A DNA stretch of 64,000 bases from Tetracentron sinense (taxonomy: Eukaryota; Streptophyta; Magnoliopsida; Trochodendrales; Trochodendraceae). The notes below the pieces were generated by a model that searched no databases, was not told the DNA's origin, and was given only the letters and a program-made list of their open reading frames with translations. Location: positions 19,296,826-19,360,825 of the forward strand of contig CM026559.1 in the NCBI GenBank assembly GCA_015143295.1, written 5' to 3'. Of this stretch, positions 1 to 64,000 are shown in pieces. The translations under genes and the position numbers were made by a program. Each line of letters starts with the position of its first letter. Positions within the stretch are counted from its first letter, which is position 1.

Positions 1-43
1 TCAATCAACACTCGAGCCAAATACTCATTGACTAGTAGGGTTC
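1..43 (-). CDS. Gy1 pol, first codons of the protease exon (partial)
   Basis: Start of the second coding exon of chromovirus Gy1, running off the left edge of the window. After the predicted acceptor at 44-45 the minus strand encodes Gly(split)-Thr-Leu-Leu-Val-Asn-Glu-Tyr-Leu-Ala-Arg-Val-Leu-Ile. This is the segment just before the aspartic protease active site in the sibling elements Gy2 (31551) and Gy4 (56083). The protease DTG motif itself lies outside the window. Confidence 0.7.
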
Positions 44-188
44 CTGAAATTTTAACTAGCGGAGTTAATCCATGTATCAACAACGTATACGTGTAGGTTT
101 ATATACATATAGAACATGCCGAGTACGTACACAAAAATATAGCATAACATAACAATCACGAATAAAGAAAATAACTCCAAACGCGTAC
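44..188 (-). other. Predicted spliced intron between gag and pol of Gy1 (145 bp)
   Basis: On the minus strand the donor is CAAG/GTACGCGT (exon ends at 189) and the acceptor is AATTTCAG/GAACC (exon resumes at 43). The interior is T-rich, as plant introns are. Removal joins a phase-1 codon (G + GA, Gly) and carries the gag frame into the protease segment without a stop. The same arrangement sits at the same codon in Gy2 and Gy4. Without splicing, translation continues through the intron and stops at 52-54. Boundaries are read from sequence and comparison; splicing is inferred, not shown. Confidence 0.65.
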
Positions 189-1437
189 CTTGCATCACAT
201 CATCAGATGCAAGTGCATCACCCTCTGTCAAAGCAAATACACGGCCCTGGTTCGCCTGGCGAGACTGAGGTGTAGACCGGGTAGTCTGAGATGACGCCTG
301 GTATGATCCTGCTGGGCGTGTCGGGGGCCTACTATCCTGAGACTGGCCTGGTAAATGCCGGCTAGGGCAATCCCTGATCATGTGGCCCTGGCGACCGCAA
401 TGATAACATCCACCAGATGCTCTTCGGCAATCTCCTGCCGGATGCCTTTTGCCGCATGAAGTGCAGACCTCATATGTGTAGGCTGGAGGGACCGGAGGTG
501 GTGTATACCTCGCTGCCTGAGGGGTAACTGGCCGTGGGGCCGGAAGAGCCTGAGGTCGAGGTGCCTGTGGCACGTACTGCCGGGGTGCTGGAGGCGCATA
601 AGTCGGCCTCATCTGTGGTGCTGGCCATGTATACTGATAAGGACCAGTCCGGGCCCGCCTCTCTGGAGGTGCTGAACTATTGGCTTGGCCTCTCGCCAAC
701 TCTCTCTTCTTAGACACCGCTTCGGAATTGGCCTCGACCAATAAGGCCTTGTCTACCACTTCAGGGTAGGTAGCGTGCCTGAAAATGGAAACCTTCTCCA
801 TAATAACATCCTTGAGCCCTTGCTCAAATCTTCTCGCCTTCATTGCCTCAGTAGCAACCATATGAGGCGCGAATCTCGACAATTCTGAGAACTTGGCCTC
901 ATAAGCGGCCACAGACATCGAACCTTGCTCAAGGTTGATGAATTCTCTCTCTTTCTTTTCCCGTGCACCGATCGGAAAATACTTCTTGTAAAAAGTATCT
1001 TTGAACTCCTCCCAAGTCCACGGTTGACCTTGCATGGTCAAGTCCCGTGTCCTCAATGCGGACAACCACCAATGGTGGGCTTCGCCCTCTAGCATAAAAA
1101 CTGCCCATGCCACTTTCTCTTCCTCTGTAGGAGAGAGCACCGCAAATATCTTCTCAACCTGGAGGATCCAAGCCTCCGCAGTAAGAGGGTCCACACTCCC
1201 GTGGAAGGATGGAGGCCTCAATCTCCTGAATGCCTCAACTCCAGCTGTACGATGTACTGGAGCTGCGGGCGGTGGAGTAGGTGCCGCTGATGCCGGTATA
1301 GTTTGCCTAGCCGCCAGGATGGCGAGTGTCTCAGCAATAGAGCCTAAGACCTGAGAGAGGTCCGGCTGCTCATCCTCATCCCGTGAAGAAGAGGAAGCTC
1401 TGGTATGTGGCCCACGACCCCGTGTGTTCCGTCTCAT
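52..1437 (-). CDS. gag: Gag polyprotein of Ty3/gypsy chromovirus Gy1
   Basis: Capsid/nucleocapsid protein of an LTR retrotransposon, forming the cytoplasmic particle that packages element RNA. The start ATG at 1437 (MRR...) matches Gy2 and is followed by a Pro/Ala-rich linker (about residues 45-65). The retrotransposon gag domain lies at about 85-195 (EAHHWW at 119-124, YFPIGARE, then the SMSVAAYEAKF segment). A Pro-rich stretch runs about 265-320, followed by two zinc knuckles: CTSCGKRHPAGDC (325-337) and CYHCGRQGHMIRDC (344-357). Exon 1 ends in codon 417. The remaining 44 residues are intron read-through, very hydrophobic (a run beginning LFSLFVIVMLCYIF). It is the only gag in the window without an internal stop, so Gy1 is probably the youngest element here. 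Confidence 0.9.
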   Translation of the reverse strand: MRRNTRGRGPHTRASSSSRDEDEQPDLSQVLGSIAETLAILAARQTIPASAAPTPPPAAPVHRTAGVEAFRRLRPPSFHGSVDPLTAEAWILQVEKIFAVLSPTEEEKVAWAVFMLEGEAHHWWLSALRTRDLTMQGQPWTWEEFKDTFYKKYFPIGAREKKEREFINLEQGSMSVAAYEAKFSELSRFAPHMVATEAMKARRFEQGLKDVIMEKVSIFRHATYPEVVDKALLVEANSEAVSKKRELARGQANSSAPPERRARTGPYQYTWPAPQMRPTYAPPAPRQYVPQAPRPQALPAPRPVTPQAARYTPPPVPPAYTYEVCTSCGKRHPAGDCRRASGGCYHCGRQGHMIRDCPSRHLPGQSQDSRPPTRPAGSYQASSQTTRSTPQSRQANQGRVFALTEGDALASDDVMQGTRLELFSLFVIVMLCYIFVYVLGMFYMYINLHVYVVDTWINSAS

Positions 1438-1776
1438 GACTAAAGTCCTGAGAATAATAACACCACATGAGTCTAACTTGAAACCACAGTTTATTTCAAT
1501 GTCATTTCACAATAATTCAATTGGGATTAGTTGTATAATACTAATATACATCACATCAAGTCATCAGAGTATTCATCACATTATACTTATACTTCAGTGT
1601 TCTAGCGTACCTAGGACCCGTACTTGGTTGAAACAACCATTTTGACTAAGACTAAAGTTTAGTCTTACACTTGGAACCAGACTCGCTCCCGACTCACTTC
1701 CTTCCTAACTTGTTTCCTAACATATGCTCTTGTCAAGCCGTGGTATAAGATTCTAAGTGACCCTAAAGACCTAAAG
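1438..1776 (-). other. Gy1 5' leader between primer site and gag
   Basis: About 340 bp of untranslated leader, moderately AT-rich. It resembles the Gy4 leader near gag (shared GTCCTGAGAA.. and GAGTCTAACTT.. words on the plus strand). No ORF of note was seen. Confidence 0.5.
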
Positions 1777-1793
1777 CCTAAGCTCTGATACCA
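1777..1793 (-). promoter_or_regulatory. Gy1 primer binding site (initiator Met tRNA)
   Basis: The minus strand reads TGGTATCAGAGCTTAGG, 4 nt inside the LTR end at 1798. TGGTATCAGAGC is complementary to the 3' end of plant initiator methionyl-tRNA, the usual primer of chromoviruses. It fixes the orientation (minus) and the LTR edge. Confidence 0.92.
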
Positions 1794-2100
1794 CTTCTGT
1801 CGCGACCCAAAACCCACCCCAGGAGTTAGAGTGAATCTTGGACGACTTAATCATTTCTTACATGACTTGCTTGACGAACTAACCTGCAAAACTCACAGAA
1901 CATATACAATAGAGGATAACAGCGGAAGCATAACTATAAAACACAACGGAAGTCTAACAAACCTCTAAGTATATATACACATGGTCCAAGTTTAATACAA
2001 AAGAAAACAAAACAAAGAAAGTGCGGACATGCCCGCCAAAATACATGGATATAATCACTCATGCTCACCCACAGCTAAACCACTTAGAATCTAACACCAC

Positions 2101-2220
2101 CTACTGATAACCCTCTACGGGAGGTTCCTCCAAAGGTTCCTCGACGTACTCCTCCTCCACCCAAGGGCTAGGAGCACAGACATCAAATGGAGCAGCAGCT
2201 CCCTCAGAACCTGCCGACAT
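2101..2220 (-). CDS. Conserved LTR micro-ORF, Gy1 copy (39 aa)
   Basis: ATG at 2220, stop TAG at 2103-2101. The product is a small acidic peptide with core APFDVCAPSPWVEEEY, then alternating VEEP/LEEP acidic blocks, and a G-Y-Q end. The same reading frame occurs at the matching LTR position in sB, sD, sE, Gy2 (no ATG), Gy3, the 42-44 kb fragment and Gy4, with many third-position changes but a conserved core. The ATG lies 10 nt after a stem-loop. I know of no family or function; no transmembrane or signal segment is visible. Conservation between families suggests it was, or is, translated. Confidence 0.5.
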   Translation of the reverse strand: MSAGSEGAAAPFDVCAPSPWVEEEYVEEPLEEPPVEGYQ

Positions 2221-2230
2221 AAGAAGTACG

Positions 2231-2251
2231 GCTGAGCATGGAATACTCAGC
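2231..2251 (-). promoter_or_regulatory. Conserved LTR stem-loop
   Basis: GCTGAG-CATGGAATA-CTCAGC, 6-bp arms, immediately upstream of the micro-ORF start on the minus strand. Near-identical copies occur in sB, sD, Gy2, sE and the 42-44 kb fragment, with weakened arms in Gy4. The role is unknown; an RNA element in the leader is one possibility. Confidence 0.55.
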
Positions 2252-2518
2252 AGGTACAAAATACTAACCAATAGTCATAGCAAAACCATAGCAGTATAGG
2301 AAGCAGGAAGCATTTCACATATATAAAGCAGGAAACAATTCAAGCATATAAAGCAGGAATAATTCATATCATGACAATAAAGTAAAGGAGTATATAATCA
2401 TGCTTGAATTCATAAAAGCCGATAAAACCCTTGAAAACACCGTGCACTTGACTTGACTGAAAATACCATTTCCTTGCTTGAAAACTTGTCATGTTTGTCT
2501 TATCTTATCGTATCATGC

Positions 2519-2880
2519 ATGTCATGCCATGTCTTGTCATGCTTGCTTGAAAAAGTAAACTACTTGTGAGGGAAGGGAGACCCTTCTTCCTAGAATGCTT
2601 ATGCTTGTCATGCCATGTCTTGTCATGCTTGCTTGGAAAAGTAAACTACTTGTGAGGGAAGGGAGACCCTTCATCCTAAATGCTCATGCTTGTCATGCCA
2701 TGTCTTGTCATGCTTGCTTGGAAAAGTAAACTACTTGTGAGGGAAGGGAGACCCTTCATCCTAAATGCTCATGTCATGTCCTTTCACTTGTGAGATGTTC
2801 TTGTGAGATGTACTTGCGAGGGAAGGGAGGCCCTTCTTATGTTATGTATGCACTTGTGAGGGAAGGGAGACCCTTCTGAT
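2519..2880. repeat. LTR minisatellite, 87-bp units with a GAAGGG/CCCTTC dyad
   Basis: Three near-identical units of about 87 bp (starting about 2519, 2606 and 2692) plus degenerate shorter copies to about 2880. Each has the perfect dyad GAAGGG-TCT-CCCTTC (read here as the complement) next to CATGCCATGTCTTGTCATGC words. Homologous arrays lie in sB, Gy3 and the 42-44 kb fragment. Confidence 0.85.
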
Positions 2881-3790
2881 GAAAATGCATGATTTGTCTT
2901 GTCCTTGCCAAAAGCGAGGTAAAACATATCGTACGATATGCCCCACCTCTAAATCCCATTCTTGAAAACCTCGGTAATTCATGTCATGTATGCGTGCTCG
3001 TGAGGTCGTGTGCATACTTGCATTTGGAATTAAATATGGCATTTGAGTAATTCATAACACATAACATCAATGATTTGGGCAATTTAATATTGATATCATT
3101 TAGGGAAAGCGAACAATCACACTATCATAACCCTAGCAATTTCCATAAACCTTAAACATGCATTTTCTTAATTTATCATTCATTTTATTCACCTTGGCAT
3201 TTCATCAAACATGGTACATTCATTATTTATTAACCCTACAACATGCTTTTCTAGGTGGGTTATACTCACATCACACTTGTATGTTTATTATTAGTACAAT
3301 GCCCTTCCCCATTCATTCATTACATCATCCACACGGCATCCATTCGCCAACATCCATCTCCATTTACCATACATACCACCCATCTCATAATATAGATATA
3401 TATATATGAAGGAAAACAAGAAGGAATAAGGAAATGAGAGGCTATAACTAGGAGGGTAGTAAAAAGCACCGACCTCGAAGAGATGAGGAAGAGACCCCTC
3501 TTCCAAACGACCGTGAGTTGCTGCCCTAGCTTGGAACACGAGCTCCACCCGAGCTTGAGCCGAGATCTTGAAGGAAAACGTGCTTGAGGATGATCTAGGG
3601 TCTCAAACCCCTTTGATTCCTCTTCAAAATGGAAACCCTAGATTTAGGAACCCTTTCTCCTCTCTTCTAATCTCCCAAATCTTCTAAGGGTTGAGAATGA
3701 GCCCTAAAGGTTCGGGCAATCCTATATAAGAAAGGGTATAACACCCGAATGCCGAAAATGCCCTTAGTGAAAATTCTGTAAAACGTGAGA

Positions 3791-3974
3791 ACCGAGCGAT
3801 CGGTGTTAATGACCGATCGATCGGTTGCCTACCGATCGATCGGTTTCATAACCGAGCGATCGGTTGAAATTTCACTCTCTGGAAAATTTCCCCATAGTAA
3901 AATCTCGACCAGTCGATAGCCTCCGAGCGATCGGTTTTGGACCGATCGATCGCTCCATGGACCGAGCGATCGGT
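3791..3974. promoter_or_regulatory. Phased palindrome array in the Gy1 U3
   Basis: Seven 14-bp units of type ACCGAKCGATCGGT start at 3791, 3812, 3831 and 3851 and at 3922, 3941 and 3961, so spacing within a group is 19-21 bp. Linkers between units differ in sequence but not in length. The groups flank GAAAATTTCC-containing sequence and lie about 60-250 bp upstream of the TATA-like box in LTR sense, where an LTR enhancer is expected. Confidence 0.75.
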
Positions 3975-5488
3975 GGTCTGTAGGTCCAAACTGTTTTGGT
4001 CATAACTTTTGACTCATTCGTCCGATTTCGACGATTCAACTTGCGTTGGGTTCGTACTTTGAAAACGAACATTTCTGACGTTTCAGAATTTCCAATTTCT
4101 TCCTTATTTATTAAGTATACCTCTTTAAAGGTAAAATGGCAACGAAAGTGTCATGCATTAAATGTGAAAAGGTCCGGGGCTCTACACTAGGGATCTAACT
4201 AGGGTCTCACAGTTTTGAGAGAGAGAGGAGAGTAGAGAAAAAATTCTGGAAAAAAGTGCTTTAAGGTCAAGGGTGTTGGGGTATTTATAGACTAAGATCC
4301 TATCCTAATCCTACTCCAACTTGATCTTATCTAGTCGGATTTATTAATTAACAATAACTCATTATTAATTAAATAAACTCTTACTTAATCTATAACTACT
4401 TTAGCTATAGTAATCCTACTAATTAAAGAGTCCCTATTAAAAGAGGATTCCTTAATTAAAAGGGATAAGTCAACATCCTAACTCAAAGTAGGAAACCTAG
4501 TCAATCTAGGAACCAACACCAAAGGGGGGCATGAGCTTCTATGGGGCGTGGACTTTGGGAAATTAAAACTTCCTTTTGTAATCTAATTAAAATTCCATCT
4601 TAATCCTTAATACAATCCAACCATTGGATTTAAATTCCATAATTAAAGAAATTATATTTCAACAATTATTCAATTAAACAAATCCTAATCCAATTAGGAT
4701 TCCTCAAGTGGGCGCCCCACCCTAGGGTTTAAACCCAAGGGCTTTGGCCCATATTTAAGGTCCATTTTAATGGGTTTATGGATATGGGTCAAACCCATTT
4801 ACCCTTTAATTATGTTAATTAAATAATTGCTAAAATAATCCATATGTTTAAATTAACAATTAATTTAAGCAATAGATTAACTTTTAATCTATTTAACTAA
4901 ATGATTAACTTTTAATCATTTAAAATAATTGATTAACTTTTAATCAATTATTGAGCTTGTATTTCTTATGTGAGCACCTCCACAGATTGCTCTGGGACAT
5001 TCTTACCCTGACTGTCACGCCCCAAAACCCACCCTAGGAGTTAGAGTGATTCTTGGGGTGAGACTTGACAATCCATCCTGCAAAACTCACATGGCATGAC
5101 ATAGCGGAAGCCTGAACTCAAAAATTTCTTTTCTATACATAGGTAGCATTCCAAGTTTACAAAAGAGATCAAATTGACAATCTAAATTCTTCACATCGTT
5201 TTATCATTGAGTTACTAACTCAATGTAGAGCCTCGAAACTTTTTGTATATGCCTTGGGATGTGTGTCAAGGCATGGTGTCTTGTAATCTCAATTTCATGA
5301 AATGAGAAATTGAAACTTCGATGGAATTGTGTCAAGAATGCTATAAATAATTAGATAAATTATTTAATAAAGCCTATAAGCTTTAAAGAGGTCCTAGTCA
5401 AGTTTAGAGGATGTTAGAATAGAAGTAGAATGGGTCCCAATAGTAGGAATGGGTGAAAAACGGACTTAGTGTCAAAAACCGGCAGACC

Positions 5489-5674
5489 ACCGATCGCTCG
5501 GTCCATTGTAGCGATCGATCGGTCCACAACCAATCGATCGTAGGCTATCAACTAGTACACTTTTTTGTATGGGGAAAAATTCCAGAGAGCATGTTTTTGA
5601 CCGATCGCTCGGTCAAGAACACCGATCGCTCGGTAGGCAACCGATCGATCAATCATAACCACCGATCGCTCGGT
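5489..5674. promoter_or_regulatory. Phased palindrome array in the sB U3
   Basis: Units start at 5489, 5510 and 5529 (spacing 21, 19) and at 5600, 5621, 5640 and 5661 (spacing 21, 19, 21). The type is ACCGATCGCTCGGT or ACCGATCGATCGGT. Between the groups lies GTATGGGGAAAAATTCCAGAGAG. Confidence 0.75.
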
Positions 5675-6479
5675 CCCCCGCGTTTTGCAGAATTTCATTA
5701 AGGGCTTTTTCGGTATTTGGGTGTTATACCCTTTACCTATAAGGCTCGCCCGAGTCTTGAGGGTTCATTCACAACACTTAGAGTATTTTGAGAGATAGAG
5801 AAAGAGGAGAAGGAGATTCTAAACCTAGGGTTTGCTTTTGAGAAGAAATCAAAGGGTTTGAAGACCCTAGATCACTTCAAGCTCGTGTCTCTTCAAGTTC
5901 AAGGTTCAAGCTCGTGAGGACTACGCTCTCCAAGCTAGGGCAGCAACTCACCCACGTTTTTGCAAGGGGTTTCTTTCCTCAATTGTAAAGGTCGGTACCA
6001 TATGCTACCCTCTTAGTTATAGTTTTCTCTTTTCTTTTCGATTCTTTATTTTCCCCCATCTATAACTATAATATGAGTTGTAATGTGTAAATGGTGTGAA
6101 TGGAGATGGATATTGGCGATGGGATGCCGTGTGTATGGTTGTGATGAATGAAATGGGGAGGGCATTGTATCCATAATGAATATACATGTGTGATGTGAGC
6201 ATCAACCCACCTAGAAAAGCATGATGTAGGTTTAATAAATAATGAACACACTCCATGTTTGATGAAATGCCAAAGTGAATAAAATGAGTTGAAATTAAGA
6301 AATGCATGCTTAATTAATTATGGAAATTGCTAGGGCCTACGGTAGTGTGCTTTCTTATTTCCTCTAAATTGCATGAATATTGACTTGTTCAAATTATTGA
6401 TGTTATATGTATTGTATATTACCCAATTGTCATATTTAAATTCAAATGCAAGTATGTACACGATTCCACGAGCACGACA

Positions 6480-6655
6480 TGTAGTTTATTTTCCAAGCAA
6501 GCTAGATACATGGCATGGCAAGCATGAGCATTTAGGAAGAAGGGTCTCCCTTCCCTCACAAGTAGTTTATTTTCCAAGCAAGCAAGATACATGGCATGGC
6601 AAGCATGATCATTTAGGAAGAAGGGTCTCCCTTTCCTCACAAGTAGCATTAACAC
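6480..6655. repeat. LTR minisatellite in sB (about 80-bp units)
   Basis: Two units with AGGAAGAAGGGTCTCCCTTC and AGTTTATTTTCCAAGCAAGC blocks and CATGGCAAGCATGA spacers. It is the same repeat as in Gy3 and Gy1. Confidence 0.8.
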
Positions 6656-6953
6656 GTTTATTTTCCAAGCAAGTATGACATGGCATGACACGCATGACAC
6701 GACATGATACGACAAGACAAGACAGACAAGACAATTTTCAAGCACGAAAAGGGCAATTTGAGTCAAGTCAATTGCACGATGTTTTCAAGGGTTTTATCGG
6801 CTTTTATGAAAATGCAAGCATAATTATAAACTGCTTCACTTTCCTGTTATGAGTTAACTGCTTCCTACTTATATATATATCATTGTTGCTATACTATGAC
6901 TGTTGGTTAGCATTTGGTACACGCTGAGTATTCCATACTTAGCCGTACTTTTT

Positions 6954-7073
6954 ATGTCGGCAGGTGATAGCGGAGTGGCTAATCCTTTTGATATCTGTGC
7001 TCCGAGCTCATGGGTAGAGGAGGAGTACGTTGAGGAGCCTGTGGAGGAACCTCAGGTCGATGGCTACTATTAG
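6954..7073 (+). CDS. Conserved LTR micro-ORF, sB copy (39 aa)
   Basis: ATG at 6954, TAG at 7071-7073. It is the same length as the Gy1 and Gy3 copies. The core is NPFDICAPSSWVEEEY followed by VEEP blocks, ending D-G-Y-Y. The frame is intact although this solo LTR has no coding region left. It sits 10 nt after the stem-loop CGCTGAGTATTCCATACTTAGC. Confidence 0.5.
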   Translation: MSAGDSGVANPFDICAPSSWVEEEYVEEPVEEPQVDGYY

Positions 7074-7859
7074 GTTGTGGTAGATTCTGAGTGAATAGCT
7101 GTGGATGAGTTGAGAGAGAGATACTCATGTATTTTGGCGGGCATGTCCGCACCTTCTTTTGGTTTCTTTTTGTACAAACCTTAGATCATGTATATATACA
7201 CTTAGAGGTTTTCGGTTAGACTTCTGCTGTGCTTTGTAGTTTATGTTTCCGCTATTATTGTCCTCTATTGTGTATGCTCCAGGTCTGTTGCAGGTTACTT
7301 TGGTCAAGCAAGTCATGCAAGTCATGATGAGTCGTCCAAGATTCACTCTAACTCCTAGGGTGGGTTTTGGGTTGTGACACTCAAGTACATATAAAACGCT
7401 CAAAATAGAAACCCAAAAGACAAGTCTCACCCTCTTGACAACTTATCAACAAAAACCCCTATCTGGGTCTCTGTCGACCCCATGATGGTCAACCGTCGAC
7501 CTTTCAACGTATAACTCCTCTGTGACTGGTCCATGCAGGCTCGTGTCAATAAGTGTACCTACCGAAATAATAGTTCAGCTAAGCATGGAATACTCAGCGA
7601 GTACAAGCTACTAACTAACAATAGTAATAATGTGCACAATGACGACAAGAGATATAGTTAATCACCCAAAATTAAAGCCATAATAGCAATATAGGACATT
7701 TGTAGCATAAAAAATAAAGCAATGTAATGGGCTTAACATGCTTGCATGAATGCAAAAATAGCAATAAAATTGATACTTTAAAAGTCACGTCTTATTCTTG
7801 AAATTAGCCTTTCATGTCAATTAAAAACTTGCTTATTCTTGTTCTGGTTCATATCCTCT

Positions 7860-8135
7860 TGAAATTGGGTATGTCTAGTTGCCGTTCATAGCCCGTCGCA
7901 ACTAGCACCCCTCATGCTTGACTGTTCCTGTTCTTGTTCTGGGTATGCCTAGTTGCCATTCATAGTCCGTCGCAACTAGCATCCCTTCTGGGTATGCTAG
8001 TTTCCGTTCATAGTCCGTTGCAACTAGCCCCCCTTCTGGATATGCCTAGTTTCCATTCATAGTCCGTCGCAACTAGCACCCCTTCTGGGTATGCCTAGTT
8101 GCCGTTCATAGTCCGTCGCAACTAGCATCCCTTTT
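7860..8135. repeat. LTR minisatellite in sA with CTAGTTGC/GCAACTAG dyads
   Basis: About five units of roughly 45-60 bp containing GGGTATGCCTAGTTGCC..TTCATAGTCCGTCGCAACTAGC. Each unit can pair CTAGTTGC with GCAACTAG (8-bp stem). Confidence 0.8.
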
Positions 8136-9330
8136 GCTTGTCCTCTCCTATTCTTGTTCTTGTTGTTTCATATACTTATATTTTAGAAACAGGTTCATGC
8201 ATGCACGCGTGCGTGTGCTTGACTATTTGTGAGCATAATAACATGAACTAATTAAAGGGACATCATACAGGGTTTATAATTTCTTCTAGGCATGTGAGTT
8301 TTAAAGTCAACATATTGAGTGTTTTAGCAAAAGTACACCATTGGGAAAAATTTTCCTAATTCATGCTTCACATTCTTGGTTCTAATTCCAATTCATGCAT
8401 TTCAACGAACACCTAGCATTCGACGTCATCGTAGATCTTTTTATTCATGTTTTTCCTATTCAAGCGTTCCACCCTTTGGGGACTTTGTATAGCATTTCCA
8501 CTTTCTATTGATAGTCATGTGTGCATGTAAGCAATATAAAGAGCATTTGATCAATTTTACCTTTTAGGGAACAACACCAAAACTCATGCATGTTATAGAC
8601 TTAATGAAGCATACTATTCCTCATACAAGCATTTTATCAAACATGTTGTGTTCAACATTGTTATAATCATTTATGCATATTTTTCTTGTTTTAACATTTC
8701 ATCAAACACATGGGGTGTTCATTATGAGTACAATGCCCTTCCACCATTTTTGAACATACATCTATCACAACAAATGGCATCCTATTGCCTCATCCACATC
8801 CAACATCTCACATTCACAATTTCCTCTTTATCTTGTTTTTTTTAGGGATTTAATAAAGTAATACAAGAAAAGAATAAACTAAGGAAATCCACAAGCATGC
8901 TTTTAAAACAAACCTAGGTCATTACTAAAGTAGTTAGTAGGCTTGATCTTGAAGAAAAACCTGGGATTAGAACCTCAAATGGTAGATGAGGACCCTTGCT
9001 TGAAGGATGCTTGATTTGGGGAAGAAAACCTTGAAAAATACCGTGGAAGATGTTGCCGAGCTTAGGGAACGTGTTCCTCACGTGCTTGAGCCATGGATTG
9101 AGAAATCCAAGCTTTTGGGAAGCTCTAGGGTTTCTAAACCTTTGATCTTTCTCTACTTGATGCCCTAGGAGAAAACCCCTTTTCTCCTCTCTCACTCTCT
9201 CTCAAAATATTGCTAAGGGTGTTTATGAACACCCTTGGCTCAAGCCAACCCTTAAAAATAAGGGTGGAGTGGCCAAAAGACCAAAGAACCCTTAATGAAA
9301 TTTCTAGAAAACACGAAGGACTGATAGATG

Positions 9331-9403
9331 ACCGATCTACCGGTAGTGGACCGATCGATCGGCTCTTATGACCGATCTACCGGTAGTGGACTGAGCGATC
9401 GGT
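9331..9403. promoter_or_regulatory. Phased palindrome array in sA with two alternating motifs
   Basis: Units start at 9331, 9350, 9371 and 9390 (spacing 19, 21, 19). ACCGATCTACCGGT appears at 9331 and 9371, alternating with CGATCGATCGG-type units at 9350 and 9390. The spacing rule is the same as in the other LTRs. Confidence 0.7.
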
Positions 9404-11147
9404 GGTGACCGGTGCTCCACAAAAACGCGCTTCGGTATTTCGGCCATAACTTTTGACTCCCTCATCGGATTTTGACGATTCAACTTGCGTTGGATTTTTT
9501 TTTTGAAGAGAAACAACTTTTATGCATTGTACAACTCCTAATTTTGAGTTATTTATTATCTAAATGGGCTCTAAAGTCAACTGGTCCGAAAATGGGTTTC
9601 GACAGCCCAGAGTTTCAACAGTCCCGACTTTGGAAATCGGACTTTTGACTTAACCCCGACTCAAAATCTAGGAAAATGGTAAACATGAACCCTGAAGAGG
9701 GTTCTATTCCCTTTTGAAAAGTTCAAGAATCACTCAATTCCGATTAGTTGTCACCAAAATATGGCTCCTACAAGTTGAGAAAATGTCAGAACATACCTTT
9801 TTGACACTTAGAATATTTTGAGTGTTTTCACACTCTTTTCCCTCGGGTCCAAAACTATACTCACACCTCATGACTAGTTACCCCATAGGTTTGTAAGTCA
9901 CCTAAGTGATCATTGAATTCACGCCAATAAGCATGAGAGGCCCCAGCCTCTTTATGCTTCGCACATTAGCACTATTCACCTCATTTTTCAATTACAACCC
10001 AACTTATAATAAAGGCCTTTGGCCCTTCCAATACTAGTCCCTCGGCACTATTCACTCACATGAAAAGTGCTTGCACATGAACAGTGCTAGTAGAAAATCC
10101 AAGACGCTACACTGGCTTACCGAATGTTATTTCATTGACCCTAAACAGGAATTACATCGGAATTGCAAGCGATGTAAGATATCCATGTTGCAATTGAATC
10201 CCAGTGTATGAACATTAACCATTACGGATCCCGGCACATGAACTTTTAAATTCGATTTATCCTTCCAAATACATTATCCCTAATGGGCCTTCGAGATGGA
10301 CATACTATCTAACCCATAGCCCATTGCAAATCATCCGGGTTTCCAAGACTTATGATTAAGCCATGAGAAACAATTTCTCATGAAAAACATTTTGAGAAAA
10401 TCCTTTTATAAGTATAATACTTTCTAATAAAATTATATTTCAAAACTTATTTTGTTTTCAAAATCACTTGCACAGGATTTGAACTTTATCAACTGTCTTA
10501 CCCGGAACTTGGATAATCTCTCAAATTAATGAGCATGGATTTCTTGTTTGAAATTCATCAAGAGTCAAACAGCTTTCCGACTATCCAACTGTCACTGTAA
10601 AATATTCCCTAAGTTAGAAAATACGTTGGTGGAATCAAAACAGTCAGATCACCACTCAGTCATAGATGAACTCATCAGATCTAAGGATCATCAAAACCGT
10701 TCAATGTGAATGAGAGACCAACTATCTAATAGTATGTTTATGCAAGAGGTCTCTCATTGAATGAAATCAGTCAGTGTATATTTAAGTACTCATATACTGA
10801 TGTGTAGTCTCCACTATAATAGTTCGAGATAGAACTACATCTCAACTATTGAGAACATCTTAGCATTCTGGTAGCCATATAAGTGAAGTGCCCAGCTTCA
10901 CCCATAGCTGTGACTATATAAGGTATAAGGAATCGGAAAGTTATATCTGCTTATGATAATCTAATTACATAACTTTCCTACAATATATCCTAAGGACCTT
11001 TATTGATATCTCATATTGTATAGATCATCTCATGATCATGGTCAATTACCCATAATGAATACACAATAGATTAAGAAGAAGCATTTATTAATCAAATTAA
11101 TAAGGGTCTAACAATCTAAATGACTTTTCTGGGCATCATGTCTAACA

Positions 11148-11162
11148 ATCTCCCACTTGCCC
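11148..11162 (-). promoter_or_regulatory. Cop1 polypurine tract
   Basis: The minus strand reads GGGCAAGTGGGAGAT directly before the 3' LTR start TGTTAGACA. It is the expected primer for plus-strand synthesis. Confidence 0.7.
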
Positions 11163-11261
11163 TAAAAGTCACTGTGCCATATATTTCAATCCCATACTTT
11201 CTAAGTGTGTTACAAATACTTTATCTCATAAAGCTTTGGTCATCGGGTCTGCAACATTAAG

Positions 11262-11948
11262 TTAAGACCTAATATTTGTAACAACTACATCTTGCCTATC
11301 AATGATCTCATGAATGAGATGATACTTCCACTCCACATGTTTCATCTTCTTGTGGTTCTTAGGTTCTTTGCTATGGGCTATTGCACTATTACTATCACAG
11401 AAGAGAGTGATAGGTTTGAGTGCTGAAGAAACATTTCCTAGCTCTTGCAAAAACCTTCTGAACTAGACCGCTTCTTTTGCGGCTTTTGAAGCTACATTAT
11501 ATTCTACTTCTATGGTGGAGTTAGCAATACTCTTCTGCTTTATACAGCACCAATTGACAGTAGCACCACCCAATGTGAACACATACCCAGATGTAGAAGC
11601 TCTATTTTTTGGGTCAGATTGGAAATTCGAATCAGTATAATCCAGTCTAGCTAAATCTTTTGATTGAAAGGTAAGCACATAATCCCTTGTCCTTTTTAGG
11701 TACTTCATAATGTACTTCACTGCAGTCCAATGATTAACACTTGGATTGCTTTGGAACCGACTAACAACTCCCACCGCATGACAGATATCCCGTCTAGTAC
11801 ATAACATAGCATACATGAGGCTCCCAACTGCCGAAGCATAAGGGCACCTCTTCATCTGGTCGATCTCATCAACTGATGTAGGGGCCATCTTTTTAGACAA
11901 AGTGACACCTTGTCTAAAAGGAATGAGTGTTGTCTTATAATCACTCAT
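11262..11948 (-). pseudogene. pol: Cop1 pol, RNase H domain (broken)
   Basis: C-terminal RNase H of a Ty1/copia polyprotein, in two frames (11463-11948 and 11262-11450). Visible family motifs are LMYAMLCTRRDICHAVGVVSRF, YTDSNFQSDPKN (usual YTDSDFQSD) and STSGYVFTLGG, then IALFCDSNSAIA-like and KHVEWKYHLI. The break near 11455-11462 and the Asp-to-Asn change indicate decay. The neighbouring RT is immediately upstream on the minus strand. Confidence 0.85.
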
Positions 11949-11951
11949 ACT

Positions 11952-12557
11952 TTACCTAGACAATATCTTGTCTATGTCGAAAGTTTGGCTTAATCCGAAT
12001 ATGCGGCATTTCCTATCTCTTAGAATCTTTATTCCTAGAATATAGGATGCCTCTCCCAAGTTTTTCATTGAGAAATACTGAGAAAGCCATATCTTGACTG
12101 ATGACAACATCCCTACATCATTCCCAATGCATAGGATGTCATTTACATAAAGAATTAGGTACACTACCGCTCTCCCACTGTCCTTCTTATATATACAAGA
12201 TTCTTCCAAATTCTCTTGGAATCCAAATTCTTTGATCGAAAGATCAAATCTTTGGTTCCAGCTTCTTGAGGCTTGTTTCAAACCATATATCGACTTGTTG
12301 AGCTTGCATACCATGTTCTCTTGGTTAGGAGCAATGAAGCCCTCTGGTTGCTTCATATTGATGTCTTCATCTAACATTCCACTAAGGAAAGCAGTTTTGA
12401 CATCCATTTGCCATATCTCATGGTCATGGTGTGCAGCTATAGCTAGCAATATCCTGATGGATTTGAGCATAGCTACTGGAGAAAAGGTATCCTCATAATC
12501 AACTCTTTGAATTTGAATATAACCTTTTGCAACAAGTCTAGCTTTATAGGTCTCCAC
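11952..12557 (-). pseudogene. pol: Cop1 pol, reverse transcriptase domain
   Basis: Copia reverse transcriptase, about 200 residues open. It has KARLVAKGY, YEDTFSPVAMLKSIR, IWQMDVKTAFLSG (motif A Asp), KQASRSWNQRFD and LYVNDILCIGND (YVDD box as YVND, so the first catalytic Asp is replaced by Asn). The enzyme copies element RNA into DNA inside the particle. The YVND change suggests an inactive polymerase. Confidence 0.9.
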
Positions 12558-13365
12558 GTTACCATCGGCCCCCTTCTTCCTTTTGTAAATTCATTTGTAT
12601 CCAACTGGCCTTATACCATTTGGTGGATCTACTAAAGTCCAGACATCGTTGTCATACATGGAATCTATTTCAGCATTCATGACTTTATTCCATTAAGATG
12701 CATCTACATCCAATGTAGCTTCCTGATAAGTATTAGGATCTATATCCTCATTATCAGGGGTAACTAGATAAACTTCATTATTGTAATATTGAAGTCTATC
12801 TGGTGGTCTAGAAACTCTTTCTGACCTTCTCAGTGGAATAGAATTAGGAGAAATTAAAGTGGAAGGATTAGGTTCAGGTTAGTTATTTGTTGTGTCGTCT
12901 TATATCTCATGAAATTCAACTTTCTTAAGGAGATCCATTTCTTCCTCCAAGAAAGTGGCATGAAGCCTAACAACTATTGTTTGGTCTGCCTTGGAGTAGA
13001 AAAAGAAACCCTTAGTTTCTTTTGGATATCCTACAAAATTTTATTTCTCTGTCCTAGATTCCAACTTAGTGGGTTCGAGTTTGCGAACATGCGCTGGACA
13101 ACCCTATACCCTTAGATGTTATAAACTAGGTTTTCGCCCAGTCCACAATTCATAAGGTGTAAACGGAATAGACTTAGATGGAACCTAGTTCAGAATATAA
13201 ATGGTAGTTTGTATAGCATATCCCCAAAGATATTAAGGTACATCGGCATGACTCATCATAGAGCGAACCATATCTAATAAGGTCTGGTTTCTTCTTTCAG
13301 AAACTCTATTTTGTTGAGGAGAGGCAGGACTTGTCCACTGCGAGATAATCCCGTTATCCCTTTAA
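12558..13365 (-). pseudogene. pol: Cop1 pol, integrase C-terminus to RT start, heavily broken
   Basis: This stretch should encode the end of the integrase core and the linker to RT. Short copia-like pieces are readable in all three minus frames, for example around 13180-13340 and 12600-12680, but stops and shifts prevent a long frame. It continues the flanking pol pieces without a gap. Confidence 0.7.
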
Positions 13366-14022
13366 CTAATCCATAAACTCGTTAGTGAGGTATTCACCAC
13401 CTTGATCTGATCGAAGTGTCTTTATGGATTTGTCAGTTTGATTCTTAACTTCTAAATCGAATTCTTTGAACTTTTCAAAGGTGTCAGATTTGTGTTGCAT
13501 CAAATAGACATATCCATATCTGGAATAGTCATCGGTAAATGTGACAAAATACCGGTATTGACCTCGTGCAACAATGTTAAATGGACCACATACATCACTA
13601 TGTATTAGTCTTAGCTTTTCTTCGGCTCTTCCTACGTTTTTAAGGTAAGGCTTCTTGGTCATCATCCCTTTGAGACAAGACTCGCAAGTAGGGAGTGGTT
13701 CTACCTTGAGGAAATCAAGGGAACCATCTTTTACTAACTTCTTGATCCTATCAAGATTAATCTGACCAAGTCTCTTATGCCAAAGATAAGTAGACTCAGA
13801 GTAATGTCTCTTCATTCCAGACATTCTAGATAATGAGATATTGTCACTTTGCAGAAATTCATTATTTACCAACGGAAATATTAGATAAAGACCATTAATG
13901 AGATTACCAGTTATCAAGACCATTCCATCTTTCTTAATTTCAACAATTGAATTAAAAACAATAGAGAATCCACAATGTAAGAGTCTAGATACTGAAATCA
14001 AATTACGATGTGCAGAAAGCAC
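13366..14022 (-). pseudogene. pol: Cop1 pol, integrase N-terminal and core
   Basis: Integrase of a copia element. It has the HKRLGQINLDRI...CESCLKG zinc-binding (HHCC type) segment, HSDVCGPF (first catalytic Asp) and FTDDYSRYGYVYLM, then SDQGGEYLTNEFMD (second Asp). The frame ends before the catalytic Glu, which would lie in the broken part below 13366. Confidence 0.9.
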
Positions 14023-14052
14023 ATAAAAGCAGTCTTCTAAAATTAATGTCTT

Positions 14053-14871
14053 TCAATTAGGTAAATAAAGAGTAAACAAGCCAATCGACTTAACTGCAAC
14101 ATTTACACCCGAGCCAACTTCAAGCTTCTGCTCCTGTTTGGTCAGCTTTCTGGTTTCCTTGAACCCCTGCAAAGAATTGCAAATGTGTACAGTGGATCCA
14201 GAATTCACGCACCATGAGTTAGGAGGACCTTCCAGAAAGTTAGACTCAATAGTAATATGTACTTCAAAGTATCTCATACCTTGAGTACTTCTGCTACCCT
14301 TCTTAAGAGTTGCGAGGTAAGTCCTGTAATTCCTCTTGCAATGGCCTATTTTACCACAGTGGAAACACTTTCCATTGCCCTTGTTTTCCTTGCCAGCTTT
14401 TCCTGAAGAACCTTTGGCAACTCTTGCCTTACCCTTATTGTCTTCAAACTTTCCTTTGCTTTTATTCCATTTTCTAAACTTTTTAGATTTCTTGGAGGAA
14501 TCAGGTTTATCGACGATTAACGTGTCACCTTTAGTTGACTTTTTGATCAAATCTTCTACAGCCACAAGTGAGTTCATAAGCTCACTTAGTGACATTTCAC
14601 TATTATTTAAGTTACAATTTAACACGAACGAATTGAAGGACAAAGGGAGTGATTGCAGAACAGTGTCAACTTGAGTGATGTCATCCATCTCTCTACCAAG
14701 AATTTCCAGTTCATTCAGTAAGCCTATCATCTTTATGATGTACTGCCTGACTGGAGTTCCCTCAACCATCTTGGTGTTAACAAGGGATTTCAACTTTACT
14801 TGTCGAGCTGACCTATTTTGCTCACCAAACATCTCATAAAGGTTTTGTAAAATGTCAGAAGTCTTATCCAT
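14053..14871 (-). pseudogene. gag: Cop1 gag C-terminus and protease (broken)
   Basis: A UBN2-type copia gag (LYEMFGEQNRSARQ, LLNELEILGREM) is followed by a Lys-rich linker and a zinc knuckle CFHCGKIGHCKRNY, in which the last Cys is replaced by Tyr. The protease follows as WCVNSGSTVHIC, where copia elements have WCVDSGAT; the catalytic Asp is Asn. Both defects are consistent with a dead copy. The frame continues from 14887-15135 across a stop. Confidence 0.9.
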
Positions 14872-14886
14872 GTGTTCATGTTGGCT

Positions 14887-15135
14887 TTACAAAATGTTAG
14901 ACATTGAAGCCAGTATGTAACACTTGGTCATCCGATTGGACCTCTCCCATTGCTCTAACTCAGCCTTTTGGGCTGGTGAAGCATCTGGAGGAATTTCGGG
15001 CTTAGGTGTCTTAAGACATAGGTCAAGGTTATCCACGACAAATACAATTCTAATCTTTCTTTTCCAGTCTACATAGTTAGTTCCTACTAACTTTTCATCA
15101 CGAAGAATTTCAGTCAATGGGTGTAGGCCTGTCAT
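14887..15135 (-). pseudogene. gag: Cop1 gag N-terminus
   Basis: Starts at ATG 15135. It contains EKLVGTNYVDWKRKIRIV and LEQWERSNRMTKCYILASM, the standard N-terminal part of plant copia gag. It ends at a TAA (about 14887-14889) where a CAA Gln is expected, after which the same protein continues at 14871 and below. Confidence 0.88.
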
Positions 15136-16832
15136 GATCTAATCAAATGACAAAATAGATAGTATTAGGGATCTATTGTATTCACTAATACCAATTAGAT
15201 TATGAGTCTATTTCTAATGGTATTGCCAATTTGGGAAGAATCAATTGGCATCGAAAACCTAGATACTGGCTTAATGTGATCCTGCCTTTGGGCATATCAA
15301 CACATCGCCTTGAATAAGCAGATAGAAACTATCTTCTCCAATTTCACTGATCTCATCTTGTGAATCTTGGAGCATTCGATCTTCTGTCCGATCTACAAGG
15401 GATGTTATACTCACACTTTGGTGTTATTGTATAATATCTCTTATTCATCTGCCCACCTACCATGAACCTAATAAACATCTAATGAAAGCTCACGCTTTGA
15501 CGTTATTGCTCCCACTATTTGCTTATTCAGTTTTCACTATGTTCACTCATAGGTGAGAGGGATTAGGCCCGACTTTGGCCTGTCAGCTTACTAACACTCC
15601 CCACTATAGGATCACATAGCATATGGTAGAAAGATCATAGCACTTAGGGACTTGTCCCCAGTCTTATATACACATGATATATCAAGGGCGATTATTTTAA
15701 CAGAATAATTAGACATATAAATAGATATCATCTCATGATAAAATAAACAACAGTTATCATCTCATGATAATAAAACTTTAGTACACGAGATTAATCGCTA
15801 TGGGTCAATAAATTAAAATGCATGGATGCAAGAGAATGAGATAATAATAAAGGCAGCTCACAAAACTCCTTCACGATCCCTTCTTTTATCTTCTTATCGA
15901 GATCACATCGTAGCATCCTCCTTAACAGCATCGCCACCAATGCATCAAACAGAATTTAAATCGCATCAGGGAAACCAGTATTCTATTTGCCCTTTTCAAG
16001 GAAACCGAATGAATTTGCCCTTTACAGATTGCCAAAACCTACTACATATTAACCTCTAATATGAATGCATGAATGAGAAACAATTTATCATAAATATGAC
16101 CCATAACTATAATCTCATATAATATAGATGCTACATGGTGATGGAGTACTTTTTCTTATTTTAAAAGGATTTAAAATTTAATAACAATTATCAAATCACT
16201 CAAAAAAATTTATATCTTATATAGATCTAACCCCGGAAAAAATAAAACAATTATATTTTCCATAAAACAATTTTCATAAAATTATTTTTAAAATATAAGA
16301 TAGAATTTTCTTAAAATCTCTACAAAATTTTATTTCTTTCCCGAATGCAAGATCCTTTCTCGAATGCAAGATCCTTTCATATAGATTGATTGGTTCTACT
16401 ATTATCCAAGATTGGTTCTACTATTATCCAGGATTAAAATAAAAAATAAGAGAATCGAAAATCCTAAATATGATCATATCATAAATTAGGGTTTAATAAT
16501 TTTTCAAATAAAATCTATTTATGGGAAAAATTATTTATTAATTATTTTAAACAATCAATAAATATATATTAAATGATCAAACCATTTAAAAGGAATTTCA
16601 AAATAAACTCTTTATTTCAAATTTAATTATATCACATATAATACTAGTTTTTTAAAATTTATTTAATTATCAAATCTCATTCAATAATATAATAAATATT
16701 TATTTATTCATCTCATGAACAAATAAATTAATAAAAACTACGAGCAATATTAAATAGATCTAAATTAATTCATCTCTTGAATTAAATCATCCATTTAATT
16801 ATCTTATCAAAATAAACAAAAAATACTCCTAA
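15136..16832 (-). other. Cop1 5' untranslated leader
   Basis: About 1.7 kb between primer site and gag, strongly AT-rich, with short direct repeats such as TCATCTCATGATAA (about 15729 and 15756) and GATTGGTTCTACTATTATCCA (about 16388 and 16410). No convincing ORF on either strand. Confidence 0.6.
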
Positions 16833-16850
16833 CCATGAGCTTTGATACCA
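16833..16850 (-). promoter_or_regulatory. Cop1 primer binding site
   Basis: The minus strand reads TGGTATCAAAGCTCATGG, 2 nt inside the LTR end at 16853. It is the initiator Met tRNA complement with one mismatch in the core (AAAGC for AGAGC). Confidence 0.88.
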
Positions 16851-17154
16851 CTTGTAGGGGGATCCGGATAAAAATTTATGGGGAAACTGGATCCCCTAGA
16901 TCTTAACACCATAGAAAGCATCAAAATTATTTAAGAGTTTTAGTTATATTACCTCGGTGAATGCTTTTCAACAGTGAAGCTTAATCTACTCGAACCGTCA
17001 GAACTCTTTGTAGAGATTTCTCCGAAAAAATACTAGAAGCTCGATCCTTATTTTTCGCTATCCCCACGAATCTTTAGAATCTTCTTTGGAATTATAAAAG
17101 CAAGAGGAAGAAGATGGAGTAATGGTGTAGACCTTCTATCACCAAAAGTACTAG

Positions 17155-20100
17155 TGTCACGACCCGACTTAAACATAACATTTTACTAATGAAATGTAAG
17201 AGTAATCCGTTCGTGAGATCATTTTTCTCTTATAATACGGAAGCGTAAATTACCAAGGAAATTTAAAACTTTTTAAACCCTTATCCATCCATATGCAATA
17301 GTCATCATAACCATGTCCATAATTAAAGCTAAGGTTTTTATAACCAACTTAATTACTTCAAAATGAACATATAACAAAATATAACAGCATAGTCAAAAGC
17401 GACTACGTCTTTTCTCGAACGTCACTTTCAAGTTGTTCTTTCACTGATCATCTGGTGACATAAAAAGTCAGTGAGCTATGCAGCCCAATAAGAATATTCC
17501 ATAATATTATGCTGAACAATAAGTTAGAATAAGCATAATAAACTTTTAGATAGCAACTTTATCACAAGAATATAATATTAAACCGTTTAATATTACTTTT
17601 GACATTTCTTTAAACGTCTTTTACTTTGGATCCGGTTTATCTTAACTCTGTCTCTCAAGTTGATCACTGAAAGGTACCTCTTTAGACTTACCCCGTCTTG
17701 GAGTTATCATTAACCCCTCACGAGTTTTTGTCTTAGGCTCACCCCGTCTTGGAGTTTTCATTAACCCCTCATGAGTTTTTACCTTAGGCTCACCCTATCT
17801 TGAAGTTTTCATTAACCTCTCATGAGTTTTTGCCAAATGGTATCCCTTTGCCTTGCCACTATCTTGAGACTGTTTTAAGATAAACAATTTTTATCTTTCC
17901 TTTATCTTTTCTTTTATCTTCCAGACTTATCTTAATTCCGCCTCTCAAGATGATCACTGCAAGTTACCTCTTTAGACTCACCCCGTCTTGGAGTTATCAC
18001 TAACCCCTCATGAGTTTTTGTCTTAGGCTCACCCTGTCTTGGAATTTTCATTAACCCCTCATGATTTTTGGCCTTTGGCTCACCCCGTCTTGAAATTTTC
18101 ATCAACCCCTCATGATTTTTTGCCTTTGGCTCACCCCGTCTTGGAATTTTCATTAATCCCTCATGAGTTTTTGCCAACTGATATCCATTTGCCTTGCCAC
18201 TATCTTGAGGCCTTTTTAAGATAAGCGTATTTATCTTTTCCTTATCTTCTCTTTAAGACATTATAAGATAATACATTCATATAAATCACAACATTATGAT
18301 TATACACTTTTCATTCTAATTATCTTTATTATAGCTATCTCATAACTATAATTTTATAATTTAGAATAATTCTTTTTCGTATTTCAAATACATCGTTTCT
18401 CTTATCATAAATTAAAATGTAACATACGTAGAAAATATAGCAATAAAGTATCATTACATTATATTTTTAGCACCTTACCATAACATTGCATTTATTATTT
18501 TCAGCATAGTATTCTTTTACTATTTTTCAGCATTCCCACATAGCATCAACATAGTATTATTTTACTATTTTCCAATGTATCAACATAATATCATCAAATA
18601 ATAATTTATTATTCAGAATATAATAGAATATTCATTTCTTCTCTTAGTATTTATTTCGAAAATACTAACCTCTATTCTAAATCGTTATTTAGAATATTAA
18701 TTCAGAATTTTACTTACTAACCTTCATTCTAAAATATTATTCAAAATAATATTATCGAATATCACTTACTTTTTCTTTGAATTTAGCGAAGGGTTGTTGA
18801 CACCTTTTCTTCTTTCTTTCTTCCCTTCTTTCTCCTTTCTTTCTTTCTTTCCTCCTTTCTCTCTACAATTTGGCCCCAAGTGAATACCAAAGTGGGCGTG
18901 GGGTCTTCTAGTTTCTCAAAAAATTGTCACAAGTGAAGTGAACACAAAGTGGGTGTGGGGTTCCTTTATATAGGCAAGGGTCATGGCCTATCATAAATGT
19001 TGGTTCGCTCCCCTAAATAACCTATGGTTCATGTATCCTACAAATTCCATGTATCACTTTAATTTGGGTGCATCCCCTAGATTAGGTTCATCTACAATAT
19101 ATGAATCTCTTAACACATGTATTAACCTAACCATAGTTTCCCCTTTTTAACTCATGGTTAATCATTTATCATAAACCTTAATACATATATATTATTACTC
19201 TAAATCCTTATATAATTCTATGTATTATATAATATCATGGTTCACTTAACCAAAGTTAGTTACTTAACTCATGGTCAAACATAGGTGGGCATGTAGCATC
19301 TCCCCATTCTAAGAATCTTTCTTGCCTTATATTAACTCTAGTAAGTAGATTCATCCTTTGCATTAATATACATGAATCATCATATATAAGGTTCATGTTT
19401 TTTTACCGTTAATTAGAATCATTGTTAACTCCTAAGGTTAATCCTCCAACCATGGTTAAATGAATCAAGATTCATGCTCTTTAATGACTAAACTTGTGGT
19501 TCATCCCCCTAAGATTATCCTCCCTTAGCTTGAGTTCACATCCCTAGGGTTAGTAAAGTGGGCGTGTAGCATTGCTCATGATAGAGATTTGATGCTTTCC
19601 TAGTTCATCTCATGCATCTCCCTAGTACTTTGGTTCATGAACATAATAAATGAATATGCCATGAGGCATTTGATTCTCATGATTGAATCGTGTACGTCCA
19701 TCACATGCCATCATTTTCTTTTCAATCCTTTGATTAACTACTCTTAATTAGATCACCCTAACCTTGGTTAATCTTGGATGCCCTTACTAGGGAATTGACA
19801 AGTGTCACTCTGCCATGTGTCATCATCCTATTTATTTAGGTGTTAAATACTTATTTTAATACTTAGATTCAAGTATTAAGCTTCATATATATAATACCTT
19901 ATTATACAATTAAGCAATATAAGGCCATTTATTTATTTAATCATCCCCTTAGGTTGTTGCCATGTGGCAAGCCACATGTCATAATCTTAGCTAATGACTC
20001 ATTTTTAATATATACATGCATTAATATAAGGTTTAATACATAGTATATATCCATATACTTTAAGCAATTATTAAATAATATACTTAAGTAATAATATGAA

Positions 20101-20168
20101 TTCCTTAATATTAAATCAAATATTTAATATTTAATATTTTTATTTCTCAAAATATTTGGGTCGTTACA
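17155..20168 (-). mobile_element. Solo LTR sC (3014 bp) with perfect ACTAG duplication
   Basis: TGTCACGACCC at 17155 to GGGTCGTTACA at 20168, flanked by ACTAG at 17150-17154 and 20169-20173. The beginning resembles the gypsy LTRs in minus orientation (TGTCACGACC..., then ATACGGAAGCG). It has tandem repeats at 17690-17830 and 17955-18190, but I saw no CGATCG palindrome array. At 17461-17459 the minus strand has CTTTTTATGTCACCAG, like the micro-ORF start region, but the frame ends after six codons. The rest is AT-rich. Confidence 0.9.
17685..18190. repeat. Tandem repeats in sC (about 57-60 bp units, two blocks)
   Basis: Units of the type GGAGTTTTCATTAACCCCTCATGAGTTTTTGCC..AGGCTCACCCCGTCTT. There are about three in 17690-17830 and four in 17955-18190, separated by a TATCTTTTCC-rich spacer that is itself repeated (about 17890 and 18225). 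Confidence 0.85.
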
Positions 20169-22075
20169 ACTAGAGTTCAAAACCCTAGATTTCCAAAACC
20201 CAACTTGCACCACCTATATAGCTCACGAAAAACCCTAGGGGTCTCCCTAGGGTCTCACGGTTTTGAGAGAGAGAGGAGAGAAGAGAAAAAATTCTGGAAA
20301 AAAGTGCTTTAAGGTCTAGGGTGTTGGGGGTATTTATAGACTAGTATCCTATCCTAATCCTATTTAAACTTGATCTTATCTAGTAGGATTTATTAATTAA
20401 CAATAACTCTTATTAATAATTAAATAAAATCCTACTTAATCTATAACTACTTTAGTTATAGTAATCCTACTAATTAAAGAGTCTCTATTATAAGAGGATT
20501 CCTTAATTAAAAGGGATAAGTCAACATCCTAATTCAAAGTAGGAAACCTAGTTAAATTAGGAGACCAACACCAAGGGGGGGCGTGAGCTTCTATGGGGCG
20601 TGGACTTTGGGAAGTTAAAACTCCCTTTTGTAATCAAATTACAATTCCATCTTAATCCTTAATGCAATCCAACCATTGGATTTAAATTTCATAATTAAAG
20701 GAATTATATTTCAACAAGTATTCAATTAAACAAATCCTAATCTAATTAGGATTTCTCAAGTGGGCACCCCACCCTATGGTTTAAATCCATGGGCTTTGGC
20801 CCATATTAAAGGTCCATTTTAATGGGTTTATGAACATGGGTCAAACCCATTTCTCCTTTAATTATGTTAATTAAATAATTGCTAAAATAATCCATATGTT
20901 TAAATTAACAATTAATTTAAACAATAGATTAACTTTTAATCTATTTAATTAAATGATTAACTTGTAATCACTTAAAATAATTGATTAAATTTTAATCAAT
21001 TATTTAGCTTGTATTTCTTATGTGAGCACCTCCACAGATTGCTCTGGGACATTCTTACCTTGGCTTACCCAATGTTATCCCATTGACCCTAAACAGGAAT
21101 TACATCGGAATGGCAAGTGACGTGAGATATCCATGTTGCAATTGAATCCCAGTGTATGAACATTAACCATTACGGATCCTGCCACATGAACTTTTAAATT
21201 TGATTTATCCTTTCAAATACATTATCCCTAATGAGCCTTTGAGATGGACATACTATCTAACCTATAGCCCATTGCAAATCATCCGGGTTTCCAAGACTTA
21301 TGATTAAGCCATGAGAAACAATTTATCACAAAAAACATTTTGAGAAAATCATTTTATAAGTATAATACTTTTTAATAAAAGTATATTTCAAAACTTATTT
21401 TGTTTTCAAAATCACCTACGCAGGATTTGAACTTAATTAACTATCTTACCCAAAACTTAGATAATTTCTCAAATTAATGAGCATGAATTTCTTGTTTGAA
21501 AGTCATTATGACTCAAACAACTTTTTGACTATCCAACTATCACTGTATTGTATTCCCTAAGTTATAAAATACGTTGGTGGAATCAAAACAGTCAAATCAC
21601 CACTCAGATTTAAGGATCATTGAAACCGTTCAATGTGAATGAGAGACCAACTATTTAATAGTATATTTATGCAAGAGGTCTCTTATTGATTACAATCAGT
21701 CAGTGTACATTTAAGCACCCATATGCTAATGTGTAGTCTCCACTACAATAATTCGAGATAGAACTACATCTCAACTATTGAGAACATCTTAGCAATCTAG
21801 CAGCCATATAAGTGAATTGCCCAGCTTCACCCATAGCTGTGACTATATAAGGTATAAGGAACTGGAAAGTTATATCCACCTGTGATAATCTAATCACATA
21901 ACTTCCTACAATATATCCTAAGGACTTTTATCGATATCTCATATCGTATAGATCATCTCATGATCATGGTCAATTACCCATAATGAATACACAATAGATT
22001 AAGAAGAAGCATTTATTAATCAAATTAATAAGGTTCTAACAATCTAAATGACTTTTCTGGGCATCATGTCTAACA

Positions 22076-22371
22076 AGAACATCTTGGCATTCTGCCAGCC
22101 ATGTAAGTAAAGTGCCCAGCTTCACCCATAGCTTTGACTATATAAGGTATAAGGAACTGGAAAGTTATATCTACCTGTGATAATCTAATCACATAACTTT
22201 CCTACAATACATGCTAAAGACCTTTATCGATATCTCATATCGTATAGATCATTTCATGATTATGGTCAATTACCCATAATAAATACACAATAGATTAAGA
22301 AGAAGTCTTTATTAAGCAAATTAATAAGAATCTAAAAATCTAAATGACTTTTCTGGGCATCATGTCTAATA
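22076..22371 (-). mobile_element. Older Cop1-type LTR remnant (right end)
   Basis: 296 bp homologous to the Cop1 LTR from AGAACATCTTGG to CATCATGTCTAATA, the terminal ACA being changed. Cop1 appears to have inserted at AGAAC inside this older copy of its own LTR. Confidence 0.75.
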
Positions 22372-22372
22372 T

Positions 22373-23432
22373 TGATTCCCTAGGGTGGGCGCCCATTTTA
22401 AAAATCGTAATTGGTTAGAGAGTTAGTTAGTTAAATAATTATTAATTAATTAGTCCTTATCTTAAGGGATTAGATTCCCTGCTTGGAAAGCAAGAAACAA
22501 AGGGATAAGGTTAATCCTCCTCATCACTTGGAGCTCAAGGCTCCCTCTCCCTCCCGCACACTCCTTGCTCACGCCCACCTTGTTGGTTTTCTAATTGGAT
22601 TAGAATCCCTAGAATCTAGGAAATTAGTTACATCCCATTAATTAAGGAATCCTTTTAGGAAAAGGAATCATAAATTAGAAAGTTTTCTATAACTAATTAG
22701 TTATGAATAAACTTGGAGTTTAATTAATGATAAGAGTTATCATTATTTAGTAACTTTAATGGATAACAATCATTATTAGATAATTATTAGGATTTGGTCT
22801 AGATGTGGATAAGATCCACATCTATAAATACTCAACCCCAAAACCATGGGGCTCAAGGTGTTTAATTATTGAAGATTGATAATTCTCCAAGCAAAAATCG
22901 TGTGGGGTTGAGAGGATTATTATTCCTCAAAATTTCGTGGGCAAATAAGAATGAGATTCATTATTATTAAAAAAGAGTTTTTGATTAATTCTTCTCCAAG
23001 GCAAAACCATGAGGGAGAAGAGCATATTTATTGTTGGAAATTTCATGAACCAAGAGAGATTACCCCTCTTGGATTTTTGTGAGATACATAGTGGAGCCCA
23101 AGGGATTTTTGTGAACAAGAGTTTTGAACCCTAAGGTTTTGTGAGATAGAAAGTCTACTCCATCATCATCCTTCATCTCTTTTTGTTCTTCAAAACCAAG
23201 GATAGATTCAAAAGCTTCACGGGGATAGTGAAGAATGAGGATTGAGCTTCGAGTATTTCTTCGAGAATTCTCTATAAAGAGTTTTGACGATTCTTCCTGT
23301 TTTGTGCTTCATCGGTGAACATCATTCACCGAGGTAATTATCTAAACATGTAGTGAAAATTATTTGTTATATATGGTGTAAAGATCTTTGGGATCTAGTA
23401 TTCTGCATAAATTTTTATCTAGATTCCATTCA
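22373..23432 (+). mobile_element. Inverted, 5'-truncated copia LTR fragment
   Basis: Plus-orientation relative of the Cop1 LTR. CCCTAGGGTGGGCGCCCA (22383) complements the Cop1 LTR word at about 4711-4730, and CATTCACCGAGGTAAT...AAATTTTTATCTAGATTCCATTCA matches the complement of 16853-16990. A TATA box CTATAAATACTC lies near 22830. The first half of the LTR is missing. It forms a head-to-head arrangement with 22076-22371. Confidence 0.75.
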
Positions 23433-23439
23433 GCCTTGT

Positions 23440-23597
23440 TGTAGCCATTGGGCTACAACAGCTAGGTTATTGGTCCACTTCAATTAAAAAAATAAAAAAT
23501 AATTTTAATAACTTTTTCAATAACATTAAAAAAAGATGATTTAATGTTTTTATTGGAGTGGACCATTAGCCTAGTTGATGTTGCCCAATGGGCTACA
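23440..23597. mobile_element. MITE-like inverted-repeat element (158 bp)
   Basis: Arms of about 50 bp pair: TGTAGCCATTGGGCTACAAC..CTAGG.TATTGGTCCACTTCAAT against the complement of the right arm (TGTAGCCCATTGGGCAACATC.. with TAATGGTCCACT). The loop is AT-rich. No coding capacity, and the target duplication is not clear. Confidence 0.65.
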
Positions 23598-23722
23598 TTA
23601 GGGGTTCTCTCTAAGATTTAATGAGTAGGAGACCCTAAACACCATGCCTCTTGCAACAGTGGTGGGGTGTGGCATCTCTGGTGAGGGAAGTTTAAAATCC
23701 AATCCCGGGTGACGAGTCGCAA

Positions 23723-23826
23723 GAGCTCCACTCCCCAAGGTTAACCACTAACCATTGATCTAACCATAGTTAAGTGAGCTCCACTCCAAGGCTAAGCACT
23801 AACCATTGATCTAACCGTAGTTAAAT
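23723..23826. repeat. Two-copy direct repeat (about 52 bp)
   Basis: GAGCTCCACTCCCCAAGG..CCACTAACCATTGATCTAACC is repeated at 23776 with few changes. It is followed by a short poly-A. Nature unknown. Confidence 0.75.
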
Positions 23827-24086
23827 GATACCTCCCAAAAAAAAAAAGTAAGACCCTAGGATATTGTACAAGAGATTCCTTTGTACGTACATCTGATTTC
23901 AACACGGCATCTTATGTACATACATATCATGGTTTAAACGTAACCATGATTGTTTTCAACATTAACGATCATAGTTATTTATCTGTGATTGAATATCTTA
24001 AATACCGAGATTATTCTACTTGAAAATTACTTTTTTTACCTATTATAGATCACATTTTTTTTATATAAACCATGATTATTTTGATT

Positions 24087-24207
24087 CAAAGAAGATGTTG
24101 CAGAATTGTGTAAAGATTGTGACATCAATGTAATGGGTCCAACCAATACATTGAAGATGCAAGTGTATGAATTAGACTCAAGCACCAATGTCCCTTGTAA
24201 TTAAAAA
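24087..24207 (+). pseudogene. Unrecognised coding-like remnant
   Basis: Open frame without its own ATG, starting after a TGA: FKEDVAELCKDCDINVMGPT..., ending TAA at 24205-24207. A related minus-strand copy is at about 41610-41690. I do not recognise the family. It lies in low-complexity AT-rich sequence left between old insertions. Confidence 0.35.
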
Positions 24208-24782
24208 ATAAATTGTAAAATTTCTGTTTTAAATAAATACTTTAACTTATAGAATTAGTAGGACTCATACTGAATAAGTCAAAATAACATGAGAGAAGTA
24301 GGAAGAAACTTCAACATTATATTGTATAATGAGTAGTTGGTTAGCCGCTAAGGGTAATTTATTTATTATCTACGTCTCAACATCATCACTCTTTATTGTT
24401 TGTTGAGGGACGAGAACTATATACTTACTTTTCTCATTATCCCTCATACGTTATATATTTTTCTGAAATAAATAACAGTACTAAGTGTAATTCATAAAGT
24501 TCTAATAATAGGAAAACAAAAAAAAAAAGGGTGCTGCTACGAGCACACCAATATTTTCTTATTATACACCAAACATACCACTTACTGACTATACACCATT
24601 AAAATGTATTATATTCTAGGAGCACACCAAGAAGGAAAAAAAATATCAATACAAGTTCTAATTATAAACCAAATTGAATGGGATCAACTGAGTCTTACGG
24701 AATTACTGCATCACCACCTTGGGCACTAATCTTTACTTCAAAGACTCCACACCTTGCTAGAAATCCGTCAGCCCAGGAAGCA
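24208..24782. other. AT-rich spacer; possible exon remnant at its right end
   Basis: Mostly AT-rich with a poly-A near 24520 and GAGCACACCAA words. On the minus strand 24698-24782 reads open to a TAA as GAIASWADGFLARCGVFEV..., preceded across the sD insertion (40794 onward) by a continuing frame and an AG. It could be a terminal exon piece; the family is not recognised. Confidence 0.3.
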
Positions 24783-25060
24783 ATAGCTGTCACGCCCCCA
24801 AAATACCCCCTAGGAGTTAAGGGATATTTTAGGTGTGACTATACTTAACCTGGCAAAACATCCTGTAATGAACAAGGTATAACATGCTGTAATAGAAATA
24901 TAATACAGAATGCGGAAGCTAAAATATGGTGGAAACACAACTAACTTTTTTCTTTTCAATTAACCTAACAAGTATTTCAGGTTTATACAAAATATGACAT
25001 GTAAAGGTGGACAAGCCCACCTATCAAAATATAAAAAATGTAACTCTTTCTCTCTATCTC

Positions 25061-25216
25061 TCAGTAGTCACCCCCATGGGGCCAATGGTCTAAGTCCTTT
25101 GCCTCAGCCTGAGGCTCAACTACCGAGGCCTCATATGGTTCTTCCTCACCGTAGTCTTCCTCAACCCAAGGACCCGGGGCACAAATGTCAAAAGGGACTC
25201 GTGTACCTGCCAACAT
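25061..25216 (-). CDS. Conserved LTR micro-ORF, sD copy (51 aa)
   Basis: ATG at 25216, TGA at 25063-25061. The core is VPFDICAPGPWVEEDY, then an acidic middle and a longer tail (KDLDHWPHGGDY) like Gy4 and sE. The family-specific extension suggests the short 39-aa forms may derive from a longer ancestor. Confidence 0.5.
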   Translation of the reverse strand: MLAGTRVPFDICAPGPWVEEDYGEEEPYEASVVEPQAEAKDLDHWPHGGDY

Positions 25217-25439
25217 AAAAGTACTGCTGAGCATGTAATACTCAGTGAGTACAAGCTCCTAGCTAACAATAATAATAACGAACAAAACATCATATGTAAG
25301 TATTGGAAAGATACAGTTCATAATCATTTAAAGTAACATCATGCATAACCATTTATTAAATCACAACTCTAATGAAAACCAAACCATATCTATAAAACAT
25401 ATGAGTCCTTATGAGTTTTCGTTTCTATATTTCTTATAA

Positions 25440-25770
25440 GCCAGAGGTTAGTACCCGCACACCTTGGGCTACCAACCTTCTTGACAGTACAATACTTTTG
25501 AGTCTTTTCTTATGAGCCAGGGGTTAGCACCCACACAACCCTGGGCTACCAACCCCCTTGACATTTCCAATACTTTTGAGCATTCTCTTATGAGTCAGAG
25601 GTTAGCACTCTTAACCGGGGCTACCAACCTCCTTGACATTCCAATACATTTCCTATGAGCCAGAGGTTAGCACCCTTAACCCGGGGCTACCAACCTCCTT
25701 GACAGTCCAATACCTTTCTTATGAGCCAGAGGTTAGCACCCTTAATCGGGGCTACCAACCTCCTTTACAT
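25440..25770. repeat. LTR minisatellite in sD (about 55-60 bp units)
   Basis: About five units of GAGCCAGAGGTTAGCACCC..GGGGCTACCAACCTCCTTGACA. GAGGTT can pair with AACCTC inside each unit. The same repeat type is in sE and Gy5. Confidence 0.85.
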
Positions 25771-26773
25771 TTCCTCCATATACGTGCGTGCTCGTGCATA
25801 GTTATTTGTGAAACATGATGACATATACGATTTGAGGAGTAGCATATAGCATTTCAATTCTTATCACAATCATATGAGAATTTAGACAAGCATATAGAAA
25901 TATGGATCACAATCACCATTTTAGGGAAACTACATGAATCATGCTTTTCAAACTTTCATTTAATTCAAAATATTCTCATTCATGCACTTTACCAAGCAAG
26001 TGGTGTTTCACATTTTCTTTAGTCCTTTCAAACTCATAATTTCTTTCACAAGCATTTCATCAAGCATCACATATGCATTCATTATGTGTATAATACCCTC
26101 CCACCATTTTCCATCATTCAACACAACACAACATGGCATCCCATCGCCTCAATCCCCTCATCCATCCATGCATTCCACCACTCCTTCATATTATCGTGTT
26201 TATATTTTAGGGAATTAGCATATTTCAACACAAGGGAGAAATGGGGAAGATTCAATACACCATATTCATAAGAAAATCTAGGTTATTACCAAGGTAGCTA
26301 GGAGGGTGTACTAAGCTTAAAAGGAAGGGGAAGAAAACCCTTGAGAATGCCGAGGAGAATGCTGCCCAAGCTTGGAGAAGGAACCCCACCGTGCTTGAGC
26401 TTGGGCTTGAGGAATCCAAGCTTTTGGTGTCGCAACCCAAAATACCCCCTAGGAGTTAGGGATACATTGACTCGTGACCGCCGTATCATACCTCCAGTAT
26501 AATACATAAGGCACACGTGGAGACCTGTCAGAAACAAAAACATATCTAGCGGAAGCAATAAAGAATGCACAGCGGAATAAAATACTAAACATAGCTGAAG
26601 CAAAGCGATACTCCTATAACTCAGTGCAAGTTGAACCAACAAAAGTATATACATGTGAGAAACCCAAAAGTGGAGTGGACAAACCCCACACTCACATCAC
26701 AAAATAACATCTTAAAGTTCTAAGTCTGCCGATCAACAAAATTCGAAGTCTCGACACCTATCTATAGGACCAT

Positions 26774-26875
26774 CGTCCTAATAATGATCCATGGAAGGCT
26801 CCGGGTCGAAGTACTCTTCCTCCAACCATGGTTCCGTGCCACATATGTCGAACGGAGCCCGAGCACCTGCCGATG
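26774..26875 (-). pseudogene. LTR micro-ORF without ATG, Gy2 3' LTR copy
   Basis: The same frame as the other copies (APFDICGTEPWLEEEY, then PEPSMDHY and a TAG), but the ATG is replaced by TCA, so no start is visible. Conserved codons persist across the frame. It may be a decayed copy, or translation may enter another way, for example after splicing at the preceding CAG. Confidence 0.4.
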
Positions 26876-27104
26876 ATAACAAATATCGGCTGAGCATGGA
26901 ATACTCAGCGTATACAAACTAATAACAGTAAAGCATTAAGCATAGAGCATACGAATCATGGAGAATGAAATCCGTAAAAACATGTAAGAGTGTGGAAACC
27001 TCGAAATAACATGTGAGATGAGGTTCGAAACCAAAACCAAAACTGTAACCGTGTGAGTCAGGCGATAATCATAGCCTTCTGAGTTCTTGTGAGTTCATTG
27101 AGTT

Positions 27105-27310
27105 ATATAGAGTCATTATGATCTGTAGAGACATGGAGATACCATAGAGCACAACATAGAGCATATCCTTAGAGATCTTAGAGCGTTACATTTATGATCC
27201 GTAGAGCTTGTGAGACGATCTTAAAGCTTATCATAGAGTTCCTTGTGAGCATAGTATGATCCGTAGAGCTTGTGAAATGATCTTAGAGAAATCATAGAGT
27301 GACTTAGAAT
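27105..27310. repeat. Degenerate tandem repeat in the Gy2 3' LTR
   Basis: Irregular units built of ATGATCCGTAGAGCTTGTGA and TTAGAG..ATCATAGAG words. The equivalent block in the 5' LTR is 38930-39125. Confidence 0.7.
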
Positions 27311-27815
27311 CGTTCCTTATTAGTCTTTTTGTGAAAAACACCTTTTCGTACGTTGAGAAATCCATGGAAAACATCGATTCATGCGAGACATGCGAGGTTA
27401 TAATCATATTTAAGCATCAAAATCTCTTAGAGGTATTTCGCCAAACACTTAGAGTGCACCATAACGATAACTTACATCTAACATAGTATAACATCCTTCC
27501 ATACCATAGCAAATCAAGGTATATGTAGCATGGAGTAAGAAGAATCATATTGAACAACTAGTAGGATTGCAAGATTGGTAGTAGAGTGTATCTACCTTGG
27601 TAAAATGAACGTCTTTGATTCCCATAAGTTGGAACAAGCAAGAACCGTGAGTTCTTGGTTGAGAATCACCAAAAACAATGGAAGAACTTGATCTTCCACA
27701 AGCTTGAACAATCACCAAGCTCCTCTCCTTCTTGTCTCTCTCAAAATCTCTCAAATTAGGGCAAGGGATAGTGGTTAATATCTTAAACACCCTTAATGAA
27801 GAAAATCTGCGTATA

Positions 27816-27974
27816 ACCGATCGATCGGTGGCTTGCCGGTCGATCGGTGGTTTCAACCGAGAGATCGGTTGAAAACACCCTCTCTGGAAAATTTCTCTAT
27901 ACAAAAAGGTTAACCAGTGATCGATCGGTAGTTGACCGGTCGATCGGAGGATGGCACCGAGTGATCGGTGATCC
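27816..27974. promoter_or_regulatory. Phased palindromes in the Gy2 3' LTR
   Basis: Units start at 27816, 27835 and 27856 (spacing 19, 21), and a second group lies at about 27915-27974. There is one unit fewer than in the 5' LTR array (39690-39890). Confidence 0.7.
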
Positions 27975-28205
27975 CCTGTTTTGCTGTAAAACCTTGTTCC
28001 GATTACTTGAAACTTCTCAAACATCATTCTAACACTCTTTTACGCTTAATACATGCTCCTTAGTGATATGTAGGCCCATTGAAACATGCACGCCATAAAT
28101 CCAAACTCGTATATTAACATAAAGCCCATTAGTGCACAAAGCCACACTTGAGCACTATTCACACACTATTAATCACTTTGTGCAATAAAGATTCGGGGAT
28201 CTACA

Positions 28206-28219
28206 TCCCTCCCCCCTTA
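28206..28219 (-). promoter_or_regulatory. Gy2 polypurine tract
   Basis: The minus strand is TAAGGGGGGAGGGA directly before the LTR start TGTAGATCC. Confidence 0.85.
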
Positions 28220-28293
28220 CAAGAATTTCATCCTCAAAATTAGAACGACACTCAAAACGTACCAGAACCAAAATACAAAACCAACCAGGAAAA

Positions 28294-28719
28294 CTACTCG
28301 AACAAGTGAGGGTACTTCTCCTTCACATCGGCTTCTAGTTCCCATGTAGCCTCTTCCTTAGAATGATGCTGCCATCTCACAGGGACTAAAGGGATAGTCT
28401 TGGTACGCAATACTTGTTCGTGACGATCCAAAATCTGAACTGGTTGCTCAACCAACGTGAGATCCTCTCTAATCTCCATAGGATCAAGAGCATTGATGTG
28501 AGACGGATCCGAAATGTATTTCCTAAGCATAGAGATGTGAAATACATTATGGATAGCTGCCATGTGAGGCAGTAGTACTACCTTGTAAGCAACCTCACCA
28601 ACCCTCGTGATGATCTCAAATGGTCCTATGTACCTAGGACTGAGCTTTCCCTTCTTTTCGAACCGCATGATTCCCTGACTTGGTGAAATCTTGACCCGAT
28701 CTCCAACTCGGAATTCCAA
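28294..28719 (-). pseudogene. pol: Gy2 pol C-terminus with chromodomain-like tail
   Basis: Last 141 residues of pol. It holds the SH3-like integrase C-terminal part (FRVGDRVKISPS, KLSPRYIGPFEI, HNVFHISMLRKYISDPSH), then a chromodomain-type end (VRWQHHSKEEATWELEADV). In chromoviruses this tail is thought to direct integration to heterochromatin. The segment is open to its stop; upstream pol is broken. Confidence 0.9.
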
Positions 28720-29383
28720 ATCTCTATGGCAAGTATCCGCATAGCTCTTCTGCCTATCCTAAGCAGTTTTCAATTGCTTCCGGATAACTTTGACCTTTTC
28801 TATGGTCCGCTCAATCAACTCAGGACCAAGAACTTTCCTCTCACCAACTTCATCCCAGTATAGCGAAGATCTGCAACTGCGACCATACAGAGCTTCGAAA
28901 GGCGCCATCTGGATGCTTGCCTGATAACTATTGTTGTAGGCAAATTCAACCAAACGGCAATTGTTCCTCCCAACTACCCTGAAACTCTAGCATACAAGCT
29001 CGGAGCATATCTTCGACAACCTGATTCACCCGTTCAGTCTACCCATCAGTTTGAGGATGAAAGACGGTGCTGAATTCCAAACGAGAACCCATAGCATCCT
29101 GAAAAGTTTTCCAGAACCTGGAAGTAAACCTAGGATCTCAATCAGATACGATAGAAACTGGCACACTGTGCAGAAGAACCACCTCCTTGACATACAGGAC
29201 TACTAACTGGTTTGCATTGAAAGTAGTCCGATACGGAAGGAAATATGCAAACTTAGTCAATCTGTCTACAATCACCCAAATAGCATCGGAGCCCTTCACT
29301 GTTCACGGCAAACCGATGATGAAATCCATCGAGATATTCTCCCATTTCCATTCCGGAATAGGGATGGACTATAAAAGACCTGC
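28720..29383 (-). pseudogene. pol: Gy2 pol, integrase core with stops
   Basis: Catalytic core of a gypsy integrase, readable as [40 protein letters not shown] and TERVNQVVEDML, ending with the open part 28759-28953 (FEALYGRSCRSSLYWDEVGERKVLGPEL). There are in-frame stops at several sites, among them one just before the second-Asp segment DPRFTS and one before TERVNQ. Confidence 0.85.
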
Positions 29384-29929
29384 CGGCCTCTGATGCTCGG
29401 CTTTCACCTGCTGGCATACAAAAAATCTAGCAACATACTCGGTGACTTCCCTCTTCATGTTTCGGCACCAGTAGTGCTTCTTCAGATTCTGATACATTTT
29501 GGTACCCCCCAGATGTACCATATACTTGGATCGGTGAGCCTCACCCAAAATCTCACCCCTCAACACCATGTCGGCTAGAACGCACAACCTGCCTTTGAAC
29601 GTGATAGCACCATCACCATTCAAAGTGAACTTCTGACTGCCATTACTAACCAACTTGTCTCGGTAAGCAAGTAATTCGACATCCGAATCTTGCAACTCTT
29701 TGATCCTATTCAGAATATGTCTCCTAACCACAATGTTGGACATCACCGGCCCATAGGTGACATGCCTGAGAGTAGTGTCTAAGTTACACATATCATTCAA
29801 CAACTTCCACTCTTGTACTCTCAAGTGATCCATAACCCCATAGGGCTTCCTACTAAGAGCATTGGCTACCACATTAGCCTTACCCGGATGGTACTGGATA
29901 GAACAATCATAGTCCTTCATGAACTCCAT
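29384..29929 (-). pseudogene. pol: Gy2 pol, RNase H end and integrase zinc finger
   Basis: [24 protein letters not shown] is the RNase H end (usual ...VADALSRKP). The H2C2 integrase finger follows: HRSKYMVHLGGTKMYQNLKKHYWCR...FFVCQQVKAEHQRPAGLL. The first Cys of the CxxC pair is changed (FFVC for CLVC). It is bounded by stops on both sides. Confidence 0.88.
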
Positions 29930-29938
29930 CCATTGTTG

Positions 29939-30523
29939 CTACCTCATATTCAACTCCTTTTGGAGAAAGAGATACTTCAAGCTCTTGTGGTCCGTTAACA
30001 CCACGAACTCTTCCCCGTAGAGGTAGTGACGCCAAATTTTCACTGTAAACACAACGGCTGCAAGCTCTAAGTCATGAGTGGGGTAGTTTTGTTCATGCTC
30101 CTTTAACTGACGGGAAGCATAGGCAACCACCTGTTTATGCTGCATCAAAACACATCCCAGTCCAACTAGTGAAGCATCACTATAGACTTCGAAGCCACCA
30201 CTTCCGGATGGAACTGTGAGGATAGGAGCTGTGGTAAGCCTCTTCTTCAACCCTTGGAAACTCACCTCGAACTTGTCACTCCAAGTGAATTTAGTGTTCT
30301 TCCACGTGAGATAGGTAAGCGGAGCGGCTAAACTTGAAAATCCCTCCATAAACCTCCGGTAGTATCCTACCAGGCCGAGAAAACTACGAATCTCAGTAAC
30401 ACTCTTCGGCCTTTCCCAATTTATCACTGCCTCAATCTTTGCAGGATTGACTGAGATGCCTTTAGCAGACACTACAGGTCCAAGAAAGGACACCTTGTTC
30501 AGCCAAAACTCGCACTTACTCAA
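29939..30523 (-). pseudogene. pol: Gy2 pol, RT thumb and RNase H
   Basis: [41 protein letters not shown] and PLTYLTWKN are the RT thumb and connection. RNase H follows, with [59 protein letters not shown]. It ends at a stop before QQWMEFMKDYD. Confidence 0.9.
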
Positions 30524-30553
30524 CTTAGCATATAGACTATGCTCTCGAAGAGT

Positions 30554-31551
30554 CTATAATACAAAGTGGAGATCTCTCGTGTGATCATCCTGTGACTGTG
30601 AATACACAAGGATATCATCTACAAACACAATCACACACTGATTGAGAGATGATCTGAACACCCGGTTCATCAAATCCATAAATGTTGCCGGTGCGTTAGT
30701 CAGCCCAAAAGACATGACTAGAAACTCGTAATGGCCGTATCGAGTCCTGAACGCTGTCTTCGGAATATCTTCCTTCTTGATCTTCAACTGATGATAACCA
30801 GATCGAAGGTCAATCTTGGAAAAGAACTTCGCACCTTTCAGCTGATCAAACAAGTCGTCTATCCGAGGTAATGGATAACGATTCTTGATCGTGACCTTGT
30901 TCAATTGCCAGTAGTCAATGCATATACGCATAGACCCATCTTTCTTCTTCACAAAGTGCACCGGAGCTCCCCAAGGTGAGACACTTGGCTGAATGAAACC
31001 AAGGCCTTGCAATTCTTCCAACTGGTCCTTTAACTCCTTTAGCTCAATAGGGGCCATCCTGTACGGAGCCCTAGAAATTTTTGGAAAGACATCCATATAT
31101 TCACACACAACGGGCATGGATGTGGAGTCTCGTACTTCCACCTTCTCGAGACTGAGAGCTGCAAAGCGAGTAATGTCTCTCCTCTGAAGTCCTCTGAAAT
31201 AAAATGGCTTCAACCCAGCGGGTTTAAAATTCACCACCTTCTCGAAACACACCACGTGCCCATGGTGAGCTGAGAGCCAATCCATACCTAGGATGACGTT
31301 GAAATCCCAATCTTGAAATCCCAGAATGATCAGGTCTACTGGCAACTCGTGCTGCATAACTTGCACAACACTGCCCCGATACACTTTATCTGTCTCTATA
31401 GACTTGCCTAATGGGGTCAAAATGGACAACTCCCGAGGTAGCTTACTCGGCTCGGATGTAAAGCCTTGTGCAAAGTTAGGTGAGACGAACGAATGAGTGG
31501 ATCCCATATCGATTAACACCCTTACTAAGCACTCATTCACTAGTAATGAAC
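30554..31551 (-). pseudogene. pol: Gy2 pol, protease and reverse transcriptase
   Basis: Exon 2 of the polyprotein begins at 31551 after the predicted acceptor. The protease active site reads [12 protein letters not shown], where DTG is expected, so it is probably inactive. RT has [32 protein letters not shown] (catalytic Asp), [18 protein letters not shown] and [12 protein letters not shown] (catalytic DD). About 25 residues of the linker after DVFP are deleted. Confidence 0.92.
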
Positions 31552-31694
31552 CTGAGAATTTTAATCACCCAAGTTATAACATAAACCATACACACAAACT
31601 ATACATATAGATACAAGCATCGCAAAACATCACATAGGATACATATATACCAAACATCATGGCAACATTAAAACTTAGACAAGATCAAACTTAC
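31552..31694 (-). other. Predicted gag/pol intron of Gy2 (143 bp, shifted donor)
   Basis: The acceptor is TTCTCAG/GTTCATTAC (exon at 31551). At the position used in Gy1 and Gy4 the dinucleotide is GC (CAAG/GCACGC), but 6 nt further in is an excellent donor CGC/GTAAGTTT. Using it keeps the frame and adds two residues. The internal sequence is AT-rich. Confidence 0.55.
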
Positions 31695-32187
31695 GCGTGC
31701 CTTGCACAACATCATCAGATGCCTGTACGTCTCTATTAGTCATGGCAAAGACCCTGCCTTGGTTAGCCTGACAAGGCTGCTGGGTGGGCGACACGGATCT
31801 AAAGGCCTACGATGAAGACCCCTGCAATGAAGTCTGCCGGCCTGGAGGCTGAACTCCCTGTGGCCCAGTCTGTGATTGCTTACATGGGCAATCTCGAATC
31901 ATATGGCCCATCTCGTCACAGTGGAAGCATCCACCTGACATTCTTCGGCAATCCCCTGTCTTGTGCCGACGACCACAGATGGGCATTCCTCAAAAGTCTG
32001 TGATGTGGAGGAAGCCGGAGGCATCACCCTCATAGCTTGTGATGTCATAGGGCGTGATGCCTGAGGCACAAAAGAAGGTCTCTGAGCCGGCATCGGCTGG
32101 GAGAACTGGTACGGTGCAGTCCTAGTCCTCTTCTCGGACGATGAACCACTAGACTGACCCCGAGACATGCTTTTTCTGAGGCCACTG
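31695..32187 (-). pseudogene. gag: Gy2 gag, C-terminal part
   Basis: Linker [21 protein letters not shown]..., then the double zinc-knuckle region (CFHCDEMGHMIRDC readable at about 31892-31935), with a frameshift between the linker and the first knuckle and stops downstream. The protein is separated from its N-terminal part (37129-37801) by the inserted Gy3. The left junction of Gy3 is about 32188-32203. Confidence 0.85.
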
Positions 32188-32202
32188 TCTCTTCTTCTTA
32201 TA

Positions 32203-32514
32203 AAGAATAGGTACCCATTGCCTAGGATTGATGACTTGTTCGATCAGTTGAAGGGATCAAAATTTTTCTCTAACATCAATCTTCGGTCCGGTTACCACCA
32301 GTTGAAGATCAAGGCCGAGGATGTGCCCAAAACTGCTTTTCGGACTCGATACGGACACTACGAGTTCTTGGTGATGCCTTTTGCTCTCACAAATGCCCCA
32401 GTAGCCTTTATGGATTTAATGAACCGGGTGTTCCGGCCATACCTGGATCGATGCGTGATTGTGTTTATTGATGATATCTTGGTGTATTCCCAAACACGGG
32501 AAGATCACATATGA
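32203..32514 (+). pseudogene. pol: Gy3 pol, reverse transcriptase
   Basis: RT from [18 protein letters not shown] onward, with [14 protein letters not shown] (the motif A Asp of KIDLRSG is Asn), [18 protein letters not shown] and [12 protein letters not shown] (catalytic DD kept). It ends at a TGA at 32512-32514, beyond which the protein continues (DLRLALEIL). Confidence 0.9.
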
Positions 32515-32529
32515 GACCTTCGTCTTGCT

Positions 32530-33035
32530 TTGGAAATCCTGAGAGAGCACAAGCTGTACGCCAAACTCAGTAAGTGTGAGTTTTGGTTGGAAGAGGTGAC
32601 ATTCCTAGGCCACGTCATTTCTACGGAAGGCATTTCGGTAGATCCAAAGAAGATAGAGGCAGTCATGAGTTGGGCAAAGCCCAAGAGTGTCACAGAGATA
32701 CGCAGTTTCCTTGGGTTGGCAAGCTACTACAGGAGATTCGTAGAGGGTTTCTCCAGCCTTACGGCACTGCTCACTTATTTGACAAGGAAGAATGCAAAAT
32801 TTGTATGGAGTGATAAGTGTGAGATCAGTTTCACGGAACTGAAGAAGAGGCTTACCACGGCCCCCATCCTTACAGTGCCATTCGGACATGGTGGTTATGA
32901 GGTGTACAATGATGCCTCGTATGTTGGACTTGGGTGTGTGCTCATGCAACACAAGAAAGTCATTACCTATGCATCGAGGCAATTGAAAGAGTATGAAAAG
33001 AATTATCCCACGCACGACTTGGAGCTTACGGGCGG
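32530..33035 (+). pseudogene. pol: Gy3 pol, RT thumb and RNase H
   Basis: [43 protein letters not shown], then RNase [20 protein letters not shown] (usual YSDAS) and [18 protein letters not shown] frameshift just after HDLEL (about 33030) moves the rest to another frame. Confidence 0.9.
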
Positions 33036-33718
33036 TCGTGTTTGCACTCAAGATTTGGTGCCGTTACTTTTATGGGGTGGAGTTCAATGTGACGGATCAC
33101 AAGAGTCTCAAGTATCTCTTTTCCCAAAAGGAGCTGAATCTAAGGCAACGGTGTTGGATGGAATTTTTGAAAGACTATGACTGCACCATCCAATACTACC
33201 TGGGCAAAGCAAACATTGTAGCGGACGCCTTGAGTAGAAGACCTCCGGGGTTATTAGCACACATGTTGGTGCAAGAATGGAGATTATTGGAGGATTTGGC
33301 AAATCTGGACATTAGTGTGAATGATACAGTTCGCGGTCCTGTTTTGGCAAATGTCACGGTTCAGCCATATATTATAGATTTGATCCAAGAATATCAAGCC
33401 ACGGATGCTGAATTGTTGGCTTTCTGGGACAAGGAAGTTGCCAAGGGTAGTGAGGACTTCTCTCTCACTAGCCGAGGTGCTATCACATTCAAGGGAAGGC
33501 TATGTGTCCCAGCCAATGCAGATCTTCGGAGGGAGATTATGGATGAAGCACACCGTTCAAAGTACACAATGCATCCTGGGGGTACAAAGATGTACCGGAA
33601 CCTCAAGAGTGTCTTTTGGTGGCGGAATATGAAGAGCGATGTTGCGGAGTATGTGGCACGGTGTTTGGTGTGCCAACAGGTGAAGGCAGATCACTTGAGA
33701 CCGGCAGGTCTATTGTAG
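33036..33718 (+). pseudogene. pol: Gy3 pol, RNase H end and integrase zinc finger
   Basis: It continues as [49 protein letters not shown], then the integrase finger [20 protein letters not shown]...[18 protein letters not shown]. It ends with a TAG at 33716-33718 where Gln is usual. Confidence 0.9.
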
Positions 33719-34378
33719 TCTCTCCCGATTCCCAAGTGGAAATGGGAGCACATCTCCATAGACTTCATTGTTGGGTTGCCAAAGACGACAAGGAACTCAG
33801 ATGCGATATGGGTTGTGGTGAACCGTTTGACAAAGTCCGTGCATTTCTTACCTTACCGAACCACGTTCAATTCTAGCCAGTTAGCCGCTCTGTACATCAA
33901 GGAAGTGGTTAGACTACACGGGGTGCCAGTCAGTATCGTGTCGGATCGGGATCCAAGATTCACGTCTAGGTTCTGGAAGAGTTTTAAGGAAGCTATGGGT
34001 TCCCGACTCGATTTCAGCACCGCTTTTCATCCACAGACGGATGGAAAAACTGAGAGAGTGAACCAAATCATTGAAGACATGCTTCGAGCGTGTATGCTGG
34101 ATTTCAAGGGCAGTTGGGAAGAACACTTGCCTTTGGTTGAATTCGCCTCTAACAATAGCTATCAGGTGAGCATCCAAATGGCACCATTTGAGGCCTTATA
34201 TGGGCGGAGTTGCAGGTCTCCTCTCTATTGGGATGAGGTAGGAGAGAGGAAGGTGTTGGGTCTGGAGTTGATCGAGAAAATTGCTAATATAGTCAAGATC
34301 ATCCGGGATCAGTTGAAAGCCGCTCAAGATCGTCAAAAGAGCTATGTAGATACACGTCGCAGGGACTTGGAATTCTAG
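33719..34378 (+). pseudogene. pol: Gy3 pol, integrase catalytic core
   Basis: LPIPKWKWEHISIDFIVGLPK (first Asp), [29 protein letters not shown] (second Asp) and DGKTERVNQIIEDMLR (catalytic Glu) are all present, then FEALYGRSCRSPLYWDEVGE. The frame closes at 34376-34378 and the tail continues one frame over. Confidence 0.92.
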
Positions 34379-34799
34379 GTTAGGGGATCAAGTCTTTGTG
34401 AAGGTATCTCCTAGCAAGGGGATTATGAGATTTGGCAGGCGAGGCAAGCTTAGTCCTTGATATGTTGGCCCGTTTGAGATCATCACGCGAGTTGGTGAGG
34501 TTGCTTACAGGGTAGCTCTTCCATCTCACGTGGCCGCGGTTCACAACGTTTTCCATGTGTCCATGCTTCGGAAGTACATTACGGATCCTTCGCATGTCAT
34601 AGACTTGGAACCGTTGGAAATTCGAGAGGATTTCACTTTAGTTGAGAGGCCGTTTCATATATTGGATCGGAGAGATCAAGTTCTTTGCAACAAGATGATT
34701 TCGTTGGTTCTCGTGCAGTGGCAACATCATGCTCGAGAAGAGTCTACATGGGAGCATGAAGCCGAAGTGAAAGCGAAGTACCCGAAATTGTTTGAATGA
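34379..34799 (+). pseudogene. pol: Gy3 pol, integrase C-terminus and chromodomain tail
   Basis: After the shift it reads GDQVFVKVSPSKGIMRF..., with an early TGA (about 34457), then VAAVHNVFHVSMLRKYITDP and the chromodomain-type end VQWQHHAREESTWEHEAEV, stopping at 34797-34799. It lies 100 bp before the LTR. Confidence 0.88.
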
Positions 34800-34885
34800 G
34801 TTTTGTATAGGTTTTGTATATGACTTGTAATTTTGTTTTGGTTTGTAATGCAAGTATCGTCTAAATTTCGAGGATGAAATTTTTG

Positions 34886-34898
34886 TAAGGGGGGAGGA
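34886..34898 (+). promoter_or_regulatory. Gy3 polypurine tract
   Basis: TAAGGGGGGAGGA immediately before the LTR start TGTAGAGCCCC. Confidence 0.88.
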
Positions 34899-35110
34899 TG
34901 TAGAGCCCCAGACTTTTTCATGCTTAATGCATGACACTTTCATAGCTAATTTTCCTTTAATGTAGTACAATTAATAAATAAGGAAGAAATTGAAAATTCC
35001 AAAATGCCAAAAATGTTCCTTTTCCAAGTACGAACCCAATGCAAGTTGAATTGTTAAAATCCGACGAACGAGTCAAAAGATATGGCCAAAACAGTTTGGA
35101 CCTGCAGACC

Positions 35111-35256
35111 ACCGATCGCTCGGTCCATTGTAGCGATCGATCGGTCCACAACCGATCGATCAGAGGCTATCGACTGGTGCACTTTTTTGTATGGAGAAAT
35201 TTTCCAGAGAGCATGTTTTTGACTGGTCGCTCGGTCGAGAACACCGATTGCTTGGT
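35111..35256. promoter_or_regulatory. Phased palindrome array in the Gy3 LTR
   Basis: Units start at 35111, 35132 and 35151 (spacing 21, 19) and at 35222 and 35243 (spacing 21). Between them lies TATGGAGAAATTTTCCAGAGAG. Confidence 0.75.
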
Positions 35257-36213
35257 CCCCCGCGTTTTGCAGAAATTTCCGTAAGGCTGTTTTCATCTTT
35301 TGGGCGTTTCACTCATACCTTAAGATGTTTGCCCGAGCCTTTGGGGCTCATTTACCACACTTAGAATATATTAGAGAGGAAGAGAGAAGAGAAGGAGATT
35401 TTTAAACCTAGAGTTTGATTTTTGAGAAGAAATCAAAGGGTTTGTGAACCCTAGATCACTTCAAGCTCATTTTTCTTCAAAGTTCTCGGCTCAAGCTCGT
35501 GAGGAGCTCTTTCCCCAAGCTAGGGCAGCAACTCACGTACGTTTTGCAAGGGGTTTCTTCCCTCAAATTGTCAAGGTCGGTACCTTTTGCTACCCTCCTA
35601 GTGATAGTTCTTTATTTTTCTTCCCTTATTCCTATTATCCTTTATTTTTCCTTCATCTATATATGTGTTATGAGATGGGTTGTGTGAATGGTGAATGGAG
35701 ATGGATGTTGGCGAATGGATGCCGTGTGGATGATGTGATGAATGAAATGGGGAAGATCATTGCACCAATAATAAACATACAAGCATGTTGTGAATATGAA
35801 CCCACCTAGAAAAGCATGTGATAGGCTTAACAAATAATGTACTCACCATGTTTGATGAAATGCCCAGGTGAAAGAAATGAATTGTAAATTAAGGAAATGT
35901 ATGCTTAATTAATTGCAGAAATTGCTAGGACCTATGATAGTGTGCCTTCTTGTTTTCCCTAAATTAAATGAATATTGAATTGCTCAAATGATTGATGTTC
36001 TATGTATTGTTAACTCTCCAAATGTCATATTTAAATTTAAATGCAAGTATGTACACGCTTCCACGAGCACGACATGCATGACATGAATTTACCGAGGTTT
36101 TCAAGAATGAGAATTAGAAGTGGGACATATCCTACGATATGTGTTACCTCGCTTTTGGCAAGAACAAGACTACCATGCACAAAGAAGGGTTTCCCTTCCG
36201 TCGCAAGTGCATC

Positions 36214-36440
36214 TAGGAAGAAGGGTCTCCCTTCCCTCACAAGTAGTTTATTTTCCAAGCAAGCATGAGACATGACATGGGAAGCATGAGCATCTAGGAA
36301 GAAGGGTCTCCCTTCCCTCACAAGTAGTTTATTTTCCAAGCAAGCATGAGACATGACATGGCAAGCATGAGCATCTAGGAAGAAGGGTCTCCCTTCCCTC
36401 ACAAGTAGCATGAACATATTTATTTTCCAAGCAAGCATGA
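36214..36440. repeat. LTR minisatellite in Gy3 (82-bp units)
   Basis: Three units starting at about 36214, 36296 and 36378. Each has the dyad GAAGGGTCTCCCTTC and CCAAGCAAGCATGAGACATG. Confidence 0.9.
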
Positions 36441-36696
36441 CATGACATGACATGACACGCATGACACGACAAGACCAGACAGACAAGACAAGTTTTCAAG
36501 CACGAAAAAGGACAATGTGAGTCAAGTCTAGTGTACGATGTTTTCAAGGGTTTTATCGGCTTTTACGAAAATGCAAGCATGATTATAAACTGCTTTACTT
36601 TCCTGTTATAAGATTAACTGCTTCCTGCTTATATATATATATATCATTGTTGCTATACTATGACTATTGGTTAGCATTTGGTAAGCCTTACTTCTT

Positions 36697-36816
36697 ATGT
36701 CGGCAGGTGATAGCGGAGCGGCTGCTCCTTTTGATGTTTGTGCTTCTGGCCCATGGGTGGAGGAGGAGTACGTCGAGGAACCTGTAGAGGAACCTCCGGT
36801 AGTGGGTTATTATTAG
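36697..36816 (+). CDS. Conserved LTR micro-ORF, Gy3 copy (39 aa)
   Basis: ATG at 36697, TAG at 36814-36816. The core is APFDVCASGPWVEEEY followed by VEEP repeats, ending V-G-Y-Y. The length equals the Gy1 and sB copies. The upstream sequence CTTACTTCTT-ATGTCGGCAG is kept although the stem-loop is deleted. Confidence 0.5.
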   Translation: MSAGDSGAAAPFDVCASGPWVEEEYVEEPVEEPPVVGYY

Positions 36817-37128
36817 AGGTGGTAGATTCTGAGTGAATAACTGTGGGTGAGTTGAGAGCGATATATTCATGTATTTTGGCGGGCCTGTCCGCACTTTCTT
36901 TTGTGTATTTTCTTTTTGTATAAACTTGGAGCATGTATATGTATATACACATAGAGGTTTTCGGTTAAGTCTTCCACTGTGCTTTATAGTTATGTTTCCG
37001 CTATTATTGTCCTCTATTGTGTATGCTCCAGGTCTGTTGCAGGTTGTTTTGGTCAAGCAAGTCATGCAAGTCATGATGAGTCGTCCAAGATTCACTCTAA
37101 CTCCTAGGGTGGGTTTTGGATCGCGACA

Positions 37129-37801
37129 ATCTCTCTCTAAGACTCCACTTGGAGAATGGACACCCAATGTCGAATAAAGGCCTTCAGCCCATATCAAACT
37201 TCCTGACCCGTAGGTCCTCAGTAGCAACCAAGTGTGGAGCAAACCTCGACAATTCGGTGAACTTAGCCTCATACTCGGCTACGCTCATTGACCCTTGCTC
37301 CAAAAGCATAAACTCCCTCGCTTTTTGTTCCCGAATAAACCTGGGAAAGTACTGCTCTCTGAAAGTCTCTAAGAACTCTACCCAAGTCTAGGGCACTCCT
37401 GCCTTTGCAAGGTCTCTCTGCCTTTGGGCAGCTCTCCACCAGTGTTCGGCTTCACCTTCCATCACGAAGGAAGCCCATTCTACTCTTTGCTCCTCAGTAC
37501 AACGGAGAGCCCGAAAGGTCTTCTCCAACTGCATAATCCAAGACTCTGCCACCATTGGGTCCAGAGTACCGTAAAATGTCGGAGGCCGCAGTCTCCGGAA
37601 AGCTTCAAGCCCCGCGGTGTGATGCACCGGTGTAGGCACTAGAGTAGCCGGTGGGGTAGGAGTAGGTCTCGCTGCCAACAATGCCAAAGTCTCGACTATG
37701 GAGTTCATAGCGTTCGTGAAATACAATGGTTCCTCTTCTCTCGGAACTTCACTCTCGGCCCTCCGAGTATGGTAACCTCGACCCGGAGTGCCGCGTCTCA
37801 T
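37129..37801 (-). pseudogene. gag: Gy2 gag, N-terminal part
   Basis: Starts at ATG 37801 (MRRGTPGRGYHTRR), then a Pro-rich linker and the gag core: TAGLEAFRRLRPPTF, WIMQLEKTFRALRCTEEQ, GEAEHWWRAAQRQRD. A stop at about 37388 follows, with further gag sequence to 37134 (EQGSMSVAEYEAKFTELSRFAPHLV). It is interrupted by Gy3. A second stop follows KFDMG. Confidence 0.88.
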
Positions 37802-38214
37802 GATATCAAATCCTAAGATCCATTGGCAAAACATGAGTCTAACATGGATACCAACCTCACACATCCTATAGCAGTTCAATATACATGAATTGCTATTACG
37901 CATATTGTATACGTCGAGGTATACACATAATCAGATAAGTATAACTTAGAGTGTCCTAGCATGACTAAGTTGGGCATCTACCCTTTCTGGAATAAAACTC
38001 AGGACATAGTCTAAATTAGCGCCTAGACTAAGATCCTAGACTGACCGAAGGGCTCGCTTGATACCGGTTATGTCGTGGTAACAACCCTAAGACAACAAGT
38101 CCATCTGAGTTCTAAGTTCAACTCGGAGAACTACTTCCGCTTACTAGAGACAACTTTCTAGAGTAAGATAACTCTAGTTCCAACTTGAAGGACACTAGCC
38201 TACGTGACCTAATG
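37802..38214 (-). other. Gy2 5' leader
   Basis: About 410 bp of untranslated sequence between primer site and gag. It shares GAGTCTAAC.. with the Gy1 and Gy4 leaders. Nothing else seen. Confidence 0.5.
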
Positions 38215-38231
38215 CCTAGGCTCTGATACCA
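38215..38231 (-). promoter_or_regulatory. Gy2 primer binding site
   Basis: The minus strand is TGGTATCAGAGCCTAGG, four bases inside the LTR end at 38236. It is the initiator Met tRNA complement. Confidence 0.92.
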
Positions 38232-38235
38232 AGTC

Positions 38236-40112
38236 TGTCGCGACCCAAAATACCCCCTAGGAGTTAGGGATACATTGACTTGTGACCGCCGTATCATACC
38301 TCCAGTAGAATACATAAGGCACACATGGAGACCTGTCAGAAACACAAACATATCTAGCGGAAGCGATAAAGAATGCACAGTGGGATAAAATACTAAACAT
38401 AGCGGAAGCAAAGCGATACTCCTATAACTCAGTTCAAGTATGAACCAACAAAAGTATATACATGTGAGAAACCCAAAAGTGGACTGGACAAACCCCACAC
38501 TCGCATCACAAAATAACATCTTAAAGTTCTAAGTCTGCCGATCAACAAAAGTCGAAGTCTCGACACCTATCTATAGGACCATCGTCCTGATAATGATCCA
38601 TGGAAGGCTCCGGGCTGAAGTACTCTTCCTCCAACCATGGTTCCGTGCCACATATGTCGAATGGAGCCCGAGCACCTGCCGATGATAACAAATATCGGCT
38701 GAGCGTGGAATACTCAGTGTATACAAACTAATAACAATAAAGCATTAAGCATAGAGCATACGAATCATGGAGAATAAAATCCGTAAAAACATGTAAGAGC
38801 GTGGAAACCTCAAAATAACATGTGAGATGAGGTTCGAAACCAAAACCAAAACTGCAACCGTGTGAGTCATGCGATAATCATAGCCTTGTGAGTTCTTGTG
38901 AGTTCATGGAGTTACATAGAGTCATTATGATCCGTAGAGACATGGAGATACCATAGAGCACAACATAGAGCATATCCTTAGAGATCTTAGAGTGTTACAT
39001 TTATGATCCGTAGAGCTTGTGAGACAATCTAAAAGCTTATCATAGAGTTCCTTGTGAGCATAGTATGATCCGTAGAGCTTGTGAAACGATCTTAGAGAAA
39101 TCATAGAGTGACTTAGAATCGTTCCTTATTAGTCTTTTTGTGAAAAACACCTTTTCGTACATTGAGAAATTCATGGAAAACATCGATTCATGCGAGACAT
39201 GCGAGCATATGAACATATGAGGGTAATAATCATAAATAAGCATCAAAATCCCTTAGAGGTATTTCTCCAACACTTAGAGTGCACCATAACGATAACTTAC
39301 ATCCAACATAGTATAACATCCTTCCATACCATAGCAAATCAAGGTATATGTAGCATGGAGTAAGAAGAATCATATTGAACAACTAGTAGGATTGCAAGAT
39401 TGGTAGTAGAGTGTATCTACCATGGTAAAATGAATGTCTTTGATTCCCACAAGCTGGAACAAGCAAGAACCATGAGTTCTTGGTTGAGAATCACCAAAAA
39501 CAATGGAAGAACTTAATCTTCCACATGCTTGAACAATCACCAAGCTCCTCTCCTTCTTCTCTCTCTCAAAATCTCTCAAATTAGGGCACAGAGGGTTTGT
39601 GAATCCCTAAGGCACGAGCTCAGCCTATTTATAGGCAAGGGATGGTGGTTAAAGTCTTAAACACCCTTAATGAAGAAAATCTACATATAACCGATCGATC
39701 GATGGTACATACCGAGCGATCGGTGGCTTACCGGTCGATTCGGTGGTTTCAACCGAGAGATCGGTTGAAAACACCCTCTCTGGAAAATTTCCCCATACAA
39801 AAAAGTTAACCAGTCGATAGCCTTCGATCGATCAGTAGTTGACCGGTCGATCGGAGGATGGCACCGAGCGATCGGTGATCCCCTGTTTTGCTGTAAAACC
39901 ATGTTCTGATTACTTGAAACTTCTCCAACATCATTCTACCACTCTTTTTTGTTGAATACATGCTCCTTAGTAATATCTAGGCCCATTGAAACATGCATGC
40001 CATAAATCCAAACTCGTATATTAACATAAAGCCCATTAGTGCACAAAACCACACTTGAGCACTATTCACACACTATTCATCACTTAGTGCAATAAAGATT
40101 CGGGGCTCTACA
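38236..40112 (-). mobile_element. 5' LTR of chromovirus Gy2 (1877 bp)
   Basis: TGTCGCGACCC at 38236 to GGGGCTCTACA at 40112, with TTTGG at 40113-40117 matching 26423-26427. It retains the TATA box (GCCTATAAATAGGC on the minus strand, about 39622-39635) that the 3' LTR lacks. Palindromes are at 39690-39890 and the tandem repeat at 38930-39125. The micro-ORF frame at about 38690-38540 lacks ATG but stays open longer than in the 3' LTR. Confidence 0.93.
39690..39890. promoter_or_regulatory. Phased palindrome array in the Gy2 5' LTR
   Basis: Units start at 39690, 39711, 39730 and 39752 (spacing 21, 19, 22, the last with a one-base insertion). A second group lies at about 39820-39880 after a GGAAAATTTCC spacer. 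Confidence 0.72.
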
Positions 40113-40983
40113 TTTGGAATGATTCTATGGTTCTTAAACCCATGATTCTCTCAAGTTGAAACCCCAGGAGAAAAACCCCTTTCTCCTCTCTCCCTCTCTC
40201 TCAAAATACAATCTCCAAGGGTTTATGAACCTTTAAGGCTCGGGCAAGCCTTATAGGCAAGGGTTGAATACCCCAAAAGATGAAAAAGCCCTTAATGAAA
40301 TTCTACAAAACGTGAAGGACTGAGCGATCGGTGGTTATGACAGATCGATCGGTGCCCAACCGAGTGATCGGTGTTGTTGATCGAGCGATCAGTTGAAAAC
40401 ACCATCTCTGGAATTTTTCCCCATACATCAACAGATACCGATCAATTGGTTTTGGACCGATTGATCGCTAGTTTGGACCGAGCGATCCGTAGTGATTGGT
40501 TCTCTGCAGATTTTTGCTGTTTTCATCCTATTTTGGTATTTCGGCCATAACTTTTGACTCGTTCGTCAGATTTCGACGATTCAACTTGCGTTGGATTCAT
40601 CTTTCAAAAAGGAACATTTTGGCATTTCAGAATCTTCAAATTCTTCTTTATTTATTAATTATACTATGTGAAAGATCAAGCATTTCAGAATCTGCAAATT
40701 CTTCTTTATTTATTAATTATACTACGTGAAAGATCAATTGACTATGAGAAGACTATTCATTAAGTACGAAAAGTTCTGGGGAGCTACAATAGCACCCTTA
40801 AGTTTATGTCTCTCCAATCCATTAATTAATAGCTAGCACAGATTATATATCTCCTCCTCCATAGATTTGAGCCATTAAAAAAGTGGAATGGTCTAGATGG
40901 GGAGGTTGGCCCTTTGTCGTGTATAATACAAGAGTGCAGCTGACTTTGAACTAGACTGTGGTATGAACTAGGAACTTTGAAAT

Positions 40984-41350
40984 ATCTTCTCAAATCTAGA
41001 AAGCCATGACAATACATCACTGGTTACAATCAAACTGGATCCGTGCCTCTTTGTGGGGTTGCATAGATCATCATCAGGAGGAACCAAAGGCCCCACAGGC
41101 CACACCTGGTCGTGTGCCAAATTCTTCCCCAAGTGATCTAAACACATGCATTCCAACTCAATGAATGAATTTAAAACGACTCCGGCCCCATTACTTGCTA
41201 TATTAGCAAGAAATCCAACTTTATAAATTTCGAAACAGGCTCTCCTTCTACTTAGCTATGTAAACAGTTAAGAGCTACCACCAGTGGAAAAGAAGACTAG
41301 CACTTTAGCTGGAGGCCCGAATTTAGTCATGATTCGAGGAATTGGGACCT
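40984..41350 (-). pseudogene. UDP-glycosyltransferase fragment (UGT89-like), broken
   Basis: Remnant of a plant family-1 glycosyltransferase, which transfers sugar from UDP-sugars to small molecules such as flavonoids. On the minus strand 41275-41220 gives VEGEPVSKFIK. A one-base shift follows, then FLANIASNGAGVVLNSFIELE (41215-41150), DHLGKNLAHDQVWPVGPLVPPDDD and SDVLSWLSRFEK (to about 40984). The order and spacing fit the middle of UGT89-type proteins, up to just before the expected VVYVCFGS region. The start and the C-terminal PSPG sugar-binding motif are missing. Upstream traces (WW, then TAG) reach about 41290-41300. The assignment rests on motif memory; a search would settle the subfamily. 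Confidence 0.75.
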
Positions 41351-42008
41351 CCACCTCTCTTTGGTAGCCAAAGTAGAAGATGGAGATGGAGTAAACGTAC
41401 TCCCAGCTCTAGTTGTGTCTCTCTTTTGAATGTACTTGAGAAATTCTAGATAGAGAAGGAGAAGAAGGTTAGGAGAGGAAGGGTTCAGTTGGGTGAACAT
41501 AGAGAATAGTGATCATTACAGAAAACAAAATATTTTTTAAAATTGGTGTATGATAAGAACTTATTGAGTTGCTCATAGCAGCACCAAAAAAAAAAAACCT
41601 TAATTAAATCTGGAGTTTTCTCATCTCAACACCGATGTCACAATCTTTACACAATTCTGCGACACCTTCTTTGACGATAATCAAGGAATCAAATCATTTC
41701 TCAATAATTTTCTCATCACATTTTAAAATTAAACTCTATCAATGTAATTCTCAGCAAACCAATGCTCAAATTCCTCAAAAAAATTAGTTGTTGATTGTGC
41801 AGATTCTACATAAGATGGATGAAACCTATTAGCTCATGGATATCACTAATAGATGAATTGTTTTGGTTATATGTTACACTAATGACTTGCTAATTAAGAA
41901 TCTGTAATAATTTAAAACAATATAACAAATAAAAAAGTAGAATAAATATGTACACCCTTTATTTGAAAAGAATTGTCCGATGGGTTTAGACAATATTTGA
42001 AAAGAATC
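41351..42008. other. Spacer with inverted copy of the 24.1-kb remnant
   Basis: AT-rich. On the minus strand at about 41610-41690, KEGVAELCKDCDIGV resembles the plus-strand remnant at 24090-24130. TTTTTTTTGGTGCTGCTATGAGC (41597-41575) likewise resembles 24525-24545. No ORF or element edge is clear. Confidence 0.4.
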
Positions 42009-43118
42009 GGTCCAAAACCAATCGATCGGAGGCTATCGACTGGTTGAAAATTTTGTATGGGGAAATTTTCCAGAGAGCTCGTTTTTGACCGGGAGCTTGG
42101 TCAATTTACCAATTGCTCGGTAGGCAACCGATCGATCGGTCATAACCACCGATCGCTCGGTCTTCGCGTTTTTGCAGAAATTTCATTAAGGGTGTTTTCA
42201 TCTTTTGGGCGGTTCACTCATGCCTTAAAGGCTTTGCCCGAGCGTTTGGGGGTTCATTAACCCTAAGAAGAACATTTGAGAGATAGAGAGAGAAGAGAAG
42301 GGGATTTCTAACCTAGGGTTTACTTTTGAGAAGAAATCAAAGGGTTTGTGAATTCTAGATCACCTCAAGCTTGGATTGCTTCAAGATTTCGGTTCAAGCT
42401 CGTGAGGACAACACTCTCCAAGATAGGGCAGCATCTCATGGACGTTTTGGAAGGGGATTCTTTCCCTTATTTATCAAGGTCGGTACCTCTTGCTACCCTC
42501 CTAGTTATAGCTTTTCTTTCTTCCCTTATTCTTGTATTCTTTGTTTTCTTCCATCTATAAATGTATTATGAGTTGAAATGGTGAATGGTGTGAATGGAGA
42601 GGGGAGTTGGCGATTGGATGCCGTGTGAAATGATGTGATGAATGAAATGGGGAGGGCATTGTATCCATAATAAACATACATGTGTGATGTGAACATCAAC
42701 CCACCTAGAAAAGCATGATATAGGTTTAATAAATAATGAACACACCCCAAGTTTGATGAAATGCCAAGGTGAATATAAATGGGTCGTAAATTAAGAAATT
42801 GCATGCTTAAATGCTTATGGAATTTGCTAGGGCTCATGATAGTGTGATTTCTCGTTTCCCTAAATTACATGAATATTGAATTGCTCAAATGATTGATGTT
42901 CTATGTATTGTTAACTCTCCAAATGTCATATTTAAATTTAATTGCAAGTATGCACACGCGTCCACGAGCACGACATGCATGACATGAATTTACCGAGGTT
43001 TTCAAGAACGAGAATTAGAGGTGGGACATATCCTACGATATGTTTTACCTCGCTTTTGGCAAGAACAAGACTATCATGCATAAAGAAGGGTTTCCCTTCC
43101 CTCGCAAGTGCATTTAGG

Positions 43119-43450
43119 AAGAAGGGTCTCCCTTCCCTCACAAGTAGTTTACTTTTTGAACAAGCATGATACATGACATGGCATGACATGAGCATTCTAG
43201 GAAGAAGGGTCTCCCTTCCCTCACAAGTAGTTTATTTTCCGAGCAAGATACATGGCATGACAAGCATGAACATTTTGGAAGAAGAGTCTCCCTTCCCTCA
43301 CAAGTAGTTTATTTTCCAAGCAAGATACATGGCATGGCAAGCATGAACATTTAGGAAGAAGGGTCTCCCTTCCCTCACAAGTATTTTATTTTCCTTGCAA
43401 GATACATGGCATGGCAAGCATGAACATTTAGGAAGAAGGGTTTCCCTTCC
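43119..43450. repeat. LTR minisatellite in the 42-44 kb fragment
   Basis: About five units of roughly 70-85 bp with AGGAAGAAGGGTCTCCCTTC and TTTATTTTCC.. blocks. It is the longest array of this type in the window. Confidence 0.88.
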
Positions 43451-43751
43451 CTCATAAGTAGCTTACTTTCCAAGCAAGCCTGACATGGCATGACACGCAT
43501 GATACGACAAGACAAGAAAAACATGACAAGTTTTCAAGCACGGAAAGGGTATTTTCAGTCAAGTCAAGTGCACAAGGTTTCAAGGGTTTTATCTGCTTTT
43601 ACGAAATGCAAGCATGATTATAAACTGCTTTACTTTCCTGTTATGATTTGAATTGTTTCCTGCTTTATATATGTGTAACATTGTTGCTGTACTATGACTG
43701 TTGGTTAGTATTTGGTACACGTTGAGTATTCCATGCTCAGCTGTACTTCTT

Positions 43752-43871
43752 ATGTCGACAGGTGATAGCAGAGTGGTTGCTCCTTTTGATGTCTGTGCTC
43801 CTGGCTCATGGGTGGAGGAGGAGTACGTTGAGGAGCCTGTGGAGGATCCTCAGGGCGAGGGCCACTATTAG
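43752..43871 (+). CDS. Conserved LTR micro-ORF, 42-44 kb fragment copy (39 aa)
   Basis: ATG at 43752, TAG at 43869-43871. The core is APFDVCAPGSWVEEEY followed by VEEP/VEDP and an H-Y end. It is open despite truncation of the LTR. Confidence 0.5.
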   Translation: MSTGDSRVVAPFDVCAPGSWVEEEYVEEPVEDPQGEGHY

Positions 43872-44172
43872 GTTGTGGTAGATTCTGAGTGAATAGCTGT
43901 GGGTGAGATGAGAGATATACATTCATGTATTTTGGCGGGTCTGTCCGCACTTTCTTTGTGTATCTTTTTGTATAGCTTGGATCACTTGTATATACATAGA
44001 GGTTTGGTTAAGTCTTCCGCTGTGCTATGTTTAAGTATGTTTCCGCTGTTTATATCCTCTTTGTATATGCTCTGTGGGTTTTTGCAGGATGGTTTGTCTA
44101 GCAAGTCATGTAAGTCATGATTAGTCGTCCAAAGTTTACTTTAACTCCTAGGGTGGGTTTTGGGTCGCGACA

Positions 44173-44527
44173 TTTGGGGCCCCCCCAATATGTTGTTGAG
44201 AAAAAAGGTTGTCTCCTTGCCCTAAAATGGCCTCAATGTTTTGGACCTAAAACCGTTGTAAGGATGTCAGAACTCCAATCAGTAGGCATGCTTGATTCAC
44301 CCTTGAAATATTGTTGCTTTAATAGTACCTACATAAGAAGTATTCTAAAAATCGAAGAATATGCTAATAAATATTTGAATTTATCCCTTTTATGTATCAA
44401 CAAGACCTAAGGGGGGGGGTGAATAGGTTTTCTAAGGTTTGTCTACCAATTTTAATTTTATCAATTAAATTTGCGTAAACAAATTCAAGCACACAAACCA
44501 CAACACCAAGATTGTTACGTGGAAAAT
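44173..44527. other. Unassigned sequence with a poly-G motif
   Basis: AT-rich. It contains ACCTAAGGGGGGGGGTGAATAGG at about 44406, a motif common at copia LTR ends (compare the complement CTATTCACCCCCCCTCTAGG at about 48199 in Cop2). No ORF recognised. Confidence 0.4.
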
Positions 44528-44770
44528 GTTGGACATATATGCCCTCGAAAGCCAATATAAGACTTTCTTATGTTGATTAGAGAAGCATCACATTCACACA
44601 ACCAACTATAAAGGATATTTATAATAAGTACTGTCTCATTTGATGATGACATAAAGTTCCATAGTTAACATTGTAGGAAAATCATGCAAAGGGTGCGAGC
44701 AAATATGATTTTCCAGTTCCTTGTAAACCTAATAATGTTCTAAGCCTCTAGAGTACAAGTTGGGCGCTGT
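44528..44770 (+). mobile_element. Copia LTR 5' end fragment
   Basis: TGTTGGACATATATGCCCTCGAAAG resembles the Cop1 LTR start (TGTTAGACATGATGCCCAGAAAAG). Later words such as ATTGTAGGAAAATCATG and TTCCAGTTCCTTGTA also correspond. It is cut at 44771 by a gypsy LTR. Confidence 0.6.
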
Positions 44771-45113
44771 TGTCACGACCCAAAATCCCACCTAGGAGAA
44801 ATGAGACTTTGGAATCATGACTTATACTTAAGCTGTTGCACCCCAAAATATCCCCTAGGAGTTAAGGGATACTTTAGGTGTGACTATACGTACCTGCCAA
44901 ACCATTCTATAATGAATAAGGTGAATATAATACTAACGCAATGATAATCAAAGCGCGGAAGCTAAACATAGGTTGCGGAAGTGTAAACTAATTTTTCTTT
45001 TCTTTATAAGTTTGTATCCCAAGTGAAAATATACATAAAACATATCCAAGCCTAAGGTGGATAGGCCCACCTATCAAAATATCAAAATATATAAACCCTC
45101 TCGTACTCTTCCC

Positions 45114-45254
45114 TCAACAGTAGTCGAGGTACGGCCACACGTCTCGGTCTCGGTCCGCCTGAGACTGTAGTGGAATAGACGGCTCTCTCTCCTCTATGTA
45201 CTCTTCCTCGACCCAAGGCTCCGGATCAAGGGCTCCCTCAGTACCTGCGGACAT
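45114..45254 (-). CDS. Conserved LTR micro-ORF, sE copy (46 aa)
   Basis: ATG at 45254, TGA at 45116-45114. The PFD(V/I)C part is shortened (GALDPEPWVEEEYIEE), but the WVEEEY core and a tail DVWPYLDYC are present. The tail resembles sD and the Gy2 5' LTR. Confidence 0.45.
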   Translation of the reverse strand: MSAGTEGALDPEPWVEEEYIEEREPSIPLQSQADRDRDVWPYLDYC

Positions 45255-45544
45255 GAAAGTACGGCTGAGCATGGAATACTCAGCGAGTAGAAGCTACTAG
45301 CTAACCATGGCAATAATAAAATACAACAACAGTAATACAATACAGAGCAGTAAGAGGAACATCACAAAGAAACAATGTTAAACATGGTACAATACAATCA
45401 TCTTGACGTGCATGCATGAATGCGAAAACTTCGATAAAACTCATGCTTGGAAATTCGTTTCATGTCTCGTTATGGCTTGAGGAAATCAGTATGCGTGCAT
45501 GCATGAATGCCTTGTCATCATCTTGTAAACTTGCATCTTGTAAC

Positions 45545-45910
45545 TTGTGAGCCAGAGACTAGCACCCGAATCTCCCTGGGCTGCCAACCTCCTTGATATA
45601 TGGTTTTCTTGTGAGCCAGAGGCTAGTACCCGAATGTTCCTGGGCTACCAACCTCCTTGACAATAAGTGAATTTTAGTTACTTGTTTAGTTTTCTTGTGA
45701 GCCAGAGGCTAGTACCCGAATCTCCCTGGGCTACCAACCTCCTTGACAATAAGTGAATTTTAGTTACTTATTTAGTTTTCTTGTGAGCCAGAGGCTAGTA
45801 CCCGAATGTCCCTGGGCTACCAACCTCTTTGACATGTAGTAATTTCAGTTTTCTTGTGAGCCAGAGGCTAGTACTCGAATGTCCCTGGACTACCAACTTC
45901 CTTGACATGC
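45545..45910. repeat. LTR minisatellite in sE
   Basis: Five units of about 60-85 bp: GTGAGCCAGAGGCTAGTACCCGAATGTCCCTGGGCTACCAACCTCC.. with variable spacers. Confidence 0.88.
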
Positions 45911-46896
45911 AATGTTTTCTTGTTGATTATTATATGCACGTGCTCTTGAAATTTCGGTTCCTGCAAACATGCGTGCTCGTGTACGTGACAGTGGTGACAA
46001 TCATGGGAATGCGGATAACAAGAGAGATATGGCATCACAATTCAATTCATATTATAAGCATGGGTAACTTGAGTAATCTATATGGCATTTGATCAATTCA
46101 TCTTTCATAAGAGCACATGCATAAGGCCTACTTCTATTTTTTCATTTTAGTCATTTATTCATAGTTTAGGCATTTTGTCCAACACAAAACCTACAATATT
46201 CCTTAATAGTTCATCTTCTTCTTTTTAGTACATGTTTTCCATCCAACCATTAAGGTAAGTTCATTATTGGTAAAATGTCCATCCTCCATGTTCCATTCCA
46301 CACACCACACATATCATACATCATACATTCGGCATCCCATCGCCTCAATCAACACCCCATACACATTCATACCCTTTTCTTATCTTACTTATATTTATTG
46401 AAGATGTTACATTTCATAGGGAAGGAAAACATAATAGCAAGAATCACATTTCACATTGAAGATAACTAGATTATTGCTAGGGGAAGTTAGTAGGGTGTAC
46501 TAACTTGAATCAAGGCTTGATCTTGGTAGAAACCTTGATTGAAGCTCCAACTTGAAATAAGAAAACCTTTGCTTGAAGGAAGCTTGGTGTGGGGAAGAAA
46601 ACCCTTGCAAAAACGTAGTAGGATCGCTGCCCTAATTTGGAGAAACGAGCTCCACGAGTACTTGAGCCTTGAACTTGAGGAAAACGAACTTGAGATGATC
46701 TAGGGTCTTCACCCCTTTGATTTCTTCTCAAAAGCAAAACCCTAGGTTAGGAATCTCCTTCTCCTCTCTCTCTATCTCTCAAAATCTTCTAAGTATAGTA
46801 AATGAAGCCCTAAGGCTCAGGCAAAGCCTTATAGGAAAGGGTTTAACCCCCAAAAGACAAAATAGCCCTTACTTAAATTTCTATAAAAATGCCAAG

Positions 46897-47121
46897 ATCG
46901 AGCGATCGGTGGTTATGACCGATCGATCGGTTGCCTACCGAGCGATCAGTGTTCTTGACAGAGCGATCGGTCAAAAACATACTCTCTGAAAAATTTTCCC
47001 ATACAAAAAAGTTAACCAGTCGACAGCTACCGATCGATCGGTTTTGCACCGATCGATCGCTAAAATGACCGAGTGATCGGTTGTGAACCGATCGATCTCT
47101 ACATTTGACCGAGCGATCGGT
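46897..47121. promoter_or_regulatory. Phased palindrome array in sE (nine units)
   Basis: Group 1 starts at 46897, 46918, 46937 and 46958 (21, 19, 21). Group 2 starts at 47029, 47048, 47068, 47087 and 47108 (19, 20, 19, 21). The linkers differ in sequence. It is the clearest example of the spacing rule. Confidence 0.78.
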
Positions 47122-47689
47122 TCTCTACAGGTCCCAACAGTTTTGGCCATATCTTTTGACTCGTTCGTCGGTTTTTGATGATTCAACTTGCATTGGGTTC
47201 GTCTTTCGAAAACGGACATTTTTGACATTTCAAAATTTTCAATTTCTCCCCTATTTATTAATTAGACAACGTGGAAGGCCACTTTGCTATGAAAGTGCTA
47301 TTCATTAAGTATAGAAAAGTCCGGGGTGCTACATAAACTATAGTGAACCTGAAATTTTCTTCTATATAAAAGTTCTTCCAAGTACTAATCATAGCCAAAA
47401 AACTAAATAGAAAATACATGTACACAAAATCCAACACTTGAGCTACCAACTCAAGCCTACATGAAAATCCCCAAAACAAAATCCCAAAATACATGTCTCT
47501 CTCACTCAAAACTCAACCATACAACCACATGTCAAGACCCCTAACATTTGCATGATGATCCCTAGAAAACTCCTACTCTCCATAATCTTCCTCAAACCAT
47601 GGTTCCAATCATTGTTATATTGCTCATTCATTGCTCATAAATTTCCAGCAATGAATACTCTGTTTTCTATTGAATATTTAGAATCTCAA

Positions 47690-48238
47690 TCCCTTTCTCT
47701 TTAAGCATTCAATTCCAATCAATCTTAAGAGAGTGTGAGCCTTGCATTCAATTCTTATCTAGCTCAATCTAGGAGCTTTCAATTCAGATTTAATATCCAC
47801 AAATTTTTGTATTTATTGAAAGTGAAAAATTAGGAATTCTTGCACCCTATTAAGAAGAGAGTCTTCTTTGTATCCAAGAGAGAGTCTCTTGAAGAGGTTA
47901 TTCCTTAGCCTATAAAAGGATTGTTAAAGGTTCTTCTTGAGCCTGGAGAAGGATCGTAAGGCTTGCTCTCTACCGAAAAAGAAGAGTACGATTAGTGAAT
48001 CGTGTGAAAATCCTTGAAGCAGGAAAGCTTAAAGGCGGGGACGTAGGCAAGTTGCTAAACCCCGATAACAAATCTGGTGTCTGGTATCTTTACCCTTCTC
48101 TTTCTTTTATTATCTCTGATTTTAGTAGGTAGTTGTTGTGATAATTTTTAATTTCCGCAAATATCACTTAGAGTAAATTTTTTTAATTTGCCATAAACCC
48201 TATTCACCCCCCCTCTAGGGTCCATTATCTGGGCATCA
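47690..48238 (+). mobile_element. Cop2 5' LTR fragment (Sirevirus-like copia)
   Basis: It ends AACCCTATTCACCCCCCCTCTAGGG..GGGCATCA at 48238, followed by a primer-site-like sequence. GGCGGGGACGTAGGC (about 48036) is typical of these LTRs. The left part is missing. Confidence 0.7.
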
Positions 48239-48240
48239 AT

Positions 48241-48252
48241 TGATATCAGAGC
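48241..48252 (+). promoter_or_regulatory. Cop2 primer binding site, mutated
   Basis: TGATATCAGAGC, differing from the initiator Met tRNA complement TGGTATCAGAGC by one G-to-A. Confidence 0.65.
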
Positions 48253-48298
48253 TCTGTGCTCTATTTTAGATCTAACCATCTTAAGTTAAAGATCCGCT

Positions 48299-49594
48299 AT
48301 GGCAAACATATTTGCTTCTACCTTAGGAGAGGGCTAATCGACCACCCGACCTCTATTGTTCAATGGAGAGAACTATAACTACTGGAAAACTAGAATGATT
48401 ATTTACAAGCCCTTGACTATGACTGTTGGAAAGTCATTGTCATAGGATCTCATTTACCTCACAAAGTGGTTGATGGTATTAGGATCCCTAAAACAGAAGA
48501 TGAATGGAATGAGGTTGATATCAAACTCATCCAAACAAATGCTAAGGATGTTAGCAATTTGTATTATGTCTTAGTTCCTTAGGATTTTAATAGAATCTCC
48601 CGATGTGATTCGGCCTAGGAAATATGAGGCAAACTCCAAGTCACATATGAGGGCACGAATCAAGTTAAAGAAGAAAAAATAAGTATGTTAGTATATAAGT
48701 ATGAACTTTTTAAAATGGAAAAGGATGAATCTATAGGAGACATGTTTACTCGCTTTACCAATATTTTGAATGGACTAAAGTCTCTTGGTAAGGTATACTC
48801 CAATGTAGAAAATACTAGAAAAGTCATTCGCTCACTTCTAAAAAGTAGGGGTCCAAAATTCACCGCCATCCAAGAAGCTATGGATTTGACCAAGCTTCCA
48901 ATGGATGAGCTTCTTGGATCTCTCATGACACACGAGGTCATATTGAAGGATCAAGTAGATGAACCAAATACGAAAAAGGGACTTGCCTTAAAAACCACTC
49001 AAGAAAGTGAGGAAGAAGAGAGTGATGAAGATGATGACATCGCTCTAATGGTAAGGAAGTTCAAGAAATTCTTGAAGCACAAGAAGAACTTCAATAAGAG
49101 GTCTAACAAAATAAAATTCTCCAAGGAGGTAGCTAAAGGACAATCAAGTAAAAAAGAGCAAATCATTTGCTATGAGTTTAAGAAGCCAAGACACATCAAA
49201 ACCGAGTGTCCTCAATTGAAGAAAGGTCAAAGGTTCAAGAAAAAGGTGATGAACGCTACTTGGGACAATTTTGAAGGAAGTGGGTCGGATGACAACTCAA
49301 GTGAAGAAGAAGTTGCAAACCTTTGCCTCATGGCTCTTGATGATGAGGAGGTTTATTTGAAATCTAGCTCCTCCAAGACAAGATGGTTCTTGGATAGTGG
49401 ATGCTCAAGGCACATGTCAGGAAACAAAGATCTATTCATCTCAATCTCTCCAAAGGATGGAGGACATATGACCTTCGGGGATAACACGAAAGGAAAGATC
49501 ATCGGCATAGGTAATGTTGGTAAGAACTCTACCACTTTTATTGAAAATGTCTTACTTGTTGAAGGTCTTAAACATAATCTAATTAGTGTTAGTT
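48299..49594 (+). pseudogene. gag: Cop2 gag and protease (broken)
   Basis: ATG at 48299 (MANIFAS), with an early TAA (about 48335) and shifts. It then reads FNGENYNYWKTRM and, from 48685, a long open frame with a UBN2-type gag (DMFTRFTNILNGLKSLGK), an acidic/Lys-rich linker, a zinc knuckle CYEFKKPRHIKTEC (second Cys changed to Phe) and the protease WFLDSGCSRHMSG (catalytic DSG kept). It ends at TAA 49592-49594 after LKHNLISVS, where integrase normally follows. Confidence 0.9.
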
Positions 49595-50684
49595 AATTAT
49601 GTGACAAAGGTCTAAACATTTCCTTTAAATCAAATGGTTGCATTATTAAGGATAAAAATAACATTACTACCTTATTTATAGCTCATAGACATGAAAATGT
49701 ATATACAACTGATTTTGATGAACTTATCTCTCAAAACCTTATGTGTTTTTCAGTCATTAATGAATCTAGTTGGTTATAGTATAGAAGGCTAGGTCATGCA
49801 AGTATGGATTTACTTTTCAAATTATCTAGAAAAGATCTAATTAAAGGCTTGTCAAAAACCAAGTTTTTAAAAGATAAAGTTTGTGATGCTTGTCAACTAG
49901 GTAAACAAATCAAATCATCTTTCAAAAAGAAACTAGAAATATCTACTTCTAGAACTTTAGAATTATTGCATATGGATTTGTTTGGACCAAATGATGTTGC
50001 TAGTTTAGCCGGTAAACTTTATGCTTCTATTATTATTGATGACTACTCTAGATTTACTTAGGTATTATTTCTATCTCATAAAAATGAAGTGCATGTTCTA
50101 TTTGAAAATTTTTGTAAAAGAGTACAAAATGAAAAAGGTTACACCATTAATTCTATAAGAAGTGATAGAGGTGGAGAATTCAAGAATAAAGAGCTTGAAT
50201 CCTTTTGTGAAGAAAATGTTTTAACCATAATTTCTCCGCCCCTAGAACTTCTCAACAAAATGGAGTAGTTGAAAGAAAGAATAGATCATTACAAGAAATG
50301 GGTAGGACCATGTTAAATGAACATAATTTACCTAACTATTTTTGGGCTGAAGCCATTAACACTTCTTGTTGTGTAATTAATAGAGTGGTTATTAGAAATA
50401 AATTAAACAAACCCCCTTATGAACTTTGGCATGGTAAATCACCTAATATTGGTTACTTCAAGGTATTTGGCTATAAATGTTTTGTTCTCAATAGTAAACC
50501 AAAGTTGAAGAAATTTAAACCAAAATCAAGTGAAGGAATTTTTCTTGGTTACTCTACTAATAGCAAAGCCTATAGGGTGTTTACTAAAACCTCTTTAATT
50601 GTTGAAGAATCTATGCATGTTATCTTTGATGAATCCAATCCTTTTAAATCTAAAAATCTAGAAGATCATGATCTAACAAATTAG
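49595..50684 (+). pseudogene. pol: Cop2 integrase (broken), RT missing
   Basis: Integrase of a copia element: LGHAS, CDACQLGKQIKSSF (zinc binding), LLHMDLFGP (first Asp), IIDDYSRFT then TAG, SDRGGEFKNKELESF (second Asp), and after a shift MGRTMLNEHNLPNYFWAEA, ELWHGKSPNIGYFKVFG, EGIFLGYSTNSKAYRVF. The ERKNR segment with the catalytic Glu is in the shifted part (about 50265-50285). The frame ends at 50684 and the RT and RNase H half is absent; Gy4 starts at 50704. Confidence 0.9.
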
Positions 50685-50971
50685 ATAACCTTTCTAAGGA
50701 TATTGTCGCGCCCCAAAATACCCCCTACGAGTTAAGGGATACTTTAGGTGTGACAATACTTAACCTGGAAACCCATCCTGTAATATACACAAGGCAAGTC
50801 ATAAGGAAATCATAATACAGTGCGGAAGCGTAATCAAAAAATTTATTTTTCTATTTATAATCTGTATTCCAAGTTTGTACAATACAAAATCCTAAAATAA
50901 GAGTAGACAGGACTACTCATCAAAATACAAAATGTAATGACCTCTCTCTCTTAATAATCACCCTAAAAGGG

Positions 50972-51091
50972 TCAGTGGTCTAAGTCCCTTGCCTCCTCCT
51001 GAGGCCCCATATATGGCTCCTCGCCATAATCTTCCTCGATCCAAGGCCCTTGATCACAGATGTCAAAGGGAGCCCGTGTACCTGTCGACAT
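50972..51091 (-). CDS. Conserved LTR micro-ORF, Gy4 3' LTR copy (39 aa)
   Basis: ATG at 51091, TGA at 50974-50972. The core is APFDICDQGPWIEEDY, followed by GEEPY..., ending RDLDH where the 5' LTR copy reads on for 8 more residues. Confidence 0.48.
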   Translation of the reverse strand: MSTGTRAPFDICDQGPWIEEDYGEEPYMGPQEEARDLDH

Positions 51092-51404
51092 AATATGTAC
51101 GCTTGAGCATAGAATACTCAGCAAGCAAAAACTACTAGCTAACAGTGCTATCATAATCAAAATATTATGTACAATTGTGTAAGGGAACATTAATCATAAA
51201 ATTCATGCTTAAAATCCTGTCTTGGAGAACCTTTCTTAAAACCTGTTCTTTTCTTGTAAAACATTGTCTTATGCATGCTTATGAGTTCTTATAAATACTT
51301 GTGAGTCTCGTGTGTTCTTATGAGTTCTTGTAAGCTTTCGAGTTCTTATAGTCTTTCTTATGAGCTTTCGAGTTCTTATAACTTTCCTTGTGTGCATATG
51401 AGTT

Positions 51405-51780
51405 CTTCACTAGTGGCGCCCTTCGTACCATCCCACTAAACATCCACCCAAAGTAACTTGGGAATATTAGATGGTTAGTGGCGCTCCTCGGGCCGTTCCA
51501 CTAGCTTACGAGTTCTTACAAGTTCTTTCTTAGTGGCATTCTTTGTACCATCCCACTAAACACCGACCCAAAGTAGCTTGGGAATATCAGATGGTTAGTG
51601 GCGCTCCTCGGGCTGTCCCACTAGCTTACGAGTCCTTACAAGTCGTTCTTCTAGCTCTTCCAAGTTCTTTAATAGTGGCGCCCTTTGTACCATCCCACTA
51701 AACACCCACCCAAAGTAGATTGGGAATATCAGATGGTTAGTGGCGCTCCTCGGGCCATCACACTAGCTTACGAGTTCTTG
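51405..51780. repeat. LTR minisatellite in the Gy4 3' LTR
   Basis: Three long units of about 125 bp: AGTGGCGCCCTT..ACCATCCCACTAAACA, AGCTTGGGAATATCAGATGG and TTAGTGGCGCTCCTCGGGCC. AGTGG/CCACT dyads recur. The 5' LTR copy is at 58520-58900. Confidence 0.88.
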
Positions 51781-52722
51781 TGAGCTTATTCTTGTGAGCT
51801 TATGATGCTTATAGATAAATGCAAGATCTTAGACTTATGAAGTTCTTATGAGTTTTTGAAGTAATCGATCTTAGAAACACCAACCCAAAGTTTGGCTTTG
51901 TCAAATGCTTATGCTTCTTTCTTGTGAATTTCCTGTGAAAAAAACCTTGTTCATAATTCTTAAAATGCATGCTTATGCGTAAAGTCAATCATATGAAACT
52001 TATCATGCATGGAGTGCTTGTGAGCCTTACCATATACATATGGAAGGCCTTAACAATTCATATAAGACATGTTCTCATTATGGTATACTCGAAAAATTCG
52101 AGAAACATAGCATATTTTATTCATTGCATTACATCACCAAGATCATGTCATTTTCATCACATCATAATTAAAATCATGCTTTATTTATAGATAATAATGT
52201 TTGCTTACACATATAGCCATATTAATCATTTTATTGAAAAACCCCCAAGTCTCAAATCCCTATTCAATCATTTGCTCATTTTTCATTTTTACCCCAAATC
52301 ATATCTTTACAGTTGCATCCTAGCAAGCTAAATCACATATTTGATCATTCATTTAATCTTAGTATGATAAAAAAGCTAAATAGTGGTTTTACTTACATCT
52401 CATTCAAAATCATACTTGTACTATTGCAAGATAGCAAAGCTAGCTAATATTTTTACTTACCTTGCAAGGATCAAATCTTAGTGTGGAAGGATGATCTAAC
52501 ATGAGCTTGAGCTTGGAAATGAAGATCCACACTCAAGGAAGAAGGTTCAAATTTGTGGAAGCTTTGAGAAGTGCTGAGGGTATGCTAAGGCATAACCCTT
52601 GTTAACACTTAAGAGTATTCTATACTTTTACTTTCTTCATTCCAAACACCTATAAACACCCAAAGCTTAAGAAAACAATATTAGGGCTCTTAATACATGT
52701 CATAAAGATCCGGGGTTCTACA

Positions 52723-52735
52723 TCCTCCCCCTTTA
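52723..52735 (-). promoter_or_regulatory. Gy4 polypurine tract
   Basis: The minus strand is AAAGGGGGAGGA immediately before the LTR start. Confidence 0.85.
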
Positions 52736-52807
52736 CACAAATTTCGTCTTTGAAATTTAGAACAATACATAGGTATGATGAAAACAAAATTTACATGGAA
52801 ACATCCC

Positions 52808-53283
52808 TTATACAAATAAATGGGGATGCTTTTCCCTCACTTTCGCTTCGCGCTCCCAAGTAGCTCCTTCCTTAGAGTGATGTTGCCATCGAACAAGAAC
52901 CAAGGGAATAACCTTATTACGTAAAACTTGATCTCTACGGTCCAAAATCTCAACTAGCTCTTCTACTAAGGTGAGGTCCTCACGGATTTCCAACGGTTCA
53001 AGTTCTAGAACATGCGAAGGATCCGGGATGTACTTTCGAAGCATGGACACATGGAAAATGTTGTGAACCGCTGCCATGTGAGTGGGTAGAGCAAACCGGT
53101 ATGCAACTTCACCAACTCAGGTGACAATATCAAACGGACCCACATACCTCGGACTGAGTTTTCCTCTTTTACCAAACCTCATAACACCCTTTGTTGGCGA
53201 AACCTTCACAAATACCATATCGCCAACTCGGAACTCAAGATCTCGTCTACGGGTGTCGGCATAGCTCTTTTGCCTGTCCTGAG
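52808..53283 (-). pseudogene. pol: Gy4 pol, integrase C-terminus and chromodomain tail
   Basis: LSPRYVGPFDIVT, then a TGA where CGA (Arg) is usual, VGEVAYR, AAVHNIFHVSMLRKYIPDPSH and the tail VRWQHHSKEGATWEREAKV, ending at 52808. It is the same architecture as Gy2. Confidence 0.88.
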
Positions 53284-54046
53284 TTGTCTTCAATCTCTCT
53301 CTAATGATCTTGACCTTATTCGCAGTTTGTTAAATTAACTCAGGGCCCAACACCTTCCTCTCTCCGACTTCATCCCAATATAATGGAGACCTACAACTAC
53401 CCCAACTATGCCCATATAAAGCTTCGAAAGGGGCCATTTAGATGCTCGCCTAATAACTATTGTTGTAGGCGAACTCAACCAAAGGCAAGTGATCTTTCCA
53501 ACTATCCTTGAATTCAAGCATACAGGCCCAGAGCATATCCTCTATCACCTGATTCACCCTCTCGGTTTGTCCGTCAGTCTGTGGATGGAAAGCCGTGCTA
53601 AAGTCTAAACTGGAACTCATAGCGCTCTAGAAGCTCTTCCAAAACCTGGAAGTAAATCTAGGATCCCTGTCTAACACAATACTCACCAGCACCCCGTGCA
53701 ATCGAACCACTTCTTTGAGATACAATTCTACAAGTTTGTTCGAGTTGAACGTAGTCCGATAAGGCAAGAAATGGGTGGATTTTGTCAAACGATCAACCAC
53801 TACCCATATTGCATCCGATTTCTTTGCCGTCTTTGGCAACCCCATGATGAAATCCATGGAGATGTTCTCCCATTTCCATGTGGGAATAGGAAGGGATTGC
53901 AAAAGCCTTGCTGGCCTCATATTCTCGGCCTTCACTTGTTGGCACACTAAGCATCTTGATACATACTCGGCAACTTCCCTCTTCATGTTCCGCCACCAAA
54001 AATGTCCTTTGAGGTTTCTATACATCTTTGTACCACCAGGATGCAC
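53284..54046 (-). pseudogene. pol: Gy4 pol, integrase zinc finger and core
   Basis: From 54046: [51 protein letters not shown] (first Asp), [28 protein letters not shown] (second Asp). A stop follows, then TDGQTERVNQVIEDML (catalytic Glu) and LPLVEFAYNNSY, then further stops and a frameshift before 53335. Confidence 0.9.
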
Positions 54047-55030
54047 AGTATACTTAGACTGATGGGCTTCGTCTAAGATTTCTAGTTTAAGCTTCTCATC
54101 GGCTAGAACACAAATCCTTCCCTTGAATGTAATTGTCCCATCACTTTACACTATGAAATCCTTACTGCCATTGCGAACCGACTTGTCTCTATGCGCGAGT
54201 AGCTCGACATCCAACTCTTGTAATTCTCGGATCATGGCTAATATGTAAGGCCTAACGGTTACATTAGCAATTACTGGCCCAAAGGTAGGAAGGCTGAAAC
54301 TAATATCAATGTTAGAAACATCCTCTAACAACTTCCACTCTTGCACCATCATGTGTGCTACAAGTCCAGTAGACTTCCTGCTCAAAGCATCTGCCACCAC
54401 ATTAGCCTTACCTGGATGGTACTGGATAAAACACTCATAGTCCTTCAAGAATTCCATCCATCGACGTTGTCGCATATTCAACTCTTTTTGGGAAAATAGG
54501 TATTTTAAGCTTTTATGATCCGTGAAAACATCAAACTCTTCTCCATATAGGTAACACCGCCAAATCTTTAATGCGAAAACCACCGCAGCCAACTCCAAGT
54601 CATGAGTAGGATAGTTCTTTTCATGCTCCTTCAATTGTCGGGAAGCGTAGGCAATGACATTCCCGCGCTGCATAAGAACACATCCTAGCCCAATGTTCGA
54701 AGCGTCACTGTAAACTACGAAACCTCCACTTCCAGATGGCACTATGAGAACGGGGGCCGTAGTAAGCCTCTTCTTCAACTCCGTGAAGCTCGCTTCGCAC
54801 TTATCGCTCCAAGTGAGCTTAGCATTTTTCCTTGTCAAATACGTGAGTAGTGCTGCTAAGCTGGAGAATCCCTCAATGAATCTCCTATAGTATCCTGCCA
54901 AACTGAGGAAATTGCGTATCTCGGTAATACTTCTGGGTCTCTCCCATTTCATCACTGCTTCTATCTTTGCTGGGTCCACTGAAATACCCTCGACAGATAC
55001 CACGTGGCCAAGGAACGCCACCTTCTTCAA
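54047..55030 (-). pseudogene. pol: Gy4 pol, RT thumb and RNase H
   Basis: Long open stretch 54146-55030: [93 protein letters not shown] and [14 protein letters not shown], ending at a stop after SKDFIV. 54047-54145 links to the zinc finger. Confidence 0.92.
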
Positions 55031-55508
55031 CTAAAATTCGTACTTACTCAACTTGGCATATAGTTTATGCTCTCGAAGAATCTCAAGTGTAAGGCGAAGG
55101 TCTCGATCATGGTCCTCCCGTGTCGAGGAATACCCTAAGATATCATCAACAAAGACGATAACACATCTATCGAGACAAGGCTTGAACACCCGGTTCATCA
55201 AATCCATGAATGCCGTAGGTGCATTCGTTAGGCCAAAAGGCATAACTAGGAAATCGTAGTACCTGTACCGAGTCCTAAAGGCAGTCTTTGGGACATCCTC
55301 AACCCTGATCTTCAACTGATGATAGCCAGATCGCAGATCAATCTTTGAGAAGAACCTTGCTATCGTCTATCCGTAATGGATAACGATTCTTAATCGTAAC
55401 CTCGTTCAGCTGTCTATAGTTGATGCACATCCTCATCAACCCATCCTTCTTCTTCACGAAGAGTACCGGTGCTCCCCACGGTGAAACACTTGGTCGGATG
55501 AAACCAAG
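55031..55508 (-). pseudogene. pol: Gy4 pol, reverse transcriptase
   Basis: From the N-terminal side: [17 protein letters not shown], then [10 protein letters not shown] with a deletion and frameshift, [15 protein letters not shown] (catalytic Asp), [35 protein letters not shown] (catalytic DD) and [13 protein letters not shown] with a stop. About seven residues (LFDQLKG) of the usual sequence are gone. Confidence 0.9.
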
Positions 55509-56083
55509 TCATTGTAACTCTTCGATTTGCTCCTTCAATTCTTTCAGTTCAATTGGAGCCATTCTAGAAGGATCCTTAGAAATTGGAGCCATTCCTGGAG
55601 CAAGCTCTATTGCAAACTCTAACTCCCTATCTGGAGGCAATCCTGGCAAGTCCTCAGGAAATACGTCTAAATACTCACTCACAACCGGTATTGCTGAGGA
55701 GTCTCGTGCCTCCAGATTTTCCAAACTTAGAGCCGCTAGACGGGCTATATCTCTTTTTCGTTGTCCACGAAAGTGAAATGGCTTAACGCCCTCTAGCTTA
55801 AATTTCACCATCTTCTCAAAACAACCCACATGCCCGGGGTGTGCAGCTAGCCAATCCATCTCGAGAATGACAACGAATTCCAAGTCTTGGAGATCTAGAA
55901 CAATGAGGTCGGCCAATAACTCATTCTTCCCCACTTGAACTATGTAATCCTTGTATATTCTGTCCGTATCAATTGACTTGCCTAGTGGAGTTGAAATGGT
56001 TAACTCCTGCTTCAACTGACTGAACTCGGTGGATCCTGTGTCGATCAGCACTCGAGCTAGGCATTCATTCACTAATAAAGTGC
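55509..56083 (-). pseudogene. pol: Gy4 pol, protease and linker
   Basis: Second exon starting at 56083 after the acceptor. It has LLVNECLARVLIDTGST (active-site DTG intact), but the following flap region is deleted (STEFSQL for the usual STHSFVS...). The linker DVFPEDLPGLPPDRELEFAIE and [22 protein letters not shown] ends in TGA. Confidence 0.9.
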
Positions 56084-56223
56084 CTGTGTGATTAACTAAT
56101 TCACATCAATAGATTTCATGCAAGAACATACATATCCTGTATAAGTAGCATATTCTATACACAAGCAACACCTCATGTAATAGTATGCATAAACAATTTT
56201 AAAACTTGAGTATCCTAACATAC
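56084..56223 (-). other. Predicted gag/pol intron of Gy4 (140 bp)
   Basis: Donor CAAG/GTATGTTA and acceptor AATCACACAG/GCACTTTA on the minus strand. Joining gives an intact Gly codon and continues into Thr-Leu-Leu-Val-Asn, the conserved protease lead-in. It has the best donor of the three elements and sits at the same codon as in Gy1. Confidence 0.68.
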
Positions 56224-57460
56224 CTTGCACGACATCATCAGATGCACGTGCATCCCGTTCCGATAAGGCAAAGACCCGGCCCTGGTTTGCCTTGCGAGGC
56301 GGTGGAGTGCACTGTGTGGGTCGTGAGGGCCTAGATTCAGAAACCTGTGAGGATCCATGCTGGGAAGTCTATCGCACTAGGGCCCTGCTCCCCTAAGGCT
56401 GAACTCGTTACTGTCGGCGAGGTCAATCTCTAATCATGTGGCCTTGCTCGCCACAATGGAAACACCCGCCCGATGCTTTCCGACACTCTCCAGTCAGGTG
56501 TCTTCGGCCACAATAATTGCACTCCTCAAAAGATGAAGAGGATGCAAGCGGCACATGTCTAGTGCCCTGAGAAAAAGTGGGGCGAGGTGCCTGTGAAGTA
56601 GTCGGGCGTGGCACTAGTGGTGCAAAAGAAGGCCTCTGTGTCGATGTAAGCCTAGGAGCTGGGTATGGGGACATCCTGGTCCTCTTCTTCGGTGACCCCA
56701 CTTTACTAGATTGGCCTCGAGTCATCTCTCTCCTCTTGAAGAATTCTTCGGAATTCTTCTCAGCAAGCTTCGCCTTGCTCACATTCTCTCCCCAGGTGCT
56801 CACCTGAAACATCGAGACTTGGTCTCGAATGGAGTCCTTTAATCCCCTTTCAAACTTTCTGACTCGCATATTTTCCAAAGCGATCAGCTGTGGTGCAAAT
56901 CGAGACAACTCCACGAATGTGGCCTCATAATCTACCACCGACATATCTCCCTGTACTAAGGAGAGAAACTCTACCTCCTTCTGTTCCTTGACAGCCATGG
57001 GGAGATACTTTTTGTAGAAGACATCCAAAAATTCACCCCATGACCATGGCTCCCCAGCTCTAGAGGCATCTCTCTGCCTCAGTGTAGCCCTCCACCAATG
57101 TTCGGCCGCACCCTTGATCACGAAGGTGGCCCAGTCTACTCACTGCTCATCCGTACAGTGGAGTGCTCTGAATATCTTCTCCATCTGCATGATCCATGCC
57201 TCTGCGACCATAGGATCAGTGGTGCCGATGAAGGTAGGAGGATGCAGTCTCCTAAACGCCTCAAGTCCTACAGTGCAATGGACAGGAGTGGGTGTAGGCA
57301 TAGGAGTAGCGGCAGTAACAGGCCTGGCTGCTAGCATCGCCAAGGTCTCTACTATAGATGCAAAGGCCTGAGCAAAATTGGGTTGTGCATCACCCGATGG
57401 AGGAGGGGATGATCCACTACTCCTGGTATGGTGTCCACGACCCCGTAAGCTACGTCTCAC
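56224..57460 (-). pseudogene. gag: Gy4 gag (broken)
   Basis: N-terminus at 57460 with the start codon changed to GTG, then RRSLRGRGHHTRSSGSS, Pro-rich linker, LEAFRRLHPPTF, WIMQMEKIFRALHCTDEQ and a TGA (for Arg) at about 57137. It continues DWATFVIKGAAEHWWRATL, SLVQGDMSVVDYEATFVELSRFAPQL, two knuckles CNYCGRRHLTGEC and CFHCGEQGHMIRD, where the final Cys is a TGA. More stops lie before the donor at 56224. Confidence 0.9.
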
Positions 57461-57764
57461 GACTGTGTCCTGAGAAAAATAGCAAAATTTGAGTCTAACT
57501 TTGAAACCAACTTCATTTTGATCATAACTTCAAGCTCAATCTTCATTTATAAGGCACATAATAGTAATACATCGAGGTATACATTGCAACAGATAAGCAT
57601 ATAATTTGTGGTCCTAGCACAGGATACTAAGTTCGGTTGGATTCCAACCGGTTATTGACTAAAACTAAAGATTAGTCTATACTTGGAATACGACTCTTTC
57701 CTAAATCCTAATGCCTTGTGTTGATCATGGTATCGAGTACTAAATGACTCTAGGGACTTTAATG
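57461..57764 (-). other. Gy4 5' leader
   Basis: About 300 bp of untranslated sequence, similar in word content to the Gy1 leader. Nothing else seen. Confidence 0.5.
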
Positions 57765-57781
57765 CCTAGGCTCTGATACCA
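57765..57781 (-). promoter_or_regulatory. Gy4 primer binding site
   Basis: The minus strand is TGGTATCAGAGCCTAGG, 4 nt inside the LTR end at 57786. Confidence 0.92.
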
Positions 57782-58032
57782 CCTCTGTCGCGCTCCAAAA
57801 TACCCCCTAGGAGTTAAGGGATACTTTAGGTGTGACAATACTTAACCTGGCAACCAATCCTGTAATATAAACAAGGCAAGACATAACGAAATCATAATAC
57901 AGTGCGGAAGCGTAATCCAAAAATTTCTTTTTCTATTTATAATCTGTATTCCAAATTTGTACAATACAAAATCCCAAAATAAGAGTAGACAGACCTACTC
58001 ATCAAAATAAAAAATGTAATCACCTCTCTCTC

Positions 58033-58176
58033 TCAATAATCACCCTGAATGGGCCAGTGGTCTAAGTCCCTTGCCTCCTCCTGAGGCCCCACATATGGCT
58101 CCTCCTCGCCATAATCTTCCTCGATCCAAGGCCCTTGATCACAGATGTCAAAGGGAGCCCGTGTACCTCCCGACAT
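58033..58176 (-). CDS. Conserved LTR micro-ORF, Gy4 5' LTR copy (47 aa)
   Basis: ATG at 58176, TAA or TAG stop ending at 58033. The core is APFDICDQGPWIEEDY and the tail DHWPIQGDY resembles sD (DHWPHGGDY). The conserved CAG before GT is GAG here, so a splice acceptor at that spot would be lost, while the ORF remains. Confidence 0.5.
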   Translation of the reverse strand: MSGGTRAPFDICDQGPWIEEDYGEEEPYVGPQEEARDLDHWPIQGDY

Positions 58177-58519
58177 AACATGTACGCTTGAGCATGGAAT
58201 ACTCACCGAGCCAAAACTACTAGCTAACAGTGCTATCATAATCAAAATATTACGTACAATTGCATAAGGGAACATTAATCATAAAATTCATGCTTAAAAT
58301 CCTGTCATGGAGAACCTTTCTTAAAACCTATTCTTTTCATGGAAAACATTGTCTTATGCATGCTTATGAGTTCTTATAAATACTTGTGAGTCTCGTGTGT
58401 TCTTATGAGTTCTTGTAAGCTTTCGAGTTCTTATAGTCTTTCTTATAAGCTTACAAGTTCTTATGAGCATTCGAGTTCTTATAACTTTTCTTGTGTGCAT
58501 ACGAGTTCTTATGACTTCT

Positions 58520-58900
58520 TCACTAGTGGAGCCCTTCGTACCATCCCACTAAACATCCACCAAAAGTAGCTTGGGAATATCAGATGGTTAGTGGCACTCC
58601 TCGGGCCATCCCATTAGCTTACGAGTTCTTACAAGTTCTTTCCTAGTGGCGCCCTTTGTACCATCCCACTAAACACCCACCCAAAGTAGCTAGGGAATAT
58701 CAAATAGTTAGTGGCGCTGCTCGGGCTGTCCCACTAGCTTACGAGTCCTTACAAGTCATTCTTCCAGCTCTTACAAGTTCTTACGAGTTCTTTACTAGTG
58801 GCGCCCTTTGTACCATCCCACTAAACACCTACCCAAAGTAGCTTGGGAATATCAGATGGTTAGTGGCGCTCCTCGGGCCATCCCACTAGCTTACGAGTTC
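58520..58900. repeat. LTR minisatellite in the Gy4 5' LTR
   Basis: Same three-unit array as 51405-51780, with small differences in spacer length. Confidence 0.88.
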
Positions 58901-59868
58901 TTGTGAGGTTATTCTTGTGAGCTTATGATGCTTATAGATAAATGCAAGATCTTAGACTTATGAAGTTCTTATGAGTTCTTGAAGTAATCGATCTTCCAAA
59001 CACCAACCCAAAGTTTGGCTTTGTCAAATGCTTATGCTTCTTTCTTGTGAATTTCCTTTGAAAAAAACCTTGTTCATAATTCTTAAAATGCATGCTTATG
59101 GATAAACTCGATCATATGAAACTTATCATGCATGGAGTGCTTGTGAGCCTTATCATATACATATGGAAGGCCTTAACAATTCATATAAAACATGTTCTCA
59201 TTATGGTATACTTGAAAATTTTGAGAAACATAGCATATTTCATTCATTGCATTACATCACCAAGATCATGTCATTTTCATCACATCATAATTAAAATCAT
59301 TCTTTATTTAGAGATAATAATGTTTGCTCACGCATATAGCCATATTAATCATTTTATTGAAAAACCCCCAAGTCTCAAATCCCTATTCAATCATTTGCTC
59401 ATTTTCCATTTTTACCCCGAATCATATCTTTACATTTGCATCCTAGCAAGCTAAATCACATATTTGATCATTCATTTAATCTTAGTATAATAACAAAGCT
59501 AAATAGTGGTCTTACTTACATCTCATTCAAAATCATACTTTCACTACTGCAAGATAGCAAAGCTAGCTAAAAGTTTTACTTACCTTGCAAGGATCAAATC
59601 TTAGTGTGGAAGGATGATCTAACACGATCTTGAGCTTGGAAATGGAGATCCACACTCAAGGAAGAAGGTTGAAGGTTATGGAAGCTTTGAGAAGTGATGA
59701 TTTTATCTCCTCCTTGGTCTCAAACAGAATCCCCCTTTGGAAACCTAGGTTTCCTTCTTTTTATTTGAAAAAGTCCTTCTCTAAGTGTTAGGAACCTTGG
59801 ACCCCCAAAAAATTGGGTATATATAGTGTTAGGTTAGTGAATAAACCCAAAAAAAACATTTCTAGACA

Positions 59869-59974
59869 ATCTCGCTCGAGCAGGCTTCCATCTCGCTCGA
59901 GCGGATTACTCCCTGGCCTCAAAAACTCGTTTTTGATCAATCTCGCTCGAGCAGGTTTGGATCTCGCTCGAGCG
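59869..59974. promoter_or_regulatory. CTCGAG palindrome array in the Gy4 U3
   Basis: Units of ATCTCGCTCGAGC start at 59869 and 59890 and at 59940 and 59961, spacing 21 bp in both pairs. It occupies the place of the CGATCG arrays of the other LTRs, between the TATA box and the conserved CATAACTTTTGACTC block. Confidence 0.75.
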
Positions 59975-60369
59975 AGTTTTTCTGCAAAAATGTATTTCGG
60001 TAAATCGGCCATAACTTTTGACTCCCTTATTGGATTTTGATGATTTAACTTGCATTGGATTCATCTTTCAAAAGAGAAAACCTTTGATTTTTTGTACAAC
60101 TTCAAATTTTGAGTTTTACTTTACCAAAAATTTGCTCCAAAGCTGACTGGTCTGTAAATGGGTTTCAACAGCCCAGATTCTCAACAGTCCCGACTTTGAA
60201 AATAAAACACGGTACCATACAATCATCTTGACGTGCGTGCATGAATGCAAAACCTCCGATAAAACTCGTGCTTCAAAACCCGTTTCATATCTCGGTATGC
60301 CTTGTAAAAATCATGTATGCGTGCATGCATGAATGCCTTGTCATCATCTTGTAAACTTTCATCTTGTAA

Positions 60370-60650
60370 CTTGTGAGCTAGAGGCTAGTACCCTAATCTC
60401 CCTGGGCTGCCAACCTCCTTGATATATGGTTTACTTGTGAGCCAGAGGCTAGTACCCGAATGTCCCTGGGCTACCAACCTCCTTGATAATATGTGATTTT
60501 TATTACTTGTTTAGTTTTCTTGTGAGCCAGAGGCTAGTACCCGAATCTCCCTGGGCTACCAACCTCCTTGACAATGTGTTTTGGGGTTTTCTTGTGAGCC
60601 AAAGGCTAGTACCCGAATGCCCCTGGGCTACCAACCTCCTTGATATGCAA
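60370..60650. repeat. LTR minisatellite in Gy5
   Basis: Four units of GTGAGCCAGAGGCTAGTACCCGAATCTCCCTGGGCTACC.., as in sE. Confidence 0.88.
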
Positions 60651-61635
60651 TATTTTATTGTTGGTTATTATATGCATATGCTCTTGAAATCTCGGTTCAT
60701 GCAACATGCGTGCTTATGTACCTGTCAATAGTACAATCATGAAAATGAGGATAACAAGAGAGATATGGCATCACAATTCAATTCATAGTATATGCGTATA
60801 AGAATTTGAGTAATCTACATGGCATTGGATCAATTCATCATTCATAAGAACGCATGTATAAGGCCTACTTCCATTTCTTCATTTAAGTCATTTATTCATA
60901 GTTTAGGCATTTTGTCAAACACATCACATGTAATGTTCCTCCATAGTTCATTTTCTTCTTTTTAGTGCATATTTTCCATCCAATCACATAAGGGTAAGTT
61001 TATTATTTGTAAAATGCCCATCCTCCATTTTCCATTTCCCACACCACACATACCACATATCATACATTTGGCATCCCATCGCCTCAATCAACATTCCATA
61101 CACATCCATATCCTTTTTCCTTATCTTGTTTATATTTATTGAGATGATACTATTCTTAGGGAAGGAAAGCATAATATAAAGAATCACCATTTACAATAGA
61201 AATCCTAGGTTATTGCTAGGGAAAGTTAGTAGGGTGTACTAACCTTGAATCAAAGCTTGATCCTTGGTAGAAACCTTGATTGAAGCTCCAACTTGCAAGA
61301 AGAAAGATCCTTGCTTGAAGAAGGCTTGGTGTGGGGAAGAAACCCTTGAAGTTTCCATGGAAAACGCTGCCCTACCTTGGAGAAGGAGTCCCACGCGAGC
61401 TTGAGGTTGGATTTTCGAAATCCAAGCTTTTAGGGATGATCCTGGGTGTTTAAACCCTTGATCTTACTCTCAAATGGAAAGGGGGTCTTTAGAACCCTAG
61501 TTTCTTCCTTTCTCTCTCTTAAATAACTCCAAGGGAGTATATGGGGACTCAAGAACTCGGGCCTGCCTTATATGGCTAAGGGGTGTTGGCCAAAAGACTA
61601 AAAAGCCCTTAATAAAATTTCTGCAAAATGCGAAG

Positions 61636-61815
61636 ACCGAGCGATCGGTGGTTATGACCGATTGATCGGTTGCCTACCGAGCGATCGGTGTTCTGACCGA
61701 GCGACCAGTCAAAAACATGCTCTCTGGAAAATTTTTCCATACAAAATTTTTGACTAGTCGATAGCTACCGATCGATCGGTTTTGGACTGATCGATCGCTA
61801 CTAATGACCGAGCGA
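61636..61815. promoter_or_regulatory. Phased palindrome array in the Gy5 LTR
   Basis: Group 1 starts at 61636, 61657, 61676 and 61696 (21, 19, 20). Group 2 lies at about 61765-61815. The spacer TCTGGAAAATTTTTCCATAC lies between them. Confidence 0.75.
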
Positions 61816-62030
61816 TCAATGCTCTGCAGGTCAGAACTGTTTTGACCATATCTTTTGACTTGCTCGTCGGATTTCGACGATTCAACTTGCGTTGGATTCA
61901 TCTTTCGAAAATGAACATTTCTGACATTTCAGAATTTTCAATTTCTCCCTTATTTATTAATTAGACTACGAGAAAGGCCAATTAGCTAAAAAATGCTATT
62001 CATTAAGTATGGAAAGTCTGGGGTGCTATA

Positions 62031-62046
62031 TTCTCCCCCCCTTACA
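62031..62046 (-). promoter_or_regulatory. Gy5 polypurine tract
   Basis: The minus strand is GTAAGGGGGGGAGAA before the LTR start. Confidence 0.8.
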
Positions 62047-62132
62047 AAAATTTCATCATTGAAATTTGGACGATACATACATGCACAAAACCATAACAAA
62101 TACAAGGGAATGTCAAGGCCCTAAACAAATAA

Positions 62133-62606
62133 CTGAGGATACTTTTCTCGCACTTCGGCTTCTCGTTCCCATGTAGCCTCCTCCGTTGAATGGTGTTGCC
62201 ATCTTACCAAGACCTAGGGAATGGTCTTGTTGCGCAAGACTTGATCTCACCTATCCAAGATCTGCACCGTTTGCTCAACTAGGGTAAGATCCTCTCGGAT
62301 TTCCACAAGATCAAGCTCTATGACATGGGAAGGGTCTGAGATGTACTTCCGGAGCATGGAGATGTGAAACACATTGTGGACTGCCGCCATATGAGCAGGC
62401 AAGGCAACACTATAAGCCACCTCACCGACTCTAGTAATGATCTCGAACGGGCCCACATATCTCGGACTGAGTTTGCCTATCTTTCCGAATCTCATAACAC
62501 CCTTGGTTGGTGAAACTCGAACAAATACAAAATCACCAACTCGAAACTCAAGGTCTCTCATTCGGTTGTCAGCGTAGCTCTTCTGTCTATCTTGTACGGT
62601 CTTCAA
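62133..62606 (-). pseudogene. pol: Gy5 pol, integrase C-terminus and chromodomain tail
   Basis: Open from 62606 (DRQKSYADNRMRDLEFRVGD, KLSPRYVGPFEIITRVGEV, HNVFHISMLRKYISDPSH) to a stop at 62247. The chromodomain end VRWQHHSTEEATWERE continues to about 62133 after two stops. Confidence 0.88.
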
Positions 62607-62612
62607 CCTCTC

Positions 62613-63161
62613 TCAGATAAGCTTGACCATATCCACGGTTTGTTCAATTAATTCGGGGCCCAACACCTTTCTTTCCCCAACTTCATCCCAATATAACGGG
62701 GATCTACTACTCCTTCCGTACAAAGCCTCAAAAGGCGTCATCTGTATGCTTGCCTGATAATTGTTATTGTAGGCGAATTCCACCAAAGGTAGGTGATCGT
62801 TACAACTTCCTCTAAAATCTAGCATACAAGCTCGAAGCATGTATTCTATCACCTGATTCACCCTCTTGGTTTTCCCATCCGTCTGTGGATGGAAAGCCGT
62901 GCTAAAGTCCAACCGGGAACCCATGGCACTCTGAAAGCTTTTCCAAAACCTGGAGGTAAATCTAGGGTCCCGATCCGAGACAATGCTCAATGGCACCCCA
63001 TGCAACCAAACTATTTCTTTGATATACAATGCAGCCAACTGATTGGAATTGAAGGTAGTCCGGTATGGTAAGAAATGGGTGGACTTCGTCAGTCTATCGA
63101 CCACAACCCATATAGCATCGAAGTTTTTAACCGTCTTCGGCAACCCCACAATGAAGTCCAT
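62613..63161 (-). pseudogene. pol: Gy5 pol, integrase core with catalytic Glu changed
   Basis: MDFIVGLPKTVKNFDAIWVV (first Asp), [15 protein letters not shown] (second Asp), then TDGKTKRVNQVIEYML, where TERVNQ is usual, so the catalytic Glu is Lys. FEALYGRSSRSPLYWDEVGE follows. It is otherwise open for 182 codons. Confidence 0.92.
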
Positions 63162-63527
63162 AGATATGTGCTCCCATTTCCACTCTGGAATAGGGAGAGA
63201 CTGTAAAAGTCCAGCCGGTCTCCTGTGCTCGGCCTTGACTTACTGGCACACCAAGCATCGGGACACGTACTCCGCTATTTCTCGCTTCATGTTCCGCCAC
63301 CAAAACTGCTTTTTCAAGTCCATATACATTTTGGTACCTCCGAAGTGAACGGTGTACTTGGACCGGTGAGCCTCGTACAAGATTTCTCGTTTAAGCTTCT
63401 CATCGACTGGGACACATACTCTTCCCTTGAAAGTGATAATCTCATCATCCCTCACCGCAAAATCCTTGCTGCAACTCTTAACTGACTTGTCTCGGCAAGA
63501 AAGTAGCTCGGCATCCATTCCCTGCAA
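63162..63527 (-). pseudogene. pol: Gy5 pol, integrase zinc finger
   Basis: HRSKYTVHFGGTKMYMDLKKQFWWR and CLVCQ, then TAA where CAA (Gln) is usual, and the linker up to the core. Upstream it follows RNase H after a stop at about 63528. Confidence 0.88.
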
Positions 63528-64000
63528 CTACTGGATCATGCTTAGGATATATGGCCTAACTGTGATGTTAGCCATTATCGGCCCAAAGGTAAGGAGACTA
63601 AAACTGATGTTGAGGTTGGATGCATCCTCCAGCAACCTCCACTCCTTCAGCATCATATGTGCCAAAAGTCCAGTAGGCTTCCGGCTAAGAGCATCGGCTA
63701 CAGCATTCGCTTTGCCCGGATGGTATTGAATGGAGCACTCGTAGTCTTTCAAAAATTCTACCCATCTTCTTTGCCTCAGGTTCAGCTCTTTCTAGGAAAA
63801 CAAATACTTAAGGCTTTTATGATCTATGAATACCTCAAATTGCTCCCCATAAAGATAATGTCACCAAATCTTCAATGCAAAGACAACCGCGGCGAGCTCT
63901 AAGTCATGAGTTGGGTAATTATTTTCATGTTCCTTCAATTGCCTTGATGCATAGGCAATGACTTTCTTGTGTTGCATAAGGACACACCCAAGTCCAATGT
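63528..64000 (-). pseudogene. pol: Gy5 pol, RNase H (runs off the window)
   Basis: [21 protein letters not shown] and [11 protein letters not shown] are open from 63752. Further upstream [19 protein letters not shown] and [11 protein letters not shown] are readable to the window edge with stops at about 63793 and 63860. The rest of Gy5 lies beyond 64000. Confidence 0.85.

Follow-up and report, generated by a model that had tools for sequence, protein, structure and literature searches.

The question raised by this locus is what a short open reading frame, repeated inside the long terminal repeats (LTRs) of several retrotransposon families, encodes and how it would come to be translated. We analyzed a stretch of 64,000 nucleotides from Tetracentron sinense (assembly GCA_015143295.1, contig CM026559.1, positions 19,296,826 to 19,360,825 of the forward strand), referred to here as the window. 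A preliminary description had reported the frame in eight LTRs, each time opened by an ATG, and had named a translated LTR peptide and a leader ORF controlling Gag translation among its possible roles. Based on the sequence, we hold it to be probable, though by no means certain, that the conserved frame serves as an alternative last coding exon, which would provide Gag, and not Gag-Pol, with a conserved acidic tail.

Elements and LTR copies in the window

All eight frames of the preliminary description were recovered at their coordinates and translate as had been described, and its remark that the first half of the peptide core is missing from a shortened copy, there called 'sE', fits copy C (45114-45254), which lacks PFDIC. 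Searches with tblastn added two frame copies on the minus strand (26.7-26.9 kb and 38.5-38.7 kb), presumably those that had been named 'Gy2', and a remnant near 47.5-47.6 kb. The copies were assigned to families according to their similarity, namely A (frames at 2101, 6954, 36697, and 43752), B (25061), C (45114), D (50972 and 58033), and G (26.7 and 38.6 kb). Their coordinates are collected in Table 1 together with those of the other features discussed here.

The LTRs bearing the frame end in GGG(T/G)CGCGACA or close variants, and their start, TGTAG..CCCC, was located in six of the ten copies (A1, A3, C, D1, G1, and G2). A primer-binding site (PBS), TGGTATCAGAGC, lies 3' of three copies (A1, D2, and G2), and LTRs D1 and D2 are 92.7% alike, with pieces of pol between them. 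The last ~35 nt of the LTRs (TAACTCCTAGGGGGTATTTTGGG..CGACA; 57786-57820 on the minus strand and equivalents) are among their most conserved parts besides the exon and the hairpin upstream of it. The U3 part of several families holds arrays of palindromic ACCGATCGATCGGT or ACCGAGCGATCGGT-like units (e.g., 35110-35270 on the plus strand and 3790-3866).

By their Pfam domains (Retrotrans_gag, RVP_2, RVT_1, RT_RNaseH, Integrase_H2C2, and rve) the elements are Ty3/gypsy retrotransposons, the order gag, protease, RT-RNaseH, integrase being assembled from pieces of several elements. The chromodomain PF00385 reached 22.0 bits at 28294-28719, under the cut-off of 25.1, and was unlisted for 62247-62606. 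These chromovirus-like elements may belong to the Tekay (Del) clade.

Table 1. Coordinates of the LTR exon copies and of the predicted leader, gag, intron-like, and hairpin features in the window. Ranks are those of the splice-like site among all AG or GT dinucleotides compared.
Feature	Position	Strand	Remarks
LTR exon copy A1, in 5' LTR, followed by PBS and gag	2101..2210	-	acceptor rank 2/54
LTR exon copy A2	6964..7073	+	acceptor rank 1/61
LTR exon copy A3, first base past acceptor to stop; acidic tail GDSGAAAPFDVCASGPWVEEEYVEEPVEEPPVVGYY	36707..36816	+	acceptor-like GGCAG|GT, rank 1/62 AGs
LTR exon copy A4	43762..43871	+	acceptor rank 2/58
LTR exon copy B	25061..25206	-	acceptor rank 1/59
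LTR exon copy C, without PFDIC	45114..45244	-	acceptor rank 1/61
LTR exon copy D1, 3' LTR of D element; early stop, shorter than D2	50972..51081	-	acceptor rank 2/63
LTR exon copy D2, 5' LTR of D element	58033..58166	-	acceptor reads GAG, rank 12/64
LTR exon copy G1, 3' LTR of G1 element; internal stop at 26778; ATG absent at common position	26733..26866	-	acceptor rank 2/39
LTR exon copy G2, 5' LTR, with PBS and gag start next to it; ATG absent at common position	38542..38675	-	acceptor rank 2/38
Hairpin 1, copy A1, just upstream of acceptor, GTAC..GCTGAG...CTCAGC..GTAC	2226..2257	-	CTCAG of 3' arm a possible branch point
Hairpin 2, copy D2, past the stop, GAGTAG...CTACTC	57983..58000	-	pairs covary between families
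Likely leader exon 1, A3 LTR, ATG-free to CAAG|GT; start set by eye	35356..35575	+	0 ATG in 220 nt (11.3 expected if as dense as in the sequence that follows); donor rank 3/67
Leader donor CAAG|GTAAGT, D2 LTR; first intron base 59583 (D1: 52460)	59578..59587	-	rank 1/78 (D2) and 1/67 (D1)
Acceptor-like TTATTCTCAG|, ending 10 nt 5' of gag ATG (A1), GTTAGACTCA upstream	1448..1457	-	rank 1/33
gag ORF, A1 element, running on into the intron-like stretch	52..1437	-	Retrotrans_gag, zf-CCHC (Pfam)
Intron-like gag/protease stretch, A1; donor GCAAG|GTACGC, acceptor TTTCAG|GAACCCTA, phase 1	44..188	-	donor 1/70 GTs, acceptor 1/6 AGs
Intron-like gag/protease stretch, D; donor GCAAG|GTATGT, acceptor CACAG|GCACTTTA, phase 1	56084..56223	-	donor 1/74 GTs, acceptor 2/21 AGs
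Intron-like gag/protease stretch, G1; donor GCAAG|GCACGC, acceptor TTCTCAG|GTTCATTA, phase 1	31552..31700	-	acceptor 1/14 AGs

Selection on the LTR peptide

The view that the LTRs encode a selected peptide is supported by substitution ratios, shuffling, frame-specific conservation, and an excess of third-position changes in the core. Ratios of dN/dS, computed with the NG86 method on a protein-guided alignment of copies A1-A4, B, C, and D2, were 0.09-0.32 in 12 of the 15 between-family pairs, which indicates selection at the protein level; the remaining three pairs are saturated at synonymous sites, so that no ratio could be computed. When the same substitutions were placed by shuffling, as many residues were kept in 0-8 of 2000 trials (12 between-family pairs). 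Within the ungapped 16-codon core, codon positions one, two, and three differ 13, 14, and 54 times, respectively, over 96 codon pairs (A3, B, D2, and G2; copy C was left out, half of its core being missing).

Conservation is also unequal among frames and flanks. The mean z of the proposed frame is 2.81, over 11 pairs on the DNA alignment (ten between families and one within family A), and those of the other five frames are 0.66, -0.09, 0.36, -0.59, and 1.73, the last belonging to an antisense frame that peaks at 3.8 in the pair B-D2. The flanks have no standout frame, with means of -0.11 to 0.55 upstream and 0.47 to 1.36 downstream. These results bear on the possibility that no protein is made and that RNA or DNA elements, such as hairpins and the R region, are what is conserved, the open frame being incidental. 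Conserved hairpins on both flanks, the downstream one with covarying pairs, would suit such an explanation, but the third positions of the core are about four times as variable as the first and second, and only one frame shows the signal. The frame z and the core codon-position counts largely refute this explanation, and we regard it as very improbable.

Within family A, three of the six pairs cannot be distinguished from shuffles, the pair A2-A4 has a dN/dS of 1.51, and the frames of D1 and D2 are separated by four non-synonymous changes, no synonymous ones, and two stops. This is expected if selection acts between active founders while inserted copies decay.

Start of the frame

The claim that an ATG opens the frame is probably wrong with respect to the start. 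An ATG at the common position is found in eight of the ten copies, comprising all of families A-D, where the start string reads ATGTCGGCAGGT or close to it. Both copies of family G have TTATCATCGGCAGGT at this position and no ATG, and only one of the two has another in-frame ATG, 21 nt farther upstream. The start codon, whose conservation serves as a test for conserved-peptide upstream ORFs, is accordingly absent from a whole family, i.e., from two of the ten copies. At the supposed codons three and four, the A, G, G, and T of an AG|GT are all invariant in the ten copies, with the A and the T occupying third codon positions. In a hand tally against the majority, codons two and three carry four non-synonymous changes and one synonymous change, never touching the AG; with five changes only, this is a weak indication, taken alone, that these codons are free of protein constraint.

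The invariant AG|GT belongs to an acceptor-like site located 3' of the ATG and inside the frame; in LTR-encoded accessory proteins of the mouse mammary tumor virus (MMTV) Sag type, the acceptor precedes an open frame of the LTR. Scored with approximate plant site frequencies, which were used for all splice-site ranks given here, it is the best or second-best among 38-64 AGs in nine of the ten copies. Base composition changes at the same place: from the acceptor to the stop, GC is 0.51-0.57 and T 0.19-0.28 in all ten copies, against 0.29-0.40 and 0.36-0.45, respectively, in the flanks. Plant exons and introns differ in composition likewise (PMC3735527), and the GC-rich and T-poor tail between T-rich flanks is exon-like.

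If the frame did start at the ATG, it would encode a free micropeptide of the LTR, or act as a leader ORF before gag, and be read from short transcripts or from a spliced leader. Such a start would agree with the ATG present in most copies, with the selected frame extending from the next codons to a stop, with the hairpin upstream, and with a TATA-like run 52-67 nt upstream in A3, although no comparable run was noticed by eye in families B, C, D, and G. It is at odds with the loss of the ATG in family G, with the changes in codons two and three beside an unchanging AG, and with ATG contexts that look weak by the usual rules. The ATGs that occur in the hairpin loop of families A and D are, where present, out of frame. 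Moreover, the 735-1407 nt from the likely leader donor to the frame contain 36-67 ATGs (seven copies; the frame's own ATG excluded), all of which would precede it in a transcript that begins in the LTR's 5' third. Taken together, the lost ATG, the invariant AG|GT, the changing codons, and the many preceding ATGs make the ATG a doubtful start, and on the same evidence a leader ORF controlling Gag translation is not favored. We consider an ATG start unlikely, while granting it some weight.

Two related candidates were set aside. An acceptor upstream of hairpin 1 would preserve the ATG, but the nearest AGs are not aligned by eye across all families. A leader uORF with ribosome shunting, the first idea suggested by the flanking hairpins, was given up as the main explanation in view of the upstream ATGs, the invariant AG|GT, and the ATG that family G lacks.

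Leader and transcription start

A TATA-like box, e.g., CCTATAAATAGGC in G2 and CTATATATACC in D2, is located in the 5' third of the LTRs with a purine-rich stretch 3' of it, and these boxes would place the start of transcription in this third. A likely leader exon 1 extends from this region to a CAAG|GT-type donor. With its ends picked by eye and six copies counted in full (181-220 nt), this exon contains no ATG in A1, A2, A3, and D2, one in A4, and three in G2; the corresponding stretch of D1 has one, counted over 124 nt only. Besides the top-ranking donors of family D (Table 1), the leader donor ranks second to fourth of 66-77 GTs in family A, fourth of 50 in G2, and first of 46 in G1. The acceptor-like arrangement that precedes gag in A1 also ends at 57470 in D2 (rank 1/30) and at 37813 in G2 (rank 17/40), and the upstream GTTAGACTCA is common to the three families. 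A CAAG|GT leader donor together with an acceptor-like site just before the gag start makes it likely that a leader is spliced onto gag, with every splice site, and the start of transcription, being predicted. The likely leader intron of the A-family LTRs contains 77-85 bp tandem repeats in variable copy number (36209-36408, 43111-43502, 2513-2773, and 6477-6646).

The leader also bears on the partner of the LTR acceptor. Instead of gag, the exon could have another coding exon as its upstream partner, for example one of pol or of a host gene, or its acceptor could mainly serve the leader donor of the same 5' LTR. The first-ranked leader donor of family D and the position of the 5' LTR exon copy downstream of a leader donor both speak for this arrangement. 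The likely leader exon, however, is devoid of ATGs in four of the six copies, with the single ATG of A4 and the three of G2 as exceptions, and in family D a stop closes the leader frame four codons upstream of the junction, so that there the leader cannot supply the start for the selected frame. We judge a partner other than gag to be quite improbable.

Interruption of gag-pol and the proposed terminal exon

The window holds three gag ends, belonging to the A1, D, and G1 elements. Each reads ...TCTGATGATGTNNTGCAAG and then gives way to a stretch that has little sequence in common among the three, has stops in the continuing frame, and closes with an acceptor-like CAG. These intron-like stretches are 145 (A1), 140 (D), and 149 nt (G1) long, leaving remainders of 1, 2, and 2 on division by three, and their T content is 0.43, 0.39, and 0.45, respectively, compared with 0.21-0.23 in the preceding 150 nt and 0.25-0.33 in the sequence that follows (43 nt only in A1). 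Their removal, with the cuts set by eye at the conserved protease start, restores Q-G-(T/S)-L-L-V-N-E in all three elements, with a codon split after its first base (phase 1). A donor-like site is present at the same place in the three gag ends, with GT in two of them and GC in G1, where a GTAAGT (rank 3/31) lies six bases past the GC donor. Copy D2 is decayed, in that the aligned gag start is not ATG and the downstream gag frame is broken (57140-57470 on the minus strand).

The LTR acceptor has the phase of the gag donor, so a CAA-G|GT junction would read into the selected LTR frame. The predicted product runs ...VVQ-G-TRAPFDIC...WIEEDY...stop, the joins being V-V-Q-G-T-R-A-P-F-D-I-C in D and V-V-Q-G-A-R-A-P-F-D-I-C in G1. 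These are the only two cases in which the window includes both a gag end and a 3' LTR that apparently belong to one element; splicing would lead from 56223 to 51081 in D and from 31700 to 26866 in G1, thereby skipping ~5 kb with all of pol. A phase match is expected by chance in one of three cases, and the agreement lends weak support to a gag-LTR junction.

We propose that the transcript, starting in the 5' third of the LTR, would have gag separated from protease by a short phase-1 intron. Use of the gag donor with the near acceptor would yield Gag-Pol, while joining this donor to the 3' LTR acceptor (YAG|GT) would skip all of pol and yield Gag with the LTR-encoded acidic tail. This tail comprises 36-48 residues with a net charge of -9 to -11 in the eight uninterrupted copies, and the Gag of the predicted product carries a zinc knuckle (A1). 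Past the tail would come the stop, then a small hairpin, and then a sequence of the TGTAYAA or TGTATAT type as a possible component of a polyadenylation signal. All ten copies have one or more matches to this loose pattern within 200 nt. The tailed Gag may be present in particles, and splicing to the tail may set the ratio of Gag to Gag-Pol.

The proposal draws on the sum of the acceptor site, the selected frame, the missing ATG, the exon-like composition, and the interrupted gag-protease frame, features that, like the other splice-like sites and the matching phase, are seen in the sequence itself. Several observations count against it: two decaying copies deviate at the splice-like sites, D2 with GAG at the acceptor and G1 with GC at the gag donor, the ATG is still present in eight copies, and the acceptor before gag ranks low in G2. 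A donor within the frame, by which the frame would be fused to gag, was considered separately and rejected, no GT being common to all families by eye and the stop being retained. A second acceptor-like site, CAG|G, occurs near the LTR end at an aligned place in nine of the ten copies (TAG|A in C) and outscores the proposed acceptor in four of the eight copies compared. No role was found for this site (e.g., 37040-37043 on the plus strand and 57850-57870 on the minus strand), though it is among the best-scoring AGs.

Hairpins flanking the exon

The 3' arm of hairpin 1 contains CTCA or CTTA, a possible branch point located ~23 nt upstream of the acceptor. Folding z values are -6.6 in A1, -3.4 in B, -3.8 in C, and -4.0 in G1, and unconvincing in D1 (-1.2) and D2 (-0.3); copy A3 has lost the hairpin by deletion, and no compensatory changes or covariation were found for it in the alignment of the copies. 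If it masks the putative branch point, hairpin 1 would weaken the distant acceptor and thereby let some of the RNA remain unspliced.

Hairpin 2 varies in sequence yet remains paired. Five of its six pairs have changed on both sides, and its covariation of 0.385 against 0.170 in shuffled alignments was reached in none of 500 shuffles, while further pair types are not raised (6 vs 6.2). The underlying alignment was cut by hand and includes ten copies of five families, so that independent events are few; the rows of G1 and G2 are shifted against the others and count in part as unpaired. The folding energy of hairpin 2 in single copies is unremarkable (z -0.5 to -2.7 in six), and no Rfam match was obtained at the gathering threshold.

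The most complete form of the proposal holds that, in plant chromoviruses of this group, one donor and two alternative phase-1 acceptors would give either Gag-Pol or Gag with a p6-like acidic tail, the LTR exon being activated by splicing and the hairpins tuning the choice. From the sequence features described, we would give this full model an even chance.

Search for relatives

With an alignment of the peptide as query, no outside homologue was found in the protein database (seven candidates, none scoring). For the third origin named in the preliminary description, a captured host piece, these searches speak neither for nor against. The gag query returned seven distant matches among 8000 candidates scored, and inspection by eye found no acidic tail in the gag-matching proteins; a query with the gag C-terminus gave 15 candidates, none of them a relative. 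Viral contigs searched with a 20-base pattern, the peptide, gag, and protease-RT yielded no confirmed relative. A Gag-like protein, P0006 (source ena), ends in DTDITSKDPQVGQGGLQDAPGAV after RVFALTPTKLEEDVLLVE without running on into protease, and is possibly another Gag with an alternative tail.

Comparison with known systems

In HIV-1, p6 is the C-terminal part that is found in Gag only, past the zinc knuckle of the nucleocapsid, with other sequence at this place in Gag-Pol. HIV-1 p6 is produced by way of frameshifting, whereas the tail proposed here would be attained by splicing, and the analogy is one of position only.

Gag-only RNAs made by splicing have been reported for several elements. 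In Drosophila copia, splicing takes out nearly all of pol and leaves a Gag RNA, and in barley BARE1 and Arabidopsis EVD (shGAG) a Gag-only RNA arises from splicing and an early stop, through removal of a 104-nt intron in BARE1 and of the protease domain in EVD, both of which shift the frame (PMC3735527, PMC12786077, PMC7730604, in the text accessible). The likeness consists in splicing at or past the gag end that provides RNA for Gag and not for Pol; these are, however, Ty1/copia elements, and the accessible text describes neither a conserved tail nor an LTR exon. In triticale, the one Ty3/gypsy Gag RNA found there was intronless, as far as the available text goes, which runs against a general rule for Ty3/gypsy elements.

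Among the Ty3/gypsy elements, CRR, a CRM-clade chromovirus of rice, is reported to have spliced transcripts (PMC3735527). Ogre, of the Tat lineage, has an intron between parts of the polyprotein that is spliced in some RNAs and required for the whole polyprotein (PMC6317226, accessible text), but this intron is situated between protease and RT, whereas here it would lie between gag and protease of a chromovirus-like element. Coding sequence within the 3' LTR is known from the group A chromoviruses of the CRM clade, where, according to PMC3059260, a coding region that specifies the CR motif reaches from the interior of the element across into the 3' LTR; the frame described here, in contrast, is deep in the LTR and behind an acceptor. 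A splice acceptor leading to an open frame in the 3' LTR is also a feature of MMTV Sag (PMC3026287, accessible portion), which is a separate accessory protein and not a Gag tail as proposed here. In the open-access literature, as far as its text was accessible, we found no description of an LTR exon tailing Gag, or of a spliced Gag-only RNA combined with an LTR-encoded protein. Taken singly, both spliced Gag-only RNAs and proteins encoded in LTRs are known.

Implications

Plant Ty3/gypsy elements are usually drawn with a single gag-pol frame, and the source of their Gag excess is a standing question. If the proposal is true, a directly testable answer to it would be a gag donor with two alternative acceptors of matching phase, of which one lies in the LTR. 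Long LTRs, solo LTRs included, would then carry a ready-made coding terminal exon with its own acceptor, and this exon, possibly together with a polyadenylation signal, would be open to uptake by host transcripts.
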